From positions 29,297,666-29,361,665 of the forward strand of contig OX485807.1 of assembly GCA_950295325.1 (NCBI GenBank): a stretch of 64,000 nt of DNA, given 5' to 3'. The stretch comes from Polytrichum commune. Its lineage: Eukaryota > Streptophyta > Polytrichopsida > Polytrichales > Polytrichaceae. The position numbers and the translations under genes were made by a program. Positions 1 through 64,000 of the stretch are shown one piece after another. The notes beneath the pieces are model-generated. The model did not search any database, had not been told where the DNA came from, and saw only the letters and a program-made list of their open reading frames with translations. How positions within the stretch are numbered: position 1 is the first letter of the stretch; each line of letters begins with the position of its first letter.

Positions 1-185
1 CCCACTACCGCGGGGATAGTGTAGCCACCTTCCGGAAGGTGGCTGCTGTCATCTATATTCGGCTATAGGTCGTCAGGCTAGCTATAGGTTGCCTTAACAA
101 AGGGAAAGCTTGGGGGGAGGGAGGGAGGGAGGGAGAAGCTAATGCCCCCTCCCCACTTGACTTTACCAAATTACCAAAGTCTTTC

Positions 186-426
186 TTAACCCTTAAAGGA
201 CATATGCTTTCCCGATACCACACCCAAAATATATTTTAAAATTCATTTAAAGCATGATTAACCAATTAATTTACATAGGCTCTATTCTAAAGAAGTATAG
301 ATCTTGCTAAGGTGCTCGATTTGGCATTCTAAAAACCCCATTTGGTGCAATGAAGTAGAAGTTTTGAACAACATTCTCCCAAAATAATACCAAGCCCGTG
401 GGGCAACATTGTCCTTTAAGGGTTAA
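186..426. mobile_element. piggyBac-like non-autonomous element with TTAA duplication
   Basis: A 233-bp body (190-422) starts CCCTTAAAGGACA and ends with its exact complement TGTCCTTTAAGGG, and is bounded on both sides by TTAA (186-189 and 423-426). Comparison with the uninterrupted relative (rc of 990-1044) shows that exactly this stretch is extra, so it is an insertion into the outer Harbinger element. TTAA target site, 13-bp inverted repeat and CCC/GGG termini are the known hallmarks of piggyBac. The inside is AT-rich and non-coding. A TAA-duplicating Harbinger MITE with palindromic ends is the alternative. Confidence 0.6.
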
Positions 427-517
427 AACACGGGTAAAGCTCCCTCGGTTATAGGGGAGGCATCTGGATGCCCCAATGTACCTACAAGAACTTGTTTCCG
501 AGATTTTTCAATAGGTT

Positions 518-1047
518 TTATGCCCCCTCCCCACCTGACTTTAGCGAAGCCTAAAAGTTGGTTCTAAGAACGCCGCCTCTACACCATCGACATTATCTAG
601 TGCTGAGCATAGTTGGCAAATGATGTGGCATGGCTTAAGAGTGGAGGTCTTAAGCCCCAAGCACCGACCCTCCCATCGGTACCTAGACATGAGGCAAGAA
701 TATAGGACTTTTAAAAGTGTCGCCTCCTGCCCTTGTGATTGGTTGCTTCTTTTTAGTCTTAGCTATGAGGGCATGAGGAGCTTCATTAACAAAAACCGAT
801 GGTAAGATAGATGAGTAGTAAGGGATTTGGGGATGGGACAAAAACTATCCAACATTCATTGCTTAGTAGATAAAACCATGAACATGTGTGAAAGCCACTT
901 AACTAAAACCTACTCAAAAATCTCCGAAGCAAGTTCTTGTAGGTGCATTGGGATAGCCGGATGCCTCCCCTATAACCAAGGGAGCTTTACCCGGGATTTA
1001 GGAAAGACTTTGGTTATTTGGTAAAGTCAGGTGGGGAGGGGGCATTA
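518..1047 (+). mobile_element. Inner PIF/Harbinger-type MITE nested in the outer copy
   Basis: The element runs 521-1044 (524 bp) with inverted ends TGCCCCCTCCCCACCTGACT. It is flanked by TTA at 518-520 and TTA at 1045-1047, the 3-bp target duplication typical of PIF/Harbinger. Removing it rejoins the outer element, because the sequence on either side is continuous when compared with the intact right end. Its left part (521 to about 800) resembles 42070-42300 and its right part (about 800-1044) resembles 45220-45568, so it is an internal-deletion derivative of that full-length family member. It has no coding capacity of its own. Confidence 0.8.
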
Positions 1048-1495
1048 GTTAAGTAGCTTTCACACAAGTTCATGGTTTTGTCTATCGAGCAATGAATGTT
1101 GGGTGGTTTTTGCCCCATCCCCAAATGCCTTACAACTCACCTATCTTACCATCGGTTTTTGTTAATGGAGCTCCCTCGTGCCCTCGTAGCTAAGACTAAA
1201 AAGCAACCAGTCACAAGGGCGGGAGGGGGGACACTTTTAAAAGTCCTATATTCTTGCCTCATGTCCAGGTACCGATGGGAGGGTCGGTGCTTGGGGCTTA
1301 AGACCTCCACTTTTAAGCCATGCGACATCATTTGCCAACTATGCTCGGCACTAGATAATGTCGATGGTGTGGAGGCCGGGTTTTTAGAACCAACTTTTAG
1401 GCTTCGCTAAAGGCATGTGGGGAAGGGGCATGAGCATTCCACACAAACCAAGGGCCGCGACCACGAGCGTATCCATGAATGGGGAGAATCGACTG

Positions 1496-1720
1496 CTGCC
1501 CTGTTTCGTCTAATTAGTGTGGGTTGCCATTTGGGAGTTATGTATTGCTATGACATTTTATGAAGAGTATCGATTTCTATTCCAAATAGTGTAAGTAGTT
1601 GGTGTGCACACCGAAGAATATGATGTGACTTGGTTGGTAGAAAAAGGTAATGTCAGTGAAAAGTTATAGCAACACGTAACTTTGAATGGTAACCCACACT
1701 AATTAGACGAAACAATGTAG
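1496..1720. mobile_element. Short MITE with about 35-bp inverted repeats
   Basis: Left end carries GTTTCGTCTAATTAGTGTGG and right end carries its complement CCACACTAATTAGACGAAAC; similarity continues inward (GGTTGCCATTTGGGAGTTA against TAACTTTGAATGGTAACC). About 225 bp, non-coding. A second copy of the same family sits at 15359-15536, and a fragment at about 15250-15310. Confidence 0.75.
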
Positions 1721-1724
1721 TTAC

Positions 1725-1925
1725 AAATGAACCAATTGAGTTTGAGACCTACCCGGTTGAAGTACAAGACTTCAGGATGATTAGCGATCGTTTTAGAGGG
1801 ATCTATGGAATATACTTTGGACTAGATAGATAGATAGATAGATAGATTCTGAAAGAACATAACATGTAACCGGTTGGACTTGGAAACACTGGGATATCGA
1901 TTGATTATGCCCAACAATCTTCCCA
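1725..1925 (+). repeat. Copy of a dispersed 200-bp repeat containing (GATA)n
   Basis: This stretch, with the phrase CATGTAACCGGTTGGACTTG, recurs at 3195-3415 (inverted), 57560-57775 and partly at 32735-32820. This copy is interrupted by a short GATA microsatellite near 1825-1847. No coding potential is seen. Confidence 0.65.
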
Positions 1926-2104
1926 GACACTGATGAATATCTATTGGGCCCTTGAAAATCATCCAAAGGCCGTATTTTGGGAAAGAAAGATCCAGTTTTG
2001 CAATTGATGGACCTCGAAGCTTCGTGCAAAGTGAAAAGTGGTATGTGACCCCACCCATGGCAATTGATTAGTTATAGGAGCCGATGGCAGTTCAATTGCA
2101 TTCG

Positions 2105-2795
2105 ATCCACCTCTTTTTGATTCTTTGGCCTAACATGATGTCCAATAGACCATGAAACATTTATCCACTTGATGGCATGTAGGACGCCATGTAGATTTTC
2201 CATCCATTCAATTTATTTTTGGTCTCTCAGATACTCAAAGATCTAGTGTAAAGTGAACTTGACCATGTCCGGCCAATCACATAAACTTGTATATCATGGG
2301 TCAAGGGCCCTCAAGCTCTAATGTAAAATGACACGACCTCTTTCAAACTGTTGACACAAGATTCCGTAGACCATGAAACATTATGCACTTGGTGCCATGT
2401 GGGGTGCCATGCAAATTTTCCATCCATTCAAATTTCTCTAGTTCCTTAGGCCCTCGTGGTCTAGTGTAAAGTGAACTTGACCATCCCCGGCTTCTCGACC
2501 AATCACATAAATTTGTCTATCACGGGTCAAGGGCCCTCAAGCTCTAATGTAAAATGACACACCTCTTTTTGACCGTTGACGCAAGATTCGGTAGACCATG
2601 AAACATTATCCACTTGGTGCCATGTGGGGTGCCATGCAGATTTTCCATCCATTCGAGTGTCTATGGTTCCTTTGGCCCTCGTGGTCTAGTGTAAAGTGAA
2701 CTTGACCATCTCCGGCTTCTCGACCAATCACATAAATTTATTTGTATATCATGGGTCAAGGGCCCTCAAGCTCTAGTGTAAAGTGGCCCTTAGTA
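2105..2795. repeat. Three tandem copies of a 220-240 bp repeat ending in a Harbinger-like terminus
   Basis: Copies start near 2137, 2366 and 2591. Each contains the block CCATGAAACATTATCCACTT, then a CCATCCATTC segment, then TCTAGTGTAAAGTGAACTTG, then GGTCAAGGGCCCTCAAGCTC. The last copy ends GTAAAGTGGCCC followed by TTA, which matches the terminus of the TAA-flanked element at 33240-33732. Related single copies occur near 36650, 37260, 62080-62290 and at the window end. Confidence 0.7.
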
Positions 2796-3194
2796 CTTTA
2801 CGTACGGACACAACAGATGCAGGAATCAATCCAGAGGTCCTCCTCCTCCGGCTGCATGTGCATCGAGGTTTGTGCTCTGTTTGATTGAAGCTTGAAACGT
2901 CTGGCCGGCAGTTTGGATTGTCATCAATTAAGTATCGGTGCAGAGCAAGCAATTTGAACGATGTGCATATGTACTTAAGTTATCTCCCTCAAACTTTGGT
3001 TTCTTCTGTAACGGCTCTCTGCCAACACAGTGTTTTCGCTTCATTCAAACACAACACTCGTGTGTCAGTTATTTGATATTCAAAGCTCAACGTGATCCAC
3101 AACGGACTTGACCTGCAAGGCCCCTAACTTACCGGTAACCGTACCTGTGACTGTCCTGAGCCCAACTTATTATCTATAATAAGGTCTCTGCAGT

Positions 3195-3415
3195 GTTCAG
3201 GGAGATTTTTGGGCATAATCGGTAGAGATCCGAGTGTTTGCAAGTCCAACCGGTTACATGTTGACATCCTTCGGTTTTCCTTTATTAAATCGGGGTATAT
3301 TCTATAAATTCATCTGAGATGATCGGTAACTTTCCTGCAGTCTTGAACTTCAACAGGTTATTTCTCAAACTCAACCGATTCATCTGTAACGAACTGCCGG
3401 TTCTCCCTGATTATA
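3195..3415 (-). repeat. Inverted copy of the dispersed AACCGGTT repeat
   Basis: The reverse complement of this stretch matches 57560-57775 almost throughout, including CATGTAACCGGTTGGACTTG and AATAAAGGAAAACCGAAGGA. It is non-coding. Confidence 0.7.
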
Positions 3416-4777
3416 GGGTCTCTGGCCACTTCCAACTTCACTTGGAAGGCGATTTTGGGCCGTTGGATTGGATTGAGGATTGTTCATTTGGTTAGCAATC
3501 GTGAATCACAAACGTTTTGATTTCAAGATTGAAATTGGAGTTGAAATTGGAGTTGATATGCAAGTTTCTTTAATGAGTCATCACACAGGCCCTCCCAGTT
3601 GTTTCAACTGTTGAACCTGGTATGGTGTCTATAGGTTGAGCACATTGTCCAATTTCGTTGTAACATGCATCTTTCGGTGTCCATTTTAAAATGCAAGCCT
3701 TGTCATGTACCACTGCAGTATGGGTGTTGGGTTTAGAGAGTGCCCACATACATTACCTGTAATTGGCCTGACTGCAACTTGATTGTCCATACGCACAGCA
3801 AACAAAAACATGATCACATTCTGTACAATCTTCTTCACTCAACTTTCTTTGTCCATCATCACTTGCGTGGATGTTTTCAATCAGGTGTATTTCAAGTGAT
3901 GCACATTATTTCACTACCTCGTTACTCAACTCATGTGCAAACCGGCACAACCAATCCAACCCAATTCTGAACCTTCTATCCTAGAGATTCTCAACCCTAA
4001 CCGTGAGGAATTTCTCACAATGTTGCAGTGAAATTAAAAATTACCACGCCCAAACCCAAAGACCACTTCTATTAACAGCGGAATTCTAGAGGATGGAGAG
4101 GCATCATTGACAGGCTATTTCAAACCACAAACAAGTACATTATAGAAGTATAAGACAGCCATTTAACTAAACATTAACTTTACAGGTTGGTCTTACAGAC
4201 ACATGATGCATGTTAATGCATTACTGTGACAGCCTATTTAGATATAAAATAAGTTCTGGTCCTACAAATTTAAAGTACGTTGTATTCCTTCTCAGCAGGT
4301 CAACACAATCATCATTCCAAGATTCACATGGTGGTGATGTAACCCATCATCCTGTGTGGATTGTAAATATTCAAAATTCAGCAAATACAGTTTGTAACTG
4401 CGGGCTTCAGCTGAATACTGTTGTCATAGAAGATAGTCCCTGCAGACTGCACTGCTATTTCGCTAGATTGGAGCAGAACCTCATTGGCATGTCGAGATGT
4501 CTTGGAAAGTATGATGCCCAGAGGCAAAAATATTACAGCTTCTGATACCTATACTATCCCAGGATACCAGAAAGTGTATGTAAAAATAAGTTGTACATGT
4601 AAAACTTGATTGGTGGAAAAATCCACCATTTTCCTACTAAACTTCTCACAAAAGATATCCTGCTAACAGAGGATTTCCAATACACAGCACAAAGTGTATA
4701 AATGAAAGAATCTCTCTACCCACTAGTAATCTGCCACTCTCTAGAAAATTGTAAATGAGAGGGTATGGAAGGTCATC
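3416..4777. other. No gene seen; 3' flank of the ABC transporter gene
   Basis: Only short chance open frames occur here. The part just left of 4778 must include the 3'UTR of the minus-strand transporter gene. I do not see a convincing polyadenylation signal that fixes its end. Confidence 0.4.
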
Positions 4778-7700
4778 TCATGGGAATCCAAAGTCGGTGG
4801 CACGACAAAACCTCCAGCTGTTGTCATCCTTGAATTCCAAAACAAAGGTGTGAAACTTAACAAGGGAGATTCGATGACCCACTGAGATGTATGTTTCTAT
4901 TCTCTGCGACAACAAAGAGTAGAGCCGTGCTTCGTTCCCTGCGTCAAGTGCACTACTTGCCTCATCCAAGAAGGCGACCTTGGGGCTGTGCAAAAGCAGC
5001 CTTGCAAATGCCAACCGCTGCTGTTCCCCGGAACTTAAGTGGTCTGACCAGTCCTTCTCTGCACCAAGGCCCCCAACTCGAGTGGGAAGATCTTCCAGTG
5101 AAACTTCCTGAAGAGTTTTTAGAAGCTCAGTGTCACAAATCACATTTGAGGGACTCAAAGAACTCAAAGTTGATGGGAAAATAAGTTGCTCGCGTAACGA
5201 CCCTAATGGCATGTACGGCTTTTGCGGCAAGAAGAAGGTGTCGGCGTGTGGAGGACTTTGAAGGATGCCACTCCCCCGGTTCCATAACCCTGCAATGGCA
5301 CGCAGTAAAGATGACTTCCCGCAACCAGAAGGACCCATGACAAGTAGCGAATCGCCAGGGGCTAGTTGTAAGGAAAGATCGTGATAAAGTATGTTGCGTG
5401 CATTAGGAGTAGCAACTGAGAGGTCCTTTAGAATAAGACCTGGGCCTTCTTCTCGCAATATATTTCCTGTAAAACATGCACTCCCGAATTGCATGGTCAG
5501 AAAAATTAACCTCACCAAAACTTGATAACATTACAGTTATCCCCTAACTCAACATGACTTTTAATTGGGAGTTCATTGTTTTGCAAACAACACCTTCCAA
5601 GTTCAGAAAGCTCTTGGTGTATGCTTGGAAGTAGTGTGGAGATTTGTACGAATAACAAATAACAAATAGGTTCACTGAAGGGTCACGCTCATTTTGGCAT
5701 GCCAAGATGTGCTGAAACGAGTTTAGCCCTCAATCAACAAAAAAAGGTTGCTCGTCATTCAATTTAAAACACTACCTCTGAGCATGAACCCACAAGTGGA
5801 AATAAATTATTGATTTTGAATGCACGGCAACGAATGGAAAATCATAGGGGATCAAGTCCCATTGAATTAAAGGATAACTCTATTAAACATTCTGGATTGA
5901 CACATTTAAACTGAAGCAATTTCTTATGACAAAGTTCATGTTGTAGAGGACAGACCAGAAGGAATAGGTCCTGCAATCATGTTCATAAGAGGGCTGGAGT
6001 CATCATCCTCGTCAATTGCCACACCCACTGCAGATTTGGCTCGACGCAATTGACGCTTCATTAGCCTAACGTCTCCGGTATGATCATCCAGTGCTGCCAG
6101 AAGGCTATCCAGCCTTTCTGTTTGCGCTGCAAGCCCACTGAGCCAAGTCCAAGTGGTCACAAACTTATATTCTTGAGTTTCTGACATCAGTCTATGGTAG
6201 AATATTGATAACTTACAAGAAAAAAGCATCACAGAAGGAATTAAGCCAATGTTATGGGTTAGAATTTGGATAACCCTAGCATGTTACTACTAGGCAAGCA
6301 AAATATGAAGCACTTGGCATTGATTTCATGAAATCATATCACAATATTAGTTAATGACTTAGACAATGGCATCCCTGCTGAATTTACATGGAAAAAGATG
6401 TCTACTTTTAGTTCTGTTTTACAGCTGACTTTCTCAAGATCATGACAGGAAATATGTAAGAGCTACACTAAATATGAAATTTAGTGTCACCTACTATTAG
6501 GAGTTACACACTCCTATATCTTTTTACTATTGATGTATTTTTTCACCAAGTAAAGATGTTAATGTTCTATAGTTTTAACAACCAATTCGACATCTGTTGG
6601 TAAAACAATTTGTGTACAGTAAACGGTTATAGCATTGTGTAATTCCAAATAGTAAGTGACACTAAATTTCATATTTAGTGCAGATGTTGGACAACCCTAG
6701 GATGTTCCCAGTAGGAATGCAAATTTGAACCATTTGGGCATTGATTTCATGAAATCACAACTTAAACAATGACATCTCTACTGAATTTACCTGAATAAAA
6801 AATTTCCTATTTCATGCTCAGGTCCTAGTACCTGGCATAGGTCATACAACTGATAGCATACCTGAGGTTGTCAAACTTAAGAACAATAACAGAAAGAGCA
6901 GCCAATATTCGGTGGAAAGCAAATCCAGTTTGTGAGATCACACCGAACTCCACCTGATGAACAAAGAAAAAGTCATCAATATGTTGCCTTCCGTTCATCA
7001 ATCAAAAACCGGATATCATCAAGTTGAAGGTCAGACAGGATTCACCCTGCCCATCTTGTCCACTCTGACATGCCAGTCTAGTCATACTTGATTTCTTTCA
7101 AAACACTACCTGTATATGACAACAAGACAAAGATAGTACGTGAATGAAGATATGTATCCACAAATCTTAAAACCCTTATTTGGCTGCAAGATATGTGTTG
7201 TAGATACTCTGCCAATTGGAAAAATATGTACACAGGAGAGTACCTCTCCAGAAAAGTAGCGAGGAGCAACAATGATGGATGGAACAATTATCATTGAAAA
7301 CTCATATACATTGTTGAAAAGTGACAGATGTCTGTTCCATACGATAAGCTCCCGTGCATTTGTCATCAGAGCGGCTAGAAAATTCTGGTATCAGGAAAAC
7401 AACAAATACATAAGGATTTACAAACAACTTCATGCTGGAATGTTTTTATAAATGAAATTAAAAAAAAAAATAACACATTAAGAAAATGCCAAACATGAAG
7501 ATAGGTAATAGATCAGTGTCCAAGTAAGAAGTAAGGGCACCTTAATAGTAGCAGCCTCATGACCTTCACCGCCATAGAAAGCTATTGACTCCACATTGTC
7601 TCGAACACGCACCAGAGAATACCTGAAGTTTGCCTCCTTTTGTAGATTCTGCACACAATTGATTGGAGTGTTAAGTGTTCAGAGTTCAACTGAATTCAGG

Positions 7701-10700
7701 ATAAAGTGTTCTGCACAATTGGTTGGAAAGTGTGGTGTGTTCTGCAGAATATTTAAACTCTGATTCATCAGAACACATGACACTGAATTCAGAATCGAGT
7801 ATTAAAAAATATATCTGCATGTTAGTCTATCATGAGGAATGGAGAAGGTTGTTTGAGTGGCAACAACGTCAGAGGGATGCAAGATTACCTCAAACTTGAG
7901 GCTCATGAGGCGCTTACCAAAGCCCCTCACTGTGACAAAAGTCCCAACTGCTGAATATACAGCCAAAAAGTAGACCAACTCTGGAGCTATGGACCTGGCA
8001 TTTCATTGAACAGAAGTTTAAGCTACCTATTAGGATTAGCATGTCATTACCAGAAAATGTGATAGCAGTGTGAGGACTGAGTAGAAAGAAGAGGAAAATT
8101 CAATTTGATAGCCAAATTAATAAAGCCAACGACAGTAATACTAAGGTCCCATAGAACAGGGTAAATAAGAAGTGCAAAGTTCTGTCTCAATTTTGGCATA
8201 TCAAAAAGCATCAGCTTCATTGGGCTCTGGAGCACGAGTCTAACTTTTCCATAGCGAAGAACTCTGCTTATTTTTTATGGACCCATACATATGTTTCACA
8301 AACTTACCAAAGAACGCCAGTGAAGCCTATGACATTCAAGAACTTGCTTGCAAAAATGGCAATGATGTCCACAGTATTGCGTACAAAGCTTGCTACATCT
8401 TCACAAATACGTTGGTCAGGATTATCAAGCTTGCCATCCATTTTCAGATCAAAGTATGCCCTGTTGGCTTCACCCCAACCCCCACATGTCCACAGGAGAT
8501 TAGTTATATTCTACCTAAAGCAAGAATCCATAACAACTGTAAAATGATGTGCTTCAGATTATGACTACCAAAACATTTCCTGAATTTAGTCTGTCCAGAC
8601 ATTCTGGCTCACAATAGCTGCAAACCTTTTAACAGGCCCACCAGACAGAATGCTGCCTACCATGCAAGAAGTGTTCATTCATAGCAGCAAGGATGTCAAA
8701 TGACGTAGATGTGTTGCCAAAGTCACAGAAGAATACAGTGAGGAGAAGGACACGGTCAAAAGCTTCTACCGAAATAGTTAGAGAGAAGGTACTCCGTCAG
8801 CCATAATCGCCACTCGATACTCAGCAGCTCCTGCGACCTCTCATACCCAGTTTAGCATATATATTTTTCACATGCTTAGTCATATTGCTCAATTCAGGCT
8901 GACCTAAACTAAGACAACAGGATAGAGTGCACTCTTGAGAACAACACAACTTGAGGTATGTTGCTCGACTCTTCTCTTTAATATAAATCCACAAATTCAC
9001 ACTTGTGACCTCACAAATTCTGCTGTTACTACTAACGCAGACAAAGCAAACTTTCTCGCTACATAAAGTTCACAAGAGAGAAAACAAGTGGTGCAGAGTA
9101 CCTGCATATACTGGTAAAATGCATATAGCGGAGCTGCGATGATTATAATCCCCACAAACTTCCAAATGGCTTTGTAGAAGCCTGGCGTATCCTTTCCTGA
9201 GAGAGCAGTCGAAAAATCTCTCTGAACGTAGGACATCACCACAAATAAGCCTGTCATTCCCACACATTGCCAAAGTAAGACATCTGGAATATTAATAATA
9301 GCAAGATATAAACCCCAGAGGCAGCTTGTTCCTGAATGAAGTCGATGACATCCCTTCATAAGGGAGGCTATGTTCATCACAAATAATTAAATCTTCTAGA
9401 TTACACACATTTTAACCTCAGTTACTGTCATGGAGTTTGGTTCCTGGAGCCAAGTGTCCATGCACTAAGAAGCACTCTCTCCATTCTTTATCAGCTAGAT
9501 TTGAAATAAAGAAATTTGAATGTTTTAGTCTTGTAGACAACAAGGTAACCAAGGATACAGTTCCATACAAAGCAACAAGAAACTGCTCAAGATGTTCGTC
9601 CACAAAATACTGGAGGTGTCTTGTTTTGATAGACGAATTAACCTTCTGCAGGCTACAGCGCATCTACCGACTTACTCATTCATTCAGAATCTTATCAAAA
9701 TCTCTTCACAACAACTTCGGAACCAACAACTTGACAGATTGAACAGTAATTTAAAACTAAAACCACTTATTAATGCTAACCTAATTAAGAGATCCTCATT
9801 TGGATCTGGATGACTACAATTTACTATGTGATGGCAAGTGTCATAACTTTGAGTGTGTGAAAAGATTCAGTAGAGTTTACAAACTGCAGTTGCAGGAAAA
9901 TCCATACACATGGTAACACCTTTATATTTGACTGTTGGGTGCAAGCATGGTAAAGTGGACCAAAAAAGTGCTATGGTATTCTAAAACTATAGTTTTTTGG
10001 GCAAACGCCTAAAAGTAGCAGGAAATTGTTTAAATTCAAAAACAAATCATGGTGCCCTCTATTGTTGTGTTAAGTACTCCAGTGTAGAATACCAAGACAA
10101 GATCTTCAAAACTCATCTTCAAAAGTAATGCTCCAAAGCAAATGACTAAATCTGGTTTTGGATGTGGATTTCTCAGCCTTAACTTGAAATTTGTTTTCAT
10201 ATTCCTTGAATTCATTAAAAACTTGAGGTCATCATCAATTTTTTTTGTAGAAAATCATCAATTTAATGTAATTTTATCATATTTCAAATAAAATTTAGAC
10301 AATTACTTGTTCAATATCACCAATTGCACCATCTTCTATAATATGCAGATTTAAAAATAAATAAAATCGTTTGTGTCAACATAAATTGATTGGCTTTGTA
10401 AATCAATATGTTTTGTTACTGTTTGAGGTTTTATTCAAAAAAATTAAAGTTAGTATATAGTTTTGAATCACTTTGAGGAATCAAGAGCTGTCCATTTTAC
10501 TATGCTTGCACTCTTGCACTTGTACATAAACATCACTGAGAAAGGACCTCATTCCTAGTCGAGGACTAAGTGTCAGGAGTTCTGAGGTAAATGAATTACA
10601 ATTAGGGTTACATTTCTCCCAGCTGCTCTGCTAAGCAGTGCCCACTTGGTAGTAAATGTGATTCCAATTAAATGTTTTTTCATAAATTTTTTTTGCCAAT

Positions 10701-12104
10701 TGCCCCAGCATGGGTCGAATCACACTCTTCACTGGTGTTCCAACGCATCCCAGAATACTGCAAACCTGAAATTCATGTGTACCATGAACCACAATGATAG
10801 AAGATTCAACGGGAAGACCACCACCCAGAAAATTCAAAAGAACATCTGTATGTTCATTCTGCCTCGACTTTATTGCCTCTGTGATTGTTAATGCCACTGC
10901 CCCGCTTATGATTACATGTAGTAGCAATTGGCACTTTTGTTCCTCTGCTGTGCAAGCTGGAATCGAGAACCCAGTAGACTACCCAATGCAATTCCTAAGG
11001 TTGCAGCGAAATGGTTAGGTCTAAGTCTGGGCTCCACCAAAGAAACAACGTGGCACCACAACTTGGTTGTAAGTTGTGGTGACAGAATTGTAATAACAGA
11101 GTCAGTCTTTTGACGATGACGAACAAACTACTTCCAACCGACTCCATACACAAAATTTGTGTTGCATTTATGGCACAGCATTCCAAAGCATCATGTGTAA
11201 GGATGCTCTCTTTCTATTCTGGCTTTGAGAAACATAAAGATTCAAGAATCAAGGTCCTTGAGTACATGCATCAATGCCATCGAGCATAGTCAATCTCCTA
11301 TTAGTCGTCACCTCATTATTGCCTATGATCTTCAGACACAAAAGCCTTCTTCCATCTACCAAAATCCAATTGAAGAGGTGTGTGAGTCCCTGATAAAAAT
11401 CATTCTTAAGTTGTCCGGATTACCTAAGAATCACTCCATTTGCATTAGAACATAGATAGTCTACTTAAGAATGGTACAGGAAAACAGCTCCCATTCGTCA
11501 AGAATGTAAGAGCAAGTCCTATGGTCACTTTAAAATGATTCTCTCACTTATCGGCCTTCAAAGTTCTTTGGGCCAATGTCACATACCATAAAGTCCATCT
11601 ATATCATAAATGTCATTGCCATTCGTTATCATTGACAGAAAGACAACCCTCTAAAGTCCTCGGTCGCTCGAAAATCGAGGGTGGGTAGGGGTTTAGAAGG
11701 TTCCCTCTCTCTCAATAGTAATCGGCGGCCAATAAAGATTGAATAACCTTTGGGCTTCGTGGGTGGGAAGAGTTTGCAACTTCACTCCTAAACAAACCTA
11801 GAGCGAATATTTTGCAGTGATTGTTGGAAACGCTCTAAGTATAATCACAGAAAAAAAGAACGCACTTGGGTGCAGAGCCTCATAGGGGTAACAAATAGAA
11901 GTGGGATAGGTGGACTAAGTTAGGTACTCGACCTGCACAGACGGCACAAAGAGCAAGAACAACAACGAGAAGCATGCGAGCTTTCACTTTGCGGTCGCCC
12001 ATGAAGAAGAGCTTGCCCACCCTCCATAGCTTCCTAATGAGCTCGAAGGACGGCGTCGGGCCCAATGATGCCTGCGCCATCCCATTCCCTGATGCGGCAG
12101 ACAT
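4778..12104 (-). CDS. Half-size ABC transporter, subfamily D (peroxisomal/SbmA-BacA-like), 10 coding exons
   Basis: Predicted integral-membrane half transporter of the ABCD type (ABC_membrane_2 plus one ATPase domain); such proteins dimerise and move acyl or peptide-like substrates across organelle membranes. Exons on the minus strand: 12104-11933, 9250-9102, 8830-8770, 8467-8308, 7994-7889, 7648-7541, 7384-7244, 6953-6862, 6137-5956, 5466-4778. All junctions are GT/AG and in phase, giving 619 aa. Membrane segments lie near residues 45-66, 85-106, 165-203 and 276-299; residues near 130-142 include LDNPDQRICED, a family hallmark. Walker A GPSGCGKSS is at 435-443, Q-loop Q472, signature LSSGEQQR 534-541, Walker B VAFLDE 554-559, and switch His 588. 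The ATG at 12104 is the first in frame; the upstream extension opens only with GTG and runs into a GAA repeat. No plastid transit peptide is evident, so localisation is open. The junction between exons 9 and 10 uses a weak donor. Confidence 0.9.
5533..5885. mobile_element. Intronic MITE family, copy 1
   Basis: Lies in the last intron of the ABC transporter gene. Its ends are inverted versions of GTTATCCTTTAACTCAATGG. The interior shares GGTAGTGTTTGAAT-like and TGGCATGCCAA segments with copies at 18415-18750, 21852-22205 and 23396-23610, all inside introns of the neighbouring gene. Non-coding. Confidence 0.65.
6268..6792. repeat. Direct duplication of about 110 bp flanking a 215-bp MITE, in an intron
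   Basis: Segments 6268-6388 and 6687-6792 are similar in order, both containing CATTGATTTCATGAAATCA and ending CTGAATTTAC. Between them, 6466-6680 has inverted ends CACTAAATATGAAATTTAGTG that extend about 45 bp inward. The MITE ends are themselves palindromic. All of this lies in the intron between exons 8 and 9 of the ABC transporter gene. Confidence 0.7.
9939..10511. mobile_element. TIR element in intron 1 of the ABC transporter gene
   Basis: The left end GTGCAAGCATGGTAAAGTGG is mirrored at the right end by CCATTTTACTATGCTTGCAC. The roughly 570 bp between are AT-rich and non-coding. The remainder of this 2.7-kb intron (9251-11932) has only chance open frames. Confidence 0.6.
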
Positions 12105-12127
12105 CCTTAACGCACCCCCCTCCCTCC

Positions 12128-12782
12128 ACACACAACCCTTATTACCGTCTTCTTCTTCTTCTTCTTCTTCTTTCTGCGTCACATTCCTACCTCAACCCTT
12201 CCCCTCACTCTTGTGTTGTCAACTGTCTTCCAAGCCCTCCCCCCACATGCACTTCTTACTCTTCCAAATCGACCAGCAACAAATCTTCATGCTGCAGACA
12301 TCCTCAATCCACTACCCTTCGTCCACACATAAGCCTTATTGCGGTGCCCTTCTTCTTTCTGCCTCACATTCCCACTTCAACCCTTACCCTGGCCCTTTTG
12401 TCAGCTGTCTTCGAAGCCCTACCTTAAATGCACTTCCTGTTCGAAATTGGCCAGCAACAAATCCTTATGCTGCAGACAACCTCGATCCAGTACCCTTCTT
12501 CCTTCCTTCACATACAAGCCTTATTGTAGTGCCCTTCTTTCTGCTTCACACTCCCATCCCAACCCTTACCATTGTGTCAGCTGTCTTGGAAGCCCTGCCC
12601 CACATGCACTTTCTTCCTGTTCCAAATCGGCCAGCAACAAATCCCTTCCGTTATTACGGTCTTCTTTTTCTTCTTCTCACATTCCCATCCCAACCCTTAC
12701 CCTTGCCCTTGTTGGGTCAGCTGTCATGGAAGCACTCCCCCACATGCATTCCTTCTTGTCCCAAAACGGACAGCAACATATC
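12128..12782. repeat. Four degenerate tandem repeats over the 5' leader of the ABC transporter
   Basis: Units of about 130-200 bp start near 12128, 12333, 12520 and 12649. Each contains a CTTCTT-rich run, then CCCAACCCTTACC-like sequence, then CAGCTGTC, GAAGCCCT, CACATGCA and GGCCAGCAACAAAT. On the plus strand the array stays open for nearly 300 codons, but the product is low-complexity S/P/H/L-rich sequence with no recognisable domain and is likely an artefact of the repeat. The array starts about 25 bp upstream of the transporter ATG, so it probably forms the 5'UTR or proximal promoter. Confidence 0.7.
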
Positions 12783-13535
12783 CCTAGCCCCGAGCCCATC
12801 TCCTCAGAGGCTCCTCACATCCTCCATACGTACGAGAATCCAGCCAAATTGCTACACCTAAGATTATGAACTCCCTTACTCTGTTGCCATTCTTCTCATC
12901 CCCAATTACAAAACTTCCCGCACTTCCTTTCACTCCCTCTTTCGTTCCAGTGAATCCACCATACCGCAATGGCTGCCAATGCACGTTTCCCCAAGCATTT
13001 GATGCACCTACTAAGTTAACTTAACTTCTCCTTGTGCCCAGGAATCTCAAACACTCTCTATCTGCGCCTGGGACATCTCATGGACTATCTTAACTTGGTC
13101 CTCCTCCCCGGCCTCGTATGTAACCCTCGAGTCTCCTCTATCCTGCTTCCCTGAATGTGATATTGATGTCTCTTCCCCGAATCCCGGTTTCCGATGATCA
13201 TGTTAATAGATTACGACGGTTTCAGTGCCAGCATTACTGTGGCCGTTCGTTCAATGTGGACTGCGTAGTTTCGGTGACGATGTTACGTGGATCGGAGGCT
13301 GCCTCGCAATGGGGAAATTGATTGATTGAGTGCTGATAAGTAAAGACTGTTCCCATTTTGGGTCTTTCCGAGCGCGGAACGAAGGACGCCGAGGGTGGGT
13401 GAAAGATTTTGTTTCCGACTTGCTTTCTGGCTGTTGTTGTCGTCGACACCGTGGAGGAAGGCGGCGGGCGTGGTGTTTGCCACGTCGGACGCCACGTTGG
13501 CAGGGACGTCCCCACGACGACACCTGCCACGTTGG

Positions 13536-14848
13536 GTGGAGGAGGGGGGACGTTAAATACCCCCCAACGAACTTTTCGGGGTGTCAGATCCGGGCTGGGG
13601 CAGCCGCCCGTCCAGAAAATCTGGATTTTTTGGACCCGACCGAAAACTGTTGCCCGCCCGCCCGATTTTGAAAAAACCATTGCCCTTGCATTCTTGAAGG
13701 CCACTTACTCACAAATCCCATATTGAGTGCACTTCACCTTCAAGGGCCAAACTCCAATATATGTTCACTTCCATTGAGTAAATAAGCAATTGACTAGGAT
13801 TTCATTATCAAAGTGAAACCGTCAATAAAACATGTAATTAACTTGGAAGTCAAAAATATTACAAAACCCTCACTAGCACTGAGGTTATAATTTTTGTGAC
13901 TCACAATTTGAAATTGTCTTTGTCATTCTAAAATGGCACTTAAATTTAGTGTGCTGATTTAGTGTGTGTATTTTATAATATTTTAGGTAATGCCGTCTAC
14001 TTTCACAAGTATTCATACGCATTCAAATGAATCAAGTGTGATTAAATATAATTAAGTATAATTAATCTTCATTAATCTTCATCAATCCCAAATAAATCAG
14101 AAACTATGCTTACCAAATTAAGTAAACCTAATTGATTATAAAATGTACTTACTGTAAATAATTAATTTCTGGAATTAATTCCAGTGAGTTAATTCTAATA
14201 ATTAATTTCTGGAATCAATTCCGGTGAGTTAATTATAATAATTAATATCTGGAATTTAATTTCAGTGAATTAATTATAATAACTAATTTCTGGAATTTAA
14301 TTCCAGTGAATTAGTTCTAATAATTAAGTCCAATGAATTAATTCTAATAATTGATTAATGAATGCGTATGAATACTTGTGAAAGTAGACGGCATTACCTA
14401 AAATATTATAAAATACACATACTAAATCAGCACACTAAATGTAAGTGTCATTTTAGAATGACAAAGACAATTTCAAATTGTGAGTCACAAAAATTATAAC
14501 CTCAGTGCTAGTGAGGGTTTTGTAATATTTTTGACTTCCAAGTTAATTACATGTTTTATTGACGGTTTCACTTTGATAATGAAACCCCAGTCAATTGCTT
14601 ATTTACTCAATGGAAGTGAACATATATTGGATTTTGGCCCTTGAAGGTGAAGTGCACTCAATATGGGATTTGTGAGTAAGTGGCCTTCAAGAATGCAAGG
14701 GCAATGGTTTTTTCGAAATCGGGCGGGCGGGCAACAGTTTTCGGTCAGGTCCAAAAAATCCAGATTTTTTGGACGGGCGGCTGCCCCAGCCCGGATCTGA
14801 CACCCCGAAAAGTTCGTTGGGGGGTATTTAACGTCCCCTGTGGAGGAG
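13536..14848. mobile_element. Non-autonomous Mutator-like element with long inverted arms
   Basis: Left arm 13545-14035 and right arm 14359-14838 are near-identical inverted copies (about 490 bp each), starting GGGGACGTTAAATACC. They are flanked by a 9-bp direct duplication GTGGAGGAG at 13536-13544 and 14840-14848. Long arms plus a 9-bp duplication are diagnostic of Mutator-like transposons. There is no transposase; the centre (14036-14358) is AT-rich tandem repeat. A short open frame starting MAFKNARAMVFSKSGG is present in both arms simply because they are copies. It sits between the start of the ABC transporter gene and the 3' end of the O-fucosyltransferase gene. Confidence 0.85.
14036..14358. 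repeat. AT-rich tandem subrepeats in the centre of the Mutator-like element
   Basis: About four units of roughly 40-60 bp are built around AATTAATTTCTGGAATTAAT, CCAGTGAGTTAATT and TAATAATTAA. Each unit contains its own small palindrome, so the loop can fold further. Confidence 0.75.
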
Positions 14849-15358
14849 TACCTTGTGACATTGTCCTTACTAGGTGCAGTGAAATAATATAATCAATCAC
14901 AAGTTGCCACCACAACACATAAACCTGAATTCCATTCACCTAAAGAAATATAGATCTCGTCCATGTTGACATTGCATGGTCCTAGAGAGCGGTTAAATGT
15001 ACTTGGTTGATTATGGACCTCAACCTTACATGTAGTCGCAAGAAGAAGACATTTGCTAGCGCCCATTAAAAGACACCTACACTGATTATCCCAATTATTT
15101 AGTGCATGTTAGTATTCAAAGTTATGTAGTGCAATAACATCTTACTCATGAGTTCAATATTTACTAACAAAAGTTCAATACAACAGTAGGTTGTACAGAC
15201 ATTATAGAATATAAATGACTTTTTCTTCATAACACATTACATTCTCATTAAACAATGGTAGCAACACATAACTCTGAATAATAACCCATACTCTTTGAGA
15301 TAATCAGTGTAGTTAACATAAAGTACATGCAAGATGGTGCCAACTCATGAAGGAGTAG

Positions 15359-15536
15359 CTACAATGTTTTTTGTCTAATTAGTATGGGTTACCATCTGGA
15401 GTTACAGCTTCCAATAACTTTTTACCAAGAATATCAATTTTTTTTACCCAAATAACATGAGTAGGAAATGTCAGTAAAAAGTTATAGCAACACATGACTC
15501 CAAATGGCAACCCACACTAGTTAGACAAACAGTGTA
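15359..15536. mobile_element. MITE, second copy of the family at 1496-1720
   Basis: Inverted ends are CTACAATGTTT with TTTGTCTAATTAGTATGGG at the left and the complement CCCACACTAGTTAGACAAA at the right. It is shorter than the copy at 1496-1720 but retains the same interior phrase AATGTCAGTRAAAAGTTATA. Confidence 0.75.
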
Positions 15537-15832
15537 GATCTAGGGTTAACTGGCTGGCATGGCTCTGTAACTAAAAACATAGAATTTTCACTTCTGTCGG
15601 GTCCAATCCCCTCGGCTCTTTAGTTACAAGGGTCCTCACAATAATTGTGTCAACAATTGACCAAGGATGGTTGATGTATTTTGAGTATAAACCCTAAACC
15701 TCATCATGACACAGCTGTTTGGTGTCCTTTTCATATCTACAAAACCTTGCCATATAACCCTCAAATATTCTTAGATCTTCAGTAAGGCCCCCCCGCACCT
15801 TATCTCAGTTCACTTCTATAAGACCGTCCCCT

Positions 15833-16201
15833 TAAGGATGTGGGTGTTATTTGGTTAGTTTCTCTTATTCTCTATTTCCTATCGATCAGATTTAGGTCTT
15901 CAAATTTCTGTTGCATGAGAAAATCTATAATAAAACATCAACATAAACAACAATGAAAACTGGTTCTACCCTCGTTTACTTCTAAAAGCTGAAAGTACAT
16001 GTTTGTTGATTACATACATAGGTCGTCCCAAATGTGTTCACTATTGAGTATGGAATATTTGATTGAATTTGATGACGTAATCCAATCTCTTTCAAACATG
16101 TGTCTTTGTGTTGTTGGTTCTTTGCTCGTCACCTAACCACACACCAATCAAATGTAGGTGTCCAATTAAGATAAGTAATCGAATAACACCTGCGCACCTT
16201 A
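15833..16201. mobile_element. Tourist-like (Harbinger-type) MITE, family with GGTATGTGGGTGTT ends, copy 1
   Basis: Begins TAA GGATGTGGGTGTTATTTGG and ends TAACACCTGCGCACC TTA. It is similar along its length to 36753-37185, 37550-38040 and 53842-54225, sharing CCAACTTCTAYCGATTAG-like, CATGTTTGTTGATT and CAATCTCTTTTAAACATGTG blocks. Inverted ends and TAA/TTA flanks fit Tourist/Harbinger MITEs. Confidence 0.6.
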
Positions 16202-16624
16202 AAGACCCATGAAAGAAACCAGTAACAATGTACTGCACTCAAAAGACTATTCAATGCTCCAAGCAAAATGAATCAAAGCGGTGTTACATTGCTGGTAGTA
16301 CATCTTAAGATTCAACAAGCTTGGTGCTTCAAAATTGACTTTGCCTATACTAAATCAATCACCTATTTGTGCTTTCGCCTTGCTTTTATTTTCTCTGCCC
16401 CTGTATTTCTGAAGGGAAAAGGTAACCCCATAATTTCTTTCTCAAAGGGGAGGCAGGCGGCTGACAGCAACAACAACAGAACAAATGCATGGTTCTCATG
16501 AATGCACCCTGAGCTCAGAAATCAACTTGAAATTTTCTGGTTGATTTTGCAATGCTGGGGAAAATTGTAGAACCCGGTCACCATGGGAGATAGGCTAGTT
16601 ACTCTTTTCTTTGGTGCACACGTC

Positions 16625-19600
16625 TCAATCCTCTTGTTTACACATGCATTCTGGACACCGTGGGTGCCGGTATACGCTACGAGAAACTGGGCGCACTGCA
16701 ATTTTCTTTGTCTCCTTCACGGCTTTGCGTATCCTCTCTTCAAAGTGGCTCCATTCAATTGTTGAGTTCTCCTCAAAAATACTTGCCAACCGTTTCTTGT
16801 TGGGGCGTATCGTGGGTGCTCTTCCGGCGCCGTTGTAAATGCGGTAGCCAGCTACTAGGGATGAGAGCTGGCTACCCGAATCCGTCATCGCAAATATATC
16901 CGAAAACGCGCATCCTAGGTAGTCCAATACGGCCAACTGCACAACCAAGTGGCATTCCAAGAGTTCAATAACCATAAGATAGAGACAGGTTACTATTTTC
17001 CAATTAACCCACTTCTAGGACATTGAACATGTGGTGATTAGTATGAGATGATTAGCACATCCAAATCCAGGCCATAGCCATTTCTCTCCTACGTTTTGGA
17101 GCTCATATACGTATCTCATTAATTATTGAACTGAAGATTCTCGTTCTTGAATGATCATAAAGGTCATCAAACCACAATGGTTTGAGTTGGCATTTGGGCC
17201 ACCTTCACCAACAACCACAATTTTTTTCCAACCACACACAACTACTCTTGTAGTTGGAAAAGTGAGTTCAACCTCAATGATGGTCCCTCCTTTTGGTGGA
17301 ATTCATGGACCAGAGGCAAACAATTTATGGATTGTAGTAGAAAGATTGTCCAAGAGTAAATAACTCCTCCAAACCCTCTCCCATGCTTTGGCTATGAAAT
17401 TCTCTACCAGTACCACATGGTAGCAACAATCAAAATAGAACCAAAGAAAACAAACCACAGCCATTGCAACTAAAACAGAAAACCCATATTAGTTACTTTT
17501 CTTATTAGGACACTAATATTTGAGTGGTATATGGTTTGGCATGGCTTCAAGAAGAATAAACACCAAATAGATGTGTCTGAGGGATTGGATTGCATGCTCA
17601 ACATATGATCCCTATTCTAGGCTAAATAGTCATAAATGGGGAGGGGGGGGGGGGTGTTTTACTATATGACCATCTAATGAGCATGAGAATCTTCACTTTG
17701 AAATAAGACATTCATATGAGCTCCAAAAATTATGAGGAAAGTGGTTTTGGCCTCAATTTGGATTTTGCTAACCATCTTGTACTAATCACATGTTTCATAT
17801 CCTAGGAGAAGTGGGTTAGTCGGAAATAAGTAACCATTTAAGACCCATATACCTCACTCCCAACTACACCTTGTATCATAGTTGGGCAAGGTAGAGTAGT
17901 TGTGCTCGTGGTTGTCATCAATGCATCTTATCCCTCATCATTCACAAAAACAGATAAAGAAAGTACATCACAACCACGAACCACCAAAACAGTGGCTGTA
18001 TGTAAAAGCACCTTCAAAAAATATACATTTACAGAGAGGTTGCCCCACCTGGGAAGAATGGTTGCGATACGGTTGCAGCTCGGCTGCTGTAAGAATGTCT
18101 TCCTTGGTTACAAGATTCGGAAACAGATTTCTAAGGGTGGGCATCTTTGCTTCACCCCCATAGATGTGTGCGCCTGCGAGGTAAATACGTGTTCCTCGCT
18201 TGAACCCAAGGGCTGCCAACATCAGGAAGCCCTCTTCCGGCATAAGAGGACAATGTCCCATCTCCCTTTGTAGAGCAGCAGAACCTATCCTGTAAGCACC
18301 ACGTCTTTTGATTTTGAGTTTGCCCATTCACCAGCTCGTTCAGACTTTGCAATTCGAGTATTGAATAATAGAGTAATTTGTCCACAACAGAGTTACCCAT
18401 TAACTCCATGGGATATTCATCGGAAGTTGTACCCTATAATTTCCTGTTGCTTGTTTTGTATACAAAAATCAATAATTTCCTTCTACTCGTGCCTCATGCT
18501 CAGAGGTAGTGTTTGAATCTGAATACAAAGCAACCTATTTCAGTACATTGAGGGCCAAACTTATTTTAGTACCTCTTGGCATGCCAAAATGAGCTTGACC
18601 CTCAATGAACCGATATAGAATGTCCTATGTTTAAACCTCCACAGTCTCCAAGCATGCACCAAAAACTACGCAACATGGAAGGTTTTCCATCCAAAACAAC
18701 CAACTCCCAACCAAAAGTCATGATAAGTTAGAGGATAACTCTAATATTCAAAGTCTATACTACATTGTATGTAGCCAAAAACGATCCACCAGTGACAAGG
18801 ACATTTAAGAACCCAGCTCCTCTAAAAAACTTTCTCGTAACAAAGTGGAGAGATACATTACAAAGATAACAATAAAGTGCACAAATACAAGCTATTTTGC
18901 AGCAAGTATATGATCCAGGTTATGCAAGAAAGCAGATCAATCAACATTCTGTAGTTCCCTTGATAATGGACATTGTATATTCAGTGACAGGGGGAATACC
19001 AATATTGGATTGTTATTAAGGTGAATGCATGGTATCAATAAAAAAATTTGTATAACCTACTCAACCAGTATCAAAATTGCAATACCAGTCAAATATCGAT
19101 ATTTGGTGGGTATCACAAGATGAGAGAATCTTTGTATACCCGAGTTGTTTTTTGGGTCGATACCATCCTTGTATGGTAGATAAACCCAAATGCATATTAT
19201 TTGAGTAATTTTAGCTAAGTACGAAGGTTCTTGCATGGTAGATAAACCCGAATGGTACCAAAGGAGGCAAAAACCTCATCATAAATACCCAGTCTGAGGG
19301 TCAAGTCACATGGACTCTTCCACCAATTCTTTCCCCAAAAGAAAGGGTACCCATCCAATAATGGGACAGTCCCATAGACCCATCCAGAAAATGGACGGGT
19401 AGACCCCCTTAATACCCATCTCATAATTGTAGGCACCAAAGAATGGGTAAGCTTGGATGGGTGCCCCTGCCCTATGGTCCCATGGGAAGAATAGCCTCCT
19501 TTCACATGGCACTTGTAGGTACTTGCCTACGGCTCAAATACATGGAGGTATGAAAAATGGGTGAACAGGTTGCTCCACATGGAGGGGCATTGTGTAGAAA

Positions 19601-22600
19601 GTGTGACATCACCCATTTTGTCCTGGATGGGCTGGACAGGTCCATGTGATTTGACCCTAACACTGGTGAGGACATGTATCTGGTAATGTGGATCCAGAAA
19701 CGCTATGATATTTTTAGAAGGAAACAGAATTATAGTGTTGGAAGATGTTCTGGTGCTAACATAATACTGATCACCTGACACAAAACAATTTATATCCATC
19801 AGAACAATAGAGGCGGAAAAGAGGCCTTACTTGCCAGCTTTCTCCAGCTTTGCAAGTATTGGGAAATGTACTGCCCGATAAGCTCGAAGCTCCTCTCTCT
19901 CAACTTCTCCGCCTCCAAAGTCACACAAAGAATAGGCTGCCATATCCACCTCAAATCGCATGTGCAAGGCCAAATACTTTGGAGGAGACTTTGCAAACTG
20001 TATTCGAATTTTCTCAGCTCCTGTACCAAGATGTCATCTTCTTTAGATAGTATCACCATATCATTGTGCTTTAAAAATAACATCCTCGGAACATGACTAA
20101 GGGTGGACGTCCATTTAACTTGAACTCTGCATGTGGTAAACCATCCACCAAATGAATCAGGGAAAAATTCTGGAATCACATCCATGCACTGAATATTTTA
20201 TTGGGAATATACCTGCCAAGTGTGAGTTTTCATTGAAATTAAAGTCATCATTGATGGGGCCCCATCGAGGATGATTCTCTCGCATACGTTGGGCAATCAA
20301 CAGCCCCAAGTCTTGTAAATTTGGAAGGAACCGTAAAGCATGAAAGTTACACCGGCATCTCAATCTCTGAAAAAACCGACATACATGTCGCTTTAAACAC
20401 CTCTTTTGATGTGGTTCAAGATGCATCTGTACAAACTAAAAACACAAATATGAAATCCACAATCTCTGCCCAAATAAAGTTGGTGAACCCTATCAGCAAA
20501 AGAGAGTACCTGAATATCAAATGGTACAGGGTCAAAAGCAAGGCGATTGCCAAAACCTTCAAATAGGACCACACGGTTCCGCAGGAGAAGAGGAAGTATG
20601 TGCGTAAGATAAAAACTTGGTTTGGCTTCCTTTGGAACATCAAATTCTGTCACCTACATTATTCATGTCAGGAACAAATGCTAAACAGCACATACATAAT
20701 TTCTCCAGGAGTAGAAGTTTCTTTGACATAGGATTTGGCATTCAGCAGACAAGGATTGATCATTAAATGGTGTTCATCAGGACAAGTGGTAATTGTAGGG
20801 GTCACGGGTATAATGCCAGGAGAAAATACATGGTATAACGGCTAGAAGGTTTGATAATATAGAAGTGTTACTTAGTGCTTCTCCATAGAAATAACATAAT
20901 AGCAACTTAGCTGCTATGTCCTCTGCATTAGGACGTATGAAAAAGTACAGCCAAGACAAATCATTAAGTACACATGCAGAGCTTACCACGCTTTCCATTG
21001 CATTTAAATCCAATGATTGCAGCTCAATTGGCAAGTCCTTCACTATACGCACATCCTCCTTTAGGTAGTCTATAAAATAACTTTCATCATACAGATCACC
21101 AAACTGGCTGCACATGTTCCCATAGAAGCACAATGTTGTCATCATAATCAATGATCGTCAACATGAATAACAATGTAAACAGCCTGACTTTGTCAAGTAC
21201 AAATACCAATTCTGATTTCATGAATGTGGACTGCTAACAAAAGTTTGGAGGTCTCAAGTATAGATCAAATACCCTTTTCAAGTCTATTACTAGATAAAAT
21301 GCCAAACTTCCAGGAGATTTAATCAGAAAGTTATGACCTCTAATATATACAACAAGACCTTACTGTAAGGAAATCAACAGCTAAGTACCTTGAGTCTCTC
21401 CATACACTGTTGAAAGAAAACCTAGGTAAAACTAGGGCAGCATTCAGCATACGTGCCACCGCCACAGCATTGCAAACCTGCAATTCCCAAGGTTCCAGAA
21501 CATTGTCTAAATGAACACATCCTTTTTAGATGACCAATTCTACCTCGTCCTTGATGAAAAGTACTGGATGATTTCCAAGGAGAATGTGGGCCTACACACA
21601 GGGTGTCAAATATGTATATTTGTTGCAAAACACCTGATGGAAAGATTTGAGAAAGGATATGATATGTTACCGCAACTCGTTGTTGATTAAGGCCGCCTGT
21701 GGCACTGATCATTATGTAGCCTGTGGTGTGCTGAGGTGTAGGCGGGGCTGCAATCACAAAATGATGACTTCAGTAAATGGGCTCAGGTTTGCAACCTGTT
21801 AGGTAACACAACATAATGATGGTATATTTCTATACAAAATGTACAGCATTAGAGTGATCCTTTAACTCAATGGGACTTTTCATCAGGAGTTGGTCCCCAA
21901 TGATTTTCCATTAGTTGCTTTGCAATAAAAACTTTAAAATCTTTCAACTTGTGGTTCATGATTGGAGGTAGTGTTTGAATTTGAATGAAGAGAAACCTAT
22001 TTCAGTTCATTGCGGGCCATACTCATTTAGCACCTCTTGGGATGACAAAATGAGTTTGGCCCTCAATGAACATGATTTAGAATATCCTTCATTCAAACAT
22101 TCCTCCAAGCATGCACTGAATACTTACCGAACATGGAAGGTTTTGTATGCAAAACAACCAACTCCCAATCCAGAAGTCATGTTTAGTTAGAAAAAAACTC
22201 TATTGCATCTCATATCTGAGACTTCCCAGGAAGTCATGAGTCTGTATATGAACTCTGAGTATTAGTTATTAGTTCATATACTGACTCATGCATGGGCATC
22301 TCCTCACAAAAGATCCTAAAACCTTATGAGTGCCAGTATATCTTTGAGGTGCTGTGGGTGAACTTGCAGTTTAAAATAGAGGATGTCAAGTTGGAGAAGG
22401 GTCGAACTGACTAAGATGGCCTTCAGGTCTTTGATTTGCACATGGAACCCAAGTACCAGAATCTTGGCTTAGCTCTTCCCATAAATCGTCAGGTTCTTCC
22501 TTGAACTCATTCTGCACCCATTTCATCAAATTGAACACATTTGTGAGCACAAAAGCCTTGAGATCCAGCGAGCTTGATGAGGATCAGAATCAATTGTTCA

Positions 22601-24239
22601 TTGCCTGAAAATTCTGCCTCCATGGTTCAACATGTAAAAGTACAGCATGGCAAATAGTAACATTATTCCTGTTCTGACTTCACGTAGGAAAAAGTAATAC
22701 AATGCAATCACAAGCAGAATATGTTATGTGAAATGAGAACCAGGACATCACCTCTGCAAGTCCATGTGCAGCCAAGGCAAGGAGCCGTTCATACATGACA
22801 CGAGGAACTCGCTCACTGGATCCATGCTGCTGTCCCCAAAAGTTTCCAAAAGCATTATTATTATTATTAGAATAGAGCATGCTATTCAAAAGACTACCCA
22901 GACGAATTTGGGCCACCTGCACTACCTTGCTTGGAAGAGCACAAGTAAGATTTCGTTTGTAAAATTAGGATAAGAGGTCACTTAGACTTCGGTCACCAGC
23001 ATTTGTACAAGTGCAGCAAAGAAAATCATGTCCTGGTGGCAACAATGTCGATCTCAACTGGAACGACATGTGAATTGAGGCCCATTATGTATCACCCGTA
23101 TGGGCCAAAGAATTGATCCAACCCTAAAGCATTCAAAACAAATGTCCAACACTCTTGTTTTTAGATTGGCCACTCAACCACAGTGTGATCTTCACTTGCT
23201 CACACGGGGCCAAGGCAGATAACAAATGTAGAAAATTACTACAAACCTCACAAGCCATATCTCATACACAACTTTACATTGTTTGCCATGAGACCTACCA
23301 CAGCCGTTGTAGACCAGGCTAGTCTTTCTATCTCATCAAAAGCTTAGGTGCCCGCCAATTCGCATTCAATAAATAGATAGACTTAATGAGAACAATAGAT
23401 TTATCCTTTAATGGGACCTCTCATCAGGAGTTGATCCCCTATGATTTTGATTGGTTGCTTTCCATACAATATCAATCATTTCTTTCCGACTGTGATGCGT
23501 GCTCAAAGGTAGTGTTTGAATTTGACTGAAGAGCAACCTGTTTCGGCACAGCAAACTTACCAAAGATGGAAGTTATTGTATGCGAAAGAAACCTTTGATG
23601 CACAAAAAAAGGCCTGAGAGAAAGTAGACAATTTACCTGAATGGTTGTCGACGTATTGGCAAACCGATGTGATGGCAATTGAAAGCGGGAGAGATACCAC
23701 CAGTCGAATGTGAACCAGACAAATAGGAGGAGGAGGAAGAGGAGACTGCCTTTCTTTAAGATAGGTAATCTCCCTTTCTTAAGATAGGTGCCACCCCTTT
23801 GTAGGGTTGAGTAGCCTGCTGCAGATCTAAATTTTGGACTCGCTCTTCCGGATTCAGGAAGTGAAACCTCTGGAGGCAAGGCCCGTGGGGATCGAGGATG
23901 TGGAGAATGGGGCCTTGCAAGCAGATCAGTTCTGGGGCTGGAAGGAGAAGTTTGGGTTCTAATAAACGCATTGTTTTGTCGGCTACGCGTGGTTGGTGAA
24001 GAAAGACCCGATGGCTGCAAACTGGACCTCTGGGACCTCTCAGTGCTTGAGTTTGAGCGTTGTAAAAGAGTTGTGGAGGTCCGTCCTGTGCTGAGAAATC
24101 TCTCTTGCAGAGATGCATCAGCCCTTCGCATCGTGGAGACCCTAGTATCGGCCATTGTGTCGAGTTTTGGTGACGACGAACTCCTCTCGTCGCCAACCTT
24201 GCCATCTCCGTCCAATTCCCCAGGGTCCATTGCAAACAT
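16625..24239 (-). CDS. Plant O-fucosyltransferase family glycosyltransferase (PF10250-like), type II membrane protein, 11 coding exons
   Basis: Golgi-type glycosyltransferase of the plant GDP-fucose O-fucosyltransferase superfamily, expected to use a nucleotide sugar in the Golgi lumen; the acceptor cannot be told. Exons: 24239-23637, 22916-22752, 22511-22412, 21747-21671, 21477-21389, 21107-20987, 20653-20510, 20366-20213, 20020-19831, 18289-18049, 16936-16625. All are GT/AG and in phase, giving 731 aa. An in-frame TAG just upstream supports the ATG at 24239. The cytosolic tail is long, Ser/Arg-rich and probably disordered (1-160); a signal anchor lies near 165-182. Catalytic-domain landmarks: GYIMISATGGLNQQRVAV near 299-316, ALHMRFEVDMAAYS from 502 (H504, R506, E508), RIYLAGAHIYGG near 582, and FAMTDSGSQLSSLV near 643 followed by APTIRPNKKRL. 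A five-Asn run (218-222) comes from an ATT/AAT repeat in exon 2. An acceptor at 22925 would add three residues (VVQ). Confidence 0.92.
16978..17860. repeat. Foldback-type repeat in intron 10 of the O-fucosyltransferase gene
   Basis: Segment 16978-17160 is an inverted, diverged copy of 17690-17860; shared phrases include GGAGCTCATAT, the complement of CACATGTTTCA, and AGTGGGTTA. Single copies of the right arm occur at 27830-27990 and 40200-40420, and inverted copies at 54270-54480 and 56760-56950. A G-run lies at about 17641-17654. Non-coding. Confidence 0.6.
18415..18750. mobile_element. Intronic MITE family, copy 2
   Basis: Lies in the intron between exons 9 and 10 of the O-fucosyltransferase gene. 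It shares TTGGCATGCCAAAATGAGCT, AACAACCAACTCCCAA and the terminal AGAGGATAACTCTAAT with the copies at 5533-5885 and 21852-22205. Confidence 0.65.
19297..19658. mobile_element. 362-bp inverted-repeat element in an O-fucosyltransferase intron
   Basis: Left end AGGGTCAAGTCACATGGA and right end TCCATGTGATTTGACCCT are inverted copies with one mismatch. The interior is rich in the repeated word ATGGGT/ACCCAT and non-coding. It sits upstream of exon 10 in the same intron as the MITE at 18415-18750. Confidence 0.6.
21852..22205. mobile_element. Intronic MITE family, copy 3
   Basis: Lies in the intron between exons 3 and 4 of the O-fucosyltransferase gene. It begins GTGATCCTTTAACTCAATGG and ends near TTAGAAAAAAACTCTATTG. 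It is closely similar in order to the copy at 18415-18750. Confidence 0.65.
23396..23610. mobile_element. Intronic MITE family, truncated copy 4
   Basis: Lies in intron 1 of the O-fucosyltransferase gene, next to the end of exon 1. It starts TTATCCTTTAATGGGACC and keeps the GGTAGTGTTTGAATTTGA block, but is shorter than the other copies. Confidence 0.55.
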
Positions 24240-27110
24240 TTGTGAGCGTTGCTATTTTGAAAGCATTCTCTATCTGATTTCCAAGTAACAATTCCACATT
24301 TTTAATTTGTGCTCACAGCTATAGTAACCTCCGAACATAATAAAAGTGTAGCATCCCTCATAACCTGCAGTTGAACCAAGTCCATCTCCACTATGAACTC
24401 CAAAGTGGGCTGACGTTGGCCCAAGTCCAGCTGCTTGCCATCACAGTTGGATCATAAAAGGCGGCCTTAATGGCAGCCGAACCAACCTCAAAAGGTCCTA
24501 AAAGTCTTTCATCAGGCTCCCCTTGTATAGCAAAAGAGCTCAAAGATGTGGCTCCATAAAATTCAGATTGATGTTGTCAGCAAAAACCTTCTTCACAAAC
24601 CCCAGAAATGAAACCATCTGCAAGGAGAAACAAGGCAAAACATGTATTTGAGCTAGATGGCACCAAAACCCTGACCAGACGTTCTAGAGGCCCACAATCT
24701 GCACGCTATCATCCTACAAGGATTGTTTGATCTAATTTAGTGCAATTTGATTGCATGAGCTGCAGACAGAACAGCTCAATTGGAAACCCTAAATCCTCCA
24801 TACATTGAGTTGGAACTTGAAGATGACTTAAGAGTGTACACAACTAATACTCAGATTCATAGGTGCGTAAGATCCGTCAACCATTCTATGAATCAACCAT
24901 CTCACGAGAGATAGACATTAAATCAATTAAAACTACACATGAATCACACATGTCAGCGCAGGTTTGTCCATATTTTAATTGAAACCCCATCATTGACTTC
25001 GAATACACTCAACATTCTACCCCAAGTCCTAGTAACTCTTAAAGAGCTGATAGGCAACAGCCAGGTCACACGGCTTCCTGATAATATGAATTCTACTGTA
25101 CCATGAAAGTCTCAAATACTTAACCCAAAACCTAAAACCCAGGCACGAGGTGGAAAGAGGGCATGTAATGTGAGGAAGAGTTTCCATGTCACCCAATCCA
25201 ATTCAATGATGAATATTAAAATAGAATGGTTCGGGCAAGTACCGAATGCACATCCTCCCCCCTCAATTCATCGAACATACATCAGAATCAAAAAGCGCCC
25301 AAGATTGACAGGATGTGAAATATGCAAACGAAGTTAAAATACATCCAAACCCTTTAAAGGATGAGTTCAAAATCATCGCAAGCCAGCGATCTACACACTC
25401 ACAAACTAAACCCGTCAATTTCGTGTGCGTTACAACTGAGCATCTGGGAAGTTGTTTCTTCGAAGAGGGTTAACGAGAAAACGTCAGCTGAAATTGCTGA
25501 GGGATCTACGGGTTGGCTAAACTCTCAGCTACGGATCTCTCATCGTCCAGAAAAAAGGCGATCCAACAAGCACAACAAATTCCAGAGAACCTGCAAGAAA
25601 ACAAAAAACAAAAACAAAACATGATAACAATAATAGCCATTCAGATTTTCGAGCCAACAATACACTACTACTCTTCCCACTATTCTTAAGAAAAGAGCAT
25701 CATCGCCAACTCCAAAACCAAAGTGACAACATATCCACAAGTGACTACAAAAATCGAGAGCTGCCGATGCTCGATGAAATAACAAAGCATCCTGAGTTTC
25801 GAGATTCGCAACCTTAGTGCCCATGAAAGAATGAACTCAAGCACATGTGTGGTCTAATTTCCCCTCAACCCACAACGAGGACACGGGTTGGATTTCAGAG
25901 GAGAGTGGTTTAAAGGGTTCAAGAAACCCAACCACGAGGTTATGAGTTATCATCACAAGGCTTCTTCACCCATCATCTTCTTCTTCTTCTTCGGTCTCGT
26001 GATGCAATTCGCTACACAGAATCATAAACACCCAGCAATTCAAGCAGATCGAACCCCACAATTAAAAAAATAAAAACCCCGCACACATAACTTTAGAATC
26101 TCGTTCTTTCATTCGCACTTCCTCTTAAAAAGAAACACCGTCGCCTTAACAGCCACCAATTCCACTCCCACAGACTTGCCAAAACAATTCGCTTTCTCAC
26201 TCGCACGCATCCATCCATCCGACCAGAAACCGTCCCGAGGAAAGGAAAGAAAAGAAAAGAAAGAAGGGCGGAAAGGCAGGATGCGTAAAAGGATTCATAG
26301 TAAGTATCCTCGCGCAAGAAAAAGACTCTTCCCTACCTGCTGACCAAGAACGTGTTCCGGGCACTTTGAAGGTCCCAACAATCCCTTGAAAAATCCTTGA
26401 CGAAACGAGACGATGAAAGAAACTGCCCCCCTCGATAGATCCAACCGATCCCTCCCCTCCAGATTCCCAACGCAACCCAACCGCCTGATGCGTCAGACTA
26501 CCTCGGAGCTCCACCTCCCCAGCCTCCCCAAACTCCGAGTGCAACTCGCGAGGTACAATACCATTCCCCCCCAAAGATCCCGCGATGAGACCGGCCCACC
26601 AAAGAAAGAACGAAAGACTCAACCACTTGAAAAATGGTAATGTTGATGGGGTAGGTTAGGTAGATAAGATTATACAAAAGAATATTAAAAATCCAACCCC
26701 CCAGGCCAAGAATAGTAAACCAAGGAGCCCGGATTTGAGTGGGTAGCGAGAAGGCAAACACCTGCAGAAATTCGTGATGAAAATTCTGTCTGGACACGGA
26801 GACACCGGGAAATTGTGGGAGGAGTAGTGGGAGGTCGATCTGTGGATTAGGTTATTTCACTACTTGCATTGCGAGGGGGCAGATCATTGGATCGAAACAA
26901 CGAAGGAAGTGGATGTCGAAGACGAAGAGGAAGAAGAATAGCAGCAGCCGCGAACCGCGCGTCGTGGGGCGTCGTGAGGGAGGGCGAGGCTGGATGGATG
27001 ATAATTCGTTTCATCTGTGGTGATGTTTTCATCTAACTTAGAGCATTCATCCATGATTTTGTCTTCGGACGATTTGATTATAATAAGGTTGAGGCATGCA
27101 TAGTCGAGCA
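24240..27110 (-). promoter_or_regulatory. Probable 5' leader and promoter zone of the O-fucosyltransferase gene
   Basis: No protein-coding exon is seen. On the minus strand 25960-27050 is strongly CT-rich with TTCTTC runs, as is common in plant 5'UTRs and promoters. A donor-like CTGCAG|GTGTTT lies near 26762 and an acceptor-like CTTGCAG|GTTCTC near 25590, so spliced 5'UTR exons are plausible but unproven. Open frames here, for example at 26197-26622, have no recognisable domain. Confidence 0.35.
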
Positions 27111-28227
27111 AGTCATTTAACCACTCACTAAAAGCCCGTCCACATTTACTAGTGCGGGCGACCAGTGAACGGTGAGTACCAGCATTGGTTGTAACTAGTG
27201 GCTCTCATTAGCTAAACCAGCTCTAAAAGCGGTCCCTGTTGGTAGGAACCGTTCATTGGAGGTATGCATCAATATGTGTGGGTGGGCTATGAGTTCGTTA
27301 GGGTACATGTAATGCCGACATGGATGAGAACTATTATTTTCAAGTGAACAGAATTAACGTCTTTGTGGTGGCGGCTTGTGATTCATAATTCTCATAAGAC
27401 TTTTGATAATTGGCGTAGCCAAAAATTAGCACTTAGATGAGCGGTTATGGGTTAACTTGTAGATTGACAGTGTGTTCCCTTAAACTTCACCGCTTCAAAA
27501 TCTCTAGCAATTTTCATTTTCATGAAAAAAAATACATTTAAATTGCATCCTCCTTAGAATTTTCTTCTTTGCAAGGTAAGAAAAAAATACCTAGCAATCC
27601 TCCTCCGAAACAAATGCAAAATCTCCTATTTTATTAGTTATAGATGCCTCAACATTGCTTATAGGATGTGGGGTGGGTGGGAGGGGGGGAGGGTAAACAA
27701 ACTAGCCAAACAAACCATCTGAACAAACCTAATGTGGTTAGGTACGGATTTAAGAACGGCACCATAAAGACGTGTGTTGAAAAGATATAGGACTACGTGT
27801 TCAAAATAAGTTAATCATTCTAAATTTATGACCACTTATTGAGCACAAGAATCTTCATCTTGATAACAAATAAGATATCTATATGGGCTACAATATATAT
27901 ATATATATATAAGGCAAATAGCTATGGGCACAATTTGGATTCATTAACTAACTTTAATTACATGTTCACATCCTAAGAGAAGCAGGTGCAAAGAAAAACA
28001 TTTGCGTAACATAGGTCTACCTTATCTTTGCACATGTTGTTGTCAAGGTAGGTTTGTGGGCCTTATGTGGTCACACTGGATATCTGGGACAGAGGACTCG
28101 TAGTATCCGCCTACTTGAAAGAGAGTTGACAACAGTAAAGCAATTGACTTAATCTTATTCGTCTAAGGGCAAAGCAAGAATCAGATAGTTGTATTTGAGT
28201 GGTATATGGCATGGCTTGTTGTTAAGG
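27111..28227. other. Repeat-derived intergenic DNA, no gene seen
   Basis: Contains a G-rich run near 27668-27692, an (AT)n stretch at about 27893-27912 and a single copy of the 17690-17860 repeat at 27830-27990. No coding signal was found. Confidence 0.4.
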
Positions 28228-28652
28228 ACAAAAGACACATATTATGAAGTGGTCCAAACGTATCATAGTTTATCCGTACGATCCCTCAAAGAGAGATGAA
28301 ACTACGGGGTTCGATCCTTCTTTGAGAAAAAACTTTCTATGATGAACTCATTAGCTCATCGTATATAGGAGACGATTTTGAAAAGTTAGGTGAAATTTTT
28401 GGGACCTCCTCTTTCCACCACTCAAGCTTTGAGAATAAGATATTCACATGGGACACACTTTCCAAAATCCCGAATCAGCCTATCAAAGGCTAGTTTGGCT
28501 CACCCATCCTAGTAGGACAAGCTAGAAAGCTGGTTGTTTAATAGCCTGACACCATTCTTTATGTACAATGATTTAAGCATTTTGAAAACTCGGACGACTT
28601 CGTGTCAAGACCCATAAACTTGGGATCTAGGACTAAACCCATGGTTTCATCT
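28228..28652 (+). repeat. Dispersed 410-bp repeat with a tRNA-like B box, copy 1
   Basis: Matches 35110-35525 in the same orientation across its length; shared phrases include GGACCTCCTCTTTCCACC, ACCCATCCTAGTAGG and CAAGCTAGAAAG. It contains GGTTCGATCC, the tRNA B-box consensus, near 28313. It may be a tRNA-derived SINE or a retroelement fragment; box A is not clear. Confidence 0.6.
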
Positions 28653-31600
28653 AAGAGCTAACGGATGGAATACCAACCCCCTCATTACTATCACCGCAAG
28701 AGTAAGAGGTGCTATTCACGAAAACTCCATCGAACAATTAACCAACCTAAAAATCCCCAAATCCCACATCAAAACCCTCATGAAAAACATACACCAAAAT
28801 GCCATTAAATACCTTACCTATTTGGTCTTAAATAAAAGGAAACTTGACAACAAACAAAACCCTATCCCACCACCATAAGGTGGAAACTATCTTGCACTAC
28901 ACCAGAGCCCACCTCCCACAGGAGGCATAACACCCAATATTGCATCTCGGATTCCCGAGATCAATATAGGGTTAACGGGCTCACATTCACGCCGGTATGT
29001 ATAATAAGGGCGTTATCTTTTCTTTTCATCTGCTCTATTTAGGGATAACTCTATCCTAAAAAATGTTCTTGGATGTCAATTGTGCATAATCTCTTCCCCA
29101 TGAAAATTACGTTAAGTAATGGCCCATTGGGTTGTCGAGTACCCAACACTTACTTGACTTGGATGAAAGTTCACCACAAACCAAAATGTGCCGAATTCCT
29201 AACCCAACTCTATATAACATGTTAGATGTTGGTAGCCAACAAGGTGAAGCTTTGCCATGTCCTAGATACTTTATACAATATTCGGGAACATGGTCACCGG
29301 CTAGTAGTTGGCTACCTCTACTACCGATTTTCTATATCATTGTTGGACTTCGAAATCACTGTAGATCAACTAAGAAAGAGAATAGAAACCATATGTTGCA
29401 TAGAAGAATAAGAACACGGAGAACTCCAATCTCCAAAAGCAAGGCCGAAGTGAATAGAGAGTGTGTCCATAAAACATATGTAGCCACGCGCAAAGGACAA
29501 TGATGTTAGATGTAGAAGAAACACACTAGATATTGTATAGTATGTTACATGGTATTTCGTGTCATTGTGGTAACTTCTTATATGACGTTTTTTTATGAAT
29601 ATGTTTGCAATTATTGTCACTCCAATTTATTTTTAGTTCATCCACTTTTAGTTTGATATTATGCATCTTAACATTTTTGTAATGAAATATTGTCACGACT
29701 TATCGATTTTTGGATGAAAGAGCACTTAACAACTAACAATATTTGCAACATTGTAGACCTATTGTGCCCAAATATCTTACAAAGAGTGACAGACGGTGTC
29801 AAGTTTGCATTAAGTTTTGGTGGCATTACATGGACAGTTTACAATCAATATTGAACAAAACAAATAGAGTTGGTGGCAACATTTAGTGTACTTCATCCTT
29901 TGCAAGAAGTAGACCCATATGATGTATAGTTCCCAGTATTGAAGGCACCGTATCATGTTCCCAAGCTTGACATTTAAGGTCATAGTTTCATCCATGTACA
30001 TCCAAAACAAACACTATGTTTCACAACCTTACATGCGAGGGGCTTCCAATGAACATCAATTCTATATTATATTGGTTTGAGGTTACGTGTTTGGTTTTGG
30101 GTATGCTTGCCTTGACCAGTGGCATGGCAAAAAATGTGTGGTACTACTACCTTACCCATCATCCGCTTGAAATGCAAGCCTTGTGACCAACCTCACCCTT
30201 TTTGAAGGAGAAAGTACTTCCCATGCAAAAGTTTAATTTAGGTTGACGGAGCGAGTTGCTCGAGTTGAAATTCTATATTGCCTTTTCCATGCAAGGAATA
30301 AATGTACTTGAAATAACTAAGGTAACCGGCCCTAATTTGGTCTCTCAACTCAAATGGAGACATGTAATTGATCGTGTACATAGAAACAAAATCTTGACCT
30401 TCGCAACTTTGATCAAGATATTCACACGAGCTCTAAAAATAACTTCAAATAGAGGCTCCAAATGCGTGTAATATAACAAGATAACCCATCAACTTTAAAG
30501 AGATCGGTATAATTGTGGCATGTGATAAACTTGTGATATATCAAAGGATTTTTAAGTCAACCACACATTGGTTAAAACGACCATAGTCAAAATGTCAGGT
30601 ATTGACTAAGTTGTGACTTGCCATCAAAGTTGTCCAAATTCATCAATTCTAACACATGTCTAATATTTTTCTCTTTTTCATGTGTGTAATCAAAAATATA
30701 GTTTTGACAGATCACGTGATTGCACAACACGTCTATGTAGTCATTTTTAACAAACTACGTGGTCAATATAACGATTAATTGCAATGCCACACTAAATCAA
30801 ATATATAGTGTACAGGGTGTTACCAAGGACATGTATGTCGTCCTTGAATGCCTAGATAGCTTTCTATTTTGGATAGATATGGTGGTTGTCACAAAGGTGG
30901 TAAGGCGTTTTTTGAAGACCACTTTCTTACACGTGTGCGTGTCACGAGGTTGGTAAATGATGCCCTCAACCTTTGTCATATGTGTACTAGGTACCCATGC
31001 GTACTCTAGGTACATTGTGTGTGTGTCCTTAACCCTTTAAAGGTCCAAGTGGCCCAATATAAGCCTAGCGATGTCATATGGAGGTAGTTAAGGTTACTTT
31101 GTTGTTATTATAGATCAAACCATCAAAACTCCCCCCCCCCCCCCCTAGAATTAACCCTTCTACCAATTGCATTCTTCCAATCATAGCATACATACATGGG
31201 AAAATGGAAATACCATGAGATTTGAGCTTATATAAAAGACCTAGACGCAAATACATGTGACCTATACCTTATCACCGAGGTTAGATATGACCGTATTTTC
31301 ACTTCCTCTTTGTGGAAACTTGTGAGGAGGTTGTGTCAAATATCTTCAAATCCATCGACCAAATAAACTTCAACCATATTACTTGTTGACGGCTTGTATA
31401 TCCTATTGTGTAGTTCATATGACGTAGAAGGGTGCTTTTATAGGTTGCCCTCTCAAGGACCAAACACTTTCCATTGCTTTGTGATTAGCCACACTAAAAT
31501 CGTTTACATGTAGTTCTAAAGGACATCGTGTGATACAAATGGCAAAATGGTGTCTTACATGCGGACTGCATGTTTTGTTGCATGTACACTATCTTATTTG

Positions 31601-32200
31601 TGGGGAATATACATATTTAGAACCCCAGGGTGCACCCTTCCTTTAAAGCATACATCACGTGCATGTCCCACCTTCAAATTGTTACCCTTTGTAGAATTTT
31701 TGCATGAAAAAAGGAATATACATCCAAACACATGGCTTAGAAATAACAATCTAAGCCTATACACCACAAAACAATAGGTCGTACCAAAACATATGTATAC
31801 AAGAAGAAGGAGAAAAACTGCAATAATTAGACCTCGGATGTCTATAAACATAAATACTTCAATATATTATCATGACTTTCTATGATCTCCTCTGTAGGTA
31901 TATCCTTGTTGTAAATGTATGTCTACATTTCCAATGTTCCACATGGAATTATATATTTGCATTAGTGTGTGAAAAATATATTACCCTAGCTCTAGCTCTA
32001 TGTATATTTTGTAACTCATAGTCACAATGAATACACATTACATGCACCCATGTGTTGCAAGTACATCAATCTAGTGCACCTCGTGGATCTATAGTGGTGT
32101 TTCAAAGACATTGTCACTCAAAGCATTTGTAATTCAAGATCCCTTAATTTATTTACTCTTTCGTTCGTGCTAACCGGATATCTTAGAAGTTGTTCACACC
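28653..32200. other. Intergenic DNA with repeat fragments, no gene seen
   Basis: A phrase GGGTTAACGGGCTCACATTC followed by a T-rich tail near 28970-29030 recurs at 56965-57035 and weakly at 59220-59280, resembling the 3' end of a retroposon. A 15-C homopolymer lies at about 31131-31145. Short open frames (for example 29132-29503) are not recognisable. Confidence 0.4.
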
Positions 32201-32206
32201 TTTTAT

Positions 32207-33135
32207 AGCCCATTAGCTAGCTAGGCTAGCCCATATTTTCAAGGCCTTAATCTTGCCATAGCTAGGCTAGCCCATATTTTTTGAGGCCTCAATCTAGCCA
32301 TAGCTAGGCTAGCTCATATTTTCTAAGGCCTCGATCTAGCCATAGCTGGGCTAGCCCATTTTTTTTGGGTACCGTTTTTAGCCATATAGCTGGACTAGCT
32401 GACCTAATAAATTAATTCATGTAGCTCATATAATGAATTCAAGGAGACATTGTCTCATCAATACAATTATATTTTATATCAGTCAAGATCACTCATCGTC
32501 ATCAATATCTAAAACATGTTGCTCATCATTCTCTACCAACAAATTGTCATCATCCTCTATCTACAACTCCTCATCGAAAATAGGGCGTTTGGGAATGTGA
32601 TTCTTTCAATCGGAATTATCCAACAAGATCAACTTTTCAGGATCGTATGGCATTAGATGTTTGTTCAACTTCAACATCATTGATGCCTCTGCAAATCCTC
32701 AAGAGAACGACCCATCTTTTTAGAGGAATGTAGAGAATATAGCCCACTTTGAGTAAAGACATATCAAAAGATGTAAACATGTAACCGGTTGCACTTGGAA
32801 GCACTTGGATATGGACAAATGATCTCAACCCTAAAAAATTTATGGTAGTGGTAGGGATGACATGGCTGGGCCTTAGCTTGAGCCAATTGACTTACATGAC
32901 TTATCTTTAGCTAGCTAATAACTAGCTGGGCTAGCCCATATAATCTGAGGCCTTGATCTAGCCATAGCTGGACTAGCCCATATTTTTTGAGGCCTCGATC
33001 TAGCCATAGCTAGGCTAGCCCATATTTTTTGAGGCCGCGATCTAGCCATAGCTGGGCTAGCCCATTTTTTTCGAGAAACGTTTTCAACCATAATTGTTAG
33101 CTATCAGGTTAGCCGCTAGCCCAAAAAGTCCATGG
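32207..33135. repeat. Two blocks of a 43-bp tandem repeat rich in the word GGCTAGCCCAT
   Basis: Block A (32207-32405) and block B (32922-33135) each contain about four units of the form CCATAGCTAGGCTAGCCCAT, then ATTTTTTGAGGCC, then TCGATCTAG. Both blocks end with a similar non-unit sequence (CCCATTTTTTT then a CGTTTT stretch then an AGCTA motif), so the whole array appears duplicated in the same orientation about 0.7 kb apart. The sequence between includes a fragment of the AACCGGTT dispersed repeat at 32735-32820. Confidence 0.8.
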
Positions 33136-33236
33136 GCTAGCGGCTGTACACGGTCTGAAGTTGTTGTAGGGAATTAATTCTACAAGCTCGGGTTACTTCC
33201 GACTTCACTTTTAGAAGGTTCCAAACTAGGATAGGA

Positions 33237-33735
33237 TAAGGGCCACTTCACACACGAGACTGAGAGCCCGTGACCATTACACTTCAAGCACTCTCATTGG
33301 TGGAAAAAGCAGAGCCGGTCCAAGTTCGCTTCACACTGGGACCAACGCAGTATGTGAATGGCAAGATGGGCAGAAAGTCTACATGGATTCCTACATGGCA
33401 TCAAATGGACCATGTTTCATGATCACTTGGACTATTTTCAAAAACCATTTCTTGGAGGTAGGCCTAACACAAGACCGGGAGATCATGGCACTCTGAATGC
33501 TCACAACGGTTGATTTATTATTTTTCTATCATTTGTGAGGACCTACATGAATAGAAATTCATTGAAATAGCATTTGGTTGAGGGCCCGGTCACATATGAC
33601 TTCACACTACACTTGAGGATCCATGACCACACTACATGAGTTTGGATGTGTCTTGGGGTGGCCTTTGGACACTTTCTATTAGGCTCTCACAATTTCATGG
33701 TCACGGCTCTTGGCTCGTGTGTGAAGTGGCCCTAA
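33237..33735. mobile_element. PIF/Harbinger-type MITE with intact TAA duplication
   Basis: The element (33240-33732, 493 bp) has inverted ends GGGCCACTTCACACACGAG and is flanked by TAA at 33237-33239 and TAA at 33733-33735. GGGCC-type termini with a TAA duplication are typical of Harbinger/Tourist elements. Single ends of the same family occur at 2793, 37290, 63420 and 63741. Confidence 0.82.
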
Positions 33736-35109
33736 GGTTGTGAATGCTAGGCCGAGGAAAGCGGCCATTGGATGTTGTTCGACTTGAATTGAATACTCAT
33801 GTTCAATGTCAAGGTTTTCAGGCAGTCTACGTTAGTATTAGGTTCGATGAAGAACGTTGTTGCCTAAGAGGTCTCCATGTGTTGTACATTCACAATGTTT
33901 GTATACCATAGGTTGATAATAGGTAACGAAAATTCCCAATTATTTATTAATTCCATAAAAAAAAGCCTTAGGTTGTCCATAAAAACTTTTATGAAAAATT
34001 AGGCAAATATGTATACATATAATTATTCATTTAGACACATACAAATACATGTATTACAATCAATTTTCATTTGTTTATAGTGGTTGAGTACGTGATGTTA
34101 ACCTTTAGAGTTTTGGTTAAGCCTTCTCAATGTGCTAATTAGGGTTACGAACAATTTGTTATGTCATTTTGTGTCATGTTCCGTAGAGGTTGTTTGAGAA
34201 TTTTACAAACATGGTTGAGAGAGGCAGAGGCACATTGGTCATGTGTTCCATCCCATTGACGAGGATGAGAGATTATTGAGTGTTGAAAATTTCTTGATAT
34301 TTAGATTTTATGATTACCATTCCTTCCATTTAGGCCAATTGACTCATTAGTTTCCAAAAAAAAACAAACTTTATTGTTTATAAATTATCTTCTACCCAAC
34401 ATGCTATCAACATACAATACTCTACAACGGCACACGTGCCAAGTAAATTGTATTACAATGTGCATGTATCAATGGCAATGCAAACAACACACTCCTTTTC
34501 ATCATTGTTATCATTGACACCCAATGCCCACAAAGTGTCATCATAGCCCGATGAAGGGAAGGTGTCACATCCTCTCCCCTTAAAATTCTTTTGCCCTTTA
34601 ATCATCTGAAAGTTGTCCCACTTTGGATCTTTGGTATTGAACTTGGCATTTGGAGATTCAAATTTTAAACTAGAAAAATCATTATATTTTCTTGTATTGA
34701 CTGAAAAAATATGTAAGCAAAAACAAGAGCCAATTATTGTGAGCGGTCTCTATTCCAACGCGTATATAATTATTTTCTCCTCAAATCTCACCATGTATCA
34801 TTTCTATGTCGACATCGTTTGTTTTTTTTATACCATTTGGGTATTTATAAGGAGTGTGTTACTTCATATGTTTCGATACCAATAGAGTGTGTGTGTTTGA
34901 TGGTAGTTTTCTCGAGAAGAAGTCTATGGGCGATGAAAGCAACTTTTGTCTTCTGGTGAGGCCACGTTGCCTGTGCTTTCTCAACTGTCGGATTTGACCG
35001 ATGTAACCCTCCTCCCCTGATCTCCTCCATCCACTGCGTTTTCGATACCATTCGGGTCTATGTACCATGCGAGAACCTTCATAGCTAGGCAACCTTGTCC
35101 TAGTATCAA
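33736..35109. other. AT-rich intergenic DNA, no gene seen
   Basis: Only short open frames without recognisable domains occur, the longest at 34613-34885. I see no repeat structure beyond A/T runs. Confidence 0.35.
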
Positions 35110-35525
35110 TTTGGTTTTGAATGGTATTAGAGTTATTTTGTAAAATACCTCAAAGAGGGACAAGACCTTGGGTTTGAGCCTTCTTTGAAAAAACTTTTTA
35201 TTAAGAGCTTCTTAGTCGTCACACATCGGAGCCTATTTTGAAAGTTGGGTGAAACTATTAGGACCTCCTCTTTCCACCTCTCAAACTCTGAGAGAATTTG
35301 AGGATCTAGAACAGGGTGTGCGCATGGGACCCGTTGTCCTAGATCTCGATTCGGCATGTCCCGGTTAGCTTTACCCACCCATCCTAGTAGGGCAAGCTAG
35401 AAAGTTAGGTTCTTAATAACATGACACCACTCTTTGTGTAAGGTACTTTAACTATGAAGAAACTTTAGTGACTTTGTGTTAGTTCTCATAAAGATAGGGT
35501 TTTGGGACTAATCCCGTGGTTTCAT
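35110..35525 (+). repeat. Dispersed 410-bp repeat, copy 2
   Basis: This is the second copy of the repeat at 28228-28652. The tRNA-like motif reads GGTTTGAGCC here, and an upstream TGGTATTAGAG resembles a tRNA A box, which favours a tRNA-derived SINE head in this copy. Confidence 0.6.
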
Positions 35526-36752
35526 TTGTTTTTATTTACAAATACACTCTAAACTCCGTAGTATCACACATGTGGCAACCAAAGTGCACGTGATATTACG
35601 GAGTTTTGTAGTGTTAACATGGACGCGTGATACTATAGAGTTAGTGTAGCATATGACAATATGGAATAACAGAAAGGAGATGTGAGGACAATTTGAATTC
35701 GTTCTCCTGTCACCTACGCTAGTGTGGTCCACTCCACTTGGCCTTCCCGGGTGATGTGGCGGATGCATGCACCAACATTTAGCAGGTGGCATAAGAAGAA
35801 GAAGAAGAAGAAGAAGACACTCCACATGTTGACACATGGCACAATGCGAGGGTATGGGTTGACTTCTTGGGTGGTTTACATTAATGACAATTTTGTGATA
35901 GAAGGGAGAGAAATGTGACAATAAGGAGTGAGATTTGAACTATGAACATCCGTTCCCTAGGGTTGCAGGATATTAGAGAGTGTGTGACATTATGGAGGTT
36001 GATATTATGGAGTTTAGGGTGTAACTTTATTAACCCAAATCAATAACTCGGGTATACAAAGACTCTCTCACCTTGACATACCCTTGACATATCAATACTT
36101 GACTAGTATTATGATTTTGATACCCATGGGTAGCTTTTTAGATACCATATCTTCAAATATACACTAGACCAACGTTGGTTGAGACCCATGTGGAAATGAC
36201 ACTTTGGCAGTAGTAAGTATGACATAGAGTGCCTTCTATTGTGTGGAGAAAATGATTATTTATTTGTTTGTTTGTTTGTTTATTTTTTGATTGTTGGAGA
36301 CACTCTTAGAATGGGTCTTCGTGGGCTTGAAACCATGCGGTCAAGTAGGGCCCAATTTACATCATTGTCAAGGGCATTGACCACGAAATCTTGAGGCCCT
36401 TGAAACTCATCCAAAGGTTGTACCATGAAAGATTGAAACTAGATTTTGTGTAGTCACATGCCTTGAAGTGTATTGTAATATCATGCGTTACCCGATACTC
36501 AACCCTATGCTATTTCATCACCAACCTATCCTCATGGACCCTTTAACACAACAAGTTATCATAATTGAAGGGTTGTGGCATTTTCAAGTGCATGGTCTCC
36601 CAATTTTTTGTTAGACTCCATCTCTTGGAGTCGGGCTTGACACAAAACCCAATAGACCATTAGACGTTATCCATTCCAAGGCTATGTAGAATTCCATGTA
36701 AGTTTTTTCCATCCATGTCAAACTTTACCGGTCCCTTAGGCCATGAAGGTTA

Positions 36753-37185
36753 GAGATATGTGGGTGTCCTTTGGTTCGTCTTCCATGTTCACCATCCTCT
36801 ACCAATTAGATAATTTCCACAACGAGACTTGTGTTGCATCAGCAAACCTACAATGAAGCATACACTAAAACCGGATTTTAAATCAAACCTCCCATGAGTT
36901 ACTTATGGTTATTGGACATACATGTTTCTTGATTCCTTAACTAAATACATTTGTCCTCCCCCTCCTATTCATTATTGAGTGTGGAGTAGTTATTCAAATT
37001 TGAAGACATAATTGTGTTCACAAATTGAGTGTGGAATAATTATCTAACTTTGACGACATAGTCCAACGTCTTTTAAACACTTGTGTTTGCAATGTTTGTT
37101 CTTTGATCTTACCGAACCACACACCAATCAAATGTAAAGTGTACAATCAACTTAAGGATCCAAGTAACACCCACATACCTTAGTT
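36753..37185. mobile_element. Tourist-like MITE, family with GGTATGTGGGTGTT ends, copy 2
   Basis: Left end ATATGTGGGTGTCCTTTGG and right end AACACCCACATACC followed by TTA are inverted. The interior matches 53842-54225 and carries an internal duplication of the TTGAGTGTGGA(G/A)TA segment. Confidence 0.6.
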
Positions 37186-37549
37186 TAGAGTGAAGTGGGA
37201 CTATCGCAAGCATATTCAAGCAATGAGATATCTTTAATTTTTCAATTGTCACAAGCCCTCAAGCTCTAGTGTAAAGTGACCCTTAGTGTCGCATCAAATG
37301 ACTTGATTTGCAATCTTAGAAGGTGGGAATGAATCCGTGGGTGAAATGACTAAGGCATTGGTGACCGGATACTCTAGGACATGACACGTGAGAAGTTGTC
37401 ACATGCAACATGGTCCTCCAAGTGGACAATCTTTCAAGTCCGGAATCCCGCAATCCTGGCAACCCTAGATCATATACTATGTCTAGTCGGGACTTCAATT
37501 GAATTCAAGTTCAGTATAATGTACGGGATTGTTATTACTTTTTACATTT

Positions 37550-38040
37550 TTGTTGGGTTTTCACGTTCTCCAACTTCTATTGATTAGTTTCACACGATGA
37601 ACTTCGTATTGCACAATATAACATTATTCACATCCATGACAATGTTTTGTGGGACTGACAGTATTCCATGTAGTATTCTTGGATAATCCCCACGTTCAAA
37701 CTACATGTGGGGAATCTCCAGGAATATTGTCAACTCAAAGAACACTATCATGGATCTGAATAATGCTATGAAGCAAATTTACAATGAAATTTCAATGGAA
37801 GTCGCATTTTTTAGAATCTAGTTATGGCTATCGAGAGGGCATTTTTAAAATTCCTTGACTAAATATATAGGTCTTCTTATATAATATGAAGGTGTAGTGT
37901 AAATTTCTTTTAAACATGTGTCTTTATGGTGTTTGTTATTGGATCTTCACCTAACCACACACCAATCGATTATGAATATCCGATGAAGAAACGTAATTTA
38001 ATGACACCCACATATTGTCTTATACAACATTGGTTCCAAC
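37550..38040. mobile_element. Tourist-like MITE copy 3, disrupted by a hairpin MITE
   Basis: Shares the CTCCAACTTCTATTGATTAG start region, the TACAATGAAATTTC block and the AACCACACACCAATC end region with the other copies. It is interrupted at about 37615-37772 by a hairpin element that is absent from the other copies at the same point. Confidence 0.55.
37618..37770. mobile_element. Hairpin MITE nested in the Tourist-like copy
   Basis: Ends are inverted versions of ATAACATTATTCA followed by ATTGTYAACT-like sequence; the element folds as a near-complete hairpin. It belongs to the same family as 54902-55069. Confidence 0.6.
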
Positions 38041-40753
38041 GGACTTGCTTTTACCTCTCAACGTTAAGGTCATGCATTTGTGATGTTTGTGTAAACTCAT
38101 TCATTGGGTGAATTAGTGGTTAGCTTGAGATGACTTTGACTCCGTAATTGGAAAAGAGATCCCAAATCAGTCCAATGGGATTCAATTGGAATGAATCAAC
38201 CCTCGGCATGTAAGGCATTTGTTATGACTCGAGCCTCTTCATCCACCAATAAAGAGTTTATGTAGACATCCCCAAGCTCAACATTAACCCTTGAAGGTCT
38301 AACGGGCTCAATGTACAACCTATACACTTCAAGTCCTCACATCTTCAACAAGTTCTAAGAATGTATTTTTATGAATTTATGGGTTTGAATCTTGAATTTG
38401 GTAAGCTCTCTTATGTCAAGGCTAGAATTAACGCAATCGTATGTGACATTCAAATCATCAATATATGGGTAAAATACTAAGTGTGGATTTGCATACTTGG
38501 ACACCCAAGAATTATATTGGAACCCTATATCTTCAAGCATGTTATGGTATCAACCAACAAAAGAATGCACTAGATCAATGAAGTGAGTTTAGACGTGATT
38601 GGTTTTGACATAATTAACTAAAAGATGGGAGTATGTAGGCATGCTTTGTTTCATTTTGGTGGATGGAGAAGTCCATGCAAGGTAGAGGGTACTTATACTA
38701 ACCCTTTGGTTGATTTAGTATGTTGGGGAGTTCATTTTTAGAGGGTGCCCAAAAATAATTGCGAATTCTTTTGAAACCACCCCACTTTGAACTCAAACAT
38801 GCCCATGCTTTTCAATGGAGGACATTCATACGATTTAAGGCTTACTAAGCGTGCATAGAGGATGCTTTTAGGAGGGGGTTGAAATCAACACCCCCTATCT
38901 TAGGGCCTCTAGGATGCTTAGGGGTTAACTGAAATTTGTTGTTCAAGAAATGACAACTTAATATACTGAATTAGGTGATGAGAGTCCTCGCAAAATGTTA
39001 AAGTGGATTATCTTCTCTTGGAGAGTTGTTGTTGTTGATGCAAACATATTTGAAACAAGTGTCTTGTGACATGCTTGAGCTCATGATGTACATGAGATCA
39101 CATTTCTTTCTTTCTTCCTTTCTTTATTGAGATACAAGACCAAACAACCAACACCAAAAAGAGATCACTTTCCAAGTAAGGTATGAGGGCCTTGCATGGT
39201 CAACCTTCTTGATTGGGCACCTATATTTGAGTGGTGTATGACACAACTTGTAGTTAAGAACGAACACCCAAAAAAAAAATGTGTTGTATAATGAGATTGG
39301 ACTATGTGCTTAGCATATAGCCATTAATATATGTTTAATATTTAATACAATTGGCAGGATGTACATGTTTGTCAAAATTAAAAGGAGAGAGACTATTCAA
39401 TGAGAGCTATTATAACTTTTTCAAATCAACATGGATTTGAAACTTGAAACGTAATTTTTTGCAATTTGTAGATACAACATCCAAAGCGGGATTTAAGTAA
39501 ATTTGTACAAAAGACTTGTCCAAATTTAATATGCATGTAAGTGTATTTTTTTTTTGCACAGTTGAGACATGCACATTGCAAAACATTGTTTGGGGGAATT
39601 GACTAGACGAGCATTTTGAAAATCTCAATAACACATACTTTAAGAAGCCAAGTAGTCGAATATTCCCTCTAGATGTGTTTTTTTCCCACAAAAAAATGGT
39701 GTACATGCAAGTAAGATTTGCTTCAACAATAAGCACTCCAAATACAAGATTAGAGTCTATCATTTTCTACTGTAGGTGTTGCCGATAGAAGTGCAAAAAT
39801 ATAATTTCATTATTTCCGTAATCCATGCATAAGTCTAACTCACTTAATACATAGTTTCCAAAACGAGAAAAGATTGTAGGGTTGAAAGTGACCACAATAG
39901 GGGCACACACACATGTATATGGAAACTCTTATTTTTGTTATTTATATCCAAATAACTATAGTTGGTGGGCCATCAAGTGTCCAAACATTATAGGTGGAAT
40001 GAGCATGCAACCTTCCTTAAGAGGCCTAAGTTTCCACTTTCTTGGTAGGGGGTGGCATGCAAGTTTTTCATGTGCCTAAGGTGGATGTGCCTAAATTTAA
40101 CACAACAACAATGTGGACAACTACATTTGAGTGGTATGTGGTTAGGAGTATCTAAGAATGCGTGTTCAAAAGAGATAGGACATCATGCTCAAAACATGCT
40201 AGCCATTCTAAGCTCAATAGTCAATATGCTTTGGGGGACCTATATTACCACTTAACGAGCACGAGAATCTTCACTTTGATAATGAATAAGATATTCATAT
40301 TAGCTCCACAATTCATGAAGAAGTGGTTTTGCCTTGGTTTATATGTCCTACTCATGGGTTTCATGTCCCATGATAAGTGGGCTACTTGAGAAAAGTAACC
40401 ATTTAAGACCCATCCACCCTACATACAAATGTTCCCCTCCATCCATGGCCTCGCATGTTCTCATAATACTTTCATGCAACGGGACATGTATTTAGGTTAA
40501 ACCTGGGTCTCAATAAAGGTTCGTGTAGAAAGCTCGAATACCATTGCAACATTCATTGGTATCACCCATTTACCCTTGGAGATTTCATAGATATTTTTAG
40601 TATTGTGACGTAATGTGCATCAAATTTTTAAGTCCCAACTTGAGAATAAACAATATTCTACACATAATTAGTCCAAATTCATGGAGCCATGATCAAAATT
40701 GACAACACAATGCCCCGTATGCCCATGGAGGGTTGATCCTAAAGGCAGAGTCT
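38041..40753. other. Intergenic repeat-derived DNA, no gene seen
   Basis: Contains CTTT-type microsatellites near 39106-39125 and a copy of the 17690-17860 repeat at 40200-40420. Open frames are short and unrecognised. Confidence 0.35.
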
Positions 40754-41386
40754 ATGGGGGAGGGAGGACGTTAAACTTCCCCCCACGAACTTTTTAGGGA
40801 GGTAGATTCGGGCAGGGGCAGTCGTCTGTCTAAAAAATTCATATTTTTTAGACCCAATCAAGAACTGTTACCCACAAGTCCGACTTTGAAAAAACCATTG
40901 CCCTTGCATTCTTGAAGGCCACTTATTCATGATTCCCATATTGAGTGCACTTCACCTCTAAGGTCCAAAATCCAATATTTATCTTCACTTCCATCCAATA
41001 AGTAAGCAATTGACTGGGATTTCATTTTCAAAGCGAAACTATTAGTTCCGTTTTGGACTTACCATTGAAAGGGTCTTTGTCATTCTAAAATGGAACTAAT
41101 GGTTTCACTTTGAAAATGAAATCCCAGTCAATTGCTTACTTACTGGATGGAAGTGAAGGTATATATTGGATTTCGGACCTTAGAGGTGAATTGCACTCAA
41201 TATAGGATTTGTGGATAAGTGGCCTTCAAGAATACAAGGGCAAGTTTTTTCGAAGTCGAGCGGGCGGGCAACAATTTTCGGTCAGGTCCAGAAAATCTAG
41301 ATTTTATGCACAGGCGGCTGCCCTTGCCCGAATCTACCTCCCCCGAAAAGTTCGTGGGGAGGAGTTTAACGTCCTCCACATGGGAG
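40754..41386. mobile_element. Compact hairpin member of the Mutator-like family
   Basis: Arms 40763-41054 and 41087-41377 are inverted copies with only about 32 bp of loop. They start GGAGGACGTTAAAC and share most of their length with the arms of the element at 13545-14838, including GCCCTTGCATTCTTGAAGGC. The flanking 9-mers ATGGGGGAG and ACATGGGAG agree only partly, so the target duplication is decayed. There is no transposase. Confidence 0.78.
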
Positions 41387-42547
41387 GGTTCAAGGTATTG
41401 TTGGGGTGCCATTTCGATGTCCATAACATTATTCAACGCTTGTTGGAATTCTCTATGTAATTAGTGTTTCATGTTTCATGTTTCATGCAAGTTGGGACCA
41501 ACCCACCCTACTTTACACTAGCCTCATTGTAGTATTTAGTAACCGAAATGCAACTAAAATGATTTGGATATTGTGCTATTGTTATTGGCATGGAAGGTAT
41601 TCATGTGTGAAACGTGGGGCAATTAGCTAATAAATTATAGGAACCAATGGATCTATATGACATTTGAAATTTTAAAACAAACAACGGTATATTTTTACAC
41701 CAAAATGAATGGGAGCCTATTCTTCCTTGCCATGATCATGTGTTACCAAGCTTCATGGTAAGGCTACTTCCTTCCTTTTGGCAAGTGGTGCCTACCGCTC
41801 AATTTGATTGAGTTTAGGCTATGCAACTATGTTTGGGGCTACAAGTTGTGGATATATTATAATGGACAACGGGCATCCAATGATTTATTGGAAATCCAAG
41901 GGCATGAGGTACTTAATTTACCTAGGTGATTGCGAGTCGAAAGGTGACCTTGTTGTTGTAGATTTAGGTGGACTTTGCACACACGTAAATAAAGATGTGA
42001 TGTGAACATCATGTTGAGCCACTCAAGACTTGATTAGGAAAATAAGCCACTTAAGACCCATGTACCTCATACCCCCTTCCCACTTGACTTCAGCTTAGCC
42101 TAATAGTTCGTTTTAAAACACATCCTCCACACCATTGATGCTATCTAGTCCCAAGCCTAGTTGGCAAAGGACATGGCATGGTTTACAAGCGGAGGTTTTA
42201 AGCCTCCAGCACCAACCCTCCCATCAACACCTAAAGACGAGACAAGAATGTAGGACCTTTAAAAGTGTTGCCTCCTACCATTGTGATTAGTTGCTTTTAA
42301 TGCTAGAGCATCCACACTATCGAGCGAGGAAAGGTTGCTTTATCACTCGTTCCCGGGTGACTTGTTGCCGCTTAGAATTAGGGTTTGCAATGCGAACTTC
42401 ACCCAAAATGTTGAAAATTTCTTGGGCCCATGTTAACTTGCACGATGGCGGATGGAGCTTGATTGGACAAGCAACTGAGTTGGCAAGGCGCCAAACATTG
42501 AAAGGGGGTTTTAGGAAACACACGATTGAATCTCGGCATATTATTTT

Positions 42548-43350
42548 ATGCAAGACTTTTTATTTCCAGAAGAAACATTTAGGTAAACGTTTTCAAATGT
42601 AGAAAGGATTCTTTGGATGAATTCATGGTGCAGTTGTCAACCATGACGTACTCTTTCAAGAGTGGATCGTTGCACTTGGCAAAGTTGGGCTCTCGAATGC
42701 ACAAAATATCACAACAGCTCTTCCATTGTTTGCATATGGAGCGGCGTATGATTATGTCGACGAGTACATCATAATTGGTGAATCTACTTCAACGAAATGT
42801 TTGTATGGATTTGCAAGTATTGTGATTGAGATATTCGGGGTGAGAGTACTTGTCCCATGGATTGGCAATATCGGTACCAGAACAAGGATGGTGAAAGGAG
42901 TTTGGTCATGGAAACAATTGTGACAAAGGATTTGTGGATATGGCGTGTGTTCATAGGGATTCCTACATCTTTAAACGATATCAATGTGGTTAATCGTTCT
43001 CCTCTGATAGTGAATTATCCGCGAGGTGTTGCCCCACACGCAGAATTCATGGTCAACAACCAAATGTATCATATGTGCTACCTTCTAGGTGATGGAATTT
43101 ATTCAAATTGGACCTTCTTTCAAAATACTATCTTTGAACTGCAAAGTGAAAAGAAGAATGGTATGCGAATATGCAAGAGGTGTTTCAGAAAGACGTAGAA
43201 CGGGCATTGGGGTCTTGCAAGCAAGTTGGAGAGTGGTGCGGTATCCATCACAACTATAGAGTGAAGCAACGGTGAAATGTGTTTGGAAGACATGTGTGAT
43301 CATGCACAACATGATCACTAAGAACAAAGAAAGAGACCCAGTGGAGAATT
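42548..43350 (+). pseudogene. PIF/Harbinger (HARBI1-like) DDE nuclease, broken
   Basis: Reading frames joined by stops and frameshifts show the family order. MQDFLFPEET and an interrupted N-terminal part are followed by VDEYIIIGEST (about 42755-42787), then FGVRVL, an abrupt jump to NKDGERSLVMET, then DLWIWRVFIGIPTSLNDINV (second catalytic Asp in LNDIN, 42929-42988), YLLGDGIYSNW, VERALGS with the probable catalytic Glu (about 43195), and CVIMHNMI near 43297-43321. The stretch that should hold the first catalytic Asp (the IDCMHW region) is missing by internal deletion, so it cannot encode an active nuclease. The family cuts and pastes DNA together with the Myb-like partner. Confidence 0.85.
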
Positions 43351-43689
43351 CAAATTGTTGGGCGGCACCAACGTCAACTTCGTTGGAGAATTTGTCGGTT
43401 TCAATATCACTTTCGTTTGATAGGATTGCACAGCTATTGCTCATGATCTAGTGAGCAATTGCTTATGATCCAACAAGCGGTTGCTCACTACTAGTTCCGC
43501 AATGACTTGGTTGAGCATTTATGGACGATTAGTGGTGACCAAGATTAATGTGTCATGTTTTGCACAAATTATCCATCTGTAACATAACTCCTCATTGACA
43601 AATAAAGTGTATTTTCATAGCCAAATTTCGATTATGTATAGCTTCTGTTTGTACATGCCCTGCGGTTTTAAAAAATAAATCTTAACATC

Positions 43690-44636
43690 CTACATCAAAC
43701 TCGAATTGTCTACAATCCCAAATTGAGAAACTGCGAATTGAGTGGTGAATTCCGAGGTGCTCGGACAATGTAGATTAGTGTAGGTGCTCATAAAATCCAG
43801 TGGATATACTTGCAGGGGCGGTGATTCCATGGGGACGGCCATGGTGCTCTTGAAGGAGCTCAACACTTGCGATCGACGAAGGCATACGTAAACTTGTGCA
43901 TCTAGCTCAAGATTTGCAAGAGATATGATAAAGAGCTGCAAATGCGCATTTTTTTTCATGACCTCGGTCTTTGTTGCATTCACCGCTGCCATGATTGTAG
44001 TGGCTTTCCAAGGTCTGCATCCAAATGTACGAGCTTCGTTTCAATAGTGACCGTTTTCTTTGCTTTCTTGTTACTTACATGATGTTGATACAATTGATTG
44101 GGTGGTGATGCAACATCTAGACTTGTGCCCTTGCCACTATTATTGTCACTAGGCCATGACAATTCAAAAATTTGTTATCTGTGGGGCAGTGGAGGAGGTG
44201 CACAATGCGCTTGCCAGTTCGGTGCCATTGCAACACTCGCCAACATTCCATGGGGGCAAAAAAACGGGCGATTGTCTTTTGATGGTGCTTGGTAAAGTTA
44301 TTTGGCCGTTGGCCATCTGATCCTCTTCGTTGGTATCGGACTCATACAAATCGCAAACGCTTGCAAACGCACCAACAAACTTCGACCCAAAATGTTGCAC
44401 GGTGGACCATTTCAACTCCAGAAACTGCCTTGGGTGCAACTCACAGTAGGAACCCTAGCTTTTATAAATACATCTTCAACATGACACCAAAAATTAACGG
44501 ATTCTTGACTTATCCCCTTCCTAGAATTTCAGTTCACATTCGACCATGCTCTACACAACCTCACCAATTCATCGTCACTGAAATTTGTACCTCTTTGTTG
44601 TTGGGTCGGTGGATTTCCTTTCTCGGTGGCCGCCAT
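43690..44636 (-). pseudogene. Harbinger Myb/SANT-like partner protein, broken
   Basis: An ATG at 44636 opens MAATEKGNPPTQQQ and then NFSDDELVRLCRAWSNV, the SANT/Myb-like (trihelix-type) segment. It soon meets a TGA. Further pieces in order on the minus strand are FWCHVEDVFIKA, SKFVGAFASVCDLYES with TNEEDQMA (about 44380-44310), KKAKKTVTIETK (about 44080), KKNAHLQLFIISLANLELDA, and a C-terminal end at 43690. This order matches the plant NAM-associated, Myb-like second protein of Harbinger elements, which binds DNA and aids transposition. At least two stops or frame changes break it. It is convergent with the nuclease pseudogene. Confidence 0.8.
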
Positions 44637-45568
44637 CAACTCCACACTACCCTCAGTCGCCCAGGACTCCCTTTCTACCTCCATGCCGAAGTTGAATTTT
44701 ACTCAAGCCATGATCAATTTTTGTGTACACATGCAACGTTGAGGAGCTCGGAGGTGCAAGACGAAGGCGCAACAGTTTGAACTAACAGACTAGAGCAACA
44801 GCATTGGAGGCTCTCGACGAGAAGCTGCTACGAAATTATCAACGAAAATTATCAAGCAACATGACCCAATGAGACATCCCCATCGATTAGAGCGCCGCAG
44901 TAGTGCTCGCCTGCAATCTAGAGGTCTCCCAATAACCAAGCAGGCAAAACACCTTCTGTTGCATCATGGAACACCGTGATCAGCATAAGGCCAACATGCT
45001 CACATTCATGCAGTACCTAGATATGGGCGTAGTTTTTTCTTTTTCTTTCTTTTTCTTTCTTTTTTCCCAATAACCATGTCAAACTTTTGGGTTTTGTTGG
45101 TTCCAATTTGTCATTGCAAGGTTTGTGGTGGAGATTGATCTTTAGATATTTAGGTGGACCAGCTTGGCGTTACTACTTGGTTTGATTGCCTTCGGCTAGC
45201 TCGAGGACGAGAAGATCTCCATCAACAAAAACCATTAATAAGATAAATGAGCGGTAAGGCATTTGGGGATGGGACAAAAACTATCCAACATGTCGTTGCT
45301 TGGTACATAAAACAATGAACATGTGTGAAAGCTACTTAACTAAAACCTACTCAAACCTTGTGGGTGCATTGGGAAGCCAGCCGGGACGAACCAACCCATA
45401 CATTGGTTCCTTGGAGGCAAGGATTCAGGCATCCAACAAGTAACATGTGTATGGGTTGGTCCGCCCAAACCTTGGGAAGCCCGGGTAACTCCACTATAAC
45501 CAAGAGAGCTTCACCCAATTTGTAGGAAAGATTTTAGTTATTTGGTAACGCCATGTGGGGATAGGCCT

Positions 45569-46884
45569 TTAGAATGGTGCTTTTATTTTGAGGACATAGT
45601 CCAAACATCATCTTGATACAAAACCTCGTTTTGGTGTTGTCTTGTCATTATACCGTTCAACTATAAGTGTCTGATTAAAAAGCTTGATCACATAAGGCCC
45701 ACATACCTTAGACCAACAATGCCTTGTAACCATTTTGAGCACGCCAGTCTATCTAGCATCTAATACAATAACCTCATTGGCAGATGTTCTCCACATGACT
45801 GCCACTTGAGAGAGGGTTGTATGTCATTTAGAATACAAATTGATATGTGAATGAATAGTGTTTAGTATCTTAAATGAGCCCCTACTGAGCCATTCAATGA
45901 ACCAGGAATGTCAAGTTTCACCGTTGATAACTAACGGTGTTCAAATCCAATCATAAAGAAATTTGTGGCATTATTCAAAATTTACACCAGTTATGCAAAA
46001 AGCCAATGGTACAGTAGGGCCACAAAGTTGGTAGTGCCCACAATGTGCACACACACCTTAGGGAAGCGTGAAGAGATGGCTTCCATGGAGAAGCAAAAAC
46101 AGAATGCTGATGACACAATCTTAGATACAGTTTTTTCTTCCATGAATAGCAATTCTGGACAGAATTTCCACCTTTTCTAGTTCAGTTTCTCATAAAGAGA
46201 TGTAAGATGTAGAACCTATAGGACTTTCAAACCTAATGTACCTAAACCTTCACTCTTCACTTCATGGCTCACTGTATAAATCATATCACAACATGAAAGT
46301 CACTGGAGTGGGGCATATCTCTTCCCCATCGCTCTGACATCATCAGCACATAATGGACTCATGGGGACTAACTTCACCATTAGTACGTAGGGTAAGTAGT
46401 ACCATTCACCACTACGGTAGCAATTCAGGGGATAGAGGTCAACGTCCAGTACTTTGAGGACAGAGTGTCCAACATGACTAAATCACAATGCTATCCCCTA
46501 CAGGACAGAGTTCTCCATGATTCTTCTAGTCAAGTATTCAGCCTTTCAATTTGATAAGGTGTTGATAGATCAGAAGAGTTGCTCACCCTACTAACACATT
46601 TTGGGTCGTGCGAATATATAGCTCTTGAATTCTTCAAAGTTGGACGAGTACAGCAGAAGATGTCACTCAGAAAGCCATGCTCAACATTTAGACCCCACGT
46701 GTCCACCATCCATCAGCTGCTCATACCCGTTCAGTTCAAGGTTTGCATCATGGTTTGTCCAGAAAAATGGTGAGAAGCGTATCAAGATACTAACAATAAC
46801 ATAAACTATTTGAGAAGGGAATTCATTGTTCCTAGAAGGTAGATTAAATGGTCTAATTACCTACAGAATCATTCCACTGCAACT
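45569..46884. other. 3' flank of the EDR4-like gene, no gene seen
   Basis: The right part should contain the 3'UTR of the minus-strand EDR4-like gene; its end is not obvious. Open frames at 45965-46180 and 46579-46773 are short and unrecognised. Confidence 0.4.
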
Positions 46885-49800
46885 TTATGAACCTCTGTTG
46901 CTTTCTGGCACCCACATGCCAGGACCTTTTCCAGTATGCTCCAGCCTGCAATCCCATTCAACCCATTAGCATCCAATCCAATCGAAAGATTGAAAAAATA
47001 GAAAAACAAAAATAATTTGTTCAGCTGCAAACAAGTATGGGTCATGGGATATGTTATATTAAAACCAGTTTAAGTTAAGGTTATCGACATACGTTGGTGC
47101 AAGCCGACCAAGACCCTTGAGTTCATTCCCAGTCGCTACGTCTATTATGCGACCATCAATATCCACATTGTAGGCCTTCCCTGGAGTCCCTGGGAGGCCA
47201 CGTCTCTTCAATACCTCCAAGTCTTTGTAATGTAATTCCCTCCCATTGACCAGTACCCCAGTTTTGCCTTGGGAACAGTGTCGGGCCAGTGGATAGTTCA
47301 ACTCCTCAATATACGGCTGCATAGACACCCAAAGTTATGAGATTTTGATGTATAATAGAATGACACAGTAGACAAATAAATAAGTGACTTAGGGTGATAT
47401 GAAAATAAATGGCTCGGTTGATTTCACTCACTGGAATCATTCCCAGACATGGTCCTCCCATAGTTCCCCAGAAACCTGCGCGAGTATCATACCTGCACAG
47501 GCAAGTAGTACAACAAAGTTACACATTTAACAAGGATGCTGGTTATGTTAAACTATGTAACTGCAGACGATTTGAACAGATTTTGCACGTTGTCTAAATC
47601 CAAGATACGGGATAAGAAGCTAATAGGTAGTTCTGTGATTTATACTTGGTTATCGAATCAAGAAAAACCTAAAATATCCTAGCCTATACCCATCCGTATA
47701 TAGGAACTCTCCTTTCATATTATTCTGTCACTTCATCTACATTTTCACCTTGTCCTTGCAAAGAGTCTTCCGATATTTTTATTTTTTCTTCTTGTAATCA
47801 ATTAAAATTGAATAAGCTACCAAAATATGAAGCAAAAATCCAAGAATGCCTAATATACACCCAGGTACAATTATGCTTGCAATGTGACAGAGTTTAGGGG
47901 ACATGACATACCAATAAGACCCTGGATGTATCGGTCCTGCGAATTCCTCTGCTCTTCTAACAACATCATCTGGTACAGCATGGTTGTTCACAATCACCTT
48001 ACGGCGATACTGATTGGACTTCTTGCCCTTCGTAAACTCCTGCACACTCTTTTTGAAAAATCCTCTTAAGCCCCTGAATTCTTGACTGTCGTCAAATTCT
48101 GGAGGATCAGATGGAGGCCATGAATTTTTTGGGAGTGAAGAAGAGCCACTTGGATTAAGGTTCAGTGATGCAGATGGCTTCTCTTCATCAGATTCACTGC
48201 TTGAATGAAGAACCCGATGGTCTGGGGAAGGCTTATGCAGTTGATCCACACCAGAGTCCTGGCTTGTATTTGTCAGCAGAGGTGACTCTGACTGATCAAA
48301 AGGCTCACCTGTAGATGATGGAGGCATGTCTTTGTACTCTCTTCCACCTTTTCCAGATTCTTCATGTGGACCTATCTCCCCTGATGTGCTTGGTGTTGTA
48401 CATTCAGAAGTCTCACCCGGTCCACCTGTACTCATGTTTGATAACTTGGACCCTAATGAAACACGTGCATTATGTTTTGCACTAGGTGGCAAGGAAGCTG
48501 CTCCACTACCAAATGAACCATTGGGACTTAATGCACCTAACTGGAAAGAGGATCCAGGAGAAAATTCACTTGCACCTGGAGAAGAACTTCCACTAGGTGA
48601 TAACAAGTGATTCAAGCGGAATCTTGATATTTTCCAACATGCTCCACATCGAAGTTTTTGCAGTCCAGTCTGGCACGGGGGAAGATCATAAGGAACTTCC
48701 AAGTTCATCCTACAATGTCTACACTTAACATGGATTCGGTCAGGGACTGGGGTATTTATCTGCAGTCTGAGTGTTTGTGTCTGCAAATGTCCCACAGCAG
48801 AGGAAAAGTCAGACCCTCCTTGATGACCTTCTTCATGCAGAGGAGAACCATTTGATGTCTCTGATGCTTCTGACTTCGAACCATATGTCCTCTCCTGCAG
48901 TTCCAGGTGAGAATCAGATTTTTGTGCTTGAAGTAAATCGGCACCATTGGTTGATTCAGGAGAAGAATCCGGAGAGCGTTGAAGATGGAGAGTCTCAGGT
49001 ACTTTGGGGTCGATAGACATTGTTGCCTGCGGTTGTCCTGCAGAGCTTGAAGGGAACCTCCTCTTATCTGATCCTTGTTTCTCACATTTGTCATCTATTA
49101 AAGACTCAGACTTAGTTTCTACCTCATGTGAAGAGATTTTTTGTTCTTCATAGGCCACACACCGATCCTCAACCTCTTCATGGACAAGTGGTGGGACCTT
49201 GAAGTGATCTGAAAAGGGTCCAGCCTGTCCTATACTTGACCACATCTTGGGAGAAAAGGAGGAAAAACTGGGTGGAGACAGCAGTAATTTTGGTGGAATC
49301 AACAAGGACTTGCTGGTTGACACAGATAGCACTCGCTCCTCAAATTGAGATGCAGGTTCTTGCTCATACTGAGTTGATGTGTACTTGTTCACAATCAGCC
49401 CCTCTCCTTGTGATTCCCTGGCCTTTGTTGCCTTCTGTTGGCCCTGCTTGCCAGTGTAGAGATCTTCAACAGACATCCCTTGTGTTGATGTGATGTCCTC
49501 AGAAGGAGTTTCCATAACTGCCTGCTTGATTTGTCTATCCCTCTCAATATAATTGACACTGGGTTTCTTTCCTTCTGCCTCTATGACCTTCAATGGGTCT
49601 TGGGTACCACCTGTCTCCATCTCCTGCCCCTGCTGGGCCTTCGGGAGATCTTCTTGAGATTTCTCTTTCCGCAAGTACGTTGGCCTATTTCCTCTCCTTA
49701 AGTCAAACTGGTGGGTGATATCTTCAGGTGAACTGCCTAGTCTTTTCGTAATTTCTGAGCTTCGTGTCCCAGTACTGCGGTGTCCTGGATGATCAAGTAG

Positions 49801-51253
49801 ATTATGTCCAAGAGAACTTTTGATGTCACTCTCCTCAGAAGACACTGACCTATGGATCCTAATCGTCTGATTCCCAAGAGGGCCAATCCCCGGTGAATCG
49901 CCACGGGGGCCTTTAGAATAGCTTTCGAGTGTGTCATCACTACTTTGCCTCCCCAAGGACTCAACTGATTCACGCGGAGACGTTCTTCCTTGATATAGAC
50001 GACCTCCTGAATTTCGCAGACTACGACCAGTTGTAATCTGAGGTTTAGGCTTCTCTCTTGCCTTGTAGAGTGGGCCAGCTGCTCTCCGTGCAGCAAGAGC
50101 TTTTCTGGGTGAAAATGCTGTTAGATCATCTTCAGAGTCTTCATCACCTGAATCTCGAGACACATCAAAGGGTGATATTTTTTTACCATTACTGCCAGAT
50201 TCACTTGTCCCTCTCTTGCCCTGGTCAATCTGTGGTCCTTGTCTTTGATCAATTGTGTCACTTGGAGTAGGGTCAACATATTGGTGTTTATGCATAGGTG
50301 AGCTTTGAGTGTCTTCCACAGTGGTGGTATCAACCCTGTTGCTATCCTCCAATCCCACTCGCCCCTTTCTGTGACTACTAGTATCTTCTGAAGCACCATG
50401 CGTAGATTCAGATGATGTAGACCCATGAGGTTTATGTCCCTTTCTACTCTCATTACCATCTTCTACACTGATAGGCTCAGCTCCCTTTGCTCCATGTACA
50501 TTGCGAAAGACTGGTGACCTCTTATTATCATCAACATCTGTGTGCCTTGTCACACGATCAACTTGAGGAGGTCCATGATTATGGTGCCCCTGTTCACGTA
50601 GCCTCTCATTGTGAGAAGTTGTGCTCGCATGCTTTGCTGCACAACAATGTGAGAAGCAGTGAGTCCACTACCTGTGAGAAACAGCAAATACTCTCTAATC
50701 TCACTGCTTGTAAGTGAAACTAGCTCCCAGTAAACTGACACAAAAATTTATCCCATGTTCCACCTTGTCCAAAAACATGTCCTCTTGGACAAGGTGAAAC
50801 ACCTGGCACATAAATTAAATGGTATAACTAGACTAGGAATCCAATAAGACCTTGAAGAAATTGCTGGACGTGGATAACAAGCATGACTCCTTTCTCAAGG
50901 AAATGATATGATTATTCCACTACTCTGAAAATAAACAGCCTCATATCTTGGTCCAACTGTTGTTAAACCTCAAGATGATGTAGCACAACAAACCATCAGG
51001 TTCTGAAACCTTGACACAGGTCAACCACTCCATGAAACTAACAAACTAATTCCCACATTGTTTTCAGGCCCAATATGCATACAGGAGTCAAGGAGTAGAT
51101 GAAGGAGAACTAGGAAGTACAGTGGCCATTAAAAAACAGACCTTTCAAAACAGTCGAACAGTTGCCGCACTTGTACAGAGGAGTTCCAGGGGGGGGTTCT
51201 TGGAGAAGTGCAAGGCATTTTGGGCACCGCACAATCCTAGGCTTTTTATCCAT
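46885..51253 (-). CDS. EDR4-like (ENHANCED DISEASE RESISTANCE 4 family) zinc-ribbon protein, 5 coding exons
   Basis: Member of the plant EDR4/DUF3133 family; Arabidopsis EDR4 is known to modulate powdery-mildew resistance with the kinase EDR1 and clathrin. Exons: 51253-51142, 50636-47912, 47492-47432, 47316-47093, 46945-46885. All are GT/AG and in phase, giving 1060 aa. An N-terminal zinc ribbon has CPKC at 10-13 and CGNC at 29-32, the place where family members start. A long charged, Ser/Pro-rich low-complexity middle follows. The second zinc ribbon (about 673-707, CRHC then CGAC) is the DUF3133 signature. A conserved C-terminal module starts near AEEFAGPIHPG and continues YDTRAGFWGTMGGPCLGMIP, VLVNGRELH and LGRLAPT. 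Exon 2 alone covers 86% of the protein. Reading exon 2 through its 3' splice donor would give a spurious hydrophobic tail; the spliced version restores the family C terminus. Confidence 0.92.
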
Positions 51254-52286
51254 TGTCAAGCGGAAAAGCTGCGAACACCAATACCGGAAGTTGTATGAGA
51301 AGCATATTACATCCACTGGTCTAGTAAACCCTTAGCTCATCATTCCTAAGGGAAAACTGCTTGTTGCTTAAAGCAAAACCCTTGGCACATGTAGTGGCCT
51401 AGGGCAGACATAGCATCACAGAACAATAAAACCTAACAGCAGATCTTCCCAGAACTTTCAAATTGCCACATGTTAACGTGTTCATAGAGTCACATGCAGT
51501 CCAAAACACATCAAACTGATACCTGGCAGTTTCCTTTTATGTGAAACCTACCTAAATGCTCCACTTTAATGGCCTACGCCAATGATGCCTCTAACACAAA
51601 AGCGGGAACTTCCAGCAGTCGTGACAGGTGTATCCACAACTTAAGAATTCACATCCAATGTCAAGCCCAACTTGGCAAATAAAGAATTCCTGTCCTCTCA
51701 CCAAATGGCTGAGCAAACGGTCAAACTCTGGCTCCAGAAACTAGGTTTGCAGACCTAAGTGATTATATCCTATTGCAACAACACTACAGCGAGACAGTAC
51801 TGTGGTGCCGATATTTCTTCCCGTGCTGAAGATGCAGAGGCACCATTACAAATCCGGGAAGAAGCTGTAGGTCTCCGATCAGAGAAAACAAGGAGAAACT
51901 AATAAATCTAATGAAGACTGAGGGCTCCTGCCACAAGCTAGGTTTGTGATGTGTCCGCCAACCTACATAGCATAGCCCTGTGAAGGATGGATATCTCCAG
52001 ATTGCACCCTCAACCCTACTAACGAGATAGAGAGCGCTCCTCCTGATGCACACAGTAAGGCACCGGAACAGTCCCGCCGTACAAATGGTTCTCTATACTG
52101 CTATACTCCAGTTACTTGAATTCTAAAAGCGCTCCTCCTGGTGCACACACTACAGTGCCGGAACAGTCCCGCCGTACAAATGGTTCTCTATACTGCCATG
52201 CTCCAGTTACTTGAATTCTCGTAACCAAAACAACAAGAAGCAAGGTTCGCAGGAGACCTAATCACTTCAACGTAGTGAGCCTCACC
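51254..52286 (-). promoter_or_regulatory. Probable 5'UTR intron of the EDR4-like gene
   Basis: Just upstream of the ATG there is an acceptor-like TTCGCAG|CTTTTCC (exon would resume at 51268). About 1 kb further upstream a strong donor CCAG|GTGAGG lies at 52286/52285. Together they suggest a leader intron 52285-51269 with a first, non-coding exon ending at 52286. The intron contains a 95-bp tandem duplication. This is inference from splice consensus only. Confidence 0.5.
52034..52219. repeat. Near-perfect 95-bp tandem duplication
   Basis: Copies at 52034-52124 and 52129-52219 share GCGCTCCTCCTG, CCGGAACAGTCCCGCCGTAC and CCAGTTACTTGAATTCT with only a few differences. It lies inside the likely leader intron of the EDR4-like gene. 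Confidence 0.88.
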
Positions 52287-52707
52287 TGGTGTAGATAAAA
52301 TCAGAGGCCGATGCAGATATAAAAAGTGATCAATCCCACTCTCAGCTGCTCTGCGTCCTCACTCCGCTGCCTTCCTTTCCCGCCTACCTAGTACTTCTAC
52401 AGAACCTGAGGGAAGTGTTCCTGCGCCCGTGGATCCTGAAATACTTCTACGATTCTCTCTTTCTCTCTCTCTACCCTTGCAAAGCTCCTCTCCTACCACG
52501 ACCGTCTCTCCCAGACGCGCTCCACGGGCTACACCGTCAACAGCATCCACACTCCGCAATAGCATCCACGCCGACTGCGACGATGATATCCCTAGAATAC
52601 GAGATCGAAGGCACGAAGAAGCTGTAGTGGATGCGCAATGCTCCCCATCAGCTGTCCATAAGTCATCGTCCACTGTGCAGCACCATCCTCCATCGACCAA
52701 AGAAGCG

Positions 52708-53415
52708 CAGTTGACATGGAGAATGGCAACACCGAGAACTATACTACTACCACCGAATCCGCAATCCTGCCATACGCAGTTGTTACCATCATCATGTTGC
52801 AGTAGTGTAGACTTCGCCAACCTCCACTATAAGAAGCATCATCGTCATCGTCACAGCCTACACCAAACAAGCAAACCTCATTACGACTTCACCAAGCCAT
52901 GGCTGTCTGAGTGCCCCTGAGTTATCCCCTCCTCCCTAAAACCTAAAACCGAAAACCGTACGCACTCGCACCCGCAAGCACGTGGGGAGGCAAGAGTGGA
53001 CTCACATGGTGGTATCAAGGAGGCTAGAATAGAACACTCAAATCTCCACCAAATGAACGCGAAGTTGCCATGGAGAATGGCAACACCATGACCTATTCTA
53101 CTACCACCGAATCCGCAATCCTGCCATACGCATCTTCATCATGTTGAAGTAGTGTAGACTTCGTCAACGTCCACCATAAGCATCATCGTCATCGTCATCG
53201 TCATCATCATCCCAGTCTACACCAAATAAGCGAACTTCATTACGGTTTCACCAAGCCATGGCTGTCTGAGAGTGCCCCTGAGTTATATCCCTCCTCCCTA
53301 AAACCTAAAAAGCGCACCGCTCGAATCCGCAAGCGCGTTGGGAGGCAAGAGTGGACTCACATGATGGCGTTCGAAAAAGGCAAGACTGGAATGCTCAAAT
53401 CTCCACCAAATGAGC
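52708..53415. repeat. Tandem duplication of about 350 bp upstream of the EDR4-like gene
   Basis: Copy 1 (52708-53057) and copy 2 (53069-53415) share CATGGAGAATGGCAACACC, CCGAATCCGCAATCCTGCCA, CACCAAGCCATGGCTGTCTG and GCAAGAGTGGACTCACATG. They differ by expansion of a TCATCG microsatellite in copy 2. The open frames on both strands here have no recognisable domain and are probably chance products of GC-rich repeat sequence. Confidence 0.82.
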
Positions 53416-53841
53416 TCGCGTGAAGCGCAGGTGCAAGCGTAGGAGCCCGGGGATGCCGCGTTGCGCGTCGCTCCATGGCCACGGGCCCCGAACGCCCGAT
53501 GCTACTGGTCGTGCCCTCGCCATCGCCATCGCCATCGACCCTTTCTCCCTTTCTCCTTCCTTTCCTTCCTTCTCGCATGCCTAGGTAAAGCTTTTGGTGC
53601 TTTGCCCTCCTCCCCGCACTTAGTGATCGCCCCCCCCCACCCCTTGCTGCTGCCCGCGGGCAGGGTGTAATAAAGTTTCCTAAAAACACCATGATGTGGC
53701 ATTGGCTGCCCTTACCATTAAACTATGTAGCAATTGTCCCTTCCATGAGTAGTATCTTAAATTGTGGCACTAAATATTCAAAATAATACATTAAACATAG
53801 ATGCGTATATTACCCCCACTTGCTCGTTCAATGCTCATTGC

Positions 53842-54225
53842 TAAGGTATGTGGGTGTTGTTTGGTTCATTTTTCACATTCTCCAACTTCTACCGATTAGA
53901 TTTACACAACAAAAACTCGTGTTGCGTTCGCAAATCTACAATGAAATATATGCAAAAATCGGCTTGAAAATGAAACCTCTCCTAATTTAGTTATGATTAT
54001 CGAAAGTGCATGTTTGTTGATTTCTCAACTGAATACATAGGTCCTCCCAATTGTGTACCCTTTCAAGTGTAAAGTAGTTATCAGTATTTGAAGACGTAGT
54101 CCAATCTCTTTTTAAACATGTGTCTTGATGATGTTTGTGCTTGATCCTCACCAAACCTCGTACCAATCAAATCTAGCAGTCCGATTAAGAAAACGAGCCA
54201 CTTAAGACCCATGTACCTTGTGTTC
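53842..54225. mobile_element. Tourist-like MITE, family with GGTATGTGGGTGTT ends, copy 4
   Basis: Starts TAA GGTATGTGGGTGTTGTTTGG, which resembles the classical Tourist terminus. The right end lies near CTTAAGACCCATGTACC at 54202-54218. The interior matches 36753-37185 and 15833-16201. Confidence 0.6.
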
Positions 54226-54901
54226 CTCATTTCTTCAAAATTATCGTGATGCTTCCTGTGTGAGATCATTAAGTTGAGGTAGATTATGGGTCTTAAAATG
54301 GTTACTTTTCCAACTAGCCCACTTCTCCTAAGATTTGAAACATGCTATTAGCATGAGATGGTCATCACGTACAAATTGAGGCCATAATCACTTTCTTCGT
54401 GGTTTTGAGAACTCGTATGAATATTTTATTCATTATCAAATCGAAAATTCTCGTATTGATTAAGTGGTCGTGTAGGTTCCCCCCCCCCCCCAAAACCAAT
54501 TGTGTTGATTGTTGAACCTATAATGGTTATCATCTTTTGAACACGCAATCTCCTCTCTTATAAACACATATCTTTTTGGTAAAGCCGTTCTTGGAGCCAC
54601 GCCTAATCGCATATCCCACTCAAATGCATGTGCCCGATTAAAGACAAGTAATCAAAGTAGGCACATCTACTTAATGTCTTGTACATGCGTAAAGGACTTG
54701 CCAAGAATGCTTTAGGATGGTTAAGATGCAACGGAGTTCAAAAACTTTTTGCCCTCCACCCCGTACTTAGTGATTGCCCCATGCCACAATAAAGTTTCCC
54801 AAAACATGTGGCACTTGTAACTTACATAGCCCCCCCCCCTTCCATTGACATCCAATTTGTTAGCATTGAATATATACTATTAAATATAGGTAGGTGTCCC
54901 A

Positions 54902-55069
54902 CATAACATTATTCAGGATTCATAACAATGTTATGTGGGATTGATAATATTCTACATAATATTTATATATATTTTCCACATTCAGTCTGAAGGTGGGAAA
55001 CATATGGGAGTATTTTGGAGAATATTGTCAGTCCCACATAACATTGTTATGATTCTGAATAATGTTATG
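54902..55069. mobile_element. Hairpin MITE of 168 bp
   Basis: The left arm CATAACATTATTCAGGATTC and right arm GATTCTGAATAATGTTATG are inverted, and the pairing continues inward through AACAATGTTATGTGGGA for about 50 bp per side. A diverged relative is at 37618-37770. Confidence 0.8.
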
Positions 55070-57382
55070 CACTCGTTCAACCCTTGTTGTTCAAAATTAG
55101 TGCAACAGTTCCCACCATGGGGGTAATTATGAAATAAAACCCCTTATATATGTGAGGAAGTCATAGAGAAAAACATACGTATACATACTAATAATATCCT
55201 AGAAAAAGGACTTGTGTACTTATACGAAGCTTTTCAATTTAATGTGATAAATGCCTCCACTACATACACAAAATTAAATTGTGAAATAAATAAGCATTTG
55301 TTACATATACAATTCATTTTCACTTTCCAATGAGAAAGTCATTGAACATTTTCTCCATTATAATATACAACTCATATTAATTTGACCATGAAACACACAT
55401 CATTTGATTATTATAGTACATTGGATGAAATTCATAAATCTATTCTCAAATTTTTCTTTAAAACCTTAAGACCCCTTTTTGAACATGTACACACTAGAGA
55501 CTTAAAAAATACCTCTCCCTTGTTTTTATCGTGTATGTTAATGCCGCAAATAACGGCCCTTTCTATACTCACATAGGTTCGTACATGGTATGAATAATCC
55601 ACCCCCCAAAGTTCTTTGCTTACCGTCAGTGCCTTAGCTTATACATAGGCCACATGGACACATGCAACAAGCTTGCTAGGAATGCTCTAGCAGAAACCAA
55701 TGCAATGCACTAGAGTTCAAATACCTCTTTGCCCTTCAGCTTGCACTTACTATGTAACATTATTAAGCATCTAGATGATGGTCTCTTTCCAAATAAAGAG
55801 GTCGCAATTAAAATTTTATGATGAATTGTAGTTGGTTGTCAAAAACTTTGCAATACACAATCTTGGTGCTTCCCATAATCAAGGAATCTTGAAATTGAAG
55901 GAGAATTATGCTCACCTGATACATGGTCCCACATAATGGAGCCAATGAGTTGAGTAATGTTATGTGATCACCCCATGCCCATGGGTGAATAGTGTTCCCC
56001 AAATTAGACCACAGTAGGCTTTTGCCAAAAAGTTGTATTGATTGCCCTTATCATCTAACTTAACATGCACTTCATTAGCATCATTGCATCAATTGAAATG
56101 CATATTCAAAATAAAACATTAAATAGTGTCCCACTCCTCTTGTTCAATATTTGTTGCTCAAAATCATCATCATGGTTCTCGCGTATCATTAGTGCCTTAT
56201 ACATGTGCCACATGGACATTGCTATGAATGCTATAGTGCAATCCACTTTGTTGCACCGAAGCCAATCGCTCATCCAAGAACATAAGAGTCGTCATAATCC
56301 ATTACATATTATCATCCACGGAGGCATGATGTCATCCATAAGTATCAAATGATGTTCTTGAGCCAATTCATTATGAATGGTAACCTACTAAAGTAGGTGG
56401 ATGACTTGCTGCTCCCGTGGCTCATCATCCACTCTCCTCTCACTGGTTATATAGTTCAAAAACTCTTTGCCTTCCATCCCGCAGTTAGTGATTGCCTCAT
56501 GCCCACATGTAGACCACACAATAAGGTTTCCTAAAACATATGGCATTAGTCGCCCTTACCATTTGACTTACGACCTTCTACCCATCAAAGATAGGTACCT
56601 TATTAAACACTTGTTCAAATACTCTTTGTTCAAACTTCTTGCAACTCTTGCATTAAGTTAGTGCCTACATGAGCCACGCGGACACGTGCGATGATGGATA
56701 ATGTATCTTACTCACTCACTCACTTTAGATGGATAAATATATATATTTGCATCCATTTCTTGTATGATATAGCACATGCAATTGGTGCAATGTGGTTAGC
56801 AAATCCAAATCATGCCCATAGTCATTTGCATAGTAATTTAGAGCTCATGTGAATATCATGTTCATTATCAAACTGAAGATTCTCATGCTCATTGAGTAGT
56901 CGTATAAGTCCCCCAATCATGTTCACTTTTGAACTTATAATGGTTAACCCTATAACGTGATCAATATAGGGCTAACGGGCTCGCATTCATGCCGGTATCT
57001 AATACTGGCGTTTTTCTTTTTCTTTTTCTTGTAACCCTATCTCTTTCAAACACATGTCTTGTTGGTGCCAGTTCTTAGATGCACACTTAGCCACATGCCA
57101 CTCAAATATATGTGTCCAAGTTTTGTTAGTATTCAAATTAGGCACCTCTACCTTACACTAGAGTTCAAATACTATTTCCTTCTTGAGCATCAACAAAAGA
57201 TTAAAAACAATCACTAAACATACTACTTATTCAACCACGTGAATCACAACCACATAGTGCAATACTTATTCAGTATTCTTGTTCGAACTTATTGCAACTC
57301 TCGCATATCATAAGTACCTACAGGCGCCACACGTGTATGAGTGAGTGAGAGATCTAAATCTTAGCTTGGCTAAACATACACT
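55070..57382. other. AT-rich intergenic DNA, no gene seen
   Basis: Contains an inverted copy of the 17690-17860 repeat at 56760-56950 and a retroposon-like tail (GGGCTAACGGGCTCGCATTC plus a T-rich end) at 56965-57035. Short open frames are unrecognised. Confidence 0.35.
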
Positions 57383-57898
57383 TCCTCCATCCCAAAATGA
57401 TTGTCATGCCTCCCGGATTTTTTTTGTCCCAAAATGATTGTCCGGTTTAACTGCCTGGCTATAAATTTGAGGCTCAAAATCAAATATTTTTGTGTCAAAC
57501 TTTCATCATCAAGAAGTCATTCGACACTACAACTTCAAGGGGTGTTTCCTATGATCGGGGAGAACCAGCAGTTAGTTACAGATGAACCGGTTGAGTTTGA
57601 GAAATAACTGGTTGAAGTTCAAGACAGCAGGAAAATTACCGATCATGTTAGAGGAATTTATAGAATATACCCCAATTTAATAAAGGAAAACCGAAGGATG
57701 TCAACATGTAACCGGTTGGACTTGCAAACACTAGGATCTCAACCGATTATGCCCAAAAATCTCCCCGATCACTAGGTGTTTCGGAGTAGTTGTTGCTTTC
57801 TATTTAAGAGTTGTACTTATAACTACTCGGTCAATGGTCAATGGGCCTTAATCTCGCAAAAGTTAAGAACACGGACAATCATTTTAAGATGGAAGGAT
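57383..57898. mobile_element. Stowaway/Tc1-mariner-like MITE carrying the AACCGGTT repeat
   Basis: The left end contains TTCCTCCATCCCAAAATGAT and the right end the complement of TTCCATCTTAAAATGATTG, resembling Stowaway termini (CTCCCTCCGTCCC) with TA at the flank. A second Stowaway-like half-motif follows at 57425-57445. The dispersed 200-bp repeat at 57560-57775 lies inside, so either it was captured or the element grew by nesting. Confidence 0.6.
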
Positions 57899-60366
57899 TA
57901 TTAGGGAGTCGATACTTGTTTCAAGTGCATTTTCGTAAAGAGGCCATTCCCCTTGTGTTGCAAAGCTCCATGTGGGTCGGCGAGTGGGTGGGTGGGATCA
58001 TTCCTAATATCTAAGTAAGACAAAGTGAATATTCAAAGCCTTGCTTTGAACATCTTCAAGTGAGCCACAAAGTGAAGAAATGGATGTTGTCACTCATTTG
58101 TAACCGGCTATAAGAGCAACGTAGGACCAACATGGCTCAAGATGGAAGCAATAACACTAATGTGAACACAAAGTGGTTTAAAAGAGTAAACAAATTCGGT
58201 GTTACAATTGTGAAGAGGTTGCCTTGCATGTGCTCATGCCACCAACCAAATCAAAAGAGAGGATTAGTAACATACATGAGGTGAATAACAACAAAGCTCG
58301 ATTGTCATACATGTTACATGACGATCACATAACATTGCTCAATTGACGAGTTGTGTTAAGTTATCATGACTTCAAATTAATTATGAAGGACTTAGGCTCC
58401 GACATCCAAAGTCTTTATTCTCAAATCAATTGTTGGACCCATGAACACAACTCATTAGTTGAGTAATGTTGTGCAACTAAACATACATTTTGTGAATAGA
58501 ATATACAAGAGCTTGGTGGTAAGCTTATTCCATTGTACACATTCTTTGACCACCTTTGTCTACATGTTTTACGACGAGGTAAATAGAATATGGCTAAAAC
58601 TTATTCACATGCATGGTAAGTGCTTCCAAGACATGTGTTTAGGGTTTAAGACTATACTTACTTAGGGCAACTTACCATAATTGAGGTGCAACTCAAATTT
58701 TGAACCATGGTTACCTTTATTGATCATATATCCAACATGAGGTGACTCCTCAACTCAATTAGTATTCCTATCATCCATATGAAAACATGTAAAAATCAAT
58801 GTCATTGTTATTTTTTTAATTAACAAAAACAAAGGCATTTGTTCATTGCCAACTCATATGTGTGCAAGAGAGAGAGAGAGGCTAGTGGGGTTGGCATGAA
58901 AATGTTCAAGATGCTATGTTTAGCATGCCAAGCTCAAAACATTTTGCTCCTTTCATTCTTGACTAATGCGAGTAAGTAAATCATGGTCATAAATGTTATC
59001 AATAACTTTGACGATCCAAGATTTTTGAACAATCATTGAGAATGCTAACCATGGATACAATTGATATCCAATACTCTTGTACAAGAGACTTTGATGTATT
59101 TTGTATGTATATGTGCCGTATGGATATGTTTGTTCTAAGTGCAACTTAGTAGGCACTAGAGCATTCTAGTCAAAAAGGTAGACACTGCACATTACCATGT
59201 AATTATGATGACTCATAGGCTAGGGCTAACAATCTCACATTCACGTCAGTGGTATCACCAATGACAATTTTTAAGTTTTCTTTCCCTTGCAATTTATTAC
59301 ACCGGATTTCAACAACTTTTTCCCGTACCTCATATAAGTAACTTGAATGAGTGAACATAGTTTGCCAAGGTTCTAGTATGTAAACGGGACCTAACTAATG
59401 TTCCTTATGTTGTATTGTAGTTATGTCCCATTTAAAATGGTCATACCTAATCTTTGATGAGCTACACTTTCGGAAGATTGTGACCATGAAATGAACATTG
59501 TTATATGGACAACGACTACATGCACACCAAAGTTATATATATAGTCTTCCGCTTAAGGGTTACGCACTTTGAACCAAAGCCGTTGGTGTGCACTTAGTTG
59601 GTAGGTGCATACTTTACTCATATCGTTTTCTAGACCTTTTGATTTGACGAATTGCACGCTAGGACTGGAGTATGAAGTCAATGAAGGCGCCATCCGGAAA
59701 GTCTGGGACAATCAGGAGAATGTATTGCAGCGAATCATTTGTTGCGAGAGCCTATTGAGACATTTGTTGGTTTTGAAAGTGCTACTAACTCCAAAGGCTT
59801 TGAAGCTCTGCACAACATTGTCCTCAACATTGACGACCAATTGCTTTGGTCCGATGTTCAAACAAAAGTTGTCAAACATATGTATGATGAACTACGACGA
59901 CCGTTTGAAACGTTTCAATGAAACATCAACAAACAAACATTGAATGTCAAGCGTAAAAAAATCATGCATTCGCGGAAAATGACTTTACATGACATGTTCA
60001 AACAATCAAATATGAACCTTGATTGTTGTGAGAAAAATTGCGCACTTAACCGGGATGCGTACTTAAGCGGGAGATTATTGTATTTTGTTTATATGTTTGA
60101 AATTATTTGGAATGAGGTTTTTCTTCAAAACATTTGCCAAGGTTGTTTAGTCAATGATAGTCGCTTTTCCATTTCATGACAAAATGAGTGCGTCATAAAA
60201 TCTACATTACCACAAACTTAAGTTCCACTTTTGCACAATGCCCATGGTTTTTGAAGTTTATAAATTACGTGACAAACAACTAAACAACCAACATTGGGCA
60301 AAACGACGTGAATTTGAGCCCGTTGGCCCTACCCTGTTCAAGAACCCTCTTAGTGCAAAGTGGGGT
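57899..60366. other. Intergenic DNA, no gene supported
   Basis: At 59600-60180 several plus-strand frames read in short consecutive stretches (for example ETFVGFESATNSKGFEALHN, about 59754-59813) and could be a decayed coding relic. I cannot assign them to a family. Confidence 0.3.
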
Positions 60367-60545
60367 TTATTGTCTACCTTGTGGTGGGTGGCCTCTGGGT
60401 TCCCACCTACCTAGCTTGTTTATTTTTCTAGCAAATAGAGAGAAGATTTCACAACGGGGATCGAACCACCAACCACTCCATTCAGAAATGGGTACCTCTT
60501 CACTATCACCCGGCAGTTTAGGATCATCTCGGACCTTTATAAAAT
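60367..60545 (-). repeat. tRNA-derived SINE-like repeat, copy 1
   Basis: On the minus strand it reads GATAGTGAAGAGGTACCC and then TGGTGGTTCGATCCCC, which resemble tRNA A- and B-box promoter elements with about tRNA-like spacing. It is followed by AATCTTCTCTCTATTTGCTA. A diverged copy in the same orientation is at 62618-62757. Confidence 0.6.
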
Positions 60546-61589
60546 AACAAGCGATCGATAGTAACCAAGGAAATGATAATTGGAACACCGGTTCCATGAG
60601 CCTAGTACTAACACCGACTTATTAGGGTTGACCTAATCAAATAGATTCAAACGTTCAAACCTCACAATTGTTTGGTACCATTCCCCCTTGAATCCTCACC
60701 GGTACGAATGGACGATTTCCGGCCGGGCACGGACGCCGATGCATTAGCTTACACTATACAAAATGATCTCACCCTTTTTGTCCCCGCTCTTGTCTCTACT
60801 TGTACATGCATAAAGTCTACACAATGAATTGTTCCAACAAAAGTAGTCTCTATTATAGAACCATAACCATGCTATGTTCGGGGAAAACCGATGGCTAGTT
60901 CATTATCAACCCATGGATTTCCCCTCATGGCCGGTCCAAATTTCCACCCATCGGATGGCAATCCGACTGTAATTTCAATCCTCCGGCAATTAGCCAATGG
61001 ACCAGAAAATGTCCCAGAAATGTAGCCGATTCTTCTTGTGAGTTACTGGATTTCAGCCGGAAGCATCCAGAGCGCTATTTGTTTGGGGCATCTGATGATG
61101 CACTTGAGGAAGTATCCTAAACCTTAAACTTTTTGAATTATGCAACCTTTCCATGACCAAATCCAATTGCTTCTATGAAGAATTGGGGGACCCTTGGCCT
61201 TCAAGCAATGAAGGCATTGCTAGGTTCAATTCCTGCCAAAAGGATATTAACTTTTCAAATTCAAAGTTTTGAACATGCCTTTCTTTTCACTTATTCAAGA
61301 TTTTGTACTAAGAAATGATTTCTAATAACTTTTCATACCATTTTTAAACAATTAGTGCCGATATGAATTCCATTTAATCGGATATTGGCCCATGAAAATA
61401 TGAAAATATAGGCAATTGGCCGATTGATTTTACAAAAGACCGGCTCTTGCCGATGTAAATTGGAAAAAATCCGACCCTTCGTAGCAACTACCGGCAATTA
61501 GTCACTAAGGCTTCAAAAACTTCCCGAACCCTATAACCATGTTCATAGCTTTAGATGACGGAGAAAATAGACACATCTGAGATATATTC
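60546..61589. other. Intergenic DNA with CCGGCAATTAG-containing repeats, no gene seen
   Basis: The phrase CCGGCAATTAG occurs near 60983 and 61491, and a related GGCAATTGGCCGAT near 61412, suggesting a decayed repeat. No coding signal. Confidence 0.35.
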
Positions 61590-62300
61590 CTTTATGGCCA
61601 CTTCACACATGGACCGAGAGTCATGACCATGAAAATCTACATGGTGTCCCACATGGCACCAAGTGGATAGTGTTTTGTGGTCTATTAGATGTTGCATCAT
61701 GCTTATCAAAAAGAGATGGTCTAATGCAAATCTAGGGGATGTGACAAGAACTTAAATTGTCATTGGGTCCTAGAAAGTGATATTGCCATTGGGGAAGGGG
61801 ATTCCCAAACCACCTACTATTTTGCAAAATCCATAAAATTGTGAGAATCGTCCAAAGGCCATATTGTAGGAACTAGACATTTCATTTTACAATTGATGGG
61901 CCCTCAAGGTCATTCAAATTGAAGTGGACTATGTTGAGGGATTGATGTTTTATGGATATTCCAAAATAGGACTTGGTTTGGGAATCTCCTGCACCAATGG
62001 CAATATGATTTTCTAAAAGCTAATGACAATTCAGTTGCTTGTCACGGCCCCTAGATTTGCATTAGACCCACCTCTTTTTGATGAGTCTAACGCAATATCT
62101 AGTAGACGACAAAACACTATCCACTTGGTGCCATGTAAGACACCATGTAGATTTTTCATCCGCTTCAAAATTATATGGTCCCTCAAACCCTCATGGTCTA
62201 GTGTAAAGTGAACTTGGAACAGCCCTGGCTTCTTGAACAATCACTTGAATCATATATCACATGTCAAGGACCCTCATGCTCTAGTGTACTTAATCACCAC
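61590..62300. mobile_element. Diverged member of the GGGCCACTTCAC Harbinger-like family
   Basis: Left end TTTATGGCCACTTCACACATG resembles the terminus at 33240. The right part carries CACTTGGTGCCATGT, TCTAGTGTAAAGTGAACTTG and CATGCTCTAGTGTA as in the tandem copies at 2105-2795. The right terminus is eroded. Confidence 0.5.
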
Positions 62301-62617
62301 ACTTTGTGTTTCAAGAGATGCAAAGGATTGTGTGAATAAGGTGGAAGCATCCAATTCGATTGGTGACCCAATTATGACACTTTAGTTGTATGAATCACAA
62401 TTAATACTACACTAAATCTTGTATTTAGTGCACCATTTTTGTTGTCTTGCTTGATACTAATTGTAAACCTCCCATACAGTGTCACCAACACTAAGTGTAA
62501 ACATAACATTATTTCTCATTCCTTGTAAAAAGCTTGGCCACTATAGATTTACAATGTTGGCAAATTGTCACTTTTAAGTGAATTTCATCCAAATTTCTTT
62601 TTTGGAACATAGGAGGC

Positions 62618-62757
62618 GTGTGGCCACCTAACTATTTTTTTTGTCGAGTAGAGAGAAGATTAAACGGCTAGGAATCAAACCGCCAATCACTTCACTTGGT
62701 TTTGGGTACCTCTTCACTATCCTCCGGTAGTTTAGGGTCATCTTGGACCAAATTTTT
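62618..62757 (-). repeat. tRNA-derived SINE-like repeat, copy 2
   Basis: The minus strand reads GATAGTGAAGAGGTACCC and GGCGGTTTGATTCC at the same spacing as in the copy at 60367-60545. The B box is mutated, so this copy is probably dead. Confidence 0.55.
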
Positions 62758-63740
62758 ATCCAAATTTTAATCATTCATGACAATATTTATGTTATAAAGA
62801 GAAATATACAAAATTTTGTTTCAATAATTGACTTGAATTACATCCAAATTTCAATCATCTATGACATTACTTGTAAAGTTATTCATTAGAAGTGTCACTA
62901 CAAAAGTTACCACATTCATATAAAATACTATATGACACAAAATACAACATTTGGTGTGGTGCGTTTGTATATTCAGGGCCCTTGATCTTGATGTACAAAC
63001 TATGTGATGGTCAAGAAGCCAAAGATGATCCAAGTTCGCTTTATACTATATTTCAAAGACATGAGGGACGAAAGAATTGAGTGGATGAAAAATCTACATG
63101 GCATCGTACATGACAACAAGTGGATAATGTTTTAAAGGTCTACCATATATTGCGTTAGGCCCATTAAAAGAAGGTGGGTCTAACATACAACTAGGCACCA
63201 TGGCTATGAAATAAATTTCCACTAGCTACTAGTAATATTGTAATGCCATGGTGGGGACCCAAACCCCAACATATGTTGTGGTCCCTCAACATGGTCCATT
63301 TTCAATCTACACTAAGCTTGAGGGTCTATCACTTGCAAATTTGGATCAGTTTTTCCCACATTTGGGATTTTGGATGATTTTAAGGGCCCTTGGATTTTCA
63401 TGGTATAGGCTCTTGTATGCGTGTGAAGCGGTCCTAAATCACATGATGTCATCATAATATCATGAACTCAATTGGATCAACATTATGGATTTGCTAAAAC
63501 AAGTGGCCAATCGCAAAAGTGCTATGCCCTAGTAGTATCTTGCACACATGGCCAATTTTGGTTGGCTATCCGACCAAGTCCCAAATTTGGTTCATTTTAG
63601 AGACCACTCTATACCAACAATCACTTGGAACTAGACTTCACTTGAAGAGTGAGAAACTAGTACCATATATGCGGCCAGTTATGGTTGGCTCTTTTCATAG
63701 GGGCCAAGCCAGTATGTGAATAATTGCATTGGAAACATCA

Positions 63741-64000
63741 AGGGCCACTTCAAACATGAGTCAAGGGCCATGACCACGTAATTGTAAAGGCCCTTGACTC
63801 TTGTTCAAAAGTTATACTAGATGTGTAACTACCATGGTATGATGGAATTTGCGTCAAACGCACCTCTTGGAGGTGGGCCTGACAAAAAATTCATCATACC
63901 ATGAAACATTATCCATAGTCTATCATGTAGAAATCCATGTAGACTTTTCACCCATGATAACTTCTTTTGACCCCCTAGGTCTTCACCTTCTAGTGTGAAG
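63741..64000. mobile_element. Harbinger-like element running off the window end
   Basis: Begins GGGCCACTTCAAACATGAGT, matching the terminus at 33240, and the window stops inside the opposite terminus (CTAGTGTGAAG). A related right end lies at about 63413-63436. Confidence 0.5.

Follow-up and report, generated by a model that had tools for sequence, protein, structure and literature searches.

A nested pair of same-family Harbinger-type MITEs with a second, unrelated insert in Polytrichum commune

Near the start of the window, i.e., the whole 64,000-nt stretch of Polytrichum commune DNA analysed in this study, two MITE copies of the same family lie one inside the other, in opposite orientation. 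We interpret this locus, with a probability of about 95%, as a nested pair of 524-nt non-autonomous PIF/Harbinger (Tourist-like) MITEs, of which the outer copy landed first and the inner copy later, combined with a separate 233-nt insertion into the outer copy. The two copies are related, their junctions are exact, the inner one is bordered by a TTA duplication and it arrived after the outer one. Points against this interpretation are the imperfect outer duplication (TAA/TGA), the mismatched flanks of a decayed long relative (TCA/TTA), the missing G(N)5GTT motif, a PF13359 match below the cut-off, a possible ORF1 stretch in that relative that Pfam did not recognise and a weak substitution asymmetry between the copies (two-sided p 0.058).

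Junctions and empty sites of the nested copies

The inner copy spans 521-1044 on the plus strand, is 524 nt long and ends in a perfect 23-bp TIR (TGCCCCCTCCCCACCTGACTTTA). Analysis of flanks and junction placed its target site duplication, TTA, at 518-520 and 1045-1047, and the inner element with TTA/TTA flanks of the original prediction was hence recovered in full. Among the 63,467 intervals of 524 nt in the window, identical 3-nt flanks occur at 1,178 and identical TTA or TAA flanks at 45; given the TIRs and the exact empty site as well, the duplication is not due to chance.

The outer copy extends over 143-1430 on the minus strand, inverted relative to the inner copy, with TIRs matching at 20/23 positions. 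It is bordered by TAA (140-142) on the left and TGA (1431-1433) on the right, an imperfect duplication with one mismatch. In a self-comparison, inverted matches were obtained between 520-906 and 1045-1431 (91.0%), 424-520 and 904-1000 (87.6%) as well as 139-189 and 998-1048 (94.1%), and the outer copy therefore belongs to the family of the inner MITE in opposite orientation. When the inner element is removed together with one TTA, the outer copy runs through the family sequence at junction 520/1048 without a base gained or lost. In this register, 44/50 positions match the family sequence on the left and 44/50 on the right, compared to 7-20/50 in the other registers tried, obtained by sliding the family sequence along by 1-3 bases or by moving just one of the two edges within the range tried.

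The proposal that excision of 521-1047 restores an inverted copy at 143-1430 held with regard to the shared family, the two halves and the exact junction, but 190-422 has to be removed as well. In fact, excising 521-1047 alone leaves an outer copy of 761 nt, which is 237 nt longer than the inner copy, and a full copy is not recovered in this way. After both excisions, the outer copy's own sequence (143-189, 427-520 and 1048-1430) amounts to 524 nt, the same length as the inner MITE, and the two are identical at 477/521 aligned sites (91.6%). The remaining 44/521 sites comprise 29 transitions and 15 transversions, corresponding to a K2P distance of 0.090.

The second insert (190-422) has a length of 233 nt, a perfect 13-bp TIR (CCCTTAAAGGACA) and TTAA on both sides (186-189 and 423-426), which can be read as a TTAA duplication or as a TA duplication with a TIR starting ACCC. 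Excision together with one TTAA restores the family sequence, which is matched at 44/47 positions to the left of the site and at 82/94 to its right; in register, the insertion site matches at 36/40 positions, versus 5-16/40 in the other registers tried. It is this empty site, matching the inner copy, that carries the case for the insert, which is unrelated to the MITE family and represents a separate insertion event. Blast searches at E up to 10 gave no other copy of 190-422 within the window; besides its own arms, short pieces only were hit elsewhere, the best being 18 nt (E 0.042). With up to 2 mismatches, the TIR word occurs five times in the window, two of these being its own arms, compared to a shuffled mean of 1.99, and a count of five was reached in 8/100 shuffles. 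TTAA-bounded pairs with perfect 12-mer inverted ends were likewise found five times, four of which lie within the MITE nest or the inverted repeat at 13.5 kb; six control words, compared by count alone, yielded between 0 and 7 such pairs. Taken alone, the TTAA boundary is statistically unremarkable. The hairpin fold of 190-422 is moderately better than that of its shuffles (z -2.53; 2/200 as good).

Piggybac-type MITEs are recognised by a TTAA duplication and a TIR starting CCC. The 233-nt insert would resemble such an element if TTAA is the true duplication, and TA with an ACCC TIR fits equally well. To our knowledge, a piggyBac-type MITE in a plant would be unusual; a literature search on piggyBac MITEs with TTAA in land plants retrieved no paper, and a looser search gave no titles with a plant subject.

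The window contains further inverted-repeat structures. A small element at 1502-1714 has 30-nt arms (97%) and a relative at 15370-15529. The very regular inverted repeat at 13546-14838, with 480-nt arms that are 98% complementary and 333 nt in between, is possibly a young foldback or long-TIR element and shares short exact words with a smaller inverted-repeat element at 40763-41377. Within 61632-63235, several inverted-repeat arms overlap, possibly forming two more hairpin elements related to each other, one at 61632-62155 and the other, which is incomplete, reaching to 63235.

Family assignment and the long relative

A decayed long relative of the MITEs at 42070-45571 (plus strand) both supports and strengthens the originally predicted Harbinger assignment. 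It is 3.5 kb long and carries a broken plant transposase in the approximately 2.9 kb between its MITE-like ends (profile hits at 42071-42330 and 45182-45567). These ends match the MITE with 79.9% over 229 nt (E 2e-54) and 86.3% over 153 nt (E 8e-47); the profile matches reached E 3.3e-78 and 1.3e-87, with a profile built including these very ends. The right end can be placed to within a few bases only, and if it lies at about 45568, the flanks read TCA/TTA and do not match.

Eight frames of the long relative were sent to Pfam. The frame at 42830-43195 (plus strand) matched Plant_tran (PF04827, E 5.7e-30) and, below the cut-off, DDE_Tnp_4 (PF13359, only E 0.009), and the frame at 43260-43448 matched the end of PF04827, likewise below the cut-off (E 0.037). 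A third frame gave only an unrelated match (E 0.12), and the remaining five gave no Pfam match. As the transposase likeness is split across separate frames, it seems that the long relative itself cannot provide transposase. A stretch that we take to look like a plant ORF1 (Myb-like) lies on the minus strand at about 44301-44702; it matched 0 Pfam families. Since the long relative shares both ends with the small copies and carries the PF04827 frame, the 524-nt MITEs look like internal-deletion derivatives of its plant PIF/Harbinger lineage.

Further features fit this assignment to different degrees. With regard to the 3-bp TTA/TAA duplication of PIF/Harbinger MITEs, the inner copy has TTA/TTA, the outer copy TAA/TGA and the relic TCA/TTA, and the TIRs (23 bp, perfect in the inner and 20/23 in the outer copy) lie within the length of about 14-25 bp. 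MITE and relic also have their ends in common, the latter encoding a Harbinger-type transposase domain (PF04827). The motif G(N)5GTT is absent from the inner TIR, as read by eye from its letters; we take this motif to be one study's own search criterion rather than a requirement across the superfamily.

The family has three members in the window; searching it with the profile (E up to 0.1) returned only pieces of these. With up to 3 mismatches, a 14-base word of the MITE TIR occurs 19 times in the window, compared to a mean of 3.39 in shuffled sequences, none of which (0/100) reached 19; many of the matches are ends or inner parts of the three members and several are plain C-rich runs. Altogether, about 2.6% of the window belongs to the family (1,666/64,000 bases, with the relic counted by its ends only). 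A preference of the family for inserting into itself was considered and dropped, as one self-nest among three members is insufficient.

Apart from the repeats, an ABC transporter ATPase domain (PF00005, E 1.8e-18) was found at 4778-5530 on the minus strand. A 962-aa open frame at 47779-50667, also on the minus strand and one of five further frames sent to Pfam, showed a sub-threshold match to the EDR4 zinc ribbon (24.1 bits vs. a cut-off of 27). Both are likely host gene exons. Like the PF04827 domain of the long relative, the weak EDR4 match indicates a plant host.

Order of insertion, alternatives and proposed history

The inner MITE splits the outer one and is therefore the younger of the two. 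The split outer copy and the exact empty site confirm the predicted insertion order, and it follows logically, for at least one event, that the family was still mobile after the outer copy had landed. With the relic as outgroup, 23 of the substitutions between the copies were polarised as derived in the outer copy and 11 as derived in the inner one, with 9 three-way sites and 1 undecided (binomial one-sided p 0.029, two-sided 0.058). This asymmetry agrees weakly in direction with a younger inner copy, as the relic is a distant outgroup (K2P 0.26 and 0.29) and the copies may have differed from before the insertion.

The arrangement of two adjoining inverted copies with long inverted arms is one that an inverted duplication would also create. 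Instead of the separate insertion of a copy from elsewhere, one could accordingly propose a local rearrangement, in which the outer copy was duplicated in inverted orientation or was the site of aberrant gap repair. However, the inner copy is complete, with perfect TIRs and TTA on both sides, and the outer copy is split without loss of a base; moreover, the inner copy lacks its neighbour's 233-nt insert and differs from it at 44/521 sites, which leaves a rearrangement highly improbable. With the published G(N)5GTT motif missing from the TIR, the assignment to the Harbinger superfamily could also be challenged: the MITE might come from a different superfamily that makes 3-bp duplications, and would then resemble the relic only by accident. 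Yet both relic ends match the MITE (E 2e-54 and 8e-47) with PF04827 in between, and such a coincidence is highly improbable.

A third scenario is compatible with the nested insertion and concerns only the 233-nt insert, which the outer copy could have gained elsewhere, before moving as a 761-nt element and then receiving the inner MITE. The window is compatible with it, and the two inserts occupy separate sites of the outer copy, but no second copy of the 233-nt insert was found within the window; we regard this course of events as rather unlikely.

Under the favoured interpretation of two successive insertions, the outer MITE landed first, and a second copy then inserted in inverted orientation at a TTA inside it, duplicating the TTA. 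The inner MITE was probably mobilised in trans by a Harbinger-type transposase, which a relative of the relic at 42070-45571 may have supplied. The 233-nt TIR element inserted separately, elsewhere in the outer copy, with duplication of TTAA (or TA). As stated in passages of PMC2836001, movement of Harbinger-type elements involves both ORF1 and the transposase protein, and Tourist-like MITEs are mobilised by elements of this superfamily.

The self-insertion also created a long inverted repeat, with 387-nt arms that are 91% alike and 138 nt between them. RNA of 521-1430 is predicted to fold as one long hairpin of -720.7 kcal/mol, compared to a mean of -281.6 kcal/mol (sd 8.7) for its shuffles, none of which was as good (0/20); this stability is a consequence of the inverted repeat and has no bearing on whether the locus is transcribed. 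In maize, Mutator is silenced by Mu killer. By analogy, the hairpin could, if transcribed, feed small RNAs silencing the MITE family and its source in trans, a role that we consider very unlikely.

Comparison with nested MITEs of other plants

The locus can serve as a teaching example in which transposition occurred in ordered layers and the empty sites are readable from a neighbouring copy, with a decayed relative containing a transposase frame about 41 kb from the nest. Its value for annotation lies in establishing the family's ends, length and target site; general knowledge of MITEs is left unchanged.

In maize and rice, MITEs were commonly found inserted in copies of their own family, according to Jiang and Wessler 2001 (cited in a passage of PMC3695323). 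These cases resemble the present one in having a MITE inside a member of its own family, and differ in family and TIR sequence and in the additional unrelated insert found here. The Stowaway MITEs of carrot (DcSto), as presented in passages of PMC3695323, are likewise nested, and their duplications are marked; one of the cases involves a Tourist-like MITE with TTA, and nesting of DcSto in DcSto has been suggested there. Unlike here, the element that received the insertion is of the Stowaway (TA) type. According to passages of PMC2213677, the PIF/Harbinger elements of Medicago truncatula share with the present family the TTA/TAA duplication, a TIR length of 14-25 bp, the occurrence of deletion derivatives of longer elements, and nesting. 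The TIR motif G(N)5GTT reported there is absent here, and the nested inserts named in these passages are Gypsy-like retrotransposons, unlike those of the present locus.

For rice, passages of PMC6171319 give 20/17,651 MITEs nested in larger elements with MITE Tracker (printed as 0.13%) and 10,069/36,029 (28%) with detectMITE, which the authors largely blame on duplicated calls. Since definitions differ (overlap of TIRs), we do not set a nesting rate. In comparison with these systems, the P. commune locus offers a clean and unexceptional case of something familiar from other plants.
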